Shown: piece by piece, positions 1 to 64,000 of the stretch
Layout: every line of letters begins with the position of its first letter
How positions within the stretch are numbered: the stretch's first letter is position 1
Assembly (NCBI RefSeq): GCF_000519085.1
Contig: NZ_KI912577.1
Coordinates: 3,280,035 to 3,344,034 of the forward strand
Reading direction: 5' to 3'
Source of the DNA: Methylobacterium sp. 10
GTDB taxonomy: Bacteria; Pseudomonadota; Alphaproteobacteria; Rhizobiales; Beijerinckiaceae
DNA: 64,000 bases
Made by a program: the position numbers and the translations under genes
Notes under the pieces: generated by a model
Seen by the model: the letters and a program-made list of their open reading frames with translations, nothing else
Told to the model about the DNA's origin: nothing
The model's database searches: none

Positions 1-1
1 C

Positions 2-640
2 CAGGTGGACGATTACCTGAACTTCCTCGAGAAGTTCCCCGGGCAGGAACCGGCGCAGCAGCTCGGCAACCCGGTCTGGCACCTGCATGCGGGCCATCCG
101 CCGGCAGCCGAAGCCGTGGGCAAGGGCGGCTCGCTGAACTTCGCCATGCTGCTCAACCTCGCGGCGGTCGCCAATACCGAGGACCCGGCGGTGCTGTGGG
201 GCTTCATCCGCCGCTACGACCCGGAGATCGGGCCGCAGACCCATCCGGTCCTCGACAAGCTGGTGGGCCACGCGCTCGCCTATTTCCGAGATCTGGTGCG
301 TCCGGCGAAAACCTACCGCGCGGCGACGGAGGAGGAGAGGGTGGCGCTCGCCGACCTGTCGCAGACGCTGGACGCCCATGAGGGCTCCACCGATCCGGAG
401 GGGCTGCAGGCCATCGTCTACGAAGTCGGGCGCAGGCACTTCCCCGACCTGTCCGGCAAGGCCAAGAGCCCGGACGGCCGACCCGGCGTGTCGCAGGCCT
501 GGTTCACCACCATCTACAACGTGCTGTTCGGCGAGGCGCGCGGACCGCGCTTCGGCTCGTTCATCGCGCTCTACGGCGTGGCGGAGACGCAAGCGCTGAT
601 CGAAAAGGCCCTGTCCGGCGCGTTCGTGCCGACGCCTTGA
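2..640 (+). CDS. lysS: Lysine--tRNA ligase, class I (C-terminal part, cut by window start)
   Basis: This is the last 212 residues of a class I (archaeal-type) lysyl-tRNA synthetase, which charges tRNA-Lys with lysine in the cytoplasm. The reading frame is already open at base 2, so the catalytic Rossmann domain lies outside the window. What remains is the helical anticodon-binding C-terminus. It ends with the block GPRFGSFIALYG (about residues 180-191 of the visible part), which is typical of the family. Class I LysRS replaces the usual class II enzyme in many Alphaproteobacteria. The GTG at base 5 is only an internal codon and not the start. Confidence 0.88.
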   Translation, partial: QVDDYLNFLEKFPGQEPAQQLGNPVWHLHAGHPPAAEAVGKGGSLNFAMLLNLAAVANTEDPAVLWGFIRRYDPEIGPQTHPVLDKLVGHALAYFRDLVRPAKTYRAATEEERVALADLSQTLDAHEGSTDPEGLQAIVYEVGRRHFPDLSGKAKSPDGRPGVSQAWFTTIYNVLFGEARGPRFGSFIALYGVAETQALIEKALSGAFVPTP

Positions 641-697
641 TACTCCCCGGGCTTAAACTCGTCGCAAGATCAAAGCGACATCTTTCCCCCGTCACCC

Positions 698-811
698 CCT
701 CATCCTGAGGTGCCGGAGCGTAGCGGAGGCCTCGAAGGAGGCCTCCAATGAGAACTGAGATCTCTGGACGTCTCCTTCGAGGCCCGCTTTCGCGGGCGCA
801 TCAGGATGAGG
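698..811. repeat. Palindromic intergenic repeat (REP-like)
   Basis: The element begins with cctcatcctgagg (698-710) and ends with catcaggatgagg (799-811), near-perfect inverted copies. Internal complementary parts include cctcgaaggag near 730 and ctccttcgagg near 772-782, so the whole unit can fold into a long hairpin. It lies between lysS and the convergent SDR pseudogene and holds no gene. Elements with these arms are common in intergenic DNA of Methylobacterium and relatives; that comes from general knowledge, and no second copy with these arms was noticed in this window. Confidence 0.7.
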
Positions 812-877
812 CCGCGAATGGGAGAGGCGGACCTTCTGTTTACTACCCTTCGCTCAGAGCCTGGGAGTTCCGTCTCC

Positions 878-1737
878 CTATTCCTCCCGTCCGAGCTGGC
901 GCAGGCTCAACGCCCAGACCCGTTCCTGTAGGTCTCGGTCCCCGCCCGCCGCCGATGTCGGGACGGGGCGGCACTTCGAGAAGTACAGGCCGCTGACGCC
1001 GTCCACCTCCGGCGAGGTCGCCAGATGCAGGGAGGTCGCCGCACCGTCTGCGGGATTGCTGAGGAAGGGCCGGATGAGCGACCAGCCGACGCCGAACCAT
1101 CCCCCGGTGCCGCCGGCAAACCCGCTGGCGATCACGCCGGGATGGAGGGAATTCGCGGTGATCCCGGTGCCGGCGAGGCGCCGGGAAAGGGCGGCGGTGA
1201 ACAGCACATTGCCGAGCTTGGCCTGGGAATAGGCCTTCAGAGCCCCGTAACGGCGCGCCCCGTCGATATCCCGAGATCGATCCGGCCACGCTTATGCGCC
1301 ATCGAGGCGACGTTGACGATGCGGGCGGGCGCACTCGCCTTCATCAGGCCGAGGAGTTCCAGGGTCAGCTGCATGTAGGCGAGGTGGTCGAGCGCCCAGG
1401 TGCGCTCCAGACCATCCACGGTAAGGTACCGGGCATCGAAGATGGCGCCGGCATTGTTCACGAGCACGTCGAGGCGGGGGTAAAGCGCGCGCACCTCGGC
1501 AGCGAGGCGCCGGATCTCCGCCTGCGAGGACAGGTCCGCGAGGAACACGTCGATCACGGCGCCCGGTACGGCGGCGCGGATGCGGGACGCCGTCTCGTCG
1601 GTGCGACCGGCATCCCGACCGACAATCCCGATACGGCCCCCCGCCCGTGCCAGACCCAGGGCCGTCTCGTGGCCGATGCCCGAGGTGGCGCCGGTCACGA
1701 GACACATCTTGCCGGGGATGGGTGCGGCGTTCGCCAT
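878..1737 (-). pseudogene. Short-chain dehydrogenase/reductase, retinol-dehydrogenase-like, frameshifted
   Basis: The N-terminal frame (1737 down to about 1270) has the NAD(P)-binding TGATSGIG motif at about residues 16-23 and NNAG near 90. It then runs out of frame and stops at 1237. The C-terminal half continues in another frame from about 1268 to 878, reading GARRYGALKAYSQAKLGN, which contains the catalytic YxxxK. A single missing base near 1270 accounts for the break: adding one base gives a 286-residue protein of normal SDR length. The start is the ATG at 1737 rather than the GTG at 1746. The lesion is either a real mutation or a base-calling error. Confidence 0.8.
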
Positions 1738-1783
1738 GGACGTCACGAACTCCCCCAGCCCCGGTCAACGATCGGAAGACCGC

Positions 1784-1963
1784 TCAGAAGACCGCCTGGC
1801 CGACCGCCAGGGCGAGCACCACGATCACGATGGCGATCACCAGGAACACACCGAACAGGATGCGCGACAGGGAGCGCGCGCCCGAGGCGATGCCGGTGAA
1901 GCCGAGGCCGCCCGCCAGGAGCGAGATGACGAAACAGATGAGGGCCCATTTGAGAAGGGTCAT
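1784..1963 (-). CDS. DUF1328 (UPF0391) small membrane protein
   Basis: A 59-residue protein beginning [19 protein letters not shown] and ending LAVGQAVF. It has two hydrophobic segments (about residues 4-24 and 34-55) separated by a short basic loop with the conserved pattern [16 protein letters not shown]. That is the signature of the DUF1328/UPF0391 family, tiny inner-membrane proteins of unknown function common in Proteobacteria and often stress-induced. It lies just upstream of the SDR pseudogene on the same strand, with 46 bases between them. Confidence 0.85.
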
Positions 1964-2011
1964 ACGCGCAAAACTCCAGCGTGCGGAACGACCGATAACC
2001 CTCCTGCCAGG

Positions 2012-3382
2012 TCAAGCGTTCCGCTCAAGCTTGTGCGGCGTCGCGATGACGGGCGCGGCATCGGTTTCGGCCTTCTCCAGAATGGTGGCGGCCAGGGCGT
2101 GGTAGAGCCCTTCGCGGCAGATCAGCTTGGAGACGGCGTCGGCGATGAGGGCGGTGACCATGAGCGGGATCATCATCGCGTGGTCCTGGGTCATCTCGGT
2201 GACGATGACGAAAGCGGTGATCGGCGCCTGCAGCGCGCCGGTGAGGTAGGCGGTCATGCCGATCAGCACCAGGGCGCCGATGGGCACGTCCGCGAACAGG
2301 CCGTGCAGCCAGACGCCCATGCCCGCCCCGACGCTGAGGGAGGGGGCGAACAGGCCGCCGGGAATGCCGCTGATGGAGGAGAACACCGTCGCCAGGAACT
2401 TCAGCGGGGCATAGGCCGGATGCCCGGTATCGGTGCCGTGGAGCATGGCGCGGGCCTCCTCGTAGCCGGTGCCGTAGACCGTGCCGCCGGAGGCGAGACC
2501 GCAGAGGGCGACGCCGAGCCCGCAGAGGGCGCCGAAGACGATAGGGTGGCGGCGGATAGCGCCGCCGATCCGCCCCGGCAGCCCCCTGGCGAAGAGGAGG
2601 GTGACGCGGCCGAACACGCCGCCCGCGATGCCCCCGAGCACGCCGAGGATCGCCACCGCGAGCCAGCCCGGCCCGAAGGGTAGGGCGGCCTTGGTGGTGC
2701 CGAAATAGGTGTAGTCGCCCTGGATCGCCAGCGCGGTCAGCCCGGCCGCGATCACGGTGGCGACGATGAGGCCGCTGGTACGCGCCTCGTAGGTCCGGCT
2801 CAGTTCCTCGATGCCGAAGACGATGCCGGCGATGGGAGTATTGAAGGCGGCGGCGACGCCCGCCGCCCCGCCGGCGAGGATGACGCCCGGCAGGCGTTCC
2901 GCGTCGAGCCGGCCAACAGCGGCCATGATCGCGGCGCCGACCTGAACGGTCGGCCCCTCCCGCCCCGTCGACGCGCCGCAGACGAGCCCCAGCGTCATGA
3001 CCAGGATCTTACCGAACGCCGTCCTGAGGGACACCAGGGCATTGCGGATCGCCGGATCCTCCGTATGGCGCGCCGCGATCACCTGGGGGATCCCGGAGCC
3101 TTGTGAGTTCGGAAACACCCGGAGGGAGAGCAGGATCGCGATGGCGAAGCCCAGCGGCGTCAGCACCAGGGCGACGAGGGGGGAGGGCGAGACGATCCAG
3201 CGGAACACCACATGCGCGAAGTCCGCGAGCTTGGCCATCGCCACGGCGGCAAGCCCGACGCAGAGGCCTCCGAGCAGGAACAGCAAGCGCTGCCGCCACA
3301 GCGGCGCTGCATCGGCGGCGGCACCGCGCAGGCGGTCCAGTGGCTTGCGCGGCGGAAAGGAAGTGGGAGCGGGTTCAAGCAT
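2012..3382 (-). CDS. ClC-family chloride channel/transporter
   Basis: A 456-residue polytopic membrane protein of the ClC family, which moves chloride either as a channel or as a Cl-/H+ exchanger. The selectivity-filter motifs are present in order: GSGIP (residues 95-99), GREGP (140-144, with gating Glu142), an AAFNTPIAGIVFGIEE stretch containing the candidate proton-pathway glutamate, and GGLFAPSL in the C-terminal half. There is no C-terminal CBS domain pair, as in short bacterial ClCs. It is transcribed alone; the gap to the photolyase upstream holds a palindromic repeat. Whether it is a channel or an exchanger cannot be settled here. Confidence 0.9.
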   Translation of the reverse strand: MLEPAPTSFPPRKPLDRLRGAAADAAPLWRQRLLFLLGGLCVGLAAVAMAKLADFAHVVFRWIVSPSPLVALVLTPLGFAIAILLSLRVFPNSQGSGIPQVIAARHTEDPAIRNALVSLRTAFGKILVMTLGLVCGASTGREGPTVQVGAAIMAAVGRLDAERLPGVILAGGAAGVAAAFNTPIAGIVFGIEELSRTYEARTSGLIVATVIAAGLTALAIQGDYTYFGTTKAALPFGPGWLAVAILGVLGGIAGGVFGRVTLLFARGLPGRIGGAIRRHPIVFGALCGLGVALCGLASGGTVYGTGYEEARAMLHGTDTGHPAYAPLKFLATVFSSISGIPGGLFAPSLSVGAGMGVWLHGLFADVPIGALVLIGMTAYLTGALQAPITAFVIVTEMTQDHAMMIPLMVTALIADAVSKLICREGLYHALAATILEKAETDAAPVIATPHKLERNA

Positions 3383-3442
3383 GATCGCCGGCCTGCGCGG
3401 GCGGTCGATCGTCGGATGGGCGACAAGTCCGTGAACCGACCT

Positions 3443-3556
3443 CGTCTTTCCGGGCCTGCGGAGCAGAACCCGGAATCCAGAAACAGAGGTCGATGTTCAT
3501 TCTACTCCACCGGCGGTCCTGGATTCCGGGCTCGCCCCTGGCGCCCCGGAAAGACG
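3443..3556. repeat. Long palindromic intergenic repeat
   Basis: Outer arms cgtctttccggg (3443-3454) and cccggaaagacg (3545-3556) are exact inverted complements. Inner arms cccggaatccag (3469-3480) and ctggattccggg (3519-3530) are also exact complements. The unit can therefore extrude as a cruciform or form a long RNA hairpin. It fills most of the gap between the ClC gene and the photolyase gene and contains no gene. It differs in sequence from the repeats at 698-811 and 29481-29642. Confidence 0.75.
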
Positions 3557-3672
3557 GGAAGGATCACGAGAACGTACGGCGCATGTGCCGGCACGACATG
3601 AAGGCCCGACGACACTCACCGAGCAAGGACACTTGCCAAACAAGGCCCGTGACGCAAGGCGCGTACCGCCCC

Positions 3673-5091
3673 TCAGCTCTTCTTGCGCGGCGTCTTTCCC
3701 GCCTTCTCCTCGGCTTGGCAGAGTTCGCCGACGGTCTTGAGATAGGCCTTGGCGTCGAATTTCCGGAGCGAGTTCTCGCTCTGGTAGCGTACCGTCCCGA
3801 AGATCGGACGGCGCGCCCAGGGGCGGTCGTGCAGGCCGTAGACCCAGGCGACGTTGGTGAAGGAGTTCGCGTCGCGCCCGTCGAGGAAGTAGCGGTTGTT
3901 GAGGCGCAGGGTGCGCTTGAACCCTTCCTCCGCGCTCGGGGACCATTCGAGGATCTTCTTGCCCCAGTACATGCGCAGGTGGTTGTGCATGTAGCCGGTC
4001 ACCCGCATCTCGGCCTGGGCGGCGTTCCAGTATTCGTCGTGGGTCTTGCCCTCGGCGAGTTCGGCCTCGGTGTAGAGGTGCGGGCGTTCGTCATCGGCGT
4101 GCTCGGCCAGGGCTTTGCGCGCCCAGTCCGGCACCGCGTGCTGGAAACTGTCGTAGTGCTCGGTGTTGTGGACATGATTCATGGCGAGCTCACGCCGCAC
4201 GACGAGTTCCTCGAGATAGGAGGCTTTGTCCTCCGAGGCGCCCGCCTTCGACGCCCTCACGGCGAGGGCGATCTCCACGGGGGAGATCTGCCCGAAATGC
4301 AGGTAGGGGCTCATATGCGAGGCGGCCCCCGCTTCGGGCCGGTTGCGGTCGCTGCCATAGGAACGGAACGGCCCGGCGAGGTAAGCCTTCAGGCGTCGGC
4401 GCGCCTCCGTCTCGCCGCCGGTGAAGCGCGTCACCGGAGCGACCTCGCGGTCGAGGCTCATTCCGACCAACACCGCCTCCGGGTCCGAGACGTCGATCTC
4501 GCTCTTCGGCAGCCCGCGCCCGGCCTTGTGCTTCACGGTCCTGGGTTTGAGTTCTTCCACATACTCGTCGAGGAGCTTCAGGATCTTGGGACGCAGAGTG
4601 CGGGCCGCGTATTCGTGCTTGGGCGAAGCGGCCTCCACCGGCACCACCACGTCCCCTTCCACCTGGACGACGCGGGTCTTCACCGCCTCGACGATCTCGC
4701 CGTACCAGCGCTTCTGGATGGCGAGGTAGCCACGATCGAGGACGAGGAGCGCTGCCTTGTCCGAAAGGTCGATGGCGATCTCGGCCGGCGACGCCTTGCG
4801 CATCACGACATGGATCCCGCGCTCCTCAAGTCCCGCCTTTGCATCGGCGAGCCCCTGCAGCAGGAAGGCATAGTGGCGCGCATTGGCCTCGGGAAACCCA
4901 TTCGCACCATCGAGCAGCCCGAAACACGCCACTACGGGGAGACCGAGCCGGTTCGCCTCCTCGATGGCGAGTTCCAGGGCCGGGTTGAAATGAGCGCGGT
5001 TCGCCTGTTGCAGCAGATAGAGGACGTAGGAGCCGCCCGCATCCGGTTCGAGGTCGTTGAGCGACCGAACCCGCTTCGCCTGTATCGCCAT
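3673..5091 (-). CDS. phr: Class II deoxyribodipyrimidine photolyase
   Basis: A 472-residue flavoprotein that uses blue light to split cyclobutane pyrimidine dimers in DNA. The N-terminal alpha/beta domain starts at YVLYLLQQANRAHFNPALE and contains the AARTLRPKI block. The C-terminal FAD domain has YLHFGQISPVEIAL, then RRELAMN, then MRVTGYMHNHLRMYWGKKI, and ends with ARRPIFGTVRYQS. These blocks are typical of class II (eukaryote-like) photolyases rather than class I PhrB. The stop is followed within 290 bases by the ClC gene on the same strand. A light-exposed lifestyle would fit, but that is inference. Confidence 0.92.
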   Translation of the reverse strand: MAIQAKRVRSLNDLEPDAGGSYVLYLLQQANRAHFNPALELAIEEANRLGLPVVACFGLLDGANGFPEANARHYAFLLQGLADAKAGLEERGIHVVMRKASPAEIAIDLSDKAALLVLDRGYLAIQKRWYGEIVEAVKTRVVQVEGDVVVPVEAASPKHEYAARTLRPKILKLLDEYVEELKPRTVKHKAGRGLPKSEIDVSDPEAVLVGMSLDREVAPVTRFTGGETEARRRLKAYLAGPFRSYGSDRNRPEAGAASHMSPYLHFGQISPVEIALAVRASKAGASEDKASYLEELVVRRELAMNHVHNTEHYDSFQHAVPDWARKALAEHADDERPHLYTEAELAEGKTHDEYWNAAQAEMRVTGYMHNHLRMYWGKKILEWSPSAEEGFKRTLRLNNRYFLDGRDANSFTNVAWVYGLHDRPWARRPIFGTVRYQSENSLRKFDAKAYLKTVGELCQAEEKAGKTPRKKS

Positions 5092-5410
5092 CGTGTTAGA
5101 TCGCCCCGTCGCCGTCGAAGTTTATGCCCCCGCCAGGCGGGAATCAGGAATTATCGATCTCGAAAGCCCGTCGTCAGGGAGACGACTGCACCAGAATTCG
5201 CGACCGCTCGGGTAATGCAGATAGGGCGTCTCACGTCGCGGTCATTGCCTCCGGCGGCGCCGGCGAGCCGAAAGACTGAGCTGATCTTGCCCCGCGACAT
5301 TTACGACACAGACGGATTACGAAGTGCGGCGTCACACGAAAAGACAGGGCGCCGTTGCACGAACGACCTTGCAATTCCATGTGGGACGCTCAGATTGTGC
5401 ATTGCGGGAA

Positions 5411-5491
5411 CGCGATGGCGTCGCGGTCCTGCTGCCCTTCTTGGGCGTTTCCTCCCTAGACTTCGGGCCGCTCTTCGGAGCGGCCTTTTTT
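5411..5491 (+). ncRNA. Probable trans-acting small RNA, MmgR/suhB (alpha-r8)-like
   Basis: This gene-free stretch has the layout of a small RNA. It has a 5' hairpin cgcga-tggcg-tcgcg (5411-5425), a single-stranded stretch with the decamer TTTCCTCCCT (5448-5457), and a perfect 8-bp terminator hairpin with a TTCG loop and a T-tract (5466-5491). A TTTCCTCCCT anti-Shine-Dalgarno-like segment just before the terminator is the hallmark I recall for the alphaproteobacterial MmgR/suhB family. A weak promoter candidate is cttgca at 5368-5373 with gattgt about 18 bases later. Both flanking genes are on the minus strand, so the plus-strand terminator does not belong to either. Family assignment is from memory; the 5' end is a guess. 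Confidence 0.6.
5466..5491 (+). terminator. Intrinsic terminator of the small RNA
   Basis: The stem ggccgctc / gagcggcc (8 bp, all paired) encloses a ttcg tetraloop and is followed directly by six T residues. On the minus strand the stem is preceded, not followed, by the homopolymer, so it terminates plus-strand transcription only. Confidence 0.9.
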
Positions 5492-5530
5492 CTGGCCGGA
5501 GCCACGCAGTGCCTGTAAGCCACGCGATGC

Positions 5531-6628
<1,098 letters not shown>

Positions 6629-6738
6629 GGAATCTCGCTTCACCGGTCTCTCGGTTCGTTCACGAACGAGGCAGGAGGCAAATCGATCCGATCATTCCCC
6701 CCGCGCACCGTCCCTTCCTCCTCGCCCGCCCGACCGTG

Positions 6739-7920
6739 TCAGGGAGGAGGAGCATAGGTGAACGTGCCGTCCTTCCAGACATAGAGCACGTAGCCCTGCG
6801 CGGTGACATCGCCCTTGCCGTCGAATCCCACCGGGCCGAGGACGAGGTCGAAACGCTCCGTGTGCAGGGCGGAGGCGATGCGCCTCGCATCCGTGCTGCG
6901 GGCGAAGTTGCCTGCCTCCACGAGGGCCTGAAGGGCGGCGTAGCCGTAGATCGTCGAGCCCTCCACGTCGCCGCCCTCGGCCTTCAGCGCCTGCACCACG
7001 GCAGCCGCCTCGGGCTTGCGGCGCGGATCGAGATAGAAGGTCATCAGCACGCCGTTGCTTGCCGGTCCCGCCGCGGTAGCGAAATCCTGCGTGGCAATGG
7101 CGGAAGTGCCGAACCATTGCGGCCGGAAGCCCCGCTCCGCCGAGATCCGCACGAGGCGCCCCATCTCCTGGGCGTCACCACCGTAATAGGCCACGGCGAT
7201 GCCCACATCCTTCAACCGGTCGGCGAGGGCCGCGTCGTCAGCGTCGCTGGCGACGAAGGCCGTGGCCAGGGCCTCGTTGATGCCGATCCGGTTGAGATTG
7301 TCCTTGGTGGCGGCGGCCAGTGCTCGCGAACCGGGACTCTGATCGTTCAGGATGGCGATCTTCCTGTCGCGGAAGCGCTCGGCGAGCACGGTGGCGGAAA
7401 GCTTGGCCTGATCGTCGTCGCGCCCGCAGACCCGGAAGACGTTCGGCAGGCCGCGATCGGTGAGCTTCGCGGCGACGGAGGCGGCGGTGACCATGGTCAT
7501 GCCGTTGGCGGCATAGACTTCCGAGGCGGCAAGCGAGGCATTGGAGCAGACATGGCCGACGACGAGGCGCACGTCGCTCAGGGCGTAGTGCTTGGCCACC
7601 GCCACGGCCTTGTTGGAATCGCAGGCATCGTCCTGCACGTCGAGCTGGATGGTCTGGCCGGCGAGGCCGCCCTTGGCATTGGCGTCCCGCACCGCGGCCC
7701 GGACGCCGCGAAGGACCTGCTCGCCGACGGCGACATAGGCGCCCGATTGCGGTACCGCCACGCCGACCGTCACATCGGCTCGAGCGAAGGAAACGACGGA
7801 GAAGACGGCCAGAAATCCGGAAGCGACCATGCTCGGTGCGCCGATCGCCCGCCCCAGCAGGGCCTTACGAACGACCCCGCTCGCCGGCCCGAAAAAGCGG
7901 GCCACCCGTCTCATCCTCAT
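6739..7920 (-). CDS. Branched-chain amino acid-type ABC substrate-binding protein, orphan
   Basis: A periplasmic type I binding protein of 393 residues (Peripla_BP_6, LivK-like). The ATG at 7920 is followed by a basic n-region and a hydrophobic signal segment ending near SFARA. The mature part opens with VTVGVAVPQSGAYVAVGEQ and contains VRLVVGHVCSNAS and VFRVCGRDDDQA, the usual landmarks of the fold. It is clearly related to the livK product at 29657-30778 but has no permease or ATPase genes beside it. It may share the Liv transporter or serve a lost one. Frame extends upstream to 8070, but those residues look non-coding. Confidence 0.85.
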   Translation of the reverse strand: MRMRRVARFFGPASGVVRKALLGRAIGAPSMVASGFLAVFSVVSFARADVTVGVAVPQSGAYVAVGEQVLRGVRAAVRDANAKGGLAGQTIQLDVQDDACDSNKAVAVAKHYALSDVRLVVGHVCSNASLAASEVYAANGMTMVTAASVAAKLTDRGLPNVFRVCGRDDDQAKLSATVLAERFRDRKIAILNDQSPGSRALAAATKDNLNRIGINEALATAFVASDADDAALADRLKDVGIAVAYYGGDAQEMGRLVRISAERGFRPQWFGTSAIATQDFATAAGPASNGVLMTFYLDPRRKPEAAAVVQALKAEGGDVEGSTIYGYAALQALVEAGNFARSTDARRIASALHTERFDLVLGPVGFDGKGDVTAQGYVLYVWKDGTFTYAPPP

Positions 7921-8108
7921 GTCGCCCCGCCCCAACTCCCGTCCGGCCCACTGAAAGACAAGCGAGCCCCGCGAGTGACCCCAAGGCACCCGTGGCATCG
8001 CGGATGCCGTGCGGCAAGGCCGACGAGAACGCAAGTACCCCGACCTGTCCGCCCGAGCCGGCGCCCTCATCGAAGGGCCTATCCCGATCCGTGACGATCG
8101 GGGCGGAT

Positions 8109-9278
8109 TCAGTCAAACGCGCTCCCGACGCGCACGCCGGTCGTGATCGGCTGGGCTGCGGCGGCGAAGACGGAAAGGACCTTCTTGATCTCGGTGAACG
8201 GCGCGTTCGAGACGTAGATCATGTCGCGGTTGCGCATGCGGAACGCCTGGGTGAGGAACAGGCTGTTGGGGTCGCGCATGTCGACGCGATAGACCACCGG
8301 CACCAGCGGCGTGCCGAGAAGCGGACTTCCGGGCTTGAGGCGCCGCACCACAGCCGCCGGCTCGAAGCGGAAGATGAACGTCCCGGTCGGATCGGCATCG
8401 GCGTCGCGTTGCCCACGCGCCTTGGCCAGCGCTTGCGCCAGGGTGATGCCCTCGGCCTGGAACGGGATTTCGGTCGCTTGACCCAGTGCGCCCACAGCGA
8501 GGAAGGTCTGGGGATCGCGTACCAGGGTGAGATTGTCGTTGGGCCGCAGGTAGATGTTCTCTTTGGGGTTCGACACCACCGTCGTCAGCGGCACCGTCGC
8601 CGTCGTGCCGCCGCGCGAGAGGCGCACGAAGGTCTCGTTCACGGGCGTCTTGACGCCGCCGGCGGTGGCGATGACGTCGAGGAGGCGATCCCCCTGGGTT
8701 CCGAGCGGGACGCGGGCGCCGCCGATGGATTCACCACCGACCGTCACCGATTGCGAGACCGGTCGGATCACGGTGACGATGACCTGGGGCTGGATCGCCT
8801 TGCCGGAGAGTTCGGTCTCGATCAGCGCCTGGACGTCCTGAGTCCGCCGGCCGGCCACTTGGATCCGGCCTGCATAGGGCACCGAGATGGCACCATCGCG
8901 CGAGACGACCTGCTCGGGCAGCTGCGCCGCCTTCGAGCCAGGAGAGAACGAATTGACCGTGAGGGGGCCGGAGAACAGGCCGCCCGAACCCGCCTCGAAC
9001 ACCGAAACGGCGACGGCGTCACCGACACCGATGACCGATTCCGCGGGGGCGCGACGGTCGCCGAAGGACGCGAAGAGGCTATCGAGTGAGCGCCCGCGCA
9101 GGGCCTCGACCACTGCGGAGTTCATGTCGATGAATTCGTAACGGGCGAAGGTCCCCTCGCTCGTCGCCTGATCCGCGCCGTCTACCACGGCCGAGGTCGA
9201 CGGACCGGCGGCGGGCAGGAAGGCGCCGCATCCCGACACCGAAAGCGTGGTGATAAGGACGATAGGCAGAGTGCGCAT
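8109..9278 (-). CDS. Outer-membrane polysaccharide export lipoprotein (Wza/KpsD family)
   Basis: A 389-residue secreted lipoprotein that would form the outer-membrane exit pore for a capsular or exopolysaccharide. From the ATG at 9278 the leader MRTLPIVLITTLSVSGC ends in a lipobox with the acylated cysteine at residue 17. The Poly_export domain follows (IGVGDAVAVSVFE, then ISVPYAGRIQVAGRRTQDVQ), followed by SLBB-type repeats (about 190-330). No glycosyltransferase or Wzc-like kinase gene is visible around it, so it stands apart from any biosynthesis cluster. The longer upstream frame to 9614 lacks a signal and is rejected. Confidence 0.9.
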   Translation of the reverse strand: MRTLPIVLITTLSVSGCGAFLPAAGPSTSAVVDGADQATSEGTFARYEFIDMNSAVVEALRGRSLDSLFASFGDRRAPAESVIGVGDAVAVSVFEAGSGGLFSGPLTVNSFSPGSKAAQLPEQVVSRDGAISVPYAGRIQVAGRRTQDVQALIETELSGKAIQPQVIVTVIRPVSQSVTVGGESIGGARVPLGTQGDRLLDVIATAGGVKTPVNETFVRLSRGGTTATVPLTTVVSNPKENIYLRPNDNLTLVRDPQTFLAVGALGQATEIPFQAEGITLAQALAKARGQRDADADPTGTFIFRFEPAAVVRRLKPGSPLLGTPLVPVVYRVDMRDPNSLFLTQAFRMRNRDMIYVSNAPFTEIKKVLSVFAAAAQPITTGVRVGSAFD

Positions 9279-9612
9279 GCAGTTTCGCCTGTCGGTTTCT
9301 CTCATCCGCTGCCTAAACCAAAGCCACGTCACTGTCCGTGGCGGGCCGGTCACAGTGCCGACCCGACGGGACGCGCGCAACGGATCATCCCCGATACGCA
9401 CATGCAGGACTTCCAGATCTTCTTCACCGCTCCAGACCGAACGGCGCACTCGGCTACTTAGCCGCATAAGCCTCGTTTGGCGGCCGAAACCGCTCGACGG
9501 TGGACGGATCGCCATGCGAATTTCAGGGTCCCGAGCAGGGGGGCACCTGCGAGGACACCCGAGCCAAAGCAGGACGCCTTTGTCTGACACGATCCCCGAA
9601 CGCACTTCCGGC
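9279..9612. other. Divergent intergenic region, no gene seen
   Basis: This 334-base gap lies between the minus-strand export lipoprotein and the plus-strand serine hydrolase. It must hold both promoters, but I see no clear consensus hexamers, operator palindrome or terminator. Open frames crossing it are continuations of the flanking genes and have arginine/serine-rich shadow composition. Confidence 0.5.
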
Positions 9613-10866
9613 ATGCTGCCCCAGGATGCCGGCGTCCAGAGGCCCGTCCTGCGGCGGCATGTCTTCTATGTGCCGGGCTACGACCCGGAGGGGCGTACCC
9701 GCTACCGCATGCTGTTCGTGCGCGAACTGACACTTCACGCCAAGCGGTTCGGTGAGCCCAAGCGTCGCCCCGGGCGCGCGGTCATGGGCGCGGACGGGCT
9801 CTCCCAGCGCTGGACGGTGGCCGCAGAACCGGAGGTCGGCGGAGCGGAGACGAGCTACGACGTGCTGCTGTGGGACGATCTCGTCCTCAAGGATTTTGCC
9901 CGCTGGCGCATCGTCAGCGTCGTCCTGCTGCTCATTGGCAGCCTTCAGGCCATCGTCTCCGGCATGATGGTGAAGTTCTACCGTCTGAACTGGAAATACG
10001 GCAACGTCATCCTCTATCCGCTCGGCCTGATACTCCTGCTCACCCTCGTGAGCGGCCTGATCGCGCATCAGATCCATGCGCATCTGGGCGATGGGTTCGG
10101 ACACAGTGCACACTGGCCGGCTTGGGTGACCGTGCCGCTGGGGGTCGCGGCCGGTATCGTCTGGATCAAGTCCCTCGACATCCTGCTCGACCGCGCGTTC
10201 TTCTGGCAATTGCTCAACGACTGGGTCTTCAACTGGCAGCATGGCCAGGGCTGGCGGCGCGACTACGAAACCCGTGTCGATGCCTTCGCCGACCTGGTGG
10301 TGGAGCGGCTGGCGGCATTCCGTGCGGAGGGAACCGAGATCGACGAGGTGCTCATCCTCGGCCATTCCACGGGCGCGCTCACGGCGGTGGAAGTCGCCGC
10401 CCGCGTGCTCGCCGTCGACCCTGAGATCGGCACGGGAACGACGGCGTTCTCCCTGCTGACCCTCGGCTCGGGCCTGCCCATCGTGGCGCTGCAGAGCGGG
10501 GCGCGCCGGGTGCACTCGGACATCGCGAGCCTCGTCGTCTCGGACCGGATCGTCTGGGTCGATTACTATGCCCCGCAGGACTGGATGAACTTCCCCGATT
10601 TCGATCCGGTGGAGCGTCTGCCCCTCGACCTCGGCGGCCGAGCCCCGCGCAACCCGCTGGTGCGTTCGGCCAAGTTCCGTGAGATCATCGACCCGGAGAC
10701 ATACATTAAGGTACGATGGCGGCCGTTCCGCATGCATTTCCAGTTTCTCTTCGCCAACGACCGTCGCGGCGAGTACGATTTCTTCGCCATGGCGCTCGGC
10801 CCGCAGCGCCTGCGGGACCGGGTGACCGGCCCCCGCATCGTCATCAGCCCGGCGGACAAGCCGTGA
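9613..10866 (+). CDS. Membrane-anchored alpha/beta-hydrolase-like protein of unknown substrate
   Basis: About 417 residues from the ATG at 9613. A soluble N-terminus opens with RRHVFYVPGYDPEGRTRYR, which looks like a hydrolase beta-strand followed by an oxyanion-type loop. Three hydrophobic segments follow (about 99-119, 132-152 and 170-187). Then comes a nucleophile-elbow motif GHSTG (residues 250-254, Ser252) in the setting VLILGHSTGALTAVEVAARVL. This matches lipase/esterase-type alpha/beta hydrolases with a membrane insert inside the fold. I do not recognise a named family. A TTG at 9580 is an alternative start. It is 32 bases upstream of gluconokinase on the same strand. Confidence 0.7.
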   Translation: MLPQDAGVQRPVLRRHVFYVPGYDPEGRTRYRMLFVRELTLHAKRFGEPKRRPGRAVMGADGLSQRWTVAAEPEVGGAETSYDVLLWDDLVLKDFARWRIVSVVLLLIGSLQAIVSGMMVKFYRLNWKYGNVILYPLGLILLLTLVSGLIAHQIHAHLGDGFGHSAHWPAWVTVPLGVAAGIVWIKSLDILLDRAFFWQLLNDWVFNWQHGQGWRRDYETRVDAFADLVVERLAAFRAEGTEIDEVLILGHSTGALTAVEVAARVLAVDPEIGTGTTAFSLLTLGSGLPIVALQSGARRVHSDIASLVVSDRIVWVDYYAPQDWMNFPDFDPVERLPLDLGGRAPRNPLVRSAKFREIIDPETYIKVRWRPFRMHFQFLFANDRRGEYDFFAMALGPQRLRDRVTGPRIVISPADKP

Positions 10867-10898
10867 GGTCGGGACCGGAGCCGAGGGCGGAAGCGGAC

Positions 10899-11432
10899 AT
10901 GCCCGGAATCATCGTCGTCATGGGTGTCTCGGGCTCGGGCAAGAGCACGGTCGCCGGCCTTCTGGCCGAGCGTCTCGGATGGGATTTCGTCGATGGCGAC
11001 TCCTTTCACAGCCCGGACCATGTGGCCAAGATGCGGGATGGCCACGGCCTCGACGATTCCGACCGCGCGCCCTGGCTCGCGGCCATGGCGGCCTGGATCG
11101 GCACATGCCTCGCGACTGGCCGACCGGGTATCCTTGCCTGCTCGGCCCTGAAGCGGGCCTATCGCGATGCGCTCGTCCAGGGGCGGGCAGGCATCCGCAT
11201 CGTCTATCTCGACGGCAACAGGGACCTGATCGCGGCCCGCATTGCCCGACGGGCCGGCCACTTCATGCCGGCAGCCCTCCTCGACAGCCAATTTTCCATC
11301 CTCGAGCCCCCGGGACCGGAGGAGGGGGCCCTGGCGGTACCGATCGCCGGAAGCGCGGAGGCGATCGTGGCAACGATCCTGACCGAACTGGGTTTGCCCC
11401 CGACGATTGAGACGGCACGGGACACAGCATGA
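10899..11432 (+). CDS. gntK: Gluconokinase
   Basis: A 177-residue P-loop kinase that phosphorylates D-gluconate to 6-phosphogluconate and feeds the Entner-Doudoroff or pentose phosphate pathway. The Walker A loop GVSGSGKST sits near residues 9-17. It is followed by the family blocks DFVDGDSFHSPDHVAKM and ACSALKRAYRD, and the length is typical of GntK. The stop overlaps the start of the next gene as ATGA, so the two are translationally coupled. No gluconate permease is present nearby. Confidence 0.93.
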   Translation: MPGIIVVMGVSGSGKSTVAGLLAERLGWDFVDGDSFHSPDHVAKMRDGHGLDDSDRAPWLAAMAAWIGTCLATGRPGILACSALKRAYRDALVQGRAGIRIVYLDGNRDLIAARIARRAGHFMPAALLDSQFSILEPPGPEEGALAVPIAGSAEAIVATILTELGLPPTIETARDTA

Positions 11433-12256
11433 AGTCGGGCCACCCCTCCGGCGATCGGCAGATCGCCTCCGTGATCTCGGACGTGGACGGCACCCTCGTC
11501 ACCTCCGACAAGAGCCTGACACCGCGCAGCCGGGACGCGGTCCGGCGGCTCGACGCGGCCGGCATCGGCTTCACCATCGCGTCCGCCCGACCGCCGATGG
11601 GGCTCACATCGCTGATCGCCGAACTCGGCCTGCGCCAGCCGATCGGCGCCTTCAATGGCAGCACCCTGCTCGACCCCGATGGCACAATCATCGCCGAGCA
11701 TTTCATCCCGGAGGATACGGCCGGCGAGGCCGTGCGGCTCTTCGGTGGGCTCGGCCTCGCGATCTGGGTGTTCGCGCGAGGCAGATGGAATCTGCGCGAC
11801 CCTCACGGACCCTATACCGATCTCGAGCGCCGGACCCTGCAGGCCGAGCCCACCTGCGTTGAGGATCTCACTCCACTCCTCGCCGTCGCGTCCAAGATCG
11901 TCGGCGTCAGCGCCGATACCGATCATCTGGCCGAATGCGAGGAGCGGGTCGCCGAAGCTCTGGGGAACGGCGCCGACGTGCATCGTTCCCAGGCCTATTA
12001 TCTCGACGTGACGCCGCATGGGCGCGGCAAGGGGACATTCGTCGACGAAATCGCCCACCGCCTCGGGATACCTAACGCACGGATCGCGACACTGGGCGAT
12101 GCCGCCAACGACATGGCTATGTTCGCGCGCAGCGGGTTCTCGGTCGCCATGGGCAATGCGACGGAGGCCGTGAAGCGGGCCGCTTCGGCGGTGACGACGG
12201 GAAACGACGAGGAAGGGTTCGCAAAAGCGGTGGATGAATTTCTCTTGACGCGCTGA
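11429..12256 (+). CDS. HAD-superfamily (Cof-type) sugar-phosphate phosphatase
   Basis: A 275-residue HAD hydrolase of the Cof/YbiV subfamily. Motif I is SDVDGTLV (residues 18-25, nucleophile and acid Asp residues). The C2B cap domain lies in the middle, and motif IV is TLGDAANDMAMF in the C-terminal third. The family dephosphorylates sugar phosphates and related metabolites with loose specificity. The 4-base overlap with gluconokinase suggests shared expression and a link to sugar acid metabolism, but that is inference. Confidence 0.9.
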   Translation: MKSGHPSGDRQIASVISDVDGTLVTSDKSLTPRSRDAVRRLDAAGIGFTIASARPPMGLTSLIAELGLRQPIGAFNGSTLLDPDGTIIAEHFIPEDTAGEAVRLFGGLGLAIWVFARGRWNLRDPHGPYTDLERRTLQAEPTCVEDLTPLLAVASKIVGVSADTDHLAECEERVAEALGNGADVHRSQAYYLDVTPHGRGKGTFVDEIAHRLGIPNARIATLGDAANDMAMFARSGFSVAMGNATEAVKRAASAVTTGNDEEGFAKAVDEFLLTR

Positions 12257-12482
12257 CGCGCCCATCTCGCCCAAATTTTCCCGGCACCGGCCAGCCCCTT
12301 GGCGGCGCTCGCAGAATCGCCGGTTGAGGTGCCAGGGGAAAATCCGGGCCTGTGCCATGTGCGCCACAGCACAGGAAGAAACGGCTGCGCTTCCCCGCAA
12401 TCATGGCAACGGAGCCGCCTTCCGGCCTCAATTGGCCTCGACCCTGGCCATCAGATCAAGAACGACGCCACCGGGTCTCCGA

Positions 12483-13394
12483 ATGAATCAGCGCCTCCTG
12501 CTCCTCGCCGTGGTTGCGGCCGTTCTGCCTGGCCCGGTTTTCGGCCAGGGCACTCCGGCCCGCGACAACATCGATGCGCTGATCGAGGAGCAGGCAAAGG
12601 CAAACGGCGTCCCGGCGAGTTTCGTGCATCAGGTGGTCAAGCGCGAAAGCAACTACAATCCAAATGCGCGGGGCGGCAGTGCCCTCGGTCTGATGCAGAT
12701 CAAGCACGCCACGGCGCGCGGCCTGGGTTATCGTGGCGACGCGGCCGGGCTTTACGATCCGAAGATCAACCTGCGTTACGGGATCGCCTATCTCGCCGGT
12801 GCGTATCGCACCGCAAAAGGCAATGTTCACCAAGCCTATAGCTATTATAACCGCGGCTATTACCATGCGGGCAAGCGCCAGGGCACCCTGGTCGCCGGCA
12901 TCGAAGATACCGCGACCGCCTCACCGCAATCGGGCGCCGCCTTCAGCGACGTGTTCACCCGTGGCTTCGGCGGGCAGCGCAAGGCGCAGCCCGATGCGAA
13001 CGTCACCGCCGCCGGCACGGCCCTGGCCTACGCTCCGAGCCTGACCACTCCGCCCATGCCGAGCGAACTAGTTGAAGTCCCGCTGCCGCCGCGCCGCCCG
13101 GCCGCCTTGTCCGGCCTCGCACCAGCCGTGGCGGAGATCGGTCCCGCCCATGCGCCGGCCACCGCCTCACCGGCCACGGCGCTCGCTTCCCTGTCGGTCC
13201 ATCCGGCCGTGCCCCAGGCCGCCGCAGCGGTGGTCGCCACCGAGATCACCGTCACGGAGACCGTGGAAGTACCGCTGCCGCCGCGTCGTCCCTCGGCCGT
13301 CGTCCTCGCCGCGGTCGGCCGGCCGATCGTGGCAAAGAGGGCGCCGACGCCCGGCACCATCATGGAAGCCTCGGCCCTCCCGCCGAGCCAGTAG
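12483..13394 (+). CDS. Lytic transglycosylase (SLT domain) with Pro-rich C-terminus
   Basis: A 303-residue exported cell-wall enzyme predicted to cleave peptidoglycan with formation of 1,6-anhydro-muramic acid. From the ATG at 12483 there is a signal peptide (MNQRLLLLAVVAAVLPGPVFG), then an SLT domain. The catalytic Glu is in VVKRESNYNPNARGGSALGLMQI, followed by LRYGIAYLAGAY and AYSYYNRGYY. The C-terminal half is Ala/Pro-rich and low in complexity. It carries two near-identical copies of VEVPLPPRRP about 65 residues apart, which may span or bind the wall. Frame upstream to 12324 is ignored because the signal peptide fixes the start. Confidence 0.9.
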   Translation: MNQRLLLLAVVAAVLPGPVFGQGTPARDNIDALIEEQAKANGVPASFVHQVVKRESNYNPNARGGSALGLMQIKHATARGLGYRGDAAGLYDPKINLRYGIAYLAGAYRTAKGNVHQAYSYYNRGYYHAGKRQGTLVAGIEDTATASPQSGAAFSDVFTRGFGGQRKAQPDANVTAAGTALAYAPSLTTPPMPSELVEVPLPPRRPAALSGLAPAVAEIGPAHAPATASPATALASLSVHPAVPQAAAAVVATEITVTETVEVPLPPRRPSAVVLAAVGRPIVAKRAPTPGTIMEASALPPSQ

Positions 13395-13889
13395 GTCTCA
13401 ACGGTCTTCGGCACCGGACGCGCCCCTCACCGCGCCGGCAATCCTCGCGGCCTGAATCAGCTTCGTGTCGCCGTCTGGGACAAACGAGGATCGCCTCTAA
13501 AATCAACCCACGCAGACCCTCCCTCGGCCATGCTGATTGCGGCAGAGACAACAAATGTTTCTCTTGCGTATGAGCGACGTCCACATCACATGGTGCAGTG
13601 CGGCATTTCGTGACGACGGACTTGCAGGATCGGGCTTCCAACGCAGGGCGCGAAGTGCAAGTCTTGGACATCAAGCCCAACGCCGACGATAGTGAAGCGT
13701 AGTCGCGAGCCTGATCTTGGCCGAACAGCCATGGAACTAAGGACCGCGACCGGCGCTCGGGAGCCCGCTGCAAGCGATTTCGCCGGCACGAATTCGTGCC
13801 GAGCATGAATTGCGTGGTGGGATATGGTGAGGCCATCAGCCTCCGGGACGGTCAGGTCCGGGACGCGAACACGGAAGACGGACGACGGC
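13395..13889. other. 495-base gap, no gene seen
   Basis: The stretch between the transglycosylase stop and the XRE-shikimate kinase regulator has no convincing coding frame on either strand, no RNA gene that I recognise and no strong terminator. Composition is slightly less GC-rich around 13470-13700 than in the flanking genes. It must contain the promoter of the regulator gene. Confidence 0.5.
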
Positions 13890-14780
13890 ATGGCCGGCGC
13901 GGCTGAACAAGAATCGATTTTCCTGGCCGAACTCGGTCGGCGTGTCAGGCACGCGCGGACGGTGCGCGGCCTGTCACGAAAACTCCTCTCCCAGACCTCC
14001 GGGTTGTCAGAGCGCTACATCGCCCAGCTCGAGAGCGGGCAGGGCAACGTCTCGATCATCCTGCTGCGCCGCGTGGCGGATGCGATGGGCGTACGGCTCG
14101 ACGACATGATCACCGTGCAGGACACCCCGCCGGACTGGCATGTGATCCGCGACCTCCTCGCTACGGCATCGGCGGAACAGATCACCCTGGCGAAGGGCAT
14201 CCTGTCCGGCCATGCCACAGCCAACGGCGAGACCCCGATGCCGCGTGTGGCCCTGGTGGGCCTGCGTGGAGCGGGTAAATCGACCCTCGGCCGCCGGGTG
14301 GCCGAGCGCCTGGGCTGGACCTTCATCGAGCTCAATGCGGAGATCGAGCGCGAGAACGCGCTGTCAGTGAAGGAGATCTTCGCCATCTACGGCCAGGAGG
14401 GATATCGCCGCCTCGAACAGGCCGCCCTGCGCCGGCTGACCGAACATCCCGGCCCGATGATCCTCGCCACGAGCGGGGGCATCGTGGCCGAGCCCCTGAC
14501 CTACGACCTCCTCCTCCAGGCCTTCTTCACGGTCTGGCTCCGCGCCAAGCCCGAGGAGCACATGCAGCGCGTGCGCGACCAGGGAAAACTCGCCACCACG
14601 GGCGATCACGCCTCGGCCATGCAGGAACTGCGCGCCGTGCTTCTCAGCCGCGAGCCGCTCTATGCCCGCGCCCCGGCGGTGGTGGACACGTCCGACGTCC
14701 CCTTGGAAGAGATGATCGATCGGCTCGCCGCCGTGATCGATGCGCGTTTCGGATCGGCTGATTATCGGCGCAGCGCCTGA
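13890..14780 (+). CDS. XRE-family regulator fused to a degenerate shikimate kinase domain (BzdR/BoxR-like)
   Basis: A 296-residue cytoplasmic DNA-binding protein. Residues 13-72 form an HTH_3/XRE domain (LSRKLLSQTSGLSERYIAQLESG). Residues 118-285 form a shikimate kinase-like domain with an intact P-loop (GLRGAGKST, 124-132) and SGGIV later. In true shikimate kinases the next motif supplies Asp residues for shikimate (DxDxEIE); here it reads ELNAEIER, so the domain probably binds a ligand rather than phosphorylating shikimate. This is the architecture of BzdR/BoxR, which respond to benzoyl-CoA. No benzoate genes lie nearby, so the effector and target are open. The ATG at 13890 is chosen because upstream residues are unlike the family. 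Confidence 0.88.
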   Translation: MAGAAEQESIFLAELGRRVRHARTVRGLSRKLLSQTSGLSERYIAQLESGQGNVSIILLRRVADAMGVRLDDMITVQDTPPDWHVIRDLLATASAEQITLAKGILSGHATANGETPMPRVALVGLRGAGKSTLGRRVAERLGWTFIELNAEIERENALSVKEIFAIYGQEGYRRLEQAALRRLTEHPGPMILATSGGIVAEPLTYDLLLQAFFTVWLRAKPEEHMQRVRDQGKLATTGDHASAMQELRAVLLSREPLYARAPAVVDTSDVPLEEMIDRLAAVIDARFGSADYRRSA

Positions 14781-14988
14781 TCTGCCGTCGGCACGGGAGC
14801 GATGCCCCTTGATACCGGGGATGCCTTTCCCCACGCTTTGGAGCGGGTCTGAGGGAACGGACTGCCCCGTCCGTCCTTGACCTTCAGGAGAGTGTTCTCC
14901 CGTACCGTTGCCCGTCCGAGCCCGGACGACGTGATCCAGCCGTACGGGTCGCACCGCCCGCCTTAGATTCCGCATCGCGGAGGAGTCC

Positions 14989-15849
14989 ATGTCCGCCAGT
15001 CCACTCTCGAATCCCGCGATTGGACATGAGTCCATTGCCGGGACCGTCGATCCGGTCTGGTCGCGCCTGCGCGGCGAGGCCGAAGCTGTCGTTCGCGAGG
15101 AGCCGCAACTCGCCTCGTTCATCGTCGCGACCATCCTCAACCAATCGACGCTCGAAGCGGCGGTATCGCACCGCGTCGCCGCGCGCCTTGGCCATCCATC
15201 GCTGCCAGCGGAACTTGTGGCTCATGGCTTTCACGAGGCCATCGCCGCTGACCCGCGCATTGGCGACAGCTTCCGCGCCGATATCGGGGCGGTGCTGGAT
15301 CGCGACCCCGCAGCGGCCCGGGCCATCGAACCTGTGCTGTATTTCAAGGGCTTCCACGCCATCCAGGCACATCGGTTGGCGCATTGGTATTGGACCAGCG
15401 GTCGCCGCGACCTCGCGCTCTACCTCCAAAGCCGCTCGTCCGAGGTCTTCCAGACCGACATCCATCCGGCCGCCCGCATCGGGCGCGGCATCTTCCTCGA
15501 CCACGCCACCGGCGTCGTCATCGGCTCCACCGCCGTGATCGAGGACGACGTCTCGATCCTGCATGCCGTGACCCTTGGCGGCACCGGAAAGCAGGGCAGC
15601 GACCGGCACCCGAAGATCCGCCGTGGCGTCATGATCGGTGCCGGCGCCAAGATCCTCGGCAATATCGAAGTGGGCGAGTATGCCCGCGTCGCCGCCGGCT
15701 CCGTGGTCCTGCGCCCGGTTCCGGCCCATACCACCGTGGTGGGTGTGCCTGCCCGCGTGGTCGGCACCGCCGGCTGCGCAGAACCGGCCCGCGCCATGGA
15801 CCAGTTCGTCAATATCGACCAGTTCATCCACATGGCCGAGGGCATCTGA
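14989..15849 (+). CDS. cysE: Serine O-acetyltransferase
   Basis: A 286-residue enzyme that transfers an acetyl group from acetyl-CoA to L-serine, the first step of cysteine synthesis. An N-terminal helical domain (about 1-150) is followed by a left-handed beta-helix of hexapeptide repeats with the conserved run DIHPAARIGRGIFLDHATG and later LGGTGKQGSDRHPKI. This matches CysE across its length. The 121-base gap downstream leads to a small DUF3126 gene on the same strand, a neighbour pair that I regard as common in Rhizobiales. Confidence 0.93.
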   Translation: MSASPLSNPAIGHESIAGTVDPVWSRLRGEAEAVVREEPQLASFIVATILNQSTLEAAVSHRVAARLGHPSLPAELVAHGFHEAIAADPRIGDSFRADIGAVLDRDPAAARAIEPVLYFKGFHAIQAHRLAHWYWTSGRRDLALYLQSRSSEVFQTDIHPAARIGRGIFLDHATGVVIGSTAVIEDDVSILHAVTLGGTGKQGSDRHPKIRRGVMIGAGAKILGNIEVGEYARVAAGSVVLRPVPAHTTVVGVPARVVGTAGCAEPARAMDQFVNIDQFIHMAEGI

Positions 15850-15970
15850 ACCCGTTCGCCCGCGCTTGCCCGGCGCGAAGCGGCATGGCAAGCGGTGCCC
15901 ATCCCGAGGCACCGGGCCGCTCGAACCGGCCCCGCCTCCACCGACCACCGATAAAGCAAGAGGCGAAAGC

Positions 15971-16183
15971 GTGAACAAGACCGACATCACGAAGGTCCAG
16001 GATTATATGCGCCGGACGTTCGCCAACACGAATATCCGCCTCGTGGCCCGACCCAAGAAGGACGATTCGGCCGAAGTCTATATCGGCGAGGAATTCCTTG
16101 GGGTGGTCTCCGTGGACGACGAGGACGGCGATCGCTCGTTCAATTTCGCCATGGCGATTCTCGACATCGATCTCGAAGACTGA
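15971..16183 (+). CDS. DUF3126 family small protein
   Basis: A 70-residue acidic protein starting at a GTG (15971) preceded by a purine-rich aagaggcgaaagc ribosome-binding region. It opens NKTDITKVQDYMRRTF, contains EVYIGEEFLGVVSVDDEDGDRSF and ends AILDIDLED, all typical of DUF3126, a family of unknown function found in Rhizobiales. Using the GTG keeps the usual length; longer upstream frame overlaps the end of cysE and is not coding. Confidence 0.85.
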   Translation: MNKTDITKVQDYMRRTFANTNIRLVARPKKDDSAEVYIGEEFLGVVSVDDEDGDRSFNFAMAILDIDLED

Positions 16184-16369
16184 GGTCGCCGGAAGCAGCG
16201 AGGCTTCGCATTTCGATCGCGGGCTCACCGGAGCCGTGGTCCGCATGACGCCCCGATCCACGTAGTTCTCCCTGTGCGTCGGTTAATCCTGACGCCGGGA
16301 AATCCTTAACAACCCGTAAACGCTCTGGCAGAGTGTGTGCTCAATCCGCTGTCAACGGTCGAGTGCGCC

Positions 16370-16696
16370 ATGGATATGAGCCCTTCCGCTATCGAATCGA
16401 TCCACACGCTGTGCGTAGGCTTGGCCTTGTCGGGCCTGCTCGCCAGCGCTTTCGAACTGGTCTCTGACCGACGCGCGAGCTTCAGCCTGCTGGAACGCGG
16501 CGGTGTCGGGGCGGTGGCCGCCCTGCCGATCCTGGCTTTCGGCGCCCCCTTCATCATTCTGCGCAACACCGTCCGCGGCCGCCGGATCGAGCGCCGGCCG
16601 ATCCCCTTCGTCATGATCGCGACGATCATCGCCTGCGGCTGGAGCCTGCTCTCTGGCCGCGTCGCCCTCGACCTCGCCCGTATGATCGCCGGCTGA
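16370..16696 (+). CDS. Small membrane protein of unknown function
   Basis: About 108 residues with three hydrophobic segments (approximately residues 9-27, 38-59 and 75-93) split by a basic stretch RGRRIERRP. I do not recognise the family with confidence; it resembles short uncharacterised inner-membrane proteins of Methylobacterium and Bradyrhizobium. The start is set at the ATG at 16370; the frame is open from a GTG at 16337. A CtrA-like half-matching site (TTAA-N7-TAAA) lies at 16306-16320, about 50 bases upstream. Confidence 0.6.
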   Translation: MDMSPSAIESIHTLCVGLALSGLLASAFELVSDRRASFSLLERGGVGAVAALPILAFGAPFIILRNTVRGRRIERRPIPFVMIATIIACGWSLLSGRVALDLARMIAG

Positions 16697-16808
16697 GCGG
16701 AACGCGGCGCGCCAAGCGTCACGATCGGAAGGCGCCTAACTCCGAACCAGGCTCCGCTTCGCTTCACCCGCATGGGAAAAGGGGGTGAGAGCGAGCCGAT
16801 GCCCCCCC

Positions 16809-17417
16809 TCAACGATTGGCGGTGGCCACCGGCGAGGCGACGCCGTTGAGTGAAACCCAGGCCATGCTGTCCTGGCCCTCGCGTTTGACATAGGTGTAGC
16901 CGGTGCGCGGCGCGGACAGGATGGCGGCGGTCTTGTTGTCGAGGATGAGGTCGCCCTTGTCGGTGCGGACCATCAGCACGGCATGCCCTTCGCCAATATC
17001 GTCGATGACCACGGTCATCCGCAGGGCGCGACGGGGGAGGCCGCGCTCCACCAGCATCCGGCGCTTGAGAAGCTGGAAATCCTCGCAATCGCCGAAACCG
17101 TCATCGGGAAAGTCCCACCGGTCGACGACACCCCAATGGGCCATGTCGGTGATCGGATGGATACGCCCGTTGACGCGGCGGTTCACGCTGGTGAGCGTGC
17201 GCCAGATCGCAGGGTTGAGGGTGATTGAGGCCGGCTGCGACGTATCGACGATGCATTCGGCGGGATACTTGGCGCAGAACCCGTTCCAGGCCGCTACCGG
17301 CCGGGCGCCGCCATTCTCGCTCACGGCCGGCGCATCGGGAAGGGCTGTGACCGGGCGTGCTTGCGTCGCGGCCCCGCCGAGGAGCAAGATGGAGCCGACC
17401 AGGGATACCTTGGCCAT
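16809..17417 (-). CDS. Transglutaminase-like cysteine peptidase (BTLCP family), copy 1
   Basis: An exported protein of about 202 residues of the bacterial transglutaminase-like cysteine proteinase family (PF06035). From the ATG at 17417 it has a signal peptide (MAKVSLVGSILLLGGAATQA), then the catalytic triad in order: Cys in GFGDCEDFQLLKRR, His in GEGHAVLM and Asp in GDLILDNK. Family members (LapG-like) clip adhesins or act in the periplasm, but the target here is unknown. An ATG at 17492 is a longer alternative start. The next gene upstream, 17646-18272, is a paralog. A perfect CtrA-type box lies upstream at 17564-17578. Confidence 0.85.
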   Translation of the reverse strand: MAKVSLVGSILLLGGAATQARPVTALPDAPAVSENGGARPVAAWNGFCAKYPAECIVDTSQPASITLNPAIWRTLTSVNRRVNGRIHPITDMAHWGVVDRWDFPDDGFGDCEDFQLLKRRMLVERGLPRRALRMTVVIDDIGEGHAVLMVRTDKGDLILDNKTAAILSAPRTGYTYVKREGQDSMAWVSLNGVASPVATANR

Positions 17418-17563
17418 GCGGCCGACCCGTTGCCACAGCTCGCTTCCGGAGAAGCTTCCGCCGTCGACGCCTCGCAGAATCGCGTGCCGCATTCCGGTCG
17501 CCCTGCCATTCGTTGCCGAAGGCAAGAAACTGGCATGCCCGGGGCCGGGGCTCAATCCAAAAG

Positions 17564-17578
17564 TTAAACCCGAATTAA
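17564..17578. promoter_or_regulatory. CtrA-type binding site TTAA-N7-TTAA
   Basis: The sequence ttaa-acccgaa-ttaa matches the full CtrA consensus with the correct 7-base spacer. It lies between the two tandem BTLCP genes, about 150 bases upstream of the ATG of copy 1 (or about 70 from the alternative start at 17492). CtrA is the cell-cycle master regulator of Alphaproteobacteria. One perfect match in a GC-rich genome is unlikely by chance, but function is inferred. Confidence 0.55.
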
Positions 17579-17645
17579 CTTCCCACGCGACCATGGGTTC
17601 CATGGCAGAGAACTGATGTTTTCGGGCAACCCGAGAGAAACCGGT

Positions 17646-18272
17646 TCAACGGTTCGCGGTGGTCACCGGAGACGTAACGCCGCCCAGTGACACCCAGGCC
17701 ACGGAGTCCTGGCTCTCGCGTTTGATGAAGACGTATCCCGTCCGGTACCAGGGCAGGATCTCGCTGGTCTTGTTGTCGAGGATGAGTTCACCACGGTCGG
17801 TGAGGAGCGTCAGCACGGCATGACCCTCGCCCTTCTCGTCGATGACCACGGTCATCCGCATGGCCCGGCGGGACAGGCCGGCATCGGTGAGACGCTTGCG
17901 CTTCAATAGCTGGAAATCCTCGCAATCGCCCATCCCGTCCTCCGCGAGGTCCCAGCGGTCGGCTTCGCCCCAATGGTCCATGTCGGTGACGGCGCGCAGG
18001 CCCGTGTTCACCCGGCGATTCACCGAGACGATCAAGCTCCAGGTCGCGGGAGTGAGGGCGATACGCGGTGGCTCATTTGCGTCGACGGCGCATTCGGCCG
18101 GATAACGCTGGCAGAACGAGACCCAGCCGACGATCGGGCGGGCGGTACCGAGGACGTCGGCGGATTGGGAGGGCGAGGGCAGGGCCGCCAGCGTCTGAGC
18201 CTGCGAGGCCCCGGCGCCGAACAATGCGAGGGCCGCGAGCATCCCGACCAAAAGTGATTTCGTCCGTGACAT
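17646..18272 (-). CDS. Transglutaminase-like cysteine peptidase (BTLCP family), copy 2
   Basis: A 208-residue paralog of the downstream gene with the same layout. It has a signal peptide (MSRTKSLLVGMLAALALFGAGASQAQ), catalytic Cys in GMGDCEDFQLLKRK, His in GEGHAVLTL and Asp in GELILDNK. The two mature proteins can be aligned end to end without large gaps and share long identical blocks such as LRMTVVID or MRMTVVID and SVNRRVN, so this is a tandem duplication. The ATG at 18272 is fixed by the signal peptide. The gap between the two genes is about 230 bases with its own regulatory site, so they may be transcribed separately. Confidence 0.85.
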   Translation of the reverse strand: MSRTKSLLVGMLAALALFGAGASQAQTLAALPSPSQSADVLGTARPIVGWVSFCQRYPAECAVDANEPPRIALTPATWSLIVSVNRRVNTGLRAVTDMDHWGEADRWDLAEDGMGDCEDFQLLKRKRLTDAGLSRRAMRMTVVIDEKGEGHAVLTLLTDRGELILDNKTSEILPWYRTGYVFIKRESQDSVAWVSLGGVTSPVTTANR

Positions 18273-18697
18273 CGCGACCACCTCGTCCAACGAGGACCAC
18301 GATGCCGCCACGCTTCCTGTGCTGCGCTGAAACGGATAGGCGCAATTTTATCGATCTGGCCTCGGAGCGGGGCCGCCGGCGGACAGAGCCAACCGGCGCC
18401 TGAATCGAAGACTCGCATTTGCGCGACCGAGATCAGGAAACCGTAATCATGAGGGCGCGGGATGGGAGACGGGACGAGTGCTGACAAATCGTGAGACCCC
18501 CGTCCGAAGCGGAGATCACGCCATCCAGCCGTACCGTGGGACAGTCCTGGAGGAACGATCGCTCGCGCTGATCGACGCCTCGACCGAGAGCGGATCGACT
18601 TTCGAATCGGAGATGCGAGCCGACAGACGTGGGGATTCCGTCGCCGCGCCCCTCCGTCACGTCGCCCTCCCACCCGGCTCGGGGTGGGAGGCCGCTC
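18273..18697. other. 425-base gap, no gene seen
   Basis: This stretch separates the second BTLCP gene from the PilZ gene, both on the minus strand. Possible frames on both strands are arginine- and serine-rich with no family resemblance. I see no tRNA, terminator with a T-tract or clear repeat, except an imperfect GC-rich hairpin near 18665-18700 (cccacccggctcggggtgggag) that could end the PilZ transcript. Confidence 0.45.
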
Positions 18698-19324
18698 TCA
18701 GAGTGTCAGGCCCTCATGGAACAGGTCCGGCGAGATCGGCAGCATGAAGCCGACGCCGATGCCGCCCTCGAAGTAGCGCACCACGCGCCCCGGCGTCCGC
18801 CCGACCATGACGCTTGTTCCGATCGATGGCTGTGCCTGGGTCGAGAGGGCGACGCCGGACAGAGAGACGTCGATGATGCGGGCGGCGACCTCGCGCCCGC
18901 CCTCAAGCTTCACCGTCACTCCCGTTTCCTGCGGGGTGAGACGTTCATGGTTGCGCCCTTCGGGCAAGCCGAGGGCCTCGCGGTTGGAGATCCAGGTGAG
19001 CTGGGACGCGATCTTGTCGCGCTTGCGCTGAGTCGCGTTCAAGCGAACTGCCATGCCGCCGCTAGGGAACCGGGCGATGGTCCCCTCGATGCGCCCGATG
19101 CTCTCGAGATACAGCACGACGCGCTCATCGAGTTCTCCCGGAACCGCGCAGGTCAGGCGCACGCCGCCCGGTGACATGTCCACGGTCTGGCAGGGGAATT
19201 CGCGGCGGTCGGCCAGCATGTAGCGACCGAGGAGGGCGACTTTGACCCGTTGATGGCGACGCAGATCCGACGGCCGTAGCAAGCGCAACGGCTTCGCTTC
19301 AGTCTGTGCGAGTGCCTCGATCAT
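18698..19324 (-). CDS. Tandem PilZ-domain protein, probable c-di-GMP receptor
   Basis: A 208-residue cytoplasmic protein with two PilZ-like units. The first carries RRHQRVKVALLGRYML and then DMSPGGVRL (about residues 21-60). The second repeats the pattern with IDVSLSGVAL (about 145-160) and ends with GGIGVGFMLP. The RxxxR and D/NxSxxG motifs that bind c-di-GMP are present in the first unit. PilZ proteins link c-di-GMP to motility, adhesion or polysaccharide. The gene upstream on the same strand (19439-20056) encodes a PAS_5 protein, a pairing seen in other Rhizobiales. Confidence 0.85.
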   Translation of the reverse strand: MIEALAQTEAKPLRLLRPSDLRRHQRVKVALLGRYMLADRREFPCQTVDMSPGGVRLTCAVPGELDERVVLYLESIGRIEGTIARFPSGGMAVRLNATQRKRDKIASQLTWISNREALGLPEGRNHERLTPQETGVTVKLEGGREVAARIIDVSLSGVALSTQAQPSIGTSVMVGRTPGRVVRYFEGGIGVGFMLPISPDLFHEGLTL

Positions 19325-19438
19325 CGCGGAATCCGCACTCGGGTTAGATCGTCGTCGGCACAATCGTATAGGTCGGCTGGTTACGAAACTCTTTGCCGGG
19401 AACAAACAAGTCCGGTTCTTCCTCCAATAGATGGCCGA

Positions 19439-20056
19439 TCAGGACCGTCCGCCGGGATGCACCATGAGGTGACCGCGACGCACCGGCAGGCTGTCATTGG
19501 CAGGTTCCGGCAGGTTCCTGAGATTGGCTGCGGCGTCGTTCCTGGCGAGATCGATGACGTCGTAGGTCGGATCGAGGACGCGCAGAGACACGGATTCGAG
19601 CCGTTCCACGGGGCGAAGCCCTAGCCATTGTGGAACGACTTTCGGGCTGAGCGCTCCGAGCAGGCGGACCTGGGTCTGCCCACGGTGGCGCAGGGGAAGG
19701 AGCAGGAGTTCGAGGTCGATCTGTTCGTCCCGCTGTGTCTTCCCTTGCAGACCCGCGACGATCCCCACCGTATCGACCGCCACCGTCTCCACGAGGCGCC
19801 AGGGATCAGCCTGCCCCGCACCCCAGATGTCGGCGAAGGCGCTGCCACGCAGTTCGCGCCCGAACAACGCGCAGACGCGGGTTCCCGCCAGCCGGACCGT
19901 CGCGTCGGAACGCGCCATGTCCAGTTCCAGAATGAGGCTCTCGGACAGGAGGTTTCGGATCTCGCCGGGCTCGATCTCGCTCCGCTCCGGCGCGGCCCGT
20001 GTTCCACGAAGCCGGTCCCAGTAATGATAGAGCATACGGCTGGTCGGATGCTTCAT
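19439..20056 (-). CDS. PAS_5 (formerly DUF1457) domain protein
   Basis: A 205-residue protein beginning MKHPTSRMLYHYWDRLRGTRAAPERSEIEPGEIR at the ATG at 20056. The opening LYxYWxxLRGxRxAPxRxEIxP and the later TRVCALFGRELRGSAFADIW are the signature of PF07310 (PAS_5), a putative sensory domain found almost only in Alphaproteobacteria. No output domain is attached. It precedes the PilZ gene by 114 bases, so the two may work in one signalling route; that is inferred from position only. Confidence 0.85.
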   Translation of the reverse strand: MKHPTSRMLYHYWDRLRGTRAAPERSEIEPGEIRNLLSESLILELDMARSDATVRLAGTRVCALFGRELRGSAFADIWGAGQADPWRLVETVAVDTVGIVAGLQGKTQRDEQIDLELLLLPLRHRGQTQVRLLGALSPKVVPQWLGLRPVERLESVSLRVLDPTYDVIDLARNDAAANLRNLPEPANDSLPVRRGHLMVHPGGRS

Positions 20057-20408
20057 GGCGTCCCGTCGTGGCACGGTCCCGGGGGACCTGTTCGAAATCG
20101 GCCCGATCCGTGGAGCGCTGGACACAGCGTGCGGTTCGGTTAACAAGCCTGCCGCACACCTTATGCCGGTCTAACGCGGCACGCCCGCTTAAGCTTTGAT
20201 TAGGGTTAACGCTGTTGAGCGTCGACACGGCTGGCGCTGGGGCGTGCCGCCATCCGAGACGCTGAGGAGACGATGCCGGTCACCGCTCGATCGTTCAGGC
20301 GACGTCCTTGGGATGAGGCGGCCCTTCGCCGGAATTGCTTGCCGCTCGCCTGAATTTGCATGGCTCGGGGGCTTGCGGCGGCGGCATCCGCCCCGACATG
20401 GTGGCGCC
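20057..20408. other. Divergent 352-base regulatory gap
   Basis: The gap between the minus-strand PAS_5 gene and the plus-strand rhomboid gene holds no gene. It contains a CtrA-like site with one mismatch, ttaa-gctttga-ttag (20189-20203), followed at once by gggttaac. No terminator or RNA gene is visible. The frame of the rhomboid gene is open through part of it, but lacks family resemblance before 20409. Confidence 0.45.
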
Positions 20409-21233
20409 ATGGATGCCACGCCCGACCTTCCGCGCCAGAGTCGCGTCCCCGTCTTCAACATGCCGAGCGCGGTCACGGCATCGATCGCCCTGCTGCTTGG
20501 CCTTCACGCCTTGCGCGAATTCGTCCTGCCTGACGAATGGGACATCACGCTCCTCCTCAACTTGGCCCTGATCCCCGGCCGCTGGCTCGTCTCGGTGGCC
20601 CCAGACCGCGCCGCGGAGATCCTGTCGGCTGCCTCGGCGGCCGTGGCCGATCCGGAGACGGGGCAAGCCCGCGCGGCCTTCGCCCAGTATGTCGTGGCGA
20701 ACCCTTCCGCGAGTCTGTGGACCTTCGGCACCTATGCCCTGCTGCACGGCTCGTGGACGCATGTCATCTTCAACGTGGTCTGGCTTGCCGCTTTCGGCTC
20801 CCCCGTGGCGCGGCGATGCGGTCCCTGGCGCTACGGTCTGCTCGGACTCATCGGCGCGGTGTGCGGCGGCATCCTGCACGTGGCGATCGATCCGCTCAGC
20901 ACCGCCCCGCTGATCGGCGCCTCGGCCGGGGTCTCGGCTCTGATGGCCGCCGCCGCGCGCTTCGTGTTCCAGCCGCCGCCATCCTTCCTCGCCGGCCAGC
21001 CCTGGCAGCGCGTGGCGCATCCGCCACTTCAGACTATCCCCGAATTGCTGAGGAACCGCACGGCGGTAATGTTCCTGGGCATCTGGCTCGTCACCAACTT
21101 CGTGTTCGGGATCATTTCGCTGCCGTTGGGAGCCGAGTCCTCGACGGTGGCATGGGACGCTCACCTGGGCGGATTCCTGGCAGGATTTTTCCTTTTCCCG
21201 ATCCTTGACCGCTCATGGAGCACGAAAGCGTAA
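20409..21233 (+). CDS. Rhomboid-family intramembrane serine protease
   Basis: A 274-residue integral membrane protein predicted to cleave substrates within the membrane. It has a first hydrophobic segment near residues 20-38, then YALLHGSWTHVIFNVVWLAAFG (the WTHxxxN block), the nucleophile motif GASAG in the fifth segment, and the catalytic His in DAHLGGFLAGFF near the C-terminus. Ser and His are both present, so it should be active. Substrates are unknown. The ATG at 20409 is used because earlier residues in the open frame are arginine-rich shadow sequence. Confidence 0.9.
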   Translation: MDATPDLPRQSRVPVFNMPSAVTASIALLLGLHALREFVLPDEWDITLLLNLALIPGRWLVSVAPDRAAEILSAASAAVADPETGQARAAFAQYVVANPSASLWTFGTYALLHGSWTHVIFNVVWLAAFGSPVARRCGPWRYGLLGLIGAVCGGILHVAIDPLSTAPLIGASAGVSALMAAAARFVFQPPPSFLAGQPWQRVAHPPLQTIPELLRNRTAVMFLGIWLVTNFVFGIISLPLGAESSTVAWDAHLGGFLAGFFLFPILDRSWSTKA

Positions 21234-21362
21234 TTTTTCCGCATGTTTTGGCATCGGATGCGGGGGCTCGTGGGTTGTCACGTCAGACCTTGCGTCACAC
21301 AATTCCGTGATGCGCCGGAATCGACCCGGCCCGCGACAAGCATCATACGGGAGACCACGTCC

Positions 21363-21794
21363 ATGACCGTCGCACGCATTCTAGCTGAGAAGGGCGGCTC
21401 CGTCGTCACGGTGGAGCCGCACCGGACCCTCGACGAAGCCATTCACCTCCTTGCGGAGAAGCGGATCGGCGCCATCGTCGTGAGCAACGACGCGGGTGCC
21501 GTCCTCGGCATCCTGTCGGAGCGCGACATCATTCGTGCCCTGTCGCGCCAGGGAGCAGGGGCCTTCGATGCCCCGATTTCCGAGCACATGACGACGGCGG
21601 TGACCACCTGCGGCCGCTCCAGCACCGTCGAGGACGTGATGCAGTTGATGACCGCCGGGCGCTTCCGCCACGTGCCGGTGGTCGAAGACGGGCGCCTCGC
21701 CGGCCTCGTCTCCATCGGAGACGTTGTCAAGCGCCGGATCGCCGCCGTGGAGGCGGAGCATCAGGCCATGCGCGACTACATCACCATGGCCTGA
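21363..21794 (+). CDS. Tandem CBS-domain protein
   Basis: A 143-residue cytoplasmic protein made of two CBS motifs. The first runs from about residue 14 to 60 (TLDEAIHLLAEKRIGAIVV then GILSERDIIRAL) and the second from about 76 to 125 (TVEDVMQLMTAGRFRHVPVV then GLVSIGDVVKRRI). Such stand-alone CBS pairs bind adenine nucleotides and sense energy state; their partner is usually unknown. It starts at the ATG at 21363 and lies 129 bases after the rhomboid gene. Confidence 0.9.
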   Translation: MTVARILAEKGGSVVTVEPHRTLDEAIHLLAEKRIGAIVVSNDAGAVLGILSERDIIRALSRQGAGAFDAPISEHMTTAVTTCGRSSTVEDVMQLMTAGRFRHVPVVEDGRLAGLVSIGDVVKRRIAAVEAEHQAMRDYITMA

Positions 21795-21861
21795 GAACGA
21801 CTGCTCGACCCGGAAGCCCCATTCGAAGACGGCATCCGGAGGTCGGCACCGACGCGCCTGC

Positions 21862-22926
21862 TCACACCCGCTCCGCCGCCAGGGCGACCAGTTCCCGGAT
21901 CCGGGGCAGCGCCGCCTTGGCCGACTCCCTCCCGAGGCGGATTGCCTCCTCGGCGCGATGGAACTCGAACAGGCCCATCTCCGCAAGCCGTGGAGACACC
22001 ATCAGGTCCGGTGGGTCACGCTCCAGCCTCGCTCGTGAGATGCGGTCCTGCGTGATGTTGAACGCATCGAACATCACCCGCCCCATGCCGGGGGAGCCGG
22101 GCTCCCGAAGCGAAGCGGGACGTGGCCCCGCAGCGCGTCGACCAGTGCCACGCATGCGGCGCAGGAGGTTCCACCCCCGGCGCGACGTGCCGAGGGGCAT
22201 GGCCGGCGAAGCGATTCCGTCACTTTCCGGGCCGATCACCAGACCGGGCTCCGTGCGCGGATCGCCGTTGAGGTTCACGCAGATCACCAGTTCGGCCCCG
22301 AGCCCGCGCGCCAGCTTGACCGGAACCGGATTCACCAGCGTTCCGTCCATCATCAGGCGCCCGTCGAGGCGCACGGGGGGAAACAGGCCGGGGAGGGCGT
22401 AGGAGGCCCGGATCGCCTCCACGAGGGAGCCGCGGGTCAGCCAGACCTCGTCGCCCGAGCCGAGATCCGTCGCGACGCTGGCAAAGCGGATCGGCAGGTT
22501 CTCCACCCGCCGCGTGCCGAGATCGCCTTCGAGGCGGCGCTTCAACCGCTCACCGGCGATGAGGCCAGACCCCAGGCGCAGGTCGAGGAGCCCCATGACC
22601 CGCCGCCGCGTCAGCGACAGGGCGAAATCCTTGAGCAGATCGAGCTTGCCGGCGGCGTAGCAGCCGCCGACGACGGCACCGATGGAGCAGCCCGCCACCA
22701 TGTCGGGGTGGATGCCGGCCTCTTCCAGCACCTCGATGACGCCGATATGCGCCCAACCCCGCGCGGACCCGCCGCCCAGAGCGAGGCCGATTCGCGGTCG
22801 CGGCGGCGGCTGTTCGGCCACGGGCTCGACATTGCCCCGTGGAAAGACCGGCTTCTGCGACAGGGTGGACAGCATGCCCTGGCGGTAGAGGGCGACCCCG
22901 CGAAAGGACAGCCCATCCCAGGTCAC
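21862..22926 (-). CDS. Patatin-like phospholipase
   Basis: A patatin-family protein of about 354 residues with a Ser-Asp dyad. The glycine-rich oxyanion loop is [17 protein letters not shown], the nucleophile elbow is [10 protein letters not shown], and the catalytic Asp is in [12 protein letters not shown]. The family hydrolyses acyl esters of phospholipids. The frame begins at a GTG (22926) that overlaps the hisI stop as GTGA, which suggests translational coupling. The ATG at 22875 would make it 17 residues shorter and cannot be ruled out. The C-terminal 90 residues are basic and variable. Confidence 0.88.
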
Positions 22927-23363
22927 GGCCCGGCGGGTCCGAGCAGGGCCTCGCCGGATACCGGATCGAGGGAGACGGCGCGGTAGAAGCAGGAGCGCCG
23001 CCCGGTATGGCAACATCCGCCATCGCCCCCGACCTCCACCGAGATCAAGAGCGCGTCCTGGTCGCAATCCACCCGCATCTCGACGACGCGCTGGACCTGC
23101 CCGCTCGTGGCGCCCTTGTGCCAGAGCTCGCTCCGCGAGCGCGACCAGTACCAAGCCTCGCCGGTCTCGAGGGTGAGCCGGAGGGATTCGGCATTCATGT
23201 GGGCGAGCATCAGCACCCGGCCGTCATGGGCATCGACGGCGATGCAGGCGACGAGACCATTCGCGTCGAAGCGCGGGGTCAGCGTTGCGCCTTCCTCCAC
23301 ATCCTTGCGCGAACCGGGCGGGGAGAACCCACCGGGTGCGGCGGAAGCTTGGCTCACCGTCAT
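22923..23363 (-). CDS. hisI: Phosphoribosyl-AMP cyclohydrolase
   Basis: A 146-residue enzyme for the third step of histidine synthesis, opening the adenine ring of phosphoribosyl-AMP. It contains ARMNAES-type residues as [11 protein letters not shown], then [21 protein letters not shown], the metal-binding VDCDQDALL, and [14 protein letters not shown], all hallmark blocks. The HisE pyrophosphohydrolase domain is absent, as in most Alphaproteobacteria. It starts 17 bases downstream of the folE stop and overlaps the patatin gene. Confidence 0.93.
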
Positions 23364-23380
23364 CGCGTGGAATGCCCGCG

Positions 23381-24148
23381 TCAGTTCTTGTTGTTGCGGA
23401 CGAGGGTCAGGAACCGGACCTGCTCGTTGGCATCGTCCTTGAACACGCCGCGGAACTGCGTGGTCAGGGTGGAGACACCGGCCTTCTGCACGCCGCGCAT
23501 GGCCATACAGAGATGCTCGGCCTCCACCATCACGGCGATGCCACGCGGCTTCAGGATGCTCTCGATCACGTCGGCGATCTGGGCCGTCATGGTCTCCTGC
23601 GTCTGCAGGCGGCGGGCGAAGGTGTCCACCACGCGGGCGAGCTTCGACAGGCCGACCACGCCCTTGGTGGGGTAGTAGGCGATGTGAGCCAGACCCATGA
23701 ACGGCACCATGTGGTGCTCGCAATGGGAATAGAACGGGATGTCGCGCACGAGGACGATATCGGAATAGCCCTCGACCTCCTCGAACACGCGCTCGAGCAG
23801 GGCGTCGGCATCCTGCTCGTAGCCGCCGAAGAGCTGGCCATAGGCCTTCGCCACACGGGCGGGCGTGTCCTTGAGGCCTTCGCGATTCGGGTCGTCACCG
23901 GCCCAGCGCAGCAGGGTGCGCACAGCGGCCTCGGCCTCCTCCCGGCTCGGACGGCCGGTGGCCACAGCATCGGGCACGCGCTTGGCGGAAGACGGCAGAG
24001 GAGCGACCTCTACGGGGTCCTCCACGGGACGAGAATTGTCGTTGCGCATCCCGTTCAGTGGTGCGGGCACGGCCTTGGCAGTCGGGTCCATTCCCTGATG
24101 ATCCGTCTCGGTCAGCCGGTAGGACAGGGATTTGAGCGCGGCATCCAT
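23381..24148 (-). CDS. folE: GTP cyclohydrolase I
   Basis: A protein of about 255 residues that converts GTP to 7,8-dihydroneopterin triphosphate, the first step of folate and pterin synthesis. It has the zinc-site sequence [13 protein letters not shown], with [19 protein letters not shown] and the closing [13 protein letters not shown]. An N-terminal extension of about 75 residues is poorly conserved. Possible starts include the ATGs at 24208, 24181 and 24148; the last is chosen arbitrarily as the first residue of a plausible helix. In methylotrophs this route also supplies tetrahydrofolate and methanopterin precursors. Confidence 0.93.
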
Positions 24149-24439
24149 GGCATCTCCCGCACGGGCGACACGTGCGTTCATCGTCGAACTATCTGGTTTT
24201 GCGTACATCGTCGAACCATCTCGGTCGCGTTTTCAGCCGCGTTGCCGCAGGCCGGCGCCCGAACGATGAGAATTTCCTTGGCCGTGGGCGCGACCCTGGT
24301 CGACGAACCGCCTCCTCGCGAAACGGTACGCTGGCGCCTATATCGTCGTTATCGCGCCGCCGCGCAATGCGGGGAATGCGGATCATACCATCGTGATCGG
24401 AAGCCGGCTCGCTGCCGGCGCCCCGACGGGACCTCCCAT

Positions 24440-24883
24440 ATGCTCGACGATATCTACAACCGCCGCATTCTCGAACTCGCCGCCGACATCCCGCGTCTTG
24501 GCCGGCTCGACGCGCCGGATGCCAGCGCCACCGCACATTCCAAGCTCTGCGGCTCCACCGTCACCGTCGATCTCTCGGTGAAGGACGGCACGGTGACGGA
24601 CTTCGCCCATGAGGTGAAGGCCTGCGCCCTGGGTCAGGCCTCTTCCTCTTTGATGGCCCGACACGTGGTCGGCGCCAAAGCGGACGAGCTTCGGGAGGTG
24701 CGCGACACGGTGCGTCGCATGCTCAAGGAGAACGGGCCGGCACCGCAGGGCGAGTGGGCCGACCTCGCCGTGCTGGAGCCGGTGCGGGACTTCAAGGCGC
24801 GCCACGCCTCGACCCTCCTCACCTTCGACGCCGTGGTGAATGCCCTCGATCAGGTCGCCGCCAAGGCCCAGGCCGCCGAATAG
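24440..24883 (+). CDS. Iron-sulfur cluster assembly scaffold protein (IscU/NifU N-domain-like)
   Basis: A 147-residue protein with a SufE/IscU-like scaffold fold. It has Cys in AHSKLCGSTVTVDL and Cys in HEVKACALGQASSSLMARH, and an alpha-helical tail. Only two of the usual three cluster-binding cysteines are seen in their expected places. Family members in Rhizobiales are annotated as iron-sulfur scaffold proteins of the IscU/NifU type. It is followed four bases later by yidD. Confidence 0.85.
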   Translation: MLDDIYNRRILELAADIPRLGRLDAPDASATAHSKLCGSTVTVDLSVKDGTVTDFAHEVKACALGQASSSLMARHVVGAKADELREVRDTVRRMLKENGPAPQGEWADLAVLEPVRDFKARHASTLLTFDAVVNALDQVAAKAQAAE

Positions 24884-24887
24884 AGCC

Positions 24888-25220
24888 ATGGTCCGCCGCG
24901 CGGCCCATTGGGCGATCCGGGGCTACCAGCTCTCCCTGTCGGGCCTGATCGGCCGGCAATGCCGACACTGGCCATCCTGTTCGGACTACACCGACGAGGC
25001 CATCCGCCGGCACGGCATGTGGCCGGGCGGCTGGATCGGGTTTTCGCGCATCTGCCGCTGCGGCCCGTTCGGCACCCACGGAATCGACCTCGTGCCGGAC
25101 GTCCTGCCGCCACGCTCGGCCTGGTACGCCCCCTGGACCTATGGGCGCTGGCGAGGGGTGAACGCCCCGCCTTCGCCGTTTGCGTGCGAGGCGGTGGAGG
25201 ACGAGCGCGGGGGAGGGTAG
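24888..25220 (+). CDS. yidD: Membrane protein insertion efficiency factor YidD
   Basis: A 110-residue protein with the YidD core: IRGYQLSLSGLIGRQCRHWPSCSDYTDEAI, then IGFSRICRCGPFGTHGIDLVPD. The three conserved cysteines of the CRHxPSCSxY and RCxP blocks are present. YidD is a small amphipathic inner-membrane protein that helps YidC insert membrane proteins. It is normally beside rnpA or yidC; here it follows an IscU-like gene by four bases, an arrangement found in Rhizobiales. Confidence 0.9.
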   Translation: MVRRAAHWAIRGYQLSLSGLIGRQCRHWPSCSDYTDEAIRRHGMWPGGWIGFSRICRCGPFGTHGIDLVPDVLPPRSAWYAPWTYGRWRGVNAPPSPFACEAVEDERGGG

Positions 25221-25260
25221 CATTGACCCGCCACCAGCGATGCAACGGAATAGGCGCCGC

Positions 25261-25731
25261 ATGTCGACCCATATCGCGGATGTCACCTGGGCCCTGAAGC
25301 CCGGGGAGGATTTCGCCGCCGGGCGCTACGGCCGGGGGCACACAGTGACGTTCGATGGCGGCGTGACGCTCGCCGGCACCGCATCCGAGCACGTGGTCGG
25401 GAAATGGGCTGCTCGCGAGGCCGTCGACCCGGAGGAGATGCTGGTCGCGGCGCTGTCGAGCTGCCACATGCTGACCGTCCTCCACCTCGCGCGCCTCGCG
25501 GGTTTTCGCGTCGCCGCCTATCGGGACCATGCCGAAGGCGTGCTGGAGGAGACGCGGCCCGGACGGCGCGCGGTGACGCGGGTCACGCTCCGTCCGGACA
25601 TCGACTGGGCCGGCGCCGCTCCGGATGCCGAACACCTCGCAGCGCTCCACGAGGCCGCGCATGAGGAGTGCTTCATCGCGAACTCGGTCAGGACGGAGGT
25701 CGTCGTGGCCGTCCCCCTCAGCCCCCGCTGA
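25261..25731 (+). CDS. OsmC-family protein, two-cysteine type
   Basis: A 156-residue thiol-dependent peroxidase-like protein. The first cysteine is in LSSCHMLTVLHLARLAG and the second in AHEECFIANSVRTEV, so both redox residues of OsmC/Ohr proteins are present. It probably detoxifies organic hydroperoxides. This contrasts with the single-cysteine OsmC protein at 47877. It overlaps the convergent 2HCT transporter gene by 14 bases at its 3' end. Confidence 0.88.
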   Translation: MSTHIADVTWALKPGEDFAAGRYGRGHTVTFDGGVTLAGTASEHVVGKWAAREAVDPEEMLVAALSSCHMLTVLHLARLAGFRVAAYRDHAEGVLEETRPGRRAVTRVTLRPDIDWAGAAPDAEHLAALHEAAHEECFIANSVRTEVVVAVPLSPR

Positions 25732-27079
25732 CCCACCGCATCACGACCAGCGTCCCCGTCACCGTGAGCGCGCCGCCGATGCGGGTGGCGATCTGGGCGA
25801 AGGGCATCAGAGCCATGCGGTTGGCGGCGGTGAGGATCGCCACGTCCCCGGTCCCGCCCTGGCCGCTATGGCAGGCGTTCACGATGGCGGTCTCGATCGG
25901 ATACATCCCGAGGCGGCGGCCGACGAAGAAGCCCGTCGCCATGAGGGTCACCACCGTCGAGACGATGGTGATGAGGTTCACCAGGGTGAAGGCCGCCACC
26001 AGCTTGTCCCAGGGCGTCATCGACACGCCGATGGCGAAGAGCAGCGGATAGGTCATGCTGATCTGCACGAACTTGTAGGCGATGAATCCGCCGGCCTGGA
26101 GGCGCGGGGAGACCGCGCTGGCGAGCTTGGCAAGAACCGCCAGGAACAGCATCGCCACGGGGGCGGGGAGTCCGGTGAGGTGGTGCATCATCACGCCGAG
26201 GAGGTAGAGCGTTACGGCAGTGAGCGCGGCCGCTCCCACCGTCGCCGCATCCACCGGCGCGTCTTCGACCTTGGCGGCGGTGACGTCGTTGTCCCGGTCC
26301 GGTTGCAGGCGGCCCTCGCCGGTGAGATGCGGCATCCGCTTGCCCACGGCGTTGAGGGTGCCGGCCAGCACGATCGCCGTCAGGCTGCCGAGCATGACGG
26401 GGGGCAGCACCTGAGCGAACACGTCGCCCTGGCCCTGACCGAGGATGGCCGCGTAGCCGATGGAGAGGGGGATCGCCCCCTCGCCGACTCCGCCGGCCAT
26501 GATCGGGACGACGATGAAGAAGAAGGTGTTGTAGGCGCCGAGGCCGAGCAGGGTGCCGACCAGCGTGCCCACGCAGGCCGCCGCCACGGAGCCGGCCGCC
26601 AGGGGCACGAAAATCTTCAGGAAGCCCTTGATCAGCACCTCCCGGTCCATGCCGAGGATGCTGCCGACGATGATCGTGGCGATATACAGGTAGAGGAAGT
26701 TGGTGAATTTGGTGAAATCCGTGATCGCCTTCACGAGCGGCACCGGGATCAGCATGTAATAGACCAAGGCCGACGGGATGAAGGTCGCGAAGATCGCGCC
26801 CGCCCCGATCTGCCGCAGGACCGGCAGGCGCTTGCCGATCTCGGCGCAGGTGAATCCGCCGAGCGCCAGCACCGCGATCATCGTCGGCGCATCGGGCTTG
26901 ATCTCGCCCTCCGACGTCAGGACCGCCAGCAGGATCGCGAGGATGAGATAGACCGGCAGGGGAATGATGCCGATCTTGACATCGACGAGGCGCCACCAGC
27001 CCTGCGGCCAGAACCTGCGGGCGGGCGTCTCCGCCGCCGGTCCGGATGCGGCAGCCGAGGCGGAAGCTGGGTTCGCCAT
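25718..27079 (-). CDS. 2-hydroxycarboxylate transporter (2HCT family, CitS/MaeP-like)
   Basis: A 453-residue secondary transporter for citrate, malate or a related hydroxy acid, driven by Na+ or H+. It has about eleven hydrophobic segments and both diagnostic re-entrant loop motifs: GGVGEGAIPLS in the first half and SGQGGTGDVAIL in the second. The charged linker in the middle (about 250-275) separates the two homologous halves. It is a single gene with no two-component regulator beside it. It runs against the OsmC gene at its 3' end. Confidence 0.9.
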   Translation of the reverse strand: MANPASASAAASGPAAETPARRFWPQGWWRLVDVKIGIIPLPVYLILAILLAVLTSEGEIKPDAPTMIAVLALGGFTCAEIGKRLPVLRQIGAGAIFATFIPSALVYYMLIPVPLVKAITDFTKFTNFLYLYIATIIVGSILGMDREVLIKGFLKIFVPLAAGSVAAACVGTLVGTLLGLGAYNTFFFIVVPIMAGGVGEGAIPLSIGYAAILGQGQGDVFAQVLPPVMLGSLTAIVLAGTLNAVGKRMPHLTGEGRLQPDRDNDVTAAKVEDAPVDAATVGAAALTAVTLYLLGVMMHHLTGLPAPVAMLFLAVLAKLASAVSPRLQAGGFIAYKFVQISMTYPLLFAIGVSMTPWDKLVAAFTLVNLITIVSTVVTLMATGFFVGRRLGMYPIETAIVNACHSGQGGTGDVAILTAANRMALMPFAQIATRIGGALTVTGTLVVMRWVSGG

Positions 27080-27431
27080 CGATACTCTCCCATCGGCCGG
27101 TCACCTTTCGGGCCGGCCTCCTTGATCGGACCTTCTCGGCGAACCGGGACGAGCTTCCACCCGCCGCCGGCCCCTCCCGGTTCCGTGATGCGGCCATGGG
27201 CGGATGGGGTCGACGGCTTGTCAATCGCAGGTCGTATCAACCCGGTCGGATCGTCTCGGAAGGCCGTTCACGTCCCCGAGAGCCGAGCAAATGGCCGGCT
27301 GAGGCACCGCGCGGATTTCTTCCTCCTGCGAAACGGTCTAAACCGCGCCCGTCGCGCCGAGCGCGCGCCGTCCGAACATGAGCCGCTTACCTGCCTCGTT
27401 CGCAGGAGTGAGCGCGAGGAGACCCGATCTG
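27080..27431. other. Divergent 352-base gap upstream of thrS
   Basis: The gap between the 2HCT transporter (minus) and thrS (plus) holds no gene. An imperfect hairpin with ggccgg / ccggcc arms lies at 27095-27118. I see no T-box-like features, which are not expected in this group, and no leader peptide that I can defend. Frame open ahead of thrS from 27378 lacks resemblance to the TGS domain start. Confidence 0.45.
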
Positions 27432-29459
27432 ATGCCCATCCTGACATTTCCCGACGGCAATACCCGCAGCTACGACGCCGCGGTGACCGGCCGTACCGTG
27501 GTCGAGGGCATCGCCAAGAGTTTGGCCAAGCGCACCGTCGCCATGGCGCTGGACGGGCGGGTCCGCGACCTCGACGACCTGATCGAGGCGGATATGCGCA
27601 TCGAGTTCCTCGATCGCGCCGACCCGCGCAGCCTGGAATTGATCCGGCACGATTGCGCCCACGTCCTGGCGGAGGCCGTGCAATCCCTGTGGCCGGAGAC
27701 CCAGGTCACCATCGGCCCGGTGATCGAGAACGGGTTCTACTACGATTTCGCCCGCGACCAGCCGTTCACCCCTGAGGACTTCCCCATGATCGAGGCGAAG
27801 ATGCGCGAGCTCATCGCCCGCGACGCCCCCTTCACCAAGGAGGTGTGGAAGCGCGACGACGTGCGGGCCCTGTTCGAGGCCAAGAGCGAACAATACAAGG
27901 TCGAGCTCGTCGACGCGATTCCGCCCGGCGAGGACCTGAACATCTACCGCCAGGGCGAGTGGTTCGACCTGTGCCGCGGCCCGCACATGACCTCCACGGG
28001 CAAGGTCGGCACCGCCTTCAAGCTGATGAAGGTGGCGGGCGCCTATTGGCGCGGCGATTCCAACAACCCGATGCTGACCCGCATCTACGGCACCGCCTGG
28101 GCCACGAAGGAAGACCTCGACGCCTATCTCCACCGGCTGGAGGAGGCCGAGCGCCGCGACCATCGCCGCCTCGGCCGCGAGATGGACCTGTTCCACTTCC
28201 AGGAGGAGGGGCCGGGCGTGGTGTTCTGGCACGCCAAGGGCTGGACCATCTTCCAGGAGCTCATCGCCTACATGCGCCGCCGCCTAAAGGGCGACTACGC
28301 CGAGGTGAACGCGCCGCAGATCCTCGACAAGTCCCTCTGGGAGACCTCCGGCCACTGGGACTGGTACCGCGAGAACATGTTCGCCGCGCAGTCCGCCGGC
28401 GACGAGGCCGAGGACAAGCGCTGGTTCGCGTTGAAGCCGATGAACTGCCCCGGGCACGTGATGATCTTCAAGCACGGCCTGAAATCCTACCGCGACCTGC
28501 CCCTGCGCATGGCCGAGTTCGGCATCGTCCATCGCTACGAGGCATCGGGCGCCATGCACGGGCTGATGCGCGTGCGCGGCTTCACGCAGGACGACGCCCA
28601 CGTCTTCTGCACCGAGGATCAGCTCGCCGACGAGTGCCTCAAGATCAACGATCTGATCCTCTCGACCTACGACGATTTCGGCTTCGGCGACATCGTTGTG
28701 AAGCTCTCCACCCGGCCCGAAAAGCGGGTCGGTTCGGATGCCCTCTGGGACCATGCCGAGGAGGTGATGACCCGCGTCCTGGCGCAGATCGAGGAGCAGT
28801 CGGCCGGGCGGATCAAGACCGAGATCAATCCGGGCGAGGGCGCCTTCTACGGGCCGAAATTCGAATACGTGCTCCGCGACGCCATCGGCCGCGATTGGCA
28901 ATGCGGCACGACCCAGGTCGATTTCAATCTGCCGGAGCGCTTCGGGGCGTTCTACGTCGATGGCGACAGCCAGAAGAAGGCGCCGGTGATGGTCCACCGA
29001 GCGATCTGCGGCTCACTGGAGCGCTTCACCGGCATCCTGATCGAGCATTTCGCCGGCCATTTCCCGCTCTGGCTGGCACCGGTTCAGGTGGTGGTGGCGA
29101 CGATCACCCAGGACGCCGATCCCTATGCCCGCGAAGTGGTGGCCGCCCTCGACCGTGCAGGACTGCGAGTCGAGTCGGATCTGCGCAACGAGAAGATCAA
29201 CTACAAGGTCCGCGAGCATTCGCTGGCCAAGGTGCCGGTGATGCTCGTCGTCGGCCGCAAGGAAGGCGAGGAGCGCACCGTCTCGATCCGCCGTCTCGGC
29301 AGCCAGCAGACCCGCACCGCCGCCCTTGACATCGCCCTGGCGGATCTCGTCGCGGAGGCGACCTCACCGGATCTGCGCCGCAAGCAGGCGGTGGAAGAGA
29401 GCGTGCCGAGCGCCGACGTGGCGCTCGACGGCCAGCACGGGGAAAGCCCGACGCCTTGA
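27432..29459 (+). CDS. thrS: Threonine--tRNA ligase
   Basis: A 675-residue class II synthetase. It has an N-terminal TGS domain ([20 protein letters not shown] onward), then an editing domain with [11 protein letters not shown] and the metal-binding CRGPH block. The catalytic domain contains [10 protein letters not shown], then [27 protein letters not shown] and [16 protein letters not shown]-terminal anticodon-binding domain follows ([19 protein letters not shown]). The start is the ATG at 27432, which gives the standard TGS opening. The last 30 residues are an extra acidic tail. Confidence 0.96.
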
Positions 29460-29480
29460 GGCAGTCTCGGTGAGCACTGC

Positions 29481-29642
29481 CTCTCCCCGCATGTGTACGG
29501 CATTCACACATCTCGTGGGATGCGCGGGCTCCCTCTCCTGAAAGGAGAGGGAGCCCGTCGCGCCTCATGTCGAACCCGCCTGGATCGAGTGAACAGCGTT
29601 CGAGCAGATCTATGAATCCGGTAGCCCCGCATGCGGGGAGAG
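29481..29642. repeat. Composite palindromic element between convergent thrS and livK
   Basis: The outer arms ctctccccgcat (29481-29492) and atgcggggagag (29631-29642) are exact inverted complements. Inside lies a 14-bp perfect hairpin, arms 29526-29539 and 29543-29556, with a 3-base loop. The hairpin has no T-tract on either side, so it is not a classic intrinsic terminator, though it may stop transcription from both directions. The unit sits exactly in the gap between convergent genes. Confidence 0.7.
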
Positions 29643-29656
29643 GCGTTGGCGCGGCC

Positions 29657-30778
29657 TTACGGCACCTCGTTGCCGGCGTAGTTGATGGAACCGTCGGCGC
29701 CCTTCTTCCACACGTACATGACGTAGTCGGGCCGGGTGATGTCGCCCTTCTTGTCATAGGAAATGTCGCCGATAACCGTGTCGAACGGCTTGCCCTGATG
29801 CAGGTAGGTGGCGAGCTTCTGCCCGTCGCTGGACTTCGTCGCCTCCATCGCCTGTTTCAGGATCTGAACGGCGGCGTAGGAATAGAGGGTGTAGCCCTCG
29901 GGATCGAAGTTCATGGCCTTGAAGGCGTCGATGGTCGTCTTGGCCTTCGGGTTCTTGCGAGCGTCGGGCGAGAAGGTCATGAGGGTGCCGTCGGAGCCGG
30001 GACCGGCCACCTGCGAGAACTCGCGGTCGGCGATGCCGTCGCCGCCCATGAGCGGAGCGGCGAGGCCCTGGTCGCGCATCTGGCGGATCAGCAGGCCGGC
30101 CTCGGTGTAGAGGCCGCCGAAATAGACGACATCGACGCCCGCCTGCTTCAGCTTCGAGACGAGAGACGAGAAGTCCTTCTCGCCGGGATTGATGCCCTCG
30201 AACATCACGTTGGTGCCGCCCTTGGCCTTGAGCGCCTTCAGGGTCTCGTCGGCGAGGCCGCGTCCGTAGGGGGTCTTGTCGTGGACGAAGGCGATCTTCT
30301 TGCCCTTGAACTTGTCGGCGAGGTAGTTCCCGGCCACGGCGCCCTGCTGGTCGTCGCGTCCACAGGTGCGGAATGTGTTCCAGTTGCCGCGCTCGGTATA
30401 CTTGATCGCCGTCGAGCCGGGGCTGATCTCGATGATGCCGGCTTCCTGCAGCACGTCGGAGACCGGGATCGAGACGCCGGAATTGAACGCGCCCACCACG
30501 GCCTTCACGCCCTCGGAGGCGAACTTGTTGGCCACCGACACGCCCTGCTTGGGATCGGACGCGTCGTCGCCCACCGTCATGACGAGCTTTTCGCCGTTGA
30601 CGCCGCCGGCCTTGTTGATGTCGGCGATCGCCTGGGTCGCGCCGGTCTTGATCTGCGCGCCGAAGGCCGCGTTGGGGCCGGTGACGGGGACGACCACCCC
30701 GATCTTGATCTCGGCCTGCGCCGCGCCCGCCAGCATCAGGGCGCCCAGCGCCACGCTCATCGCCATCAGTTTTTTCAT
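29657..30778 (-). CDS. livK: Branched-chain amino acid ABC transporter, periplasmic binding protein
   Basis: A 373-residue exported type I binding protein. The signal peptide is MKKLMAMSVALGALMLAGAAQA; the mature protein starts EIKIGVVVPVTGPNAAFG and contains VKAVVGAFNSGVSIPVSD and FRTCGRDDQQGAVAG. It is the last gene of the liv operon, 76 bases after the DUF6867 gene. An ATG two codons earlier (30784) is an alternative start. It shares its fold and several motifs with the orphan binding protein at 6739-7920. Confidence 0.92.
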   Translation of the reverse strand: MKKLMAMSVALGALMLAGAAQAEIKIGVVVPVTGPNAAFGAQIKTGATQAIADINKAGGVNGEKLVMTVGDDASDPKQGVSVANKFASEGVKAVVGAFNSGVSIPVSDVLQEAGIIEISPGSTAIKYTERGNWNTFRTCGRDDQQGAVAGNYLADKFKGKKIAFVHDKTPYGRGLADETLKALKAKGGTNVMFEGINPGEKDFSSLVSKLKQAGVDVVYFGGLYTEAGLLIRQMRDQGLAAPLMGGDGIADREFSQVAGPGSDGTLMTFSPDARKNPKAKTTIDAFKAMNFDPEGYTLYSYAAVQILKQAMEATKSSDGQKLATYLHQGKPFDTVIGDISYDKKGDITRPDYVMYVWKKGADGSINYAGNEVP

Positions 30779-30854
30779 GGTCATTTCCCTTGGATCGGCG
30801 CTGCGGCCCGAAGCCCTGACCGCATGCGCAGGATTGCACGAAGATGTGTCGGGC

Positions 30855-31211
30855 TCACGTCCCTGACCGTTCTCGCCATGTCAGCGGGCCGGTCCGTTCG
30901 TAGAGCCAGCGGTACTGCGTGGTCATCTGCCGAGCGCGGGTAATGCGGTAGCCAAGCGCGCCGATGGCGAGGATCACCACCGCGTCGAGGGCGTAGCCGG
31001 CCGGCGAGAGCAGCGTGCCCGAGAACAGGGCGTAGTGGAGGAAGCGGGACACCGCCGCGATGGCGAGCCCCGCCAGCACGCAATGCCAGAATGGACGCCA
31101 CCCCCTGGCGAAGCCGCTGCCCGCCATCCAGGCGGCGCCCCCGCCCATCGCCACCGTGACGAGGAGGAAGATGCCGAGATTGGGCGTGTCGAGGGACAGG
31201 GTCTCGGTCAA
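30855..31211 (-). CDS. DUF6867-like small membrane protein in the liv operon, TTG start
   Basis: A 118-residue protein with three to four hydrophobic segments (about 12-30, 42-60, 68-88) and a basic C-terminal tail ending in LTWRERSGT. The only good start is a TTG at 31211. It overlaps the livF stop as TTGA and is preceded by a strong Shine-Dalgarno aaggagg six bases away. I know similar proteins between livF and livK in Methylobacterium and relatives, where they are named DUF6867. Its role in transport is unknown. Confidence 0.75.
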   Translation of the reverse strand: MTETLSLDTPNLGIFLLVTVAMGGGAAWMAGSGFARGWRPFWHCVLAGLAIAAVSRFLHYALFSGTLLSPAGYALDAVVILAIGALGYRITRARQMTTQYRWLYERTGPLTWRERSGT

Positions 31212-31978
31212 TGCTGGCCTCCTTCGAGATAGGCCGCCTTCACCTGCGGGTCGTCGAGGAGTTCGCGGCCCGTGCCGCTCATGGTCACAGCACCCGTCAC
31301 CATGACGTAGCCCCGATGCGCCAGCTTGAGGGCGTGATAGGCGTTCTGCTCGACGATGAAGACGGTGAGCCCCTCGCGCTCGTTGAGATCCTTCACGGCG
31401 GAGAAGATCTGCTTGACGATGAGGGGCGCGAGGCCGAGCGACGGCTCGTCGAGCATGAGCAGGCGCGGGCGGCTCATCAGGGCACGGGCAATGGCGAGCA
31501 TCTGCTGCTCGCCCCCCGACATGGTGCCACCGCGCTGGTCGAGCCGCTCCTTCAGGCGCGGGAACAGGACGCACATGCGCTCCAGGTCCTCTGCGAAATG
31601 CCGCCCGCCATGCACGGCCGCGCCCATCTGCAGGTTCTCGCGCACGGTCATGCGGGAGAAGATGCGCCGGCCTTCCGGCGACTGGGCGATGTTGAGCCGC
31701 GCGATCTCGTGGGTCGCCATGCGGGTGATGTCGCGGCCCGCATAGGTGATGCCGCCGGTGCGGGCCTGCGGCTGGCCAAAGATCGTCATCATCAGGGTCG
31801 ACTTGCCGGCCCCGTTGGCGCCGATCAGGGCGACGATCTCGCCCTCGTTCACGTGCAGATCGACGCCTTTCAAAGCCTGGATGCTGCCGTAATAAGCAGA
31901 GACGCCACGCACATCGAGGAGAGGCGCCTGCAGAGCGCGGGTCTCCTCCACGAGGACGTTGATGCCGGCGACACTCAA
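31208..31978 (-). CDS. livF: Branched-chain amino acid ABC transporter ATP-binding protein
   Basis: A 256-residue ABC ATPase. Walker A is GANGAGKST, the Q-loop follows, the signature is MSGGEQQM, Walker B is LLMLDEPSLGL, and the H-loop comes after VFIVEQNAYHAL. LSLGL-type residues after Walker B are typical of LivF. The start overlaps the livG stop by four bases, and the stop overlaps the TTG start of the next gene. About 20 residues at the N-terminus precede the usual start. Confidence 0.93.
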   Translation of the reverse strand: MSVAGINVLVEETRALQAPLLDVRGVSAYYGSIQALKGVDLHVNEGEIVALIGANGAGKSTLMMTIFGQPQARTGGITYAGRDITRMATHEIARLNIAQSPEGRRIFSRMTVRENLQMGAAVHGGRHFAEDLERMCVLFPRLKERLDQRGGTMSGGEQQMLAIARALMSRPRLLMLDEPSLGLAPLIVKQIFSAVKDLNEREGLTVFIVEQNAYHALKLAHRGYVMVTGAVTMSGTGRELLDDPQVKAAYLEGGQH

Positions 31979-32895
31979 GCTTGCGTTCCCGTCAGGCCGA
32001 CCTCGGCCTCCACCGCCGCCACCTCCTCGTCGTCGACGCCCAGATAGGCGGCGATGACACGCGTGTCGGTGCGGATGTCGTCGGGCGTGCCGTCGGCGAT
32101 CTTGATGCCGTAATCGAGCACGACGATCCGGTCGGAGATCTGCATCACCACCGACATGTCGTGCTCGATGAGAAGGACGGAAGTATCGTACTCGTCCCGG
32201 ATCAGGCGCAGCAGGGTGTTCAGCTCCGAGGATTCACGCGGGTTGAGGCCAGCGGCGGGCTCGTCGAGGCAGAGCAGCACCGGATCGGTGCACATGGCCC
32301 TGGCGATTTCCAAGCGACGCTGATCGCCATACGGCAGGTCGCCGGCGGCATCGTCGGCCCGCGCCGTGAGGCCGATCCGATCGAGCCAGGCGGCGGCCTT
32401 ATCGATCCCGGCCTTCTCGGCGCTGCGATAGGCCGGCAGGCCGAGGATGCCGAGAATGCTGAAGCCGGATGCCCGCATCAGCGGCTTGTGCATGGCCACC
32501 AGCAGGTTCTCCAGCACGGTCATGCGTGGGAACAGACGGATGTTCTGGAAGGTGCGGGCAACGCGGGCGAGGCGGTTGACGTCGTGGCCGGGCAGGCGCT
32601 CCAGCATGTAAGTCTCGCCGCCCTTCTGCACCAAGCGGATCATGCCCTCCGTCGGCTTGTAGAAGCCGGTGATGCAGTTGAAGACCGTGGTCTTGCCGGC
32701 ACCGTTGGGGCCGATCAGGGCGGTGATGTCACCACGCCCGACCTTGAACGAGAGATCGTTGACGGCGGTCAGTCCGCCGAAGCGCATGGTCAGGTGGTCG
32801 ACGATCAGCACCGGGTCCGCCGGGCCGCCGGGCATCGCGGCGAGGGGCTCGTCCTTCACGGTGGCGAGCCGGGTGGGGCCTGCGGCGAGGGTCAT
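31975..32895 (-). CDS. livG: Branched-chain amino acid ABC transporter ATP-binding protein
   Basis: A 306-residue ABC ATPase. Walker A is GPNGAGKTT, followed by the LivG hallmark [13 protein letters not shown], the block [23 protein letters not shown], then [15 protein letters not shown] and Walker [14 protein letters not shown]. It lies between livM and livF with 4-base overlaps at both ends, a tightly coupled operon. The N-terminal extension of about 28 residues before the core is unusual but in frame with the overlap. Confidence 0.93.
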
Positions 32896-34250
32896 CGGCC
32901 GCGCTCCGCGATGGTGACCGAGGGCGTTCGCTCGGAGATGAGGCCGCGGGGGCGGAACACCATCATCGCCACCATGGCGAGACCGAACAGCAGCAGGCGG
33001 TATTCGTTGGGGTCGAAGCCTTCCCCGAACACCGCCTTGAGGAAGCCGAGATTGCGCAGGAGTTCGGGGCCGCCGACCATGACGATGGCGGCGATGGCAA
33101 CCCCGATCTGGCTGCCCATGCCTCCGAGCACGACGATGGCGAGGATGATTGCGCTCTCGAGGAAGTTGAAGCTCTCCGGCGACACGAAGGCCTGCCGTAC
33201 GGCGAAGAACGAGCCGGCGAACCCAGCGAACATCGCCCCCAGCGCGAAGGCGGTGAGCTTGGTGATGGTGGTGTCGATGCCCAGCGACCGGCAGGCGATC
33301 TCGTCCTCGCGCAGGGCCTCCCAGGCCCGCCCGAGCGGCAGGCGGCGCATGCGCAGGGTCACGAGGTTGGTGACCAGCGCCAGCACGAGGATCAGGTAAT
33401 AGAGGAAGACCAGGCGGTGCATCGGGTTGAAGGCGAGCCCGAACGTCGCGGCGAACCCGCTTTCGCCGGCGGTGAAGGGCAGGCCGAAGAAGCTGACTCG
33501 GGGAATCGACGAGATGCCCGCCGAGCCGCCCGAAAAGTCGGTCCAGTTGATGAGGACGAGACGGATGATCTCGCCGAAGGCCAGCGTCACGATGGCCAGA
33601 TAATCGCCGCGCAGCCGCAGAACGGGAAAGCCCAGCAGCACGCCGAAGGCGGCGGCGAACAGGCCGGCCATGGGCAGACAGACCCAGAAGGACAGGCCGA
33701 ACACCGTGGAGAGCAAGGCGTAGGAATAGGCCCCCACGGCGTAGAAGGCGACGTAGCCGAGATCGAGAAGGCCTGCGAGGCCGACCACGATATTGAGGCC
33801 CCAGCCGAGCATGACGTAGGTCAGGATCAGGATGCCAAGATCGATCCAGTAGCGGCCTTCCCCCAGGGACCCGGCGCCGAGGGCGGCGAGGAGGGGCAGC
33901 GTGAGGGCGATTCCGAGGGTGATCGGCGCGAGGATGGCACCGAGCCTGCTCGCTCCTTCCACCACTGCTATGGGAGCGCGGGCAGCGCGCCGTCTGTCAC
34001 GGCCGCCGAGATAAAGCTGCTGCAGGAAGCGTAGGACAAAGATGGCCGCACAGAGGGCGAAGACGGTGCCCCAGCGGCTGGTGATGACGAGGCCGATGCC
34101 CTGGCCGAGGTCGGTGCGGTAGCTGACGATGGGCACGCAGAGGCCGAGCGTCACCAGGGCGAACAGCCCCGCATCCTTGATCAGGCCGGGCAGGGGAGAG
34201 GCCTCGGCGCGGGCGGTCGCGGCGATGGGGGTGGTCGAACCGGATGCCAC
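32892..34250 (-). CDS. livM: Branched-chain amino acid ABC transporter permease
   Basis: A 452-residue inner-membrane permease. The C-terminal 320 residues are a standard LivM core with [29 protein letters not shown] and [19 protein letters not shown], the ATPase-coupling EAA-like loop. The first 130 residues add extra hydrophobic segments and a basic linker, a long form common in Rhizobiales. It starts one base after the livH stop and overlaps livG. Confidence 0.92.
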
Positions 34251-34251
34251 G

Positions 34252-35169
34252 TCAGACCTTCTCCACTTCGGGCCGGCCGAGAATGCCCGAAGGCTTGAAG
34301 ATGAGCACGACGATGAGGATCAGGAAAGCGGCCACGTCCTTGTACTCGATGGAGAAATAGGCAGACCAGAAGGTCTCGATCAGGCCGATGATGATGCCGC
34401 CGATCACCGCGCCGGGAAGCGAGCCGATGCCGCCGAGCACGGCCGCCGTGAAGGCCTTCACACCTGGCACGAACCCGTCCGAGAATGAGACCACGCCGTA
34501 GTAGAGCAGGTAGAGCGTGCCCGCGACGGCGGCCAGCGCGGCGCCAAGGACGAAAGTCAGGGAGATTGTGCGGTCGACGTTGATGCCAAGCAGGGCCGCC
34601 ATGCGCCGGTCCTGCTCCACGGCGCGCTGGGCGCGGCCGAAGGGCGTCTTCTGCACGAGGTACCAGAAGCCCGCGAGCAGCACGGCCGTGGTGACCATGA
34701 TGATCGCCTGCTTGTAGGACAGGGTCACCGTGTATTGCTCGTTCTGGTAGAGCACGATGACGTCGCGCACGAGGGGCGGCACCGGCTTGTTGCGGGCGCC
34801 CTGCACCACCTGGACGAAGTTCGACAGGAAGATCGACACGCCGATCGCTGAAATCAGCGGCGCGAGGCGGAACGAGCCGCGCAAGGGCCGATAGGCCACC
34901 CGCTCGATCGCCCAGCCCCACAGGGCGGTCAGCACCATGGCGACCACCAGCACGATCAGGAAGACCAGGGCCACCGAGGACAGGCCAAGCCAAGTCGTGA
35001 GGATGAGGAAGGCGATGAGGGCGATGAAGGCCGAGACCATGAACACGTCGCCGTGGGCAAAATTCACCATGCCGATGATGCCGAACACCATGGTGTAGCC
35101 GATGGCGATCAGGCCGTAGATCGACCCGAGGGTCAGGCCGTTGATGAACTGCTGGGCGAAGAATTCCAT
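34252..35169 (-). CDS. livH: Branched-chain amino acid ABC transporter permease
   Basis: A 305-residue inner-membrane permease and first gene of the liv operon. The ATG at 35169 begins [41 protein letters not shown], the classical LivH opening. The coupling loop [21 protein letters not shown] lies near residue 185. The start is clear because the family begins here; open frame to 35304 is spurious. The operon order is livH, livM, livG, livF, DUF6867, livK. Confidence 0.94.
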
Positions 35170-35415
35170 CGATGGGCTTTCGCGAATGGCATGCCAGATG
35201 GCCGCCCGGGGCTGTCCCGAGCCTGCCCACCGCCAGGATCGAGCGTGTTCCGGCGCGGGCGAGTGTCTGCAAGAACGCTTCGGGGTCAATGCGGAAATCG
35301 CCACGGTCCGTAGGGATTGTCAGGCCTCGTCACGAAGCCGCCCCCGGAACACGGCGGCGAGAGGAGACGAATACGCTCCCCGAGCACGCCGGCGTGGAAC
35401 ATCTGGCCATCGACC

Positions 35416-35431
35416 CTACGGTTTCCCGTAG
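35416..35431. promoter_or_regulatory. Lux-box-like palindrome upstream of luxI
   Basis: The sequence ctacgg-tttc-ccgtag is a perfect inverted repeat with 6-base arms and a 4-base spacer, centred 61 bases upstream of the luxI start codon. Its size and place fit a LuxR-type operator at the edge of a -35 region. The arms do not match the classical Vibrio lux box closely, so this is a candidate only. The gap 35170-35484 holds no gene. Confidence 0.5.
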
Positions 35432-35484
35432 TACGCAGCTTCCCCCGGCACTGCCAGACAGGATCCGAAGACGGAGAGGCTGGC

Positions 35485-36111
35485 ATGATCCACATCGTTA
35501 CCCCCGCAAACGAGACCATGTATCGCGACGAGATGGAACAGGTTTGGCGCCTGCGCCACGACATCTTCGTAACTGAGAAAGGCTGGACGGATCTCGCCAA
35601 GCCGGATCGTCGCGAGATCGACCAATTCGATACGCCGCATGCCATCCATTTTCTGGCGATCGAGGATAGCAGGGTCATCGGCTATAGCCGGCTTCTCCCC
35701 ACGACACGCCCACACCTGCTATCGGACATCATGCCTCAACTGTGCGAAGGCGAACTCCCGCGCGGCAGCGATTGCTGGGAATGGACGCGGCAGGCGGTGG
35801 CGCGCTCGCACCGCGCGCGGGGCAAGGCCGTCAACCCGGTCTCCCTCGCACTCCTCACCGGCATCGTCGAATGGGGGATGCACCACGGTGTGAACCGGCT
35901 CGTGCTGCAGATGCCGACCCTCTACCTGCTGCATGTGGTGCAGTTGCACTTCCGCGCCCGACCGCTCGGCCTGCCCCACGCGATCAGCGGCGAGGACATT
36001 ATCGCGGCGACCGCGGAATTCGACGAGCGCACCCTGGCGCGGCTGCGCAACGTCAGCGGCAATCCGGACTCGGTGCTCGCGCCGTCCTCCTACGCTTACC
36101 TCGCCGCCTGA
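35485..36111 (+). CDS. Acyl-homoserine-lactone synthase (LuxI family)
   Basis: A 208-residue autoinducer synthase that makes an N-acyl-homoserine lactone from S-adenosylmethionine and an acyl-ACP. The conserved residues are in place: Arg and Phe in QVWRLRHDIFV, Trp in EKGWTD, the Asp pair in EIDQFD, Arg in GYSRLLPT, and Glu/Arg in CWEWTRQAV. The ATG at 35485 follows a ggagaggc ribosome-binding site. No luxR gene is present within the window on either side, so its receptor must lie elsewhere. The acyl chain cannot be told from sequence. A 63-residue gene follows. Confidence 0.92.
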   Translation: MIHIVTPANETMYRDEMEQVWRLRHDIFVTEKGWTDLAKPDRREIDQFDTPHAIHFLAIEDSRVIGYSRLLPTTRPHLLSDIMPQLCEGELPRGSDCWEWTRQAVARSHRARGKAVNPVSLALLTGIVEWGMHHGVNRLVLQMPTLYLLHVVQLHFRARPLGLPHAISGEDIIAATAEFDERTLARLRNVSGNPDSVLAPSSYAYLAA

Positions 36112-36188
36112 GCGTAGGCCGCTTGCCGGACCATCCAGGACGTTTCGAAGACGGGCTCTTCGACAAGAGAACAACAAGGGCTGACATC

Positions 36189-36380
36189 ATGTACGCATCG
36201 GTAATCGAGAGAGACGAAAGTCTCGACTCGTTGGCAGAACATTGCATCGCGGCACGAGACATCATCGAGGCATCGGGCACATCGGTGATGCGTCAATTGA
36301 TCGACCTTCTACTGTTCGAGATCGGCGTGGCCATGGCAAAGGCAACGGAGACCGAGCGGCAGGCGATACGCAGCAACTGA
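36189..36380 (+). CDS. Small protein downstream of luxI, unknown function
   Basis: A 63-residue, mostly helical acidic protein from the ATG at 36189, opening MYASVIERDESLDSLAEHCI and ending ATETERQAIRSN. It begins 77 bases after the luxI stop and is on the same strand, so the two are probably co-transcribed. I do not recognise a family. Codon use resembles the neighbouring real genes and the sequence lacks the arginine-rich look of shadow frames. A role in modulating quorum sensing is a guess from position. Confidence 0.6.
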   Translation: MYASVIERDESLDSLAEHCIAARDIIEASGTSVMRQLIDLLLFEIGVAMAKATETERQAIRSN

Positions 36381-36846
36381 CGCGGCGGCGGGTGCGATCC
36401 CCACTCGAGTCCGCGCCGTCTCGGTCCTGCCTGCTCGAACCTGCCCCCTCGAACGAGGCGGGGGACGCATCGCCTTCAAAGCCTGCGCGACGCGTCGGCA
36501 TGCGGCCAGGGACCGAAACTCGGGCCGCGATCGTCATCGGATTCACCTCGTTGGACCGGGCGCAGACTGGCTCTCTCAACGAAGCATCGCTCGCCGCTTC
36601 GCGTGCCGAGCCGCCCACGCCGCCACACCATCGGCGGCGACGGGCACGGCCCGTGCATCGACACGGGTACGTGCGCACGGGCAGGCCGCTCTCGTGGCGG
36701 AGCGATGAACGACCGCATCCCTGCCAGCGAGGGCGAGGACGCCATCGTCGGGGAGCAAGGGCAGGGGGCATGACAGGGATGAACCAGTATCCGTCCGCGC
36801 GTGTTGAGACTTGGTAGATCGCTCCCGATCGCACGGAAGAACCCAC
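36381..36846. other. 466-base gap, no gene seen
   Basis: The region between the luxI downstream gene and the PRC-barrel gene has open frames on both strands, but they are arginine-rich on plus and lack any family resemblance on minus. No terminator, RNA gene or repeat stands out. A short inverted pair ggcacggcccgtgc (36644-36657) may form a hairpin. Confidence 0.45.
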
Positions 36847-37461
36847 ATGCCGACATTGGCCCGGACCCTCGCGCTCATCCTCGCCGTCTCCGCGGCGCCG
36901 GCACTCGCGCAGGACGGGCAGGCGGGCAAGCCCGCCTTCAGCACGCAGGCTCCGCTGGGCAGCTTCAAGGTTTCCAGAATCATCGGCCTGCGCGTGGTCG
37001 GCCAGGATCACGTCAAGGTCGGCACGATCGAGGACGTGATGGTGGACGGCAGCGGTCGCATTCAGGCCGTGGTGATCGATGTCGGCGGCTTCCTCGGGGT
37101 TGGAGGCAAGAAGGTCGCGGTGTCCTTCGATCAATTGGTGTGGAACACCCACGCGAAGGCGGGGCATGCCCCGGACCCCTCCATTGTCAAGCCGAAGGAC
37201 GCCCCATCCGAGGCCCGGGCGGCCGAGGTGACGCCGGAGACCATGCCCGGCGCAAAGGCCGGCAACGCCGTCCTCAATGCGGAGACCACCGGCGACACCA
37301 ATGAGGCCACCGGCTCGGCGGGCGCCGCCACGACGACCGATGCTACGAAGGACCGGGCGACCGTCCAGATCGGAGAACCCGTCGAGGCAGAGATCCGCCG
37401 GACGAAGGCGGAGTTGGAGGCAGCACCAGCCTTCACTTACCCGACGCAGACGGTACCGTGA
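36847..37461 (+). CDS. Exported PRC-barrel domain protein
   Basis: A 204-residue protein with a signal peptide (MPTLARTLALILAVSAAPALAQ) from the ATG at 36847, then a PRC-barrel-like domain (about 35-100) with KVSRIIGLRVVGQDHVKVGTIEDVMVD and VVIDVGGFLGVGGKKVAV. A low-complexity Ala/Thr/Glu-rich tail follows (110-180). This type is frequent in Methylobacterium and Bradyrhizobium. The periplasmic role is unknown, perhaps structural or stress-related. It is a single gene with no operon partner. Confidence 0.85.
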   Translation: MPTLARTLALILAVSAAPALAQDGQAGKPAFSTQAPLGSFKVSRIIGLRVVGQDHVKVGTIEDVMVDGSGRIQAVVIDVGGFLGVGGKKVAVSFDQLVWNTHAKAGHAPDPSIVKPKDAPSEARAAEVTPETMPGAKAGNAVLNAETTGDTNEATGSAGAATTTDATKDRATVQIGEPVEAEIRRTKAELEAAPAFTYPTQTVP

Positions 37462-37726
37462 CTCATGGTTCGGAAATGGTCTCGATGATGTGGACCGTCC
37501 GTGGAGGCATGCACTCGATGCTCCACGGAAGCCTCCGGTGCATCGCGCCGGGCTCATGCGGATTCAGCGATCTGGACCATCCGCGTAAAGCGCGACGCGC
37601 ATCACCGGCTCAGGGCCAGGATGCAGGCAAGACAGCAATGTTCCGTAAGATCTCGTTTGACGATCCCGGTGGCCCCTCAGCCTTCTTCGAGATCAGACGC
37701 TTTGGGGTACATCAACTCAAAAGAGT

Positions 37727-37811
37727 TGGTGCGGCCAAGAGGACTCGAACCTCCACCCCTTGCAGGACTAGCACCTCAAGCTAGCGCGTCTACCAATTCC
37801 GCCATGGCCGC
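37727..37811 (-). tRNA. tRNA-Leu (anticodon GAG)
   Basis: An 85-nt tRNA with an encoded CCA end (37727-37729). The acceptor arm gcggcca pairs with tggccgc. The anticodon stem ctagc / gctag encloses ttgaggt, giving anticodon GAG for leucine CUC/CUU codons. It has the long variable arm of tRNA-Leu (tcctgcaaggggt) and a T arm ggagg-ttcgagt-cctct. Directly after the CCA, on the transcribed strand, is a small hairpin caactc-tttt-gagttg overlapping the end. Confidence 0.95.
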
Positions 37812-37926
37812 ATCGGTACCACCCGTTCCGCCGCGCTCTCCGCCGGAAGGCGGTGCGGGACGTTTCGTGTGGCGCGGCGCAGCGGATAACAGATCGAATC
37901 TGCCACGACAAGCGCCGTCATGCGAC

Positions 37927-38232
37927 TCAGATGAGATCCACCGGCCCGTCAAGGATCTGAACCGCCCCGTCGCCGATGGTGACGCCGGGGGTGCGCACGA
38001 CTTCCGCCTTGCGGATCAGCTCGGTGATCTCCACCGAAATCCGGTTTCCGGTCACCACGATCTGCCCGCGTGCGATTGGGTGGTCGTTGGCGAGAATCTC
38101 GACCATATCCGTTTCCGTGGATTCGAGCTCGATCACGGCGCCGCGTCCCATGCGCAGCAGCATGTGGAGCGGCATGTGACTGCGCCCGAGCACCACTGAG
38201 AGATTGACCTTGAGGTCTTCGAGAACTGCCAC
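37927..38232 (-). CDS. FliN/FliM C-terminal domain (SpoA) protein
   Basis: A 101-residue protein consisting of one SpoA (surface presentation of antigens) domain. It opens [33 protein letters not shown] and continues with [30 protein letters not shown], typical of FliN, a C-ring component of the flagellar motor. It stands outside any flagellar cluster and is divergent from lipB with 44 bases between them. It may be the FliN of this strain or a paralog; which one cannot be told here. Confidence 0.82.
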
Positions 38233-38276
38233 GCGCCACGAACTCCATCGGCCCGCTCCGGGCCACGATCGGCGGA

Positions 38277-39023
38277 GTGTTCCTGAGATATGGTGAAGCC
38301 TTGGTAAACGACGTCTCCCGCAGCGCCCGGCTTTCCGCCTCCACGGCCGATTTCCGACCGCGATCCGGCCTGAGGCCGGTCCTGTGGCGGATCAGCGACA
38401 CCCTCGTCCCCTACGACGAGGCGGTAGCGGCGATGGAAGCGCATGCCGGGCGGATCGCGAGCGGGGAGGCGCCTGAAATGGTCTGGCTGCTCGAACACCC
38501 GCCGCTCTACACCGCAGGAACCTCGGCGAAAGAAACAGACCTCGTCGAACCCGACCGTTTCCCGGTCCACGTCACGGGGCGAGGCGGTCAGTATACGTAT
38601 CACGGACCAGGGCAGAGGGTGGCCTATGTGATGCTCGACCTCAACCGGCGCAGACCGGACCTGCGTGCCTACGTGTCCGCCCTGGAAGCCTGGATCATCA
38701 CCACCCTCGGCGCCTTCAATGTACGCGGCGAACGACGCGAGGACCGCGTCGGCGTCTGGGTGCGCCGGCCCGAGAAAGGGGAGGGGGTGGAGGACAAGAT
38801 CGCGGCGATCGGCATCCGCGTGCGGCGCTGGGTGAGTTTCCACGGCATCAGCCTCAACGTGGAACCCGACCTCTCCCATTTCTCCGGCATCGTGCCCTGC
38901 GGCATCTCTAGACATGGGGTGACGAGTCTCGTCGATCTCGGCCAGATCGTCACCCTGCCGGAAGTGGACATGGCGCTGCGTGCCGCGTTCGAAGCGATCT
39001 TCGGTGAGACGCAAGACGGATGA
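38277..39023 (+). CDS. lipB: Lipoyl(octanoyl) transferase
   Basis: A 248-residue enzyme that moves the octanoyl group from acyl carrier protein to lipoyl domains of 2-oxoacid dehydrogenases and the glycine cleavage H-protein. It has the family blocks [20 protein letters not shown], then [24 protein letters not shown] and [32 protein letters not shown], containing the catalytic Lys/Cys region with Cys in PCGI. No ATG exists near the N-terminus, so the GTG at 38277 (or the TTG at 38301) must start it. A 30-residue N-terminal extension is present. Confidence 0.93.
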
Positions 39024-39581
39024 GAATGGGTGCAAGACGCTCACAGTGCCCGTAACTGTATCGACAACGATAGCGCCATACTGCTTCGCCCCCGGCTTGA
39101 TTCAACGACCATCCATCGGCAAAGCAGAATTATAAATCATTCTATTAAATCTGTACTGACAGTCTTGACATGGATTTCCCAGGGATAGCTGAAGCAACTA
39201 ACAGCAATCATTCTCAATCAAGCATCGATCCGCATTAAATTCTCACCCGGCAATTGACAGGCTCGTGGTCACCTTTGTAGCTCAAGGCCGAGCGCGTTCC
39301 GCGCCGATCAGCGTACCGTCTCGCACAGTAGCGCACGCCTTCAGAAACGACTCGTATGCCGAAAACCCTGAAGGCGACGGAGTTTCGCGAGGCCCTCCAC
39401 CTCATGTGCCTGAGCTTCAACGGCAGCGGGATCGAACTCGACCAGATCGGGCCGATCAAGGAGACCGACATCGCCTACCCGTGTGACGGGGGACCCGGCC
39501 ATCGCCACCGATCTCGGCGTCGCGGTGGGCGATCCCTTTCAGGCGATCGTGACCGCACGATTGTACTATAGGCGCCCGCCC
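39024..39581. other. 558-base AT-richer gap with gene remnants
   Basis: The segment 39040-39250 is clearly lower in GC than anything else in the window and holds a Fur-like site. Beyond it, a frame at 39356-39490 reads MPKTLKATEFREALHLMC, with no family I know. The frame leading into the PepSY gene (39483-39581) reads GDPFQAIVTARLYY, which has the look of a beta-barrel C-terminus. I think a TonB-dependent receptor or another gene was deleted here; this is inference from weak signals. Confidence 0.45.
39204..39219. promoter_or_regulatory. Fur-like site
   Basis: The sequence gcaatcattctcaatc reads gattgagaatgattgc on the other strand. Its tgagaat half differs by one base from the Fur half-site TGATAAT; the other half matches poorly. 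The site lies 380 bases upstream of the PepSY membrane protein, a type often linked to siderophore uptake, in AT-rich DNA. Confidence 0.35.
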
Positions 39582-40742
39582 ATGACGATCCGCACCGTTC
39601 TGTTTCGCCTGCATTGGCTGCTCGGCCTCACGGCCGGGCTGGTCCTCGCCCTCGTCGGTGTAACCGGCGCGATGCTGAGCTATGAGGAAGCAGTGACGGA
39701 ATGGGTGAACGGCGACCGCGCCTCCGTCGTCGCGAGCGCTGCGCCCCGCCTCTCGCCCGCCGCCCTCAAGGCAAGGGTCGAGGCGCAGCGGCCGGGCCTC
39801 ATGGTGAGTTCCCTGACCCTCTGGGGCGAGCCGGAGCGAAGCCCGCGCATCCGGTTCGCCAACGACGCCAAGCTGGGCGTGCGACCGCCGACACTCTATC
39901 TCGACCCCGTCGATGGCCGGGAACTCGGCGAGATGCGGCTGGAGAGCGCCTTCGTCACCATCCGCAAACTACATCGCTGGCTGCTCCTGCCGGGTGACGG
40001 CAAGGGCTGGGGCCGTAGCATAACCGGCATCTGTACCATCGCCCTGCTCGTATTCCTGGGCACGGGGCTCTACTTGCGCTGGCCCAGGATCCATTCTTGG
40101 AGAATCTGGCTGAAGCCCTCCCTCAAGCGGCCCGGTCGGCCGCGCTGGTGGTCGCTGCACAGCATTGTCGGGACCTGGCTCATTCCGGTCTACGCCGCCA
40201 TCGCCCTGACCGGGCTATGGTGGTCCTACGACGCCTATAGAAACGCCGCGACTTGGCTGCTCACCGGCGAGACCCGAGTCGCGCGGGCGCCGCGCAGCCC
40301 GAGCGCGCCCCCGCAGGTATCCGCCTCGGCCCTGGATACGGCCTGGGCGACCTTCAGCGCCGGGGAGGGGGCGGGCGCCCATATGGTTCTCATCGCACTT
40401 CCTGGGCCGGAACTGGCGACGATCCGCATCCGCTTCCTCGCCAACCCCTCGGATCTGCCGAAGGCGCGGGACGAAACGACGTTCGATCCCGTCACCGGGG
40501 CCCGCCTCTCGCAGACCCGGTTTTCCGACAAGCCCATCGGCCGACAGATGGCCGAGAACATGCTAGAGGTGCATCGCGGACGCTTTTTCGGCGGTATAGT
40601 CGCTTTCCTGTTCTTCGTCGCGGCCCTGGTAGTGCCGCTCTTCGCGGTTACCGGCCTCGTCCTCTACGTCCTACGACGCGGCGCCCGGCGGCGCAGATCA
40701 ATGGCCGCAGTACCTGCCGGCGCAACAACGAGTCGGGCCTGA
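39582..40742 (+). CDS. PepSY-associated transmembrane protein
   Basis: A 386-residue inner-membrane protein of the PepSY_TM family. It opens MTIRTVLFRLHWLLGLTAGLVLALVGVTGAMLSY, the family hallmark, with a large periplasmic PepSY loop (about 45-130). It then has FVTIRKLHRWLLLPGDGKGWGR, further membrane spans WWSLHSIVGTWLIPVYAAIALTGLWWS, and a last span near residue 350. Such proteins usually sit beside TonB-dependent siderophore receptors and are thought to help reduce ferric siderophores. No receptor gene remains next to it. The 3' end lies 24 bases from the IS left end. Confidence 0.88.
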   Translation: MTIRTVLFRLHWLLGLTAGLVLALVGVTGAMLSYEEAVTEWVNGDRASVVASAAPRLSPAALKARVEAQRPGLMVSSLTLWGEPERSPRIRFANDAKLGVRPPTLYLDPVDGRELGEMRLESAFVTIRKLHRWLLLPGDGKGWGRSITGICTIALLVFLGTGLYLRWPRIHSWRIWLKPSLKRPGRPRWWSLHSIVGTWLIPVYAAIALTGLWWSYDAYRNAATWLLTGETRVARAPRSPSAPPQVSASALDTAWATFSAGEGAGAHMVLIALPGPELATIRIRFLANPSDLPKARDETTFDPVTGARLSQTRFSDKPIGRQMAENMLEVHRGRFFGGIVAFLFFVAALVVPLFAVTGLVLYVLRRGARRRRSMAAVPAGATTSRA

Positions 40743-40826
40743 GCGAACGGCTAGTCCCAACGCAGTGGCCTGCCGCCAGTTTCGTGGACATCGAGATCGG
40801 GTGCTTCAGAAAGCCAGAGGTGGCCT

Positions 40827-41117
40827 GTGCAGGGAGAACGATCTGAGCGTGAGTTCAAGATCGAGGCGGTCCGACTGGCTCGTGAGCGTGGGGTGAGCAC
40901 CGCGCAGGCGGCGCGGGATCTCGACGTTCACGAGACGGTGTCGAGCCGCTGGGTCGAGCAGGCTGCTGCTGATCCGCAGCACGCCTTTCCCGGCCAAGGG
41001 CAGATGAAGCCCGAGCAAGTCGAGATCGATCGGCTGCGCAAGGAGGTCGCCCGTCTGAAGGCGGAGCGTGACATCCTAAAAAAGGCCGCCGCATATTTTG
41101 CGAGGGATGCGATATGA
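40827..41117 (+). CDS. IS3-family transposase OrfA
   Basis: A 96-residue DNA-binding protein with an HTH_Tnp_1 motif: REFKIEAVRLARERGVSTAQAARDLDVHETVSSRWV. A leucine-zipper-like coiled coil follows (QVEIDRLRKEVARLKAERDILKKA). The start is a GTG at 40827. It ends in the A-rich region (cctaaaaaaggcc at 41077-41089) where IS3 elements usually shift by -1 to make the OrfAB transposase. It overlaps orfB by four bases. Confidence 0.9.
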   Translation: MQGERSEREFKIEAVRLARERGVSTAQAARDLDVHETVSSRWVEQAAADPQHAFPGQGQMKPEQVEIDRLRKEVARLKAERDILKKAAAYFARDAI

Positions 41118-41965
41118 AGTTCGCTTTCATCGCAAAACATCGCGCCCCGTCTGGCCGGTGGTATGGATGTGCTCGGCGTTGGGTGTCTCGCGCTCCGGTT
41201 TCCACGCGTGGCTCAGCCTGCGCACCCGCGAGGAGTGAGTCGATCCTGGCCCAGGTGCGCACGAGCTTCGTGGATAGCGGCCGCACCTACGGTGCGCGGC
41301 GTGTCTGGCACGACGTGCTGGCCGAGGGCGTAGCGTGCGGCCTGCTCCGGATCGAGCGGATCATGCGCGAGAACGCCCTGCGCGCACGACCACGCCGACG
41401 TGGGCTGCCAAAGGACGACGGTGAGCGGGCCGTCGCCTCGCCCAATCTTCTGGAACTGTGCTTCGCGGCGGAGGCTCCAAACCGGAAATGGATCGCGGAC
41501 TTCACCTATATCGGGACCGCCGAGGGCTGGCTCTACGTGGCAGCCGTCATCCACCTGTTCTCACGCCGTGTCATTGGCTGGTCGATGCAAGCGAGCATGA
41601 CCACTCAGCTTGTTGCGGACGCCCTGATCATGGCCATCTGGCGCAGAGGAAAGCCGGATGCTTTGCTGCATCACTCGGATCAGGGTTCGCAATACACGCG
41701 TGAAGCCTTCCAGCGACTGATGACAGAGAACGGCGTGACTTGTTCGATGAGCCGATCGGGCAACGTGTGGGATACCGCGGCGATGGAGAGCTTCTTCTCG
41801 TCGTTGAAGACCGAGCGCACGGCACGACGGACCTACCGCACGCGAGACGAGACGCGGTCGGACGTATTCGACGACATCGAGCGCTTCTACAACACGGCAC
41901 GACGGCATTCGACCCTGGGCTACGTCAGCCCGGTCGACTTCGAAAACCAAGCCCAGTTAGCTTAG
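41114..41965 (+). CDS. IS3-family transposase OrfB with an internally scrambled N-terminus
   Basis: A 283-residue DDE integrase (rve domain). The catalytic Asp is in WIADFTYIGT, the second Asp in HHSDQGSQYT and the Glu in NVWDTAAMESFFSSLKTE; all are intact. Residues about 11-38 are unlike the family, whereas the +2 frame of the same stretch reads RPVWPVVWMCSALGVSRSGF, the expected HTH_21 linker. Two compensating indels, near 41144 and between 41205 and 41235, explain this. The frame stays open but the N-terminal region is probably damaged, so transposition in this copy is doubtful. Confidence 0.85.
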   Translation: MKFAFIAKHRAPSGRWYGCARRWVSRAPVSTRGSACAPARSESILAQVRTSFVDSGRTYGARRVWHDVLAEGVACGLLRIERIMRENALRARPRRRGLPKDDGERAVASPNLLELCFAAEAPNRKWIADFTYIGTAEGWLYVAAVIHLFSRRVIGWSMQASMTTQLVADALIMAIWRRGKPDALLHHSDQGSQYTREAFQRLMTENGVTCSMSRSGNVWDTAAMESFFSSLKTERTARRTYRTRDETRSDVFDDIERFYNTARRHSTLGYVSPVDFENQAQLA

Positions 41966-42254
41966 GACGCTGTCCACCACACCGGCAGCAGGCCAAACCC
42001 CGGGGCTCATGTGTGGGGTCCCAGGCCCTCAAATCGAGACTTAGTTTGCAGAGATGCCTTTGGGCGATAACGCCCGAAGCGGACATTTGCACCCGGTCAA
42101 GCGGACACATGGCGCGCGGGTCCGCGGTAGGGTCTTGTGCATAGAACCGCGACGGAGCCTTCTCATGTAGGCAGGGCCGTCGTCCTCGTCCGGTGACGGA
42201 GGATCCCCCGCGTTAAAACGGCCTTCCGCCCGCACCGCACTGAGAACGCGACCG

Positions 42255-43691
42255 ATGCCGAACCCTTTCGAATCCAGCCTGCGTGCCGCCGCCGAGGGCC
42301 TCGTCGCGCTGGTGGCGGCCTGCAACCGGCTACGCCTGCCGCGGACGCCACACCCCTTCGTGGTCGGCGTGCACGCGCCGATGCGCGAGGAGCTGACCCT
42401 GTGGGACCTGCCCGCGACCGGGACGATCCCGGCGGAGCTCGACGGGCGCTACCTCAAGATGGGTGCCAACCCCGCTGGTGCGACGACGCGTGGCCACGAC
42501 TGGTTCTTGGGCGACGGCATGGTGCACGGCCTCTGCATCGAGGGCGGCAAGGCCTTGTGGTACCGCAACCGCTGGATCGGCTCGCGGGCGGCCTCCGCAG
42601 CGCTCGGCCAACCCGCCGCCCCTGGGCCCCGCCGCGGCGACGACACTGTCAACACCAACGTCGTCGAGATCGGCGGCCGCCCCTTCGCCGTGGTCGAGGC
42701 CGGCAGCTACCCAGTCGCACTGTCCGAGGATTTGGAGACGCAGCGCTACGATCCGTTCGACGGCACGCTCGCCGGCTCCTTCAGCGGGCACCCGCACCGC
42801 GACCCGGAGACCGGGGAGACACATGCCATCGCCTATGACGGCCGCGTCTGGGACAGCGTGCGCCACGTTGTCGTCTCGACCGCGGGCCGGGTCGTGCGCG
42901 ACGTGCCGATCCCGGTCGAGCACGGTCCCTGCATCCACGACTGCGCGATCACGGCGCGTTTCGTGGTTGTGCTGGACCTGCCCGTCACCTTCTCGATGAG
43001 GGCAGTGCTGGCCGGCCACCGTTTCCCGTTCCGTTGGAACCCCGCCCACCGCGCGCGCGTCGGCCTGCTCCCCCGGCACGGCACGGCCGCGGACATCGCG
43101 TGGTGTGCGGTCGAGCCGTGCTTCGTCTTCCACGTGGCCAATGCCTACGACGACGCGGACGGGCGGGTGGTCCTCGACGTCGTCGCCTACGAGAGGGTGT
43201 TCGCCTCGGCCGGTGGCGGCCTCGATACGCCGGGCCGGCTGGAGCGCTGGACCGCCGACCCCGCGACGGGGCGGGTCGACCGGCGCGTGATCGACCCCGC
43301 GGCCCAGGAGTTCCCCCGGATCGACGAGCGCCGTTTCGGGCGGCCCCACCGCTACGTCTACACGGGCTCAGTCCCCGCTGACGGCAACACGCAGCTCGCC
43401 GGCGCGACGCAGATCTACAAGCACGACTTGGCGACAGGCGGGCGACGCGTGCACGAATTCGGCGCCGACCGCGTCCCGGGGGAATTCGTGTTCGTACCGA
43501 CGGGGCCGGAGGCCGGCGAGGACGAGGGGTGGCTCGTCGGGCTCGTCATCGACACGGCGAGCGACACGACGGACTTCACCGTCCTCGACGCGCGCGCGTT
43601 CGAGGCGCCGCCCGTCGCCACGGTCCGTCTCGGGCACCGGATCCCGCCGGGCTTCCACGGAAACTGGTTTCCGAATCATGGGGCCGAATGA
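42255..43691 (+). CDS. Carotenoid oxygenase family protein
   Basis: A 478-residue non-heme iron dioxygenase (RPE65/lignostilbene dioxygenase family). The four iron-binding His are seen in order in SGHPHRD, PCIHDCAIT, FVFHVANAYDD and the C-terminal GFHGNWFP. It also has GRYLKMGANPAGATTRGHDWFLGDGMVHGL, the conserved opening of blade one. The family cleaves double bonds in carotenoids, apocarotenoids or stilbenes. There are no carotenoid genes around it; neighbours are an IS on the left and selO on the right, which suggests acquisition by transfer. GC content is notably high. Confidence 0.93.
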   Translation: MPNPFESSLRAAAEGLVALVAACNRLRLPRTPHPFVVGVHAPMREELTLWDLPATGTIPAELDGRYLKMGANPAGATTRGHDWFLGDGMVHGLCIEGGKALWYRNRWIGSRAASAALGQPAAPGPRRGDDTVNTNVVEIGGRPFAVVEAGSYPVALSEDLETQRYDPFDGTLAGSFSGHPHRDPETGETHAIAYDGRVWDSVRHVVVSTAGRVVRDVPIPVEHGPCIHDCAITARFVVVLDLPVTFSMRAVLAGHRFPFRWNPAHRARVGLLPRHGTAADIAWCAVEPCFVFHVANAYDDADGRVVLDVVAYERVFASAGGGLDTPGRLERWTADPATGRVDRRVIDPAAQEFPRIDERRFGRPHRYVYTGSVPADGNTQLAGATQIYKHDLATGGRRVHEFGADRVPGEFVFVPTGPEAGEDEGWLVGLVIDTASDTTDFTVLDARAFEAPPVATVRLGHRIPPGFHGNWFPNHGAE

Positions 43692-43725
43692 CGATCTCCA
43701 GTGACGCGAACGCCGACGCGCGCGT

Positions 43726-45201
43726 TCACGTGCCGCAGAACGTGCGGTAGTCCGCCCCGCCGCCCTCAGGCGCCTCGGCGTAGCGGGCATGGGCGGGCTG
43801 GTCGTCGTAGGGCCGCGACAGCACCGCCAACAGCTCGTCGAACGGGCCGAAGTCGCCTTGCTCGACCGCCGCCGCGATCATCGCCTCGACATGGTGGTTG
43901 CGCGGGATGAAGGCCGGGTTGACCGCGCGCATCGCTGACGCCGTCGCCGCGGGGTTCCGTCCCTCTTCATCCAACAGCTTCCGCCAGCGTACGTCCCAGG
44001 CGTCGTACTCGGTCGGGTCGATGAACAGGTCGCGCACCCCGACGTCCGCCTCCGGCCGCTCGGCCGCAACGCAAAGGCGGCGGAAGGTCAGGGTAAAATC
44101 CGCCCGGTTCTCCGCCATCCGCGCCAGCAAGTCGTCCGCGAGCGCGACGGCTCCGTCCCGATCCGCGGCCAGCCCGAGCTTGTGCGCAAGGCCATCGTGA
44201 TACGCTTTCTCGAAGCGCGGGCCGAACCCGGCGAGCGCCGCCTCGGCCGCTTCGACCGCCGCCGCCTCGTCCTCGGCCAGCAGCGGCAGCAAGGTCTCGG
44301 CGAGACGGGTGAGGTTCCAAAGGGCGATCCCGGGCTGCTGGCCGTAGGCGTAGCGCCCGTGCGCATCGATCGAGCTGAAGCTCGTGCGCGGGTCGTAGGC
44401 GTCGAGGAAGGCGCAGGGACCGTAGTCGATCGTCTCGCCGGCCACCGACATGTTGTCGGTGTTCATCACCCCGTGGACGAAGCCGACCAGCAGCCAGGCC
44501 GCCACGAGGTCGGCTTGGCGGGCGACGACGCCGTCGAGCAGCGCCCGGTAGGGATGTTCCGCGGAGGATGCCGCGGGATAGTGCCGGGCGAGGGCGTGAT
44601 CGGCGAGCGCCCGCACTGCTTCGGCATCGCCCCGGGCGGCGAAGTACTGGAAGGTGCCAACCCGGATGTGGCTAGCCGCCACGCGGGCGAGCACCGCCCC
44701 GGGCAGCCGGGTCTCACGCACGACCACCTCGCCCGTGGTAACCGCCGCCAGCGCGCGGGTTGTCGGGATGCCGAGCGCGGCCATGGCCTCACTTACGAGG
44801 TACTCGCGCAGCACCGGCCCGAGCGCCGCCCGGCCGTCGCCGCGGCGGGAGAATGGGGTCGGGCCCGCGCCCTTGAGCTGGATGTCGCGGCGCTGTCCAT
44901 TACGATCGACGACCTCGCCGAGTAGTACAGCGCGTCCGTCACCGAGTTGCGGCACGAAGTTGCCGAACTGGTGCCCGGCGTAAGCCGTCGCGATCGGATC
45001 GGCGCCTTCTGGGACGCTGTTCCCCGCGAGCATCCCCACCCCAGCGGGGCCAGCGAGCCAATCCGGGTCAATTCCGAGGTTCGCCGCTAGCGCGCGGTTC
45101 AAACGGATCAGGCGCGGGCCTGCGACGGGTGTCGGAGCGCGGCGGGCATAGAAGCGGTCCGGCAAGCGGACGTAGCTGTTATCGAACGGGATCGTGGTCA
45201 T
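43726..45201 (-). CDS. selO: Protein adenylyltransferase SelO (YdiU/UPF0061)
   Basis: A 491-residue pseudokinase-fold enzyme that transfers AMP to Ser, Thr or Tyr of other proteins and is linked to oxidative stress. It opens FDNSYVRLPDRFYAR, has AYAGHQFGNFVPQLGDGRAVLLGE, then QLKGAGPTPFSRRGDGRAALGPVLREYLVSEAM, and the active-site HGVMNTDNMSVAGETIDYGPCAFLD. All are hallmarks of SelO, and the length is normal. It converges on the carotenoid oxygenase gene with 34 bases between stops. High GC like its neighbour. Confidence 0.94.
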   Translation of the reverse strand: MTTIPFDNSYVRLPDRFYARRAPTPVAGPRLIRLNRALAANLGIDPDWLAGPAGVGMLAGNSVPEGADPIATAYAGHQFGNFVPQLGDGRAVLLGEVVDRNGQRRDIQLKGAGPTPFSRRGDGRAALGPVLREYLVSEAMAALGIPTTRALAAVTTGEVVVRETRLPGAVLARVAASHIRVGTFQYFAARGDAEAVRALADHALARHYPAASSAEHPYRALLDGVVARQADLVAAWLLVGFVHGVMNTDNMSVAGETIDYGPCAFLDAYDPRTSFSSIDAHGRYAYGQQPGIALWNLTRLAETLLPLLAEDEAAAVEAAEAALAGFGPRFEKAYHDGLAHKLGLAADRDGAVALADDLLARMAENRADFTLTFRRLCVAAERPEADVGVRDLFIDPTEYDAWDVRWRKLLDEEGRNPAATASAMRAVNPAFIPRNHHVEAMIAAAVEQGDFGPFDELLAVLSRPYDDQPAHARYAEAPEGGGADYRTFCGT

Positions 45202-45675
45202 GGTCGAGAGCTATGAGCGATTGCGCCGGCGGACAAGCGCCTTCTGGGGACCGGTCGGCCATCCGGGTGATGTCGGTTGGTTGGGGCATATGGAGCCGCG
45301 TTACTCGGTTACGCGCTACCCCGCCCGGCCTACGGGGCGCCCCCTTTCCCTCGCCACCGGAGGCGGCTGCAGGCGTCGAGAGCCCCCATCGGCGGTGTTG
45401 GGGCCCCGCCTTTGGGCCGAGATGGCTGGCCTGGGCCGTTGATGACGCTCTCAGGGGTATCGTTCTGATACCGGTGCCACCGAACCCTCGGGCTTCGGTC
45501 GCATCGGCTTCTCCCGGACGCGCGCTAGCTCACGGTCATGGATCGCATTTTCCCCATGATCCGCGCCGCCGGACTTGAACGTCTCGCCGCCTTCCTCAGA
45601 GATGTGAGGGCTGAGTATGCCGAGTCCCGCAATTTCGACCTGGGGCTCCAAGGGAGGTCCACGACCTCTACGCTC
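45202..45675. other. 474-base gap, possible gene debris
   Basis: Most of this stretch has no convincing frame. From 45538 a plus-strand frame reads MDRIFPMIRAAGLERLAAFLRDVRAEYAESRNFDL before losing coding character near 45655, and could be the 5' remnant of a gene. I cannot name it. It lies directly beside the oxidoreductase pseudogene on the opposite strand. Confidence 0.4.
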
Positions 45676-46006
45676 TCACCCTACTCCCGGCACCGTTGTC
45701 AGCTTGATGACATTCGTGCGGATGACCCGACCGAATGCTCCTTCATCGAGCGCGGAGCCCAACCGTTCCGCCAGTGGGCTGTTCGGGCGGGAACACGGTG
45801 CGAGGTAGAGGGCATCAATCGTGACCGTTCTGCCGTCGGTGAGCCGCCCCCCGACAAAGTATCGCCGCCGCCCGTGAGACCGACCAGCGGAGCGGGCTCG
45901 ATCTCGATGCCCTATTGGACGAGCCGGGCACACGTTGCCTTGTCGGGTATGTCCCCGCCGTTCAGGTAGAGGGTCGTCGGTCCCCCCTCGGCGATCAGTA
46001 ATGCTT
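45676..46006 (-). pseudogene. Fragment of a thioredoxin reductase-like FAD/NAD(P) oxidoreductase
   Basis: On the minus strand the sequence reads ALLIAEGGPTTLYLNGGDIP, then an in-frame TAG, then GIEIEPAPLVGLTGGGD. It then shifts frame (near 45870) to FVGGRLTDGRTVTIDALYLA, followed by SRPNSPLAERLGSALDEGAF and ending TTVPGVG before a stop where the FAD-binding VPGVYAAGD block should continue. This is the middle-to-late part of a TrxR-like NAD(P)/FAD oxidoreductase with one stop, one frameshift and both ends missing. It lies just upstream of the sigma-54 activator gene. Confidence 0.75.
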
Positions 46007-46075
46007 GGTGAGCGGACAGTTTGCACGAAGCTTGCAGTCTGTCGGGGCCTTGAATGCGAAAATGAGGCTCACTGA

Positions 46076-47665
46076 GTGACCGATGGACGTGCAGGCAAGG
46101 TTGAATCGAGCACGCACTGGCGGACGCAGGAGATGTTCCTCCTTCAGGAGGTCATGAACCTGATCGGTAAAGGCATTCGCCTCGATCAGGTGGCCCGCGA
46201 GATGCTGCATCTGCTTTCCGAGATCGTCGGGCTCAACCGCGGACGCATCGTCCTGCAAGACCCAAACGGGGACGGCTATCGTATCGCGCACTCCTATGGC
46301 CTGACCCGCAAAGAGGTTGACCGAGGCAGATACACACTGGGCGAAGGCATTACCGGGCGCGTCATCCAGGATGGCCATCTCATCATCGTCCAGGACATCG
46401 ACAAGGACCCGACCTTCCTCGGGCGGGCCGTCCAACGCACCACGCTTCCGCAAGGTGTCGTCTCGTTCCTGGCGCTTCCTATCCGGGTCGAGCAAAGAAC
46501 GGTTGGTGCCATCGCCTGCCACCGAATCCGCCACCGTGAGAGGGCGCTCTCCGACGATCTCACCATCCTGCGCATCATCGCCACGTTGATCGGTCAGCTG
46601 CTGACCTTGAACGAGCGCGTCGAGGAGAAGACGCGCGCGCTCGAGGAACATAACGACATGCTTGCGCGTGAGCTTCGCATCAAGCGGGCTCGCTACGGCA
46701 TCATCGGCACGTCGCCATCACTCCTGCGTGCCCTCGCTCAGGTCGAGAAGGTCGCGAACGCAACGGCGAGCGTCCTGCTGCTCGGCGATTCGGGAACCGG
46801 CAAGGAACTGTTCGCCCGGGCGCTCCATCTCGCCAGCCCGCGGCGGGGCAAGCCCTTCATTAAGGTCAATTGTGCGGCCATTCCCGAAACCCTCTTCGAA
46901 TCCGAGCTGTTCGGCCATGAGCGTGGCGCGTTCACCGGCGCGGTCGACGCACGCGCGGGTTGGTTCGAGCAGGCGAGCGGCGGCACCATCTTTCTCGATG
47001 AGATCGGCGAGATGCCGGCGATCCTTCAGACCAAGCTGTTGCGAACCCTTCAGGAGGGCACCGTCGTGCGCCTCGGGGGCAAGCGCGAGATCCGGGTCGA
47101 CATGCGCCTCGTGGCCGCGACGAACCGGGATCTCGCGGGAGACGTCGCACAGGGTCGCTTCCGCGAAGACTTGTTCTACCGCCTCAACGTCATCCCGATC
47201 ACACTGCCGCCGCTCGCGGAGCGACGGGGCGATATTCCCGATCTCGTGCTGCATTTCCTGACGCGAGCGAACCAGGATAACCAGCGGAACGTCAACCTGA
47301 CACAGGCCGCGATCGCGCATCTCGCTCGCCAGCAATGGCCGGGCAACATCCGGCAGCTCGCGAATTTCATCGAGCGAACGGTGCTGCTGTCAAGTGAGGG
47401 CGTCCTCGATGTGGACGACCTGCGGCCGATGCTCGGAGACGCCGCCCGGACGTCGATTGCCTTCCCCGGCTCCATGGAAAGGGACTCCCCGGCAGCACCA
47501 ATGGCGACGATCCGCCCCTATCTGTCGGCCGACTCGCACGGACACGAACAATTGCGCCTCGCGCTCGCCCAGGCCGGAGGGAACAAGACCCGGGCCGCGC
47601 AGAGACTCGGCCTCACCGGGCGCCAGTTCTCCTACCGATGGAGGAAGCTCCAGCCCATGCCCTAA
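46076..47665 (+). CDS. Sigma-54-dependent transcriptional activator, GAF-AAA-HTH (NifA/AnfA-like)
   Basis: A 529-residue enhancer-binding protein. It has a GAF sensory domain (about 25-178, with [15 protein letters not shown]), a coiled linker (180-205), and an AAA+ domain (210-440) with Walker A GDSGTGKE, the sigma-54 contact loop GAFTGA (284-289) and Walker [14 protein letters not shown] Fis-type HTH closes the protein ([23 protein letters not shown]). The GAF resembles NifA/AnfA/VnfA activators. No nitrogenase genes are present. The GTG start at 46076 is tentative; the ATG at 46133 is the first alternative. Its likely target promoter is 47800-47816, just downstream. Confidence 0.92.
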
Positions 47666-47670
47666 GCCCG

Positions 47671-47707
47671 ATCGACAAAGTTCGACAATGTCGACACATT
47701 GTCGACA
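47671..47707. promoter_or_regulatory. Array of four TCGACA sites, candidate activator-binding enhancer
   Basis: Four copies of tcgaca begin at 47672, 47682, 47691 and 47702. The last two sit within the perfect palindrome tgtcgaca (47689-47696 and 47700-47707), whose starts are 11 bases apart, about one helical turn. The array lies right after the activator stop codon and about 95-130 bases upstream of the -24/-12 promoter, the usual distance for an upstream activating sequence. Confidence 0.65.
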
Positions 47708-47799
47708 TTAGCGGGGCGCGAACCCGGACGACTGATCCGAGCCCCCTACTAAGATACTGTCATATAAGGATTTTCGAAAAACTTGAGCGTGCGGTCGCC

Positions 47800-47816
47800 T
47801 TGGCACTGGCCTTGCT
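47800..47816 (+). promoter_or_regulatory. Sigma-54 (-24/-12) promoter
   Basis: The sequence ttggcac-tggcc-ttgct matches the consensus YTGGCAC-N5-TTGCW, with the invariant GG and GC separated by the required 10 bases. It points toward the OsmC gene (ATG 47877), with a transcript start expected near 47828. The neighbouring activator gene and the TCGACA array upstream support it. Confidence 0.85.
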
Positions 47817-47876
47817 CATCTCTCCTCGATCCGGCCCCATAAACGCGTGGGGCACGTGCAGCAAGAGGAGCTACCC

Positions 47877-48428
47877 ATGAGCGCCAGCGCCGCCCCGACA
47901 ACCCTCAAGACCTACCTGCGTCCGATCGATCGCGACGGCCTCGCCAAGTTCGCCGAAAAGGGCCGCGCCAATCCCGGTTCACGCGGGACCAACAAGGTGC
48001 ACACCGTCGTCGACGGCCAGTATCGAACCCTCAGCTATGTCGGCAATCACCAGCCGGTCGTCGTCGACGAGCCGTTGCACCTGTTCGGTGAGGATACCGC
48101 CCCGGCACCCGGCGAGATCGTGCTGTCGGCCCTCGGCGGCTGTCTTGCCGTCGGCATCACCGCCGTGGCGACGTGGAGGCAGGTGCGCCTGTCGCGCCTC
48201 GAACTCCACATCGAGGGCGACATCGGAAACCCGGCCGCCTGGGGCGCGGGCGGTGCCGAGAAGAAGCCGGAGGAGATGGGGTTCCAGGCGATCCGCGTCG
48301 CAGTGACCATCGAAGGCGACGCAACACGCGAGGAACTCGACGAGATCGTGCGCCACGCGAACGTCTATTCGCCGGTCGCCAACTCCATGCGCAACCCGAT
48401 CCCCTTCGACATCGGCTTGGCCGACTGA
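47877..48428 (+). CDS. OsmC-family protein with a single cysteine
   Basis: A 183-residue OsmC-like protein, first gene after the sigma-54 promoter. The first redox cysteine is in LSALGGCLAVGITAVAT. The second cysteine, normally in a CPV/CPI block, is replaced: the sequence reads HANVYSPVANSMRNPI. With only one cysteine it probably cannot run the usual two-cysteine peroxidase cycle and may act on another electrophile or carry a persulfide; that is inference. The ATG at 47877 follows aagaggagct, a good ribosome-binding site. It is followed after 59 bases by the flavoprotein gene. Confidence 0.88.
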   Translation: MSASAAPTTLKTYLRPIDRDGLAKFAEKGRANPGSRGTNKVHTVVDGQYRTLSYVGNHQPVVVDEPLHLFGEDTAPAPGEIVLSALGGCLAVGITAVATWRQVRLSRLELHIEGDIGNPAAWGAGGAEKKPEEMGFQAIRVAVTIEGDATREELDEIVRHANVYSPVANSMRNPIPFDIGLAD

Positions 48429-48487
48429 AGCCGGAGGCGGGACCGGTCGGTCCCGCCCCGTCCGATCCCTTCTGAGGAGATTGCACG

Positions 48488-49684
48488 ATGTCGAGCGCCC
48501 CCGCTCTTCGGCTGGCCGATGCCCCCATCGCGGTGGCGCCACGCTTCACGCGCTCCGCTTCCGATTGGACGGATGAGACCGTCCTCGTCGGAACGACGGC
48601 CATTGCGGAAGGTCCCTTGAGCGCGGCAGCGGCCAAGATCGACCATGGAGCCTACCCGCTCGACATCATGGCCGGGCTCGGTGGCGCGGGCGCTCTCGGC
48701 GTCCACCTCGACCGGCACGGCACCCGCATCGGCCTCTCCATCGCCGCCATGCAGGCGGCGAGCCGTGCCTGCGGTGCCACCGGCTTCCTGATGTGGTGCC
48801 AGAACGTCTGCGGCCTCTACGTGGAACAGTCAGGCAATCCCGCCCTGACGGGGACCATTCTCGACGACCATGCCGCGGGTCGCACCTTTGGCGGCACGGC
48901 CCTCTCCAACCCGATGAAGGCCTTTGCCGGAATCGAACCGATCCTGCTGCGCGCACGGCGCGTGCCCGGCGGTTACTGGGTCAACGGCATGCTGCCATGG
49001 GTCAGCCACATCGGACCGGGGCAGTATTGCGGCGCCATCGCGGGTGTCGTCGGCGCCGGCGACACGATCAGCCACGAGATCATGTTCCTGCTGCGCTGCG
49101 ACCGCGCTGAGCTGCGGCCCTGTCCGCAATTCTCCGGCATGGAGGGCACCAGCACCTGGGGCTTGCGCCTGGACGAGTACTTCGTCAGCCAGGACGAGTT
49201 GATCGCCGATCCCGCCCGCCCCTTCATCGGCCGCATCCGAGCCGCCTTCATCCTACTTCAATGTGGCATGGGCCTCGGCGTCGCGGAGGGAAGCCTCGAT
49301 TCCATGATCGCGGTCGAGGAGCCCCTCGGACACGTCAACCAGTTCCTCGACGACCGCCCCGGACAGATTGCGGCCGAACTCGCCGAACTCCGCACCCGAA
49401 TCCTCGGGCTCGCCGAATCCCCCTATGACGGCTCGAACGACTACCTGATCGACGTGCTCGACGCCCGCGCGCAGACCTCCGAGCTCGCTCTCCGCGCCTC
49501 GCAATCCGCCCTGCTCCACCAGGGCGCACGCGGCTACCTGATGTCGGCCGCGCCCCAACGGCGTATCCGAGAAGCGCATTTCGTCGCCATCGTCACGCCC
49601 GCCATCAAGCATCTGCGCTGGGAGATGGCGCGCCTGTCGCGGGAGATCCTTCCGGCCGATACCCGCGAGGGAGGCCGGGCATGA
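48488..49684 (+). CDS. Acyl-CoA-dehydrogenase-like flavoprotein
   Basis: A 398-residue protein of the acyl-CoA dehydrogenase superfamily. The middle domain has FGGTALSNPMKAFAGIEPILLRARRVPGGYWVNGMLPWVSH instead of the usual ALTEPxAGSD substrate motif. The C-terminal helical domain includes ASQSALLHQGARGYL. This pattern fits the branch of ACAD-like flavoenzymes that act as oxygenases or on non-CoA substrates (compare SfnC/DszC-type proteins) rather than beta-oxidation enzymes. The gene overlaps the rubredoxin reductase by four bases, so the two products probably work together. Substrate unknown. Confidence 0.8.
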   Translation: MSSAPALRLADAPIAVAPRFTRSASDWTDETVLVGTTAIAEGPLSAAAAKIDHGAYPLDIMAGLGGAGALGVHLDRHGTRIGLSIAAMQAASRACGATGFLMWCQNVCGLYVEQSGNPALTGTILDDHAAGRTFGGTALSNPMKAFAGIEPILLRARRVPGGYWVNGMLPWVSHIGPGQYCGAIAGVVGAGDTISHEIMFLLRCDRAELRPCPQFSGMEGTSTWGLRLDEYFVSQDELIADPARPFIGRIRAAFILLQCGMGLGVAEGSLDSMIAVEEPLGHVNQFLDDRPGQIAAELAELRTRILGLAESPYDGSNDYLIDVLDARAQTSELALRASQSALLHQGARGYLMSAAPQRRIREAHFVAIVTPAIKHLRWEMARLSREILPADTREGGRA

Positions 49685-51015
49685 CCGCTCTCGCGCCGAC
49701 CGACGGGCTCGGCCCCTGGAGACAGTTCCTCTGCCGGGCCTGCGGCCTGATCTACGACGAGGGCGAAGGCGATCCCGACAGTGGGCTGGCTCCCGGCACC
49801 CGCTTCGAGGACATCGCGGAGGATTGGGCCTGCCCGATCTGCGGCGTCACCAAATCGGATTTCGAGCCCTATCAACGGCGGGCATCCGTCGCGCCCGCGC
49901 CCGTTCCCCTCGTCCGGCAGCGTCGGCCGGGCGTGGTGATCGTCGGGGCCGGCGTGGCGGGCTGGAGCGTCGCCGCGGCGATCCGCGCCGAGGATGCGCA
50001 GGTTCCGATCACCCTGGTGACAGCCTGCAGCGGCGACGTCTACCACAAGCCGGAACTCTCGGTTGCGCTCGGACGCGGCATGTCACCGGACACCCTGCGC
50101 CGGGAGAGCGGCGCGACCGCGGCGGCCCGCCTCGGCCTGCATCTGATGCCCGACACGGTGGCGGTGGGCCTCTCGCCGGATCGGCATCGGCTGCGTACGA
50201 CCCGTGGCACCCTGACCTACACGCAGCTCGTTCTCGCCCACGGCGCCAGAGCGGCGTTGCCGGCATGCCTCGATCCCACACTGTGCTGGCGCGTCAACGA
50301 CCTCGCGGCATGGTCCGCCCTGCATGCCGAACTCGGGCGCGGCCCACGCACCGTGGCGGTAATCGGCGCCGGCATGGTCGGCTGCGAGCTTGCCGAGGAT
50401 CTCACACGTGCCGGTCATGGCGTCACGCTCATCGGCACCGGAAGGCTTCCGCTGCCCGAACTCCTGCCCGCGATGGCCGGTCTTCGCCTCCTGGCGGGCC
50501 TGGAGCGCCTGGGCGTACGCTACCGTGCCAGCACCCTGGTAACTGGCCTGAGCCGCAGGCCGGACGGCCATGTCACACTCGCCCTCTCGGACGGCGGGGT
50601 CCTGGACGCCGCCACCGTGGTCGCGGCGACGGGCCTCGCCACGCCCTCGCGGCTCGTCCGTGGAGCCGGCCTCGCCTTCGAGCGTGGCATCGTCGTCGAT
50701 CCGACGACGATGCGGACGAGCCAACCCGACATCTTCGCGCTCGGCGACTGCATCAGCATCGACGGCCAGCCCTGCCGCTTCATCGAGCCGGTCGCACGGC
50801 AAGCCGAGGCGATCGCGCATGCCATCGTCGGCCGGGCGCATCCGGGCTACGCGCACGCTACGCCCGTCATCCGCCTGAAGACGCGCTCCGCGCCGGTCGA
50901 ACTGCACGGCATTCCGGTTCCGGGCGCCCCCTGGCATGTCGTTGAGGACACGGAACGCCGTCTCGCGATGGAGCAGCGGCACGATGGCGACATCATCGCC
51001 TGGCTCGCAGCCTGA
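49681..51015 (+). CDS. Rubredoxin fused to FAD-dependent rubredoxin reductase
   Basis: A 444-residue electron-transfer protein. Residues 15-65 form a rubredoxin with both iron-binding pairs: CRACGLIYDEGEGDPDSGLAPGTRF and DWACPICGVTKSDF. Residues 80-444 form an FAD/NAD(P)H reductase with the FAD site VVIVGAGVAGWSVAAAI, the NADH site VAVIGAGMVGCELAEDL and the FAD-closing block DIFALGDCISI. Such fusions pass electrons from NAD(P)H to an oxygenase or to peroxide/oxygen reductases. It begins inside the stop of the ACAD-like gene. It is the likely redox partner of that enzyme. Confidence 0.9.
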   Translation: MTALAPTDGLGPWRQFLCRACGLIYDEGEGDPDSGLAPGTRFEDIAEDWACPICGVTKSDFEPYQRRASVAPAPVPLVRQRRPGVVIVGAGVAGWSVAAAIRAEDAQVPITLVTACSGDVYHKPELSVALGRGMSPDTLRRESGATAAARLGLHLMPDTVAVGLSPDRHRLRTTRGTLTYTQLVLAHGARAALPACLDPTLCWRVNDLAAWSALHAELGRGPRTVAVIGAGMVGCELAEDLTRAGHGVTLIGTGRLPLPELLPAMAGLRLLAGLERLGVRYRASTLVTGLSRRPDGHVTLALSDGGVLDAATVVAATGLATPSRLVRGAGLAFERGIVVDPTTMRTSQPDIFALGDCISIDGQPCRFIEPVARQAEAIAHAIVGRAHPGYAHATPVIRLKTRSAPVELHGIPVPGAPWHVVEDTERRLAMEQRHDGDIIAWLAA

Positions 51016-51025
51016 GGAATCGGCG

Positions 51026-51586
51026 ATGACGAGCGCCGTGCCCGCAACCGATCCCGTTCTCTCACAGGAGCACGAACAGGTGGCGGCGACCCTCTCGGGC
51101 ACCGTTCCCCGACCTGTCGTGCAAGGCTTCTTCGACGAGCCAACGAACACGGCGATGCTCGCGGCGGCGGGCCTGATGTTCAAGCGGCGTTTCGTACCGG
51201 CCGCCGCGCGGATGGAGGTCACTCGGGAGAGTGTGCCCAAACTCGTCGGCTACGGGAGCGCCACGGGTCTGCTGTCGGGCTTCCTCGGCATCGGCGGCGG
51301 CTTCCTCATCGTTCCCGGGCTCGTCGCTGCCACCGGAATGCCGCTGGTGAGTGCCGTCGGCTGTTCCCTCGTGGTCATCACGGCCTTCGGAGTGACGACC
51401 GGGCTGAGCTACGCGCTGTCCCACCTCGTGGATTGGGCCCTCGTCCTGGCTTTCGTGGCCGGGGGAGCGGGAGGCGGCATCATCGGCCTTCGTCTTCGCT
51501 CCGCCTGTGTCGCCCGCAAGGGCGCGCTGGACACGGTGCTGGCCGCCATCATCGGAGGCGCGGGGCTGGTGATGCTGATGCGGTAG
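51026..51586 (+). CDS. Chimeric, truncated TauE/SafE-type exporter with a Blh-like N-terminus
   Basis: A 186-residue product. Residues 20-40 (VPRPVVQGFFDEPTNTA) look like the start of a Blh/persulfide-dioxygenase-type MBL-fold hydrolase. From about residue 41 the sequence becomes the C-terminal half of a TauE/SafE sulfite/anion exporter, with GSATGLLSGFLGIGGGFLIVPGL and about four hydrophobic segments. Full TauE proteins have about 250 residues and eight spans. The simplest explanation is an in-frame deletion joining two neighbouring genes of a bigR/blh/tauE-like locus. It is 10 bases downstream of the reductase gene. Transport activity is doubtful. Confidence 0.75.
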   Translation: MTSAVPATDPVLSQEHEQVAATLSGTVPRPVVQGFFDEPTNTAMLAAAGLMFKRRFVPAAARMEVTRESVPKLVGYGSATGLLSGFLGIGGGFLIVPGLVAATGMPLVSAVGCSLVVITAFGVTTGLSYALSHLVDWALVLAFVAGGAGGGIIGLRLRSACVARKGALDTVLAAIIGGAGLVMLMR

Positions 51587-51697
51587 ATCCGAGCGTAATG
51601 GGGGTGTTCGCCACCGGCCGACACCGCGAATGAAGACGATCCGCTCGCAGATCCGAACGAGTACTGGCCTTCGGCCGCTCTCCGGAAACAGACCTGC

Positions 51698-51713
51698 CGG
51701 CTCAGTTCTTGCT
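51698..51713 (+). promoter_or_regulatory. Possible second sigma-54 promoter
   Basis: The sequence cggctc-agttc-ttgct keeps the invariant GG and GC with 10 bases between them and has a perfect -12 element, but the -24 element (cggctc against tggcac) is weak. It lies 36 bases upstream of the ATG of the NrtA-like gene. If real, it would put that gene under the same activator. Confidence 0.4.
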
Positions 51714-51748
51714 GAAAATTTCAGAGACGATCATCACCGGAGTTCGCG

Positions 51749-53110
51749 ATGGCCCTGTTCGACAAGTATTACGGCTCACGACCTCGCCTGAACCGCCGTG
51801 GCTGCAGCTGCGGGGTGCATATGAGCCAGGTCGAGCACGAGGCGGCGCTCCCGACGGGCGACGCCGCTGTCCAGCGGATCGTCGAGGCGTCGATGATGCG
51901 TGCCGTATTCCCACGGGAAGCCGAGCGCCGCGCTTTCCTCCGGAGCGTCGGCGCAGCAACCGCCGCGGCGGCGATCAGCCAGTTCCTGCCGACGCGGTTC
52001 GTGGCCGAGGCCTTCGCGGAGGCCGGTAAGCCGGAGAAGACCGATCTCAAGGTCGGTTTCATTCCGATCACCTGCGCCACGCCGATCATCATGGCGAAAC
52101 CCATGGGCTTCTACGAGAAGCAGGGCTTGAACGTGGAGGTCGTGAAGACCGCTGGCTGGGCGGTGATCCGCGACAAGACCCTGAACAAGGAATACGACGC
52201 TGCCCACATGCTGGCGCCGATGCCCATCGCGATGAGTTTGGGGCTAGGCTCGGCCCCGGTGCCCTTCGCGGTGCCGGCCATCGAGAACGTCAACGGCCAG
52301 GCGATCTGCCTGGCGATGAAGCACAGGGACAACCGCGACCCGAAGAACTGGAAAGGCATGAAGTTCGCCATTCCATTCGACTACTCGAACCACAATTACC
52401 TGCTGCGCTACTATCTGGCCGAGCACGGCATCGATCCCGACGTGGATGTGCAGCTGCGTTCGGTACCGCCGCCCGACATGGTCGCCAACCTGCGCGCCGA
52501 CAATATTGACGGGTTCCTGGCACCCGACAACGTGGTCCAGCGCGCGGTCTATGACGGCGTCGGCTTCATCCATATCCTGTCGAAGGAGATCTGGGACGGG
52601 CATCCCTGCTGCGCCTTTTCGATCGCGCAGGATACGATCCAGCAGATGCCGAACACGACGGCGGCGTTGCTGCGGGCCATCATGGAAGCGACGGCGCACG
52701 CCTCCAAGCCCGAGAACCGCAAGGACATCGCCGCCGCCATCGCTCCGGCGAATTACCTGAACCAGCCCCAGACCGTCATCGAGCAGGTCCTCACCGGTAC
52801 CTACGCGGATGGGCTCGGCGGCGTGAAGAAGGATCCGAAGCGCGTCGCCTTCGATCCCTTCCCGTACGAGAGCTTCGCGGTCTGGACGCTGACCCAGATG
52901 CAGCGCTGGGGTCAGATCAAGGGCGACGTCAACTACGCGGCCATCGCGAAGCAGGTCTACCTGGCCACCGACGCCATGCGCCTGATGCGGGAGGCTGGCC
53001 TCACGCCTCCGGAGGGCACCACGAAGACATTCGTGGTCATGGGCAAGACCTTTGACCCGGCCAAGCCCAAGGAATACCTCGACTCCTTCAAGATCAAGCG
53101 GGCGGGCTGA
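51749..53110 (+). CDS. NrtA/CmpA-type ABC substrate-binding protein, Tat-exported, orphan
   Basis: A 453-residue binding protein of the nitrate/bicarbonate/sulfonate family. Residues 53-80 carry a twin-arginine leader (RRAFLRSVGAATAAAAISQ) inside a longer N-terminal segment with a small CSC motif near residue 20. The mature part has VGFIPITCATPIIMAKPMGFYEKQGLNVEVVKTAGWAVIRD and AAHMLAPMPIAMSLG, typical of NrtA/CmpA. Permease and ATPase genes do not follow; the next genes are unrelated. The ligand could be nitrate, nitrite, a sulfonate or another small anion. Confidence 0.87.
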   Translation: MALFDKYYGSRPRLNRRGCSCGVHMSQVEHEAALPTGDAAVQRIVEASMMRAVFPREAERRAFLRSVGAATAAAAISQFLPTRFVAEAFAEAGKPEKTDLKVGFIPITCATPIIMAKPMGFYEKQGLNVEVVKTAGWAVIRDKTLNKEYDAAHMLAPMPIAMSLGLGSAPVPFAVPAIENVNGQAICLAMKHRDNRDPKNWKGMKFAIPFDYSNHNYLLRYYLAEHGIDPDVDVQLRSVPPPDMVANLRADNIDGFLAPDNVVQRAVYDGVGFIHILSKEIWDGHPCCAFSIAQDTIQQMPNTTAALLRAIMEATAHASKPENRKDIAAAIAPANYLNQPQTVIEQVLTGTYADGLGGVKKDPKRVAFDPFPYESFAVWTLTQMQRWGQIKGDVNYAAIAKQVYLATDAMRLMREAGLTPPEGTTKTFVVMGKTFDPAKPKEYLDSFKIKRAG

Positions 53111-53312
53111 GCCAGTCCCACCCACAACTTAGCGCAAGCCATGAGGCAACCCAAGCTTGATATTAGGACTATAATCTTATAAAGTGAGTTTTGCTGCGGG
53201 CTGTTTCGCAGCTGACCGGATGCCCCCGATAACCCTGCTTTTGCGACCCCTACCGCCACCCGAGCCACATCGGCAGCAGGCGGGTGCATCCTTCCCCTCA
53301 CACTCAACGCAA

Positions 53313-53334
53313 GGCGGCCTCCGGGCCGCCTTCG
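53313..53334 (+). terminator. Probable terminator hairpin
   Basis: Arms ggcggcc (53313-53319) and ggccgcc (53324-53330) enclose a tccg loop and are followed by ttcgtcgttt, a weak T-rich run. It lies 200 bases after the NrtA-like gene and just before the next plus-strand cluster, so it could end the sigma-54 operon transcript. Confidence 0.55.
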
Positions 53335-53353
53335 TCGTTTCCGGAGCCCTTCG

Positions 53354-53665
53354 ATGACCCCGAACATCGCAACCAGCACCGCCACCGGCAAACCGCCCGG
53401 CCTGATCCTGTTCGGCCGCGACGAACGACACCGCCCTCACGCCTCTCGCTTTGCCGCCGGTGACAAGGTCGAGGCCGAGCGAGCCGCCGGGCTGATGGGC
53501 ATGCATGTGCTCGAGATCAGCGACGACATCATGTACACCAAGGCCGCCGACGCGTTCGAGCTTCAATGGCGCGACTGGCCGGACGATGGGCTGATCACCC
53601 GGCATCGCAGCGAGCTGGGCTTGCTGCCACCCGGCGCGGTTCAGGGCGCGAAGCCAGGGGCATGA
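53354..53665 (+). CDS. Hypothetical protein, first gene of a small overlapping cluster
   Basis: A 103-residue soluble protein starting at the ATG at 53354. It contains GLILFGRDERHRPHASRFAAG, then EAERAAGLMGMHVLEISDD. I do not recognise a family, though similar small proteins occur on Methylobacterium plasmids and genomic islands. The stop overlaps the start of the DUF3768 gene as ATGA, so the two are coupled. Codon use is like the rest of the genome. Confidence 0.65.
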   Translation: MTPNIATSTATGKPPGLILFGRDERHRPHASRFAAGDKVEAERAAGLMGMHVLEISDDIMYTKAADAFELQWRDWPDDGLITRHRSELGLLPPGAVQGAKPGA

Positions 53666-54050
53666 GCCGCTGGGCCCCCATCAGTGTCGAGGCGGATCTC
53701 GCATCGACCACCCGCACCGACCGCGTGCGTGTCCTCAACGATGCCTTCCGCCGGAGCTTTGCCGGGGGCCATGTGATGCTGTCGCGAGGGATCGCTACCC
53801 CGCCCGAGGAGCGCCGGCGCGAGGCGCTAGCGGCAGTGCAGTCGTTCGAAGCGTTCAGCGCCGCCGATGATCCGTATAGCGAGCACGATTTCGGCTCCTC
53901 GATCTCGCCGGGCAGCGGTGCTTTTGGAAGATAGACACCTACGACCGCGCCATGGTCGGGAACTCGCCTGACCAGGCCGACCCAGCGGTGACGGTGCGCG
54001 TGCTCACCATCATGCTGGCTCAGGAATCGCGGCCACCGTTTGCGCTGTGA
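53662..54050 (+). pseudogene. DUF3768 family gene with a single-base frameshift
   Basis: The first frame reads MSRWAPISVEADLASTTRTD and FRRSFAGGHVMLSRGI, up to YSEHDFGS, and then stops at 53934. If one T is added at about 53893 the frame continues FDLAGQRCFWKIDTYDRAMV, GNSPDQADPAVTVRVLTIML and AQESRPPFAL to a stop at 54050, 129 residues in all. The restored FWKIDxYD and SPDxADP...RVLTIMLA blocks are diagnostic for DUF3768. The lesion may be a true mutation or a base error. Its stop overlaps the next gene's start as GTGA. Confidence 0.8.
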
Positions 54051-54169
54051 TCTATGGCCTACCGTCGATCATCGCCTTCCATCGGCTCCATCCCAACCGC
54101 CGGGTCATTCTGGCGGTCAACGGCCTGTTCGGCGGAACGCTCGTCGGCTGGGTCGTGGCACTGGTGTGA
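54047..54169 (+). CDS. Short superinfection-immunity-like membrane protein
   Basis: A 40-residue protein from a GTG at 54047. It opens MIYGLPSIIAFHRLHPNRRV, has a second hydrophobic segment ILAVNGLFGGTLVGWVVALV, and matches the core of Imm_superinfect (PF14373): Y/LP..IA..R.HPN....ILN...G.T..GWV.AL. In phage T4 the family member Imm blocks DNA injection of later phages; bacterial homologues are common and of unclear role. It is translationally coupled to the DUF3768 gene. Confidence 0.65.
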   Translation: MIYGLPSIIAFHRLHPNRRVILAVNGLFGGTLVGWVVALV

Positions 54170-54181
54170 GCGCTTCACGCG

Positions 54182-54427
54182 GTGCATCGGCCGGATCAGC
54201 CCGACGCTTCGCAGGGCGGTGAGTCAGGGCTGAACCTGTTCGTCAACGACACTTATCGGGTCGCCCTCGTGGCGGCCCCTCACGTGGACGAGGGCGGGCT
54301 CGTGCGGCCCCTATCGACGGCCGATGCGGTGCGGGAGCTCGAACGCCTCGCCGATCTCCGCACCGCCGGCCACATGGACGACACCGAACACCGCACCCTG
54401 AAAAGCGCGGTGCTTCGAAAGATGTAG
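54182..54427 (+). CDS. Small protein with a SHOCT-like C-terminus
   Basis: An 81-residue protein starting at a GTG (54182), 13 bases after the previous gene. The last 35 residues, AVRELERLADLRTAGHMDDTEHRTLKSAVL, follow the SHOCT pattern (LxxLxxLxxxGxxTxxEFxxxKxxLL), a short oligomerisation motif found at the end of many bacterial proteins. The N-terminal half is not recognised. It closes the four-gene cluster 53354-54427. Confidence 0.55.
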   Translation: MHRPDQPDASQGGESGLNLFVNDTYRVALVAAPHVDEGGLVRPLSTADAVRELERLADLRTAGHMDDTEHRTLKSAVLRKM

Positions 54428-54534
54428 GGCGGATGGCTCCTATCGACCCAACCGCGCCGTTGCGAGCGCTTATCGTCAGTTTCGAAACGGACCTTTGCGT
54501 CTCTCGCCGTGAGCAAAACAGTGCCGCTCTCGGC

Positions 54535-55449
54535 TCACACAACACTCGGGCGAGGCACATCGACCGAGTTGAGCCGATTTGCGCTGGACGGCGCCCTGAA
54601 GCGAGCCATGTCGCGAACCGGGGGCATGCCGTACATGCGCGCGTATTCCCGGCTGAACTGGGATGCGCTCTCGTAGCCCACGGAGAAAGCGATGGCCGCA
54701 GCATCGCGGGGCTCGAACAGCAACAGCCGGCGCGCCTTCAAGAGGCGAAGCCGCTTCTGGTACTGGATCGGCGTCATTGCGGTGATCGCCTTGAAGTGGC
54801 GATAGAATGCCGCCACGCTCATCCCCGCCATCGTCGCAAGGACTTCGACGCGAAATGGCTCGGCATAGTGTGCCTGGATCCATTCGAGGGTCCGTCCGAC
54901 CTGGGATAGTCGACTGTCCGGCCGACCGATTTGCCGGAGCAGGTCTCCCTGCGGCCCTTGAAGCACGCGAAACAGGATTTCGCGCTCGATCATTGGTGCC
55001 AACATGCCGATCTCGTTCGGTCGATCAACGAGGCGCATCAGCCGGAGCCAAGCGTCGATGAGTTCCGGCTCGGAGGCGGTGACCAAGAAGCAAGGACCGC
55101 ATTTCGGCGACCGGGCATCGCCAAGGTCGTCGAGCATGTTCGCAATGATGCCCGGGTCCAAGGTTAGGCTGAGCGCGAGATACGGCTCCCCTGGTCTGTC
55201 AGACTCGATCTGCCCGATTGCGGGCACATCGACGGGGATCAGAAAGTACGTCGCCCGTTCGAAGCGTAGGATCTGATCCCCGACCGAGAGGCTCTTCGTC
55301 CCCTGCAGGACCATGTGGAGCATCGGCTCGTAGACCTGGTTCGAACAGGCCTCCGACCTGACCATCGACACACGGGGAAGCCCCGTTGGCGTCCACTTGT
55401 CCCCGGCGCGCATCACGATGGCGCGTAGTTCGTCCATCCCGTCCATCAT
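54535..55449 (-). CDS. AraC-family transcriptional regulator (AraC_N type), copy 1
   Basis: About 304 residues. The N-terminal ligand domain (PF06719-like, residues 5-150) has TGLPRVSMVRSEACSNQVYEPMLHMVLQGTKSLSVGDQILRFE. The C-terminal HTH_18 domain (about 195-290) has LATMAGMSVAAFYRHFKAITAMTPIQYQKRLRLLKAR and FSVGYESASQFSREYARMYGMPP. It is divergent from the SDR gene at 55616 and likely controls it, together with the MFS gene beyond. It is a close paralog of the regulator at 60248-61138. The start could be 55449, 55446 or 55437. Confidence 0.9.
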   Translation of the reverse strand: MMDGMDELRAIVMRAGDKWTPTGLPRVSMVRSEACSNQVYEPMLHMVLQGTKSLSVGDQILRFERATYFLIPVDVPAIGQIESDRPGEPYLALSLTLDPGIIANMLDDLGDARSPKCGPCFLVTASEPELIDAWLRLMRLVDRPNEIGMLAPMIEREILFRVLQGPQGDLLRQIGRPDSRLSQVGRTLEWIQAHYAEPFRVEVLATMAGMSVAAFYRHFKAITAMTPIQYQKRLRLLKARRLLLFEPRDAAAIAFSVGYESASQFSREYARMYGMPPVRDMARFRAPSSANRLNSVDVPRPSVV

Positions 55450-55550
55450 GCCTCGTGAGCTAGCATCGGGTGATAGCCACCACAAGCGACTGAGAAGAAT
55501 GGGCAAGGATGAGCGAGTAAACGGCACGCGGAAAATGGACCAACGACTTA

Positions 55551-55585
55551 GGTTCCGGTCGTCGACGGGGCCCCTTGGTTCCGGT
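55551..55585. promoter_or_regulatory. Direct repeat of ggttccggt in the AraC/SDR intergenic region
   Basis: Two identical nonamers ggttccggt start at 55551 and 55577, 26 bases apart, between the divergent AraC and SDR genes. Two half-sites in direct repeat are typical for AraC-family operators, and this pair lies just upstream of the SDR start at 55616. I did not find the same pair in the region upstream of the second AraC copy. Confidence 0.45.
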
Positions 55586-55615
55586 GACGAAAGTCGTGAA
55601 CCGTAGGAACAACCC

Positions 55616-56368
55616 ATGAAGCTCGATGGAAAGATCGCCGTTGTCACCGGCGCCTCCAGTGGCATCGGCGCCGGCATCGCCAAGGCATTCGGTGCCGAGG
55701 GTGCAACCGTCGTCGTGAACTATGCGACCAGCCGGAAAGGGGCGGATGCTGTCGTCGCGGCCATTGAGGCGGGCGGCGGGAGGGCGGTCGCGATCCAGGC
55801 AGACATGAGCCAGTCCGCAGACGTCGCCCGCCTGTTCGACGCCGTGAAGGCCGACCACGGCCGGGTCGACATCCTCGTCAACAACGCCGGCATCGCTGTC
55901 TTCGAAATGGTCGCGGACATGACCGAGGAAGCCTTCCACCGGCAGTTCAATGTCAACGTGCTGGGCTACTTTTTGGCGATCCGGGAAGCGGTGAAGCACT
56001 TCGGCGAGACCGGCGGCAGCATCATCAACGTCAGCTCGATCCTCAGCTCCGACCCGTATCTCGCCTCCAGCGTCTATTCGGCGACGAAGGGCGCCGTCGA
56101 CACGATGACGTTCGCCCTGGCCCGTGAGCTCGGACCGCGCGGGATCAGGGTCAACTCGATCCTGCCGGGCCATACGAACACGCCGGCCACCGTAGGGCAT
56201 TTCGACGGTGCGTTCGGAGAAAAGCTCGTCGCCGGCACGCCGCTTGGTCGCTTCGGCGAGCCCGAAGACATCGCCCCGGTCGCGATTTTCCTGGCCTCGA
56301 ACGATTCCCACTGGGTGACCGGAGAGGCCATCAGGGCCGCGGGCGGCGTACGCGGCGTCGGATATTAG
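55616..56368 (+). CDS. Short-chain dehydrogenase/reductase (SDR, classical)
   Basis: A 250-residue NAD(P)-dependent oxidoreductase. The cofactor motif is TGASSGIG (residues 10-17), followed by NNAG near 88. The catalytic Ser is in IINVSSI and the Tyr/Lys pair is in YSATKGAVD. The closing block WVTGEAIRAAGG differs only mildly from the usual WVTGExxxVDGG. The length is standard. It is divergent from the AraC regulator and 92 bases upstream of the MFS gene, so likely inducible with it. Confidence 0.92.
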   Translation: MKLDGKIAVVTGASSGIGAGIAKAFGAEGATVVVNYATSRKGADAVVAAIEAGGGRAVAIQADMSQSADVARLFDAVKADHGRVDILVNNAGIAVFEMVADMTEEAFHRQFNVNVLGYFLAIREAVKHFGETGGSIINVSSILSSDPYLASSVYSATKGAVDTMTFALARELGPRGIRVNSILPGHTNTPATVGHFDGAFGEKLVAGTPLGRFGEPEDIAPVAIFLASNDSHWVTGEAIRAAGGVRGVGY

Positions 56369-56460
56369 CCGGCGCAATCCAGCCGATCCGACCTGAGTAG
56401 CGGCGTCCGGGGGGGAGCCCGACGCCGCGGATCATCAATCCCTCATCGAAGGATGCCGTC

Positions 56461-57891
56461 ATGGCTATCTCGGACCGCGGGAGCGCACCTCCCACGTCGG
56501 GGCGGCGCTCGCTCGCCCTGCTCACGATCCTTTCGGCGCAGTTCATGCTCGCCATGGACTTGCTCATCGTCGTTGTGGCCTTGCCACGCATACAGGTGGA
56601 CCTCGACTTCTCTCCTGCGGCCCTGACCTGGGTCCTCAACGCGTTCGGCCTCTCGTTCGGTGGCTTGCTGCTGCTGGGTGGCAGACTGGGTGACATGCTC
56701 GGACAGGTCCGAACCTTTCGGGCAGGCATCGCGGTGTTCGTGCTGGCCTCGCTGGTCGGAGGGCTCGCCGAGACCTCGGGCATCCTCGTCGCCGCACGCG
56801 TTTTCCAGGGGATCGGCGCCGCAATGGCAGGCCCGAGCGTTCTTGCCCTGGTCCTGGCGATGTCGCGCAATGCGACCGAGCAGGCGCGCGGAATGTCCCT
56901 TTTCATCGCCGTCTCGTCCGTCGGAGCCTCGGCGGGACTGATCCTTGGCGGCGTTTTGACCGAGTACGTTTCCTGGCGGTGGTCGCTGCTGATCAACGTA
57001 CCGGTGGGTGCGATGGTCGTTGCGGTGATCGGGCGGCTGGTCGCCGAGACCCATCCCAAGGAGGCCAAGCTAGACATCGTCGGCGCCATCACGGCAACGT
57101 TGGGTTCCGTCGCCATTGTCTACGGCTTCATCAGCGCCGCCGAGAACGGCTGGTCATCGGCGGCCACGATCCTGTCCTTCGCGGCGGGGGCGCTCCTGTT
57201 CGTCGCCTTCGTTCGGTCGGCGGGCCGACATCCGCAGCCGTTGCTCGACCTCGACCTGCTGCGGGACCGTCCTCGGCTCGGGGGGCTGGCGGTGATGGCC
57301 CTCATCGTCGGTATGCACTTCTCCGTCCTGTTCACGCTGGCGCAGTACCTCCAGCAGGTCCTTGGCTACACGCCGCTCATCGCGGGGCTCGCCTGCCTGC
57401 CCCTGACGGCGACGGTGTTCGGCATCAGCCAGGTGGTACCGCGATTGATTGGGCAGTTCGGCACCCGTGCCCTGCTCATCAGCGGTAGCCTGCTGGTCTC
57501 GGCGAGCCTGCTCGGCTTCGCGCTGCTCGGAGATGCCGGGGCCTATTTCCCGGCCGTTCTGATCCCCCTCCTGGTCCACGCCGTCGGCATCGCCCTCGTC
57601 TTCGCGCCGGGCACCGTGGCGATCATGGAGGGCGTACCGGTCGATCACGCTGGGGCCGCGTCCGGCCTCCTGCAGATGGACCAACAGATCGGAGGGGCGC
57701 TCGGCATCGCGGTCATCACCGCGATCTACACCCTCGCCGTCGAGCCGGGGCGGTACGTCTCGGGCTTGCCGGCGGCCTTTGGAGCCGGGGCCGCGATTGC
57801 CTTCGTGGCGGCGATCATCGCATGGCGCGCTTTCCGTCCGAGGACGGCGACGAGGCCGGTGGCCGGATACCCCATCGCCAAGACCTCATAG
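56461..57891 (+). CDS. MFS drug exporter, DHA2 (14-TM) type
   Basis: A 476-residue drug:H+ antiporter-like efflux protein. It has LTILSAQFMLAMDLLIVVVALPRIQVDL at the first span, motif A as LLGGRLGDMLGQVRTFRAG, the DHA motif C-like LILGGVLTEYVSWRWSLLINVPVG near the fifth span, and about 14 hydrophobic segments. With the AraC and SDR genes it forms a likely detoxification set: sense, modify, export. The 3' end overlaps the convergent gene by six bases. Confidence 0.9.
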   Translation: MAISDRGSAPPTSGRRSLALLTILSAQFMLAMDLLIVVVALPRIQVDLDFSPAALTWVLNAFGLSFGGLLLLGGRLGDMLGQVRTFRAGIAVFVLASLVGGLAETSGILVAARVFQGIGAAMAGPSVLALVLAMSRNATEQARGMSLFIAVSSVGASAGLILGGVLTEYVSWRWSLLINVPVGAMVVAVIGRLVAETHPKEAKLDIVGAITATLGSVAIVYGFISAAENGWSSAATILSFAAGALLFVAFVRSAGRHPQPLLDLDLLRDRPRLGGLAVMALIVGMHFSVLFTLAQYLQQVLGYTPLIAGLACLPLTATVFGISQVVPRLIGQFGTRALLISGSLLVSASLLGFALLGDAGAYFPAVLIPLLVHAVGIALVFAPGTVAIMEGVPVDHAGAASGLLQMDQQIGGALGIAVITAIYTLAVEPGRYVSGLPAAFGAGAAIAFVAAIIAWRAFRPRTATRPVAGYPIAKTS

Positions 57892-58869
57892 GTCGGTGAT
57901 GGAGGTATCGGCGATGCCCTGGGCGAACGCAGGCCCGAACACGGTGACTGGAGTCTGGAAGCCGGGACGATGATCGCCCGCCAGGACCCGCCGGGACGCC
58001 TCGACCGCGGCCTGCGGGGTATAGGAATAGCCGTTCGGGGTCTCGATCATCGAGCGAACCGTGCGGCCGTCGGCGCCGGTGACCTCGGCGACCGCACGGG
58101 CCCGGTTGGCGTCCCTCTCCTCCGCACTCGGACCGTCGGGCAGCGATACGAGATCACCCTGGGGGAACGCATCGCCCGGGACGTGGACGAACATCTCGAT
58201 GTTGGGGATGCCGGTCGAGCGCCAAGCCGTCACCAGGTCGCCGAACGATAGCGGGACGCAATCCACCGGGCCGTCACCGAAGTCGAAGCTCCTGATCGCA
58301 GCATCTGCTTTCGGCATCAGGACACCATCGACGCGGGCCATCAGCCCCGCGCCGATGATCTCGCCCGCGCTCATCGCTGAGCCGCGCGACAGCGAGCCGG
58401 CCACCTGAAGCGCGATCCGCAAGCTCCGGGGCGTATCGACCCGCCCTGCCACGTGGGCTGCGAGGCAATCCGTGGTGACGACGTCCCATCCCACGCCGGG
58501 AAGCAGCATCGAACCGGCTCGTTCCGCGGAGTCGCCGAGCGCCTCGGCCAACCGGTAGACGTTGATCTCGGCCGTGATGTCGAGGTAGTGCACCCCGACC
58601 GCCATGCAGGCATGCATCAAGGGCTCGGCCGTCCTGGCGAAGGGGCCGGCGCAGTTCAGGAGCACGGTGAAACCGTGGAGGTGCGCTGGCAGGCTGGCCG
58701 GGTCGTCGAGCGTGAAGATGCGGCGCCCTACGCCTAGCTCGACCGAGGCCCTGGCCAGCTTCTCGGCATCGCGCCCGGCGATCTCGAAGTCGAGCCCGAT
58801 GGCCTTCGCCCGCTCGGCGACGAGCTGGCCGGTGTATCCCGTAGCGCCATAGATCAGCAGCTTGGTCAT
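57886..58869 (-). CDS. Saccharopine dehydrogenase-like NAD(P)-binding protein
   Basis: A 327-residue protein with an N-terminal Rossmann fold: LLIYGATGYTGQLVAERA. The Sacchrp_dh_NADP domain follows, with TVLLNCAGPFARTAEPLMHACMAVGVHYLDITAE and a C-terminal domain of unclear fold. Family members called trans-acting enoyl reductase or saccharopine dehydrogenase-like have varied or unknown substrates. It is the last gene of a minus-strand set: SDR (60111), VOC (59336), then this, with 31- and 62-base gaps. Confidence 0.85.
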   Translation of the reverse strand: MTKLLIYGATGYTGQLVAERAKAIGLDFEIAGRDAEKLARASVELGVGRRIFTLDDPASLPAHLHGFTVLLNCAGPFARTAEPLMHACMAVGVHYLDITAEINVYRLAEALGDSAERAGSMLLPGVGWDVVTTDCLAAHVAGRVDTPRSLRIALQVAGSLSRGSAMSAGEIIGAGLMARVDGVLMPKADAAIRSFDFGDGPVDCVPLSFGDLVTAWRSTGIPNIEMFVHVPGDAFPQGDLVSLPDGPSAEERDANRARAVAEVTGADGRTVRSMIETPNGYSYTPQAAVEASRRVLAGDHRPGFQTPVTVFGPAFAQGIADTSITDL

Positions 58870-58931
58870 GGGTGCGTTCCTATTCGCGGCCACCGACCGA
58901 GGTCGGCGCGTATGTCGGATCGACGGAGTCT

Positions 58932-59336
58932 TCAGGGCGAGATCCGCTGCCAGGCCTTGTGGACGAACTCCAGGCCGTAGCCGTCCGGGTCGAACACGTT
59001 GGCGGCGTAGTAGCGGGGGTCGTAGTGGAGGCGTGCCGCCGGCGCGCCATTGTCGGTCGCCCCCGCCGCCATCGCGGCGGCATAGGCTGCGTCGACCTCC
59101 GCGTGGGACTTGGCGACAAGGCCGATGTGCGCGGCTCGGCCTTCGACGATGCCGGGACGCAGCCAGAGGAAGATCCGGCCGTTGCAGCCAAAACCCTTGA
59201 GGTCGGGATGCCCTGGTGGGCCGTCCGCACCGTCGTAGTCGACGCGGTCGTTGATCCCCAGAGGAGCAAGGGCCGCCGTGTAGAAGGCAATCGACCGATC
59301 CAGGTCGCTAACCGATAGGAAGACGTGATCGAGCAT
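58932..59336 (-). CDS. VOC-family (glyoxalase/dioxygenase fold) protein
   Basis: A 134-residue metalloenzyme-fold protein beginning MLDHVFLSVSDLDRSIAFY. It has metal-site-type His3 and the closing NVFDPDGYGLEFVHK with Glu. A single VOC module of this size acts as a homodimer. The family includes glyoxalases, resistance proteins and extradiol dioxygenases; the substrate here is not evident. It is a neighbour of, and probably co-transcribed with, the SDR at 59368-60111. Confidence 0.88.
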   Translation of the reverse strand: MLDHVFLSVSDLDRSIAFYTAALAPLGINDRVDYDGADGPPGHPDLKGFGCNGRIFLWLRPGIVEGRAAHIGLVAKSHAEVDAAYAAAMAAGATDNGAPAARLHYDPRYYAANVFDPDGYGLEFVHKAWQRISP

Positions 59337-59367
59337 GGGGTTTCCCGGCGATACGAGGTGAGGCGGA

Positions 59368-60111
59368 TCAGATGACGTATCCGCCGGCGACCTCGATTGT
59401 CTGGGCGTTCACCCAGGCATTGTCGTCGGAGAGCAGGCTGGCGATCATCCGGCCGATGTCATCGGGCTCCCCAACGCGGCCGAGTGCGGTCTGCCCGGCG
59501 AGCAGAGCCTCGAACTCATCGTTCAGCCCGCCGCCGAGGTCGGTGCGGATGGCACCGGGCGACACGGCATTGGCGCGCAGGCCGCGGTGGCCGAACTCCT
59601 TGGCCATGTAGCGCGTCAACACCTCAAGCCCGCCCTTGAAGGCGGCGTAGGGTGCCACGCCGACTGTCGCGACGCGGCTTGTCGCGCTGGTCACGTTGAC
59701 GATGTGCCCACCCCTGGCGAACAGCGGCAGCAGTGCCTGGGTGAGGAAGAACGGCCCCTTCATGTGGACGTTGAACAATCCGTCGAATTCAGCTTCCGTG
59801 ACCGATTCAATCGGATTGTAGACGCCGTAGCCGGCATTGTTGACGAGATGGTCGAATTCGGTACGCCCCCATGTCGTCGCGAGCGCTGCCGTGACATCGT
59901 CCCGGAAGGCGGCGAAGCTTGCGATGTCCGCGACGTCGAGCTTCATCGCGATGGCCTTGCCGCCATCGGCCTCGATCATGCGCACCACTTCCTGCGCGCT
60001 GTCCGGATGGGTGTTGTAGGTCAGGATGACACCTGTACCGCGCTTGGCGCAGTGAAGGGCTGCACTTCGGCCGAGGCCGCGGCTTGCGCCAGTGATGACT
60101 GCGATCTTCAT
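59368..60111 (-). CDS. Short-chain dehydrogenase/reductase (SDR)
   Basis: A 247-residue classical SDR with TGASRGLG (residues 7-14), NNAGYGVYN near 90, catalytic Ser in IVNVTSATS, and an atypical Tyr/Lys block APYAAFKGGLEVLTRYMAKEFG. It ends WVNAQTIEVAGGYVI, the normal C-terminus. It heads a three-gene minus-strand set and is divergent from the AraC regulator at 60248. The pair mirrors the AraC/SDR pair at 54535-56368. Confidence 0.92.
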   Translation of the reverse strand: MKIAVITGASRGLGRSAALHCAKRGTGVILTYNTHPDSAQEVVRMIEADGGKAIAMKLDVADIASFAAFRDDVTAALATTWGRTEFDHLVNNAGYGVYNPIESVTEAEFDGLFNVHMKGPFFLTQALLPLFARGGHIVNVTSATSRVATVGVAPYAAFKGGLEVLTRYMAKEFGHRGLRANAVSPGAIRTDLGGGLNDEFEALLAGQTALGRVGEPDDIGRMIASLLSDDNAWVNAQTIEVAGGYVI

Positions 60112-60247
60112 GGTCTGGTCCCGTGTTTTTCCCGTGGCTCCTTTCTACCGCCGACCCGCCTGTCGGATCGCGCCCGATCCTGTCGGGCTCTTGCCTGTTC
60201 CTGCTTTCCGCCTTGCGCGTGGAGGTGGCGCCTGCGAGCTCTCCCCT

Positions 60248-61138
60248 ATGGATAATCGCCTTGTCGAACTACGCGCCTTGGCATCGGGCGCGGGGAAAAC
60301 CCGGACGGAGACTGGGATACCGCGGGTGGCGATGGTGCAGGGGAAGGTCCCCGAACACGAGTTGGCCGCCGTCTACGACCCGATGGTCAACCTCATCCTC
60401 CAGGGTCGCAAATTGATGACAATCGGTGACCGGACCCTGGAGTACGACCCGGCGAGCTACTTCGTGATGTCCATCGACCTGCCGGCCGTCGGGGCGATCC
60501 ATGCGGCCGAGACGGGCGAGGCCTACCTTGCCGTGAGCCTGACGATAGATCCGTCAGTCGTGGCCGACGTTCTGGCGTGCGCGCCCCCGATGACTGCCCC
60601 GCCCGTCGCGACCCATGCTTTTTCGGTCGCCTCGGTGACGCCCGAGTTGCTCGACGCCTTCGTGCGGATGCTGCGCCTGATGCACGCCCCTTCCGACATT
60701 CCGGTCCTCGCGCCTGCCTACGAGCGCGAGATCCTCTACCGTGTCCTCCAGGGGCCGCATGGCGGCATGCTGCGCGACATCGCCATGCCAGACACAGCCC
60801 TGTCCCGCATGCGCCAGGCGATCCAATGGATACGCGCCAACTTCCGTGGGCCGATGCGCGTCGAGACCCTTGCTGAAATGGCGGCGATGAGCGCGTCGGC
60901 CTTCCATCGGCATTTCAAAGCGGCGACCGCAATGAGCCCGCTACAGTTCCAGAAGCGTATCCGCCTGCTTCAGGCGCGTACGCTCTTGATCGCGGGCGCG
61001 GGGAGCACCGCCGCGGTCGCGTTCGAGGTGGGGTACGAGAGCGCCTCTCAGTTCAGCCGCGAATACGCCCGCTTTTTCGGCCTGCCGCCGACGCGGGATG
61101 CCCTGAAAGTTCAAGGCGATCTGGGGCGCCTGACCTGA
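60248..61138 (+). CDS. AraC-family transcriptional regulator (AraC_N type), copy 2
   Basis: A 296-residue regulator, close paralog of the one at 54535-55449. N-terminal domain: TGIPRVAMVQGKVPEHELAAVYDPMVNLILQGRKLMTIGDRTLEYD. HTH domain: LAEMAAMSASAFHRHFKAATAMSPLQFQKRIRLLQAR and FEVGYESASQFSREYARFFGLPP. The start at the ATG at 60248 gives MDNRLVELRALASGAGK, which lines up with MDELRAIVMRAGDK of copy 1. It is divergent from the SDR at 60111. Confidence 0.9.
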   Translation: MDNRLVELRALASGAGKTRTETGIPRVAMVQGKVPEHELAAVYDPMVNLILQGRKLMTIGDRTLEYDPASYFVMSIDLPAVGAIHAAETGEAYLAVSLTIDPSVVADVLACAPPMTAPPVATHAFSVASVTPELLDAFVRMLRLMHAPSDIPVLAPAYEREILYRVLQGPHGGMLRDIAMPDTALSRMRQAIQWIRANFRGPMRVETLAEMAAMSASAFHRHFKAATAMSPLQFQKRIRLLQARTLLIAGAGSTAAVAFEVGYESASQFSREYARFFGLPPTRDALKVQGDLGRLT

Positions 61139-61228
61139 CACCCGGCACGTCGCAATACGGAACGGACAAGTGGCGGCGGCGCCTAGATGCCCGCCCCCCC
61201 AGTCCCTCAAGCCCCCAGGATCGTATCA

Positions 61229-61575
61229 ATGGACCAACTCCTTGCCATGCGGGTCTTCGTTCGAATCGCGGACGCCCGGTCCTTTGCGAAGGCCGCCGAT
61301 ACCTCGACCTGCCGCGCTCCTCGGTCAGTAAGCTCCTCCAGGACCTCGAGCAGCACCTCGGCACGAAACTCGTAGAACGCAGCACGCGCGCCCTGACCAT
61401 CACCCCGGAGGGCGAGGCCTACCGGGATCTTGCCCTTGGCCTTCTCGCCGATCTCGACGCGATGGATGCGGCCGCGGGGCAGGCACGATCCAGCCCGCGC
61501 GGCAGGTTGCGCGTCGATGTTGGTTCATCGCTGGCCAACCTCGTCATCATTTATCTTGGCGAGGGGGGGCTCGAT
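61229..61575 (+). pseudogene. LysR-type regulator, frameshifted and truncated
   Basis: From the ATG at 61229 the frame reads MDQLLAMRVFVRIADARSFA, a LysR HTH opening, then loses the family pattern at about 61303. In the next frame the pattern goes on: LDLPRSSVSKLLQDLEQHLG, then TKLVERSTRALTITPEGEAY, up to RGRLRVDVGSSLANLVII. One missing base near 61303 explains the shift. The effector domain is missing after about 61555, where the sequence turns into a VOC gene fragment. So this gene has two lesions: a frameshift and a deletion. Confidence 0.8.
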
Positions 61576-61852
61576 GTGGGGCGATGGTCGACCGAGCTTC
61601 ATGGTGACCCAGCCGCGCGACGGTAAACCCGCCAGCGTCGGAAACGGCGTGACCATCAGCTTCGAGGCGCCGGATCATCACGCCGTTCACGCTTTCCATG
61701 AGGCCGCCCTCGCGTTGGGGTCGCCGGATGAAGGTGCCGCCGGGCCGCGTGCATGGGCGCCCAGATCAGTCGCCGCCTATACGCGTGATCCCGATGGCAA
61801 CGAGCTGGCGGTCTACGGCTATCAGGCCGAAAGCCTGGGCATGAGCGGCTAG
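61576..61852 (+). pseudogene. C-terminal fragment of a VOC/glyoxalase gene
   Basis: The frame ending at 61852 reads GDGRPSFMVTQPRDGKPASVGNG, then TISFEAPDHHAVHAFHEAAL and RDPDGNELAVYGYQ, the second half of a VOC-family protein. The N-terminal half with the first metal ligand is absent; its place is taken by the LysR remnant. The join lies between 61550 and 61585. An ATG at 61570 could give a short product, but it would lack a complete fold. Confidence 0.7.
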
Positions 61853-62207
61853 TCGATAAATTCGTCCGATGCCTGTAGTTCGTCCTCGTATGCGTACACG
61901 AATGGTCGGAGCGTTGGAGCTCAACGCTCAGGGGCGAGAGGGGCGGGATGACTGTGTCTGCTTTACTGACTTGCCTCCACAAAGCAGACCAGCAGAAATC
62001 CACCCATGAGGGACATGGCGATGGCCTTGATACATCCGGTCGGTTAGGACCCGCGTAGCACCCGATAAAGATGCGGGCCATAGTTTGTAACCTCAAGCTT
62101 TAGGCCCGAGGCTACCTTGTCACAAATAGCCGGTGTCAGCCCAGATGTTACGATAGCCTGTGCCCGCAATGTTACGTTACGCCAGGGTATGCCTTAGTGT
62201 GACAGCC
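61853..62207. other. 355-base gap, no gene seen
   Basis: No convincing frame, RNA gene or repeat is visible here. The composition is less GC-rich near 62080-62220 than in flanking genes. It lies between the VOC fragment and the histidine kinase fragment and is probably recombination debris. Confidence 0.45.
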
Positions 62208-62588
62208 TTAAGCATACTGCCAGCGTACGCTTTGCGCCACGACGAGCACGGTCTCGCCCTGCTCGGATCGCCTGAGGGTGGGGCGCTTCGCATCAGGGCC
62301 GTCAATGTCCACTTCGCCATAGCGGCGCGGGAGGTAGAGGCACACCGTCGTGCCTTGCCCGACTTCGGAAGAGATCCTGACCTGCCCACCCGACTGCTGC
62401 GCGAACCCGTAGATCATCGACAGCCCGAAGCCCGTACCTTCCCCGATGGGCTTGGTCGTGAAGAACGGCTCGAACACCCGCGCGATGACCTCCGGCGTCA
62501 TGCCGGTGCCGGTATCACTCACGCAGAGCGACAGGCACTGGCCCTCCGGGATCTCGTGCTTGCGCGCGGCCCGATCACCGGACAGGTT
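62208..62588 (-). pseudogene. Fragment of a hybrid histidine kinase (HATPase_c end)
   Basis: The minus strand encodes 126 residues matching the ATP-binding domain of a hybrid kinase: NLSGDRAARKHEIPEGQCLSLCVSDTGTGM, then FEPFFTTKPIGEGTGFGLSMIYGF and GQGTTVCLYLPRR. The G1, F and G2 boxes are present, but the N box, the His phosphoacceptor domain and all sensory parts are missing upstream. Downstream a receiver domain starts (GETVLVV) and breaks off after a few residues in AQSVRWQYA and a stop. It is a remnant without function. Confidence 0.75.
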
Positions 62589-62783
62589 GGGGGAACGTTG
62601 AGGCACGACTACGCGACCAAAGGAGTCATCTGCGTGGTCGAGGCGCCGTTGCGGGGATTCCAGAAAAGTATCTGAGCAGATCGACGAGGGGCGATCTGGC
62701 TGAGCGCGCATCACTTCGCATGATGTATGGCGTCTCGCCCGAAGTCCTCGCGCGCAACACAATCCCACGCTAACCCGGCAGGC

Positions 62784-64000
62784 ATGCAACCCGTGATCCT
62801 TCCGGAACCCGAAACCCTGTCCCGCGACCAACTTGAAGCTGAGGTGCGCAACCTGCGCGCCCAGTCGGCCTCGCTCGCCCAGATGTTCGAGCAAGCCCCG
62901 AGCTTTATTGCCCTGCTGACCGGACCGGAGCATCGTTTCGCGCTGACAAACGCCGCCTACCAAAGGGCCATCGACCACCGCGACGTGGGCGGGTGCACCG
63001 CTGCCGAGGCTCTGCCGGACGCGGCCGCCCAAGGCTACGTCGACCTGCTCGACGAAGTATTCCGCTCGGGCAATGCACATCGGGCAACGGGTGCCAGGTA
63101 CGACGTCCAGGCCGTGCCGGGCGGTCCGATCAACGAGCGCTACCTCGATTTCATCTACCAACCGATCACCGACGCGTTCGGGGGCATCAGCGGCATCTTC
63201 GTGGAAGGGCACGACGTCACGGAGCGTACCCTCGCTGAGATCGCTCTGCGGGAGAATGACGCGCGCTACCGAACCCTGTTCGAGAGCATCGAAGTCGGGT
63301 TCTGCATTGTCGAGATGAAATTCGAGGGTGCCCGGGCCGTCGATTACCGTATCCTTGAGGCCAACCCCGCCTTCGTGCGGCAGACGGGCGCTGACGTCGC
63401 CGGCAGGTGGGTGAGCGAGTTCGCGCCCAACCTTGAGCGGTACTGGTTCGACACCTATGGGGGTGTCGCGCTGACCGGCGAGCCGGCGCATTTCGAGCAC
63501 TACGCCGACGTATTCGGGCGTTGGTTTGACGTGCGCGCCTTACGGATGGGCGATCCCGCCGCGAACCACGTTGCCATCTTTTTCTCCGACATCACCGAGC
63601 GGCGCACCGTCGAGAAGCGCGCCGAGGCGGGCGAGCGCGAACTCCGCTTGATTACGGATGCGTTGCCGGTCCTGATCTCCTTCATTGGCGCCGACCACGT
63701 CTATCGCTTTGCCAACAGGGCCTATGACGATTGGTTCTCGATGCCCGCAGCGGAAATCGTCGGGCGGGACGTAAGGGACCTTCTTGGGCCGGACGCATAC
63801 GCGGCGCGCAAGCCGCACATGGATCGCGCCCTGGCAGGCGAGGCGGTCACCTTCGAACTCGATTGGCCGCGCCGCGACGGGGAGCCCCGCATCGCCGAAA
63901 TCCGCTACTTGCCGCGCTGCACCGCGGACGGGACCGTCGACGGCTTCCACGTGTTCGTTCACGACGTCACCGCCCGAAAGCGGACCGAGGCCGACCTCGC
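62784..64000 (+). CDS. Multi-PAS sensor protein, probably a histidine kinase (cut by window end)
   Basis: At least 405 residues from the ATG at 62784, open to the end of the window. It has a coiled start (SRDQLEAEVRNLRAQSASLAQMFEQAPSFIALL) and then three PAS units: about 35-150 ending GIFVEGHDVTERTLAE, 160-285 ending IFFSDITERRTVEK, and 290-400 ending FHVFVHDVTARKRTEADL. The pattern PAS-DVTER is typical of cytoplasmic sensor kinases of this group, so a HisKA/HATPase end is expected beyond the window. No membrane span is present in the visible part. The kinase fragment at 62208-62588 is on the opposite strand and not part of it. Confidence 0.85.
   Translation, partial: MQPVILPEPETLSRDQLEAEVRNLRAQSASLAQMFEQAPSFIALLTGPEHRFALTNAAYQRAIDHRDVGGCTAAEALPDAAAQGYVDLLDEVFRSGNAHRATGARYDVQAVPGGPINERYLDFIYQPITDAFGGISGIFVEGHDVTERTLAEIALRENDARYRTLFESIEVGFCIVEMKFEGARAVDYRILEANPAFVRQTGADVAGRWVSEFAPNLERYWFDTYGGVALTGEPAHFEHYADVFGRWFDVRALRMGDPAANHVAIFFSDITERRTVEKRAEAGERELRLITDALPVLISFIGADHVYRFANRAYDDWFSMPAAEIVGRDVRDLLGPDAYAARKPHMDRALAGEAVTFELDWPRRDGEPRIAEIRYLPRCTADGTVDGFHVFVHDVTARKRTEADL

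Follow-up and report, generated by a model that had tools for sequence, protein, structure and literature searches.

Four phased TCGACA copies in Methylobacterium sp. 10, lying ahead of an operon for an OsmC-family protein, a flavoprotein of the acyl-CoA dehydrogenase fold (ACAD-like) and a rubredoxin reductase, are with high confidence predicted to serve as an enhancer (upstream activating sequence) for the NifA-like GAF-AAA+-HTH activator, whose gene directly precedes them. The array and the activator are gained and lost together in relatives, and the array is therefore very probably the docking site of this activator. The stretch of 64,000 nucleotides analyzed around the array is designated as the window. 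In the proposed mechanism, activator subunits would dock on TGTCGACA-type boxes placed 9–11 bp apart on approximately one face of the helix, in a region from roughly −157 to −120 relative to the expected transcription start. DNA looping would bring the AAA+ ring to the sigma54-RNA polymerase, ATP hydrolysis would open the promoter complex, and the operon would be transcribed. The GAF domain may gate the activation through a ligand, perhaps cyanate, thiocyanate or cyanide. The features of the locus are listed in Table 1.

Table 1. Features of the activator-array-operon locus, in window coordinates.
Feature	Position	Strand	Description
Activator gene	46076–47665	+	GAF, sigma54-interacting AAA+ (GAFTGA, Walker A/B), Fis-type HTH
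Box 1	47670–47677	no strand	GATCGACA, 6/8 letters
Box 2	47680–47687	no strand	GTTCGACA, 6/8 letters, 10 bp past box 1
Box 3	47689–47696	no strand	TGTCGACA, 8/8 letters, 9 bp past box 2
Box 4	47700–47707	no strand	TGTCGACA, 8/8 letters, 11 bp past box 3
−24/−12 sigma54 promoter, TTGGCAC-N5-TTGCT	47800–47816	+	TTGGCACTGGCCTTGCT, 0 mismatches to consensus
OsmC-family protein	47877–48428	+	PF02566; first gene past the promoter; an earlier predicted GTG at 47847
ACAD-fold flavoprotein (ACAD-like)	48488–49684	+	profile matches
Rubredoxin fused to NorW-like FAD/NAD(P)H reductase	49681–51015	+	profile matches
TauE/SafE sulfite-exporter family protein, C-terminal part	51026–51586	+	profile positions 99–237 of 237
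NMT1_2 (CynA/NrtA-like) solute-binding protein	51749–53110	+	apparently an orphan copy

The original prediction had described four TCGACA copies spaced 9–11 bases, and they begin exactly as claimed at 47672, 47682, 47691 and 47702, in steps of 10, 9 and 11 bp, with the first copy starting seven bases past the activator stop codon (47663–47665). The last two copies are, as had been read, perfect palindromes 11 bp apart, and no other copy of TGTCGACA is present in the window. TCGACA occurs 32 times on the plus strand of the window, and among the 36-bp stretches starting from each occurrence, more than two copies are found only in the array. The box at 47689 is the centre of the longest perfect dyad, TCGACAATGT-CGAC-ACATTGTCGA, and 47687–47709 can also be read as a dyad, AATGTCGACA-CAT-TGTCGACATT. 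Sigma54 promoters are of the TGGCA-N6-TTGC type with GG at −24 and GC at −12, and transcription starts about 12 bp past the −12 element. The canonical −24/−12 promoter proposed for this region was recovered without mismatch, its −24 GG being 98 bp from the centre of box 4. The usual −24/−12 geometry would place the transcription start (+1) near 47827. The genome includes rpoN, with a match to TIGR02395 at 415.5 bits, above the cut-off.

The number of TGTCGACA copies is weak evidence by itself, since two were found in the 64-kb window versus 0.81 expected and 19 of 100 shuffles reach two. None of the 20 whole-window shuffles yielded a pair at 9–11 bp matching 14 or more of the 16 letters, and a chain score of 7 was reached in none of the 390 other window tiles. 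The exact TGTCGACA-N3-TGTCGACA pattern is a single copy in the 4.98-Mb genome, and allowing up to three mismatches it has 15 genome sites, versus 6 for a backwards control pattern. A chance origin of the array was rejected on the pairing against shuffles, the phasing and the locus counts.

Relatives of the locus were collected through the ACAD-like gene, which had a match in 25 of 199 family genomes; a further 80 loci were taken from the named collection, the best of 109 confirmed there. After L099 (OsmC not found) and L114 (OsmC on the opposite strand) were dropped from the 80, 79 loci including the window were usable; loci L030–L034, which were analyzed with the window as the first six operons, partly duplicate the 80 (for example, L031 is L065). 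The loci were divided into three classes: those with an orthologous activator (at least 50% identity), those with a diverged activator (43–47%), and those with none found nearby. Among these best 80 of 109, a box chain with a score of at least 8 within 320 bp of OsmC is present in 34 of the 47 orthologous-activator loci, from alpha-, beta- and gammaproteobacteria, and in neither the 15 diverged-activator loci nor the 17 loci without an activator nearby; 16 of the 47 are from Methylobacterium/Methylorubrum, and these counts are thus not independent trials. The exact −24/−12 consensus is found in 42/47, 3/15 and 12/17 loci of the three classes, respectively. The intergenic regions of the first six operons all have a TGGCA-N6-TTG element and one or more perfect copies of TGTCGACA.

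Across the 16 aligned Methylobacterium/Methylorubrum sequences, conservation over 19 bp is highest at 47689–47707, with a mean consensus frequency of 0.91. The promoter follows with 0.89, while the stretches between the array and the promoter show 0.52–0.60 and the sequence after the promoter 0.72. Within the array, the zone of box 1 (47670–47679) is the least conserved (0.68), and that of box 2 (47680–47688) shows 0.81. Conservation upstream of orthologous operons was the proposed check of the original prediction, and the TGTCGACA motif, the 9–11 bp phasing and the −24/−12 element are indeed kept in several proteobacterial groups. This recurrence favors its reading of a complete enhancer-promoter unit, in which the activator would bind the array.

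The 13 orthologous-activator loci below the score are L080, L104 and the following. In L116, L119 and L120, the array and promoter are located farther upstream, ahead of a rhodanese gene (scores 7, 7 and 8); in L124–L126, the 11-bp spacing is kept and the box letters are diverged; and L078, L098, L111, L123 and L127 have weak chains with a score of 5 or 6. The Acetobacter locus L131 encodes a 53%-identical regulator and has no box pair. In a survey of 40 regions, arrays were found in two (L226 and L244), both with the orthologous activator; L244 was picked for its activator and L226 was placed to include it, and the unbiased part of this survey is thus the 38 negatives.

The association was also analyzed across 111 genomes of the genus. 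The OsmC gene is present in 20 of them, and TGTCGACA-N3-TGTCGACA with at most one mismatch in 21. The pattern is found in 18 of the 20 operon genomes versus 3 of the 91 others (Fisher p = 1e-15); the follow-up of extra matches in operon genomes left out contig 10 of G621 and contig 41 of G671. In all 18 genomes with both operon and array, the activator adjoins the array and the far edge of the array lies 179–190 bp ahead of the OsmC match. The three genomes with the pattern and without the operon have no −24/−12-like site 30–220 bp from the box. The other two operon genomes lack the array, and no activator was found in their upstream DNA, of which about 3 kb (G652) and about 6.4 kb (G659, which is locus L064) were covered. 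The enzyme genes are kept in both G659 (L145/L064) and G652 (L154/L280), with neither activator nor array in the upstream DNA covered. L064 retains a canonical −24/−12 element, and another activator may therefore serve it.

These distributions bear on the unlikely alternative that the boxes belong to another regulator, such as a repressor or a global factor, whose sites merely neighbor the activator gene. Perfect 8-bp palindromes suit repressors as well, and L122, of the class without an activator, carries an array with a score of 11 and a promoter (3453–3617) ahead of a rhodanese gene. This is an array without a visible activator and a possible exception to the co-occurrence; its contig begins about 3.4 kb before the array, and the activator could thus be beyond the contig end. 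Against another regulator, boxes and activator are jointly missing in both genus exceptions, and no boxes are found near OsmC in the 17 loci without a visible activator, although 12 of these keep the exact −24/−12 consensus. The phasing of the boxes and their distance from the promoter also suit an enhancer, and a second array, described below, is likewise placed ahead of a sigma54-like promoter.

The phasing was counted in 45 activator loci; for this count the class was cut at 56% identity, by which L123 and L124 fall in class II, one of them being its single match. Box pairs with at least 13 of 16 letters are spaced by 9 bp in 24 loci, 10 bp in 3 and 11 bp in 27, and pairs at 12 or 14–17 bp are absent from all 45. 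Beyond these, spacings of 13 bp (1 locus), 18–21 bp (4–10 loci each), 24 bp (1), 27 bp (2) and 30 bp (4) were observed, along with 32, 33, 37, 38 and 42 bp in single loci. With at least 14 of 16 letters, pairs at 9–11 bp are present in 35/45 loci versus 1/900 dinucleotide shuffles, and off-phase pairs in 0/45 (6–8 bp), 1/45 (13–15 bp) and 5/45 loci (16–18 bp). The gap patterns are 10-9-11 or 9-11 in Methylobacterium, 9-9 in Aquabacter, Azorhizobium and L067, and 11-11 or 11-11-11 in the Hydrogenophaga group; that of Cupriavidus is 11-9-11 only when weak outer boxes, judged by eye, are counted. The centre of the array is a 9-bp pair in several beta-proteobacterial loci and an 11-bp pair in the Hydrogenophaga group. 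Some diverged arrays are long perfect dyads, with arm lengths of 24 bp (L075) and 16 bp (L095, L125). An 8-bp box need not correspond to one dimer site. The natural spacing variants (10-9-11, 9-9, 11-11-11 and others) could be used to test how enhancer-binding proteins read phased sites.

The activator has the Pfam domains GAF, Sigma54_activat, AAA_lid_14 and HTH_8. A sigma54-interacting AAA+ domain with GAFTGA and a Fis-type HTH, both typical of bacterial enhancer-binding proteins, are present. Its GTG start at 46076 is a provisional one from ORF prediction, and 46130–47662 was used for the analyses. The activator is rare, being found in 4 of 398 phylum genomes at an E-value of 1e-125 or better. 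In the Walker A motif (46784–46807), the window protein shows GDSGTGKE, where GESGTGKE is found in the remaining five of the six activators aligned first. The activator of L124, a record titled as an Akkermansia muciniphila metagenome-assembled genome (MAG), is near-identical to that of L123, a Comamonadaceae MAG; the title or the binning of the L124 record is probably wrong.

The upstream site of NifA is TGT-N10-ACA, and the original prediction had proposed that the activator is not NifA and has its own specificity. It is very improbable that the activator is NifA proper, with the array as a variant NifA site. NifA (TIGR01817) is its top NCBIfam model with a nearly full-length match, and the two families share the GAF-AAA+-HTH architecture, RQ..Y in the HTH, a site upstream of a −24/−12 promoter, and TGT...ACA at the box edges. 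The score of 476.2 bits is, however, below the cut-off of 528.85. In a tree of 86 proteins, the activator group (46 rows), the diverged group (12) and NifA (25) each fall to one side of a branch, with SH-aLRT support of 98, 99 and 99, respectively, in a quick, midpoint-rooted analysis in which the long branches (PAS-type, Acetobacter, Klebsiella) are uncertain. The HTH motif is mostly TPRQ[VI].Y in NifA and mostly T.RQF.YR in the activator group. Unlike NifA sites, the arrays consist of three or four phased boxes, in which the 9- and 11-bp pairs give TGT-N11-ACA and TGT-N13-ACA; TGT-N10-ACA is absent from all six activator-OsmC intergenic regions of the window and L030–L034. No match to the nifH model above the cut-off was found in the genome. 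NifA membership was rejected on the score, the side of the tree, the missing N10 form and the missing nifH, and the proposal of a separate specificity is thereby supported. The reading of the array as the enhancer of this activator gives a precise and testable site-to-activator assignment for a group near NifA but distinct from it.

The diverged GAF activators, from Marinobacter, Amphritea and Alcanivorax, accompany the same enzyme genes, mostly with cyanase, and that of L130 has the architecture GAF-AAA+-HTH_8. Their loci lack the TGTCGACA chain, while 14 of the 15 have a −24/−12-like site with at most one mismatch. In the promoter regions of L096, L097, L102, L106 and L108, apparent GACA-W-TGTC cores were seen by eye.

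A structural, recombination or insertion-sequence element without a regulatory role is hardly conceivable and was rejected: IS3-family transposase genes are located upstream of the activator region at 40827–41965, but the exact N3 pair occurs once in the genome of the window, the array keeps its place before OsmC in the genus, and it is found in several proteobacterial groups.

A second array was found upstream of a CynA-type solute-binding-protein gene in 8 of 25 regions (L053–L058, L063 and L105), all from Methylobacterium/Methylorubrum; L056 is from Methylorubrum thiocyanatum DSM 11490. Its gaps are 9-11-9 (9-9-11 in L053), its promoter is of the TTGGCGC-N5-TTGCT type with one mismatch to the scan consensus, and the strongest box is 100–101 bp from the −24 GG. 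The CynA-type regions without the array are those of the window, L050, L052, L059–L062, L138, L065, L116, L118 and L122–L127. L104 has a weak pair (score 6) ahead of cyanase on the opposite strand, and the two operons of both L060 and L062 are separated by another gene resembling that of the activator (49% identity). Based on the similar array before the cyanate-transporter genes in some relatives, the activator seems to be a switch at the regulon level for the use of cyano compounds as nitrogen.

The genome of the window carries a complete cynABDS set at C1:524000–528000 (L138) with a divergent PAS-type sigma54 activator. The array is absent ahead of this operon and ahead of the solute-binding-protein gene of the window, which has no box pair upstream and whose −24/−12 element differs from the consensus at two positions. 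Within the window, this gene is followed by no match to a permease, an ATPase or cyanase. The control of the cyanate transporter may have changed hands between activators, judging from these arrangements. The single solute-binding-protein gene of the window, set beside the complete cynABDS elsewhere, is a possible case of a regulator swap and a remnant.

In many relatives, the activator gene is followed in turn by those for OsmC, the ACAD-like protein, the rubredoxin reductase, the solute-binding protein, the permease, the ATPase and cyanase; in others, the transporter and cyanase genes are convergent, elsewhere or absent. Among the best 80 of 109 loci, many of which end early, cyanase is found in 45 and the permease in 49. 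Among the loci without an activator, mostly from Alcaligenaceae, a cyanase or transporter match is limited to L114 and L122. Eleven of the 80 loci encode a two-domain rhodanese (PF00581), as do six of the 20 loci L030–L049, among which L031 is a duplicate of L065. Rhodanese genes near OsmC-ACAD were seen in L226 (12870–13820), L116, L119, L120, L122, L101, L102, L106, L107, L110, L121 and L065, and also in L035, L036, L038, L040 and L041. In L226, as in L116, L119, L120 and L122, the array and promoter are upstream of the rhodanese gene, and in the Hydrogenophaga-type loci rhodanese is the first gene past the array.

The OsmC protein has one invariant cysteine, Cys89, among nine aligned sequences. 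Acyl-CoA dehydrogenases have their catalytic Glu in a C-terminal IYEGT motif. In the ACAD-like protein, the position of the Glu in YEGT is taken by Thr370 in the two alignments that clearly reach it, and this threonine is invariant among six sequences; the protein is probably not a dehydrogenase, judging by this residue. Its top NCBIfam match is 3-sulfinopropanoyl-CoA desulfinase, a very weak one with 18.4 bits against a cut-off of 600. The AlphaFold model of the protein, built from six sequences, is poor (mean pLDDT 51.3).

The order of OsmC, ACAD-like, rubredoxin reductase, cyanate transporter and cyanase genes, sometimes with rhodanese, together with the residue data and the TauE piece, suggests nitrogen scavenging from thiocyanate to cyanate. 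The cluster seems to be a route, so far undescribed, by which cyanate, perhaps thiocyanate, is used as a nitrogen source. It is tentatively proposed that an uncharacterized NifA-like subfamily reads phased TGTCGACA boxes (9/10/11 bp) and thereby activates an aerobic pathway not yet described. In this pathway, thiocyanate (or cyanide by way of thiocyanate) would be turned into cyanate and sulfite or sulfane sulfur by the single-Cys OsmC, an ACAD-fold flavin monooxygenase fed by the rubredoxin reductase and, in some species, rhodanese, with cyanate passing to cyanase. There is a considerable possibility that the operon serves instead cyanate alone, or the scavenging of organosulfur compounds in an SfnB/sulfone-like manner. 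Cyanase and CynABD are the sole parts with a known role, which is in line with cyanate, and the desulfinase match is in line with organosulfur compounds; on the other hand, the rhodanese beside OsmC-ACAD in some loci and the TauE piece in the window point to a sulfur-bearing substrate, and redox enzymes would be needless for cyanate alone. If the thiocyanate pathway is true, it would add a third route for thiocyanate to those of thiocyanate dehydrogenase and thiocyanate hydrolase.

In the available portions of the open-licence full-text literature, no description of the OsmC/ACAD-like/rubredoxin-reductase operon or of the TGTCGACA array was found. As far as the consulted part of the source describes, a cyanase gene is located near that for thiocyanate hydrolase in one species (PMC5328954). 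Cyanate is a possible common product with the thiocyanate dehydrogenase and hydrolase pathways covered there (the "cyanate pathway"), whereas the enzymes here are the set of OsmC, flavoprotein and rubredoxin reductase. CynF of Pseudomonas pseudoalcaligenes CECT5344 is a sigma54-dependent activator of the Fis family for cynABDS, which encodes a cyanate ABC transporter and cyanase, has a putative sigma54 promoter and has a role in nitrogen-source use, according to the accessible part of its description (PMC6627978). The class of activator, the cyanate transporter with cyanase and the nitrogen role are shared with the present system, while the same part of that description includes neither OsmC, ACAD or rubredoxin genes nor a CynF binding site (PMC6627978). 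CynF was compared by this description rather than by sequence, and the cynABDS activator in the genome of the window is of the PAS type, not the GAF type.

Two further genes are located between the insertion sequence and the activator in the window: 42255–43691 on the plus strand encodes a protein of the carotenoid-oxygenase family (RPE65), and 43726–45201 on the minus strand encodes the protein adenylyltransferase SelO.
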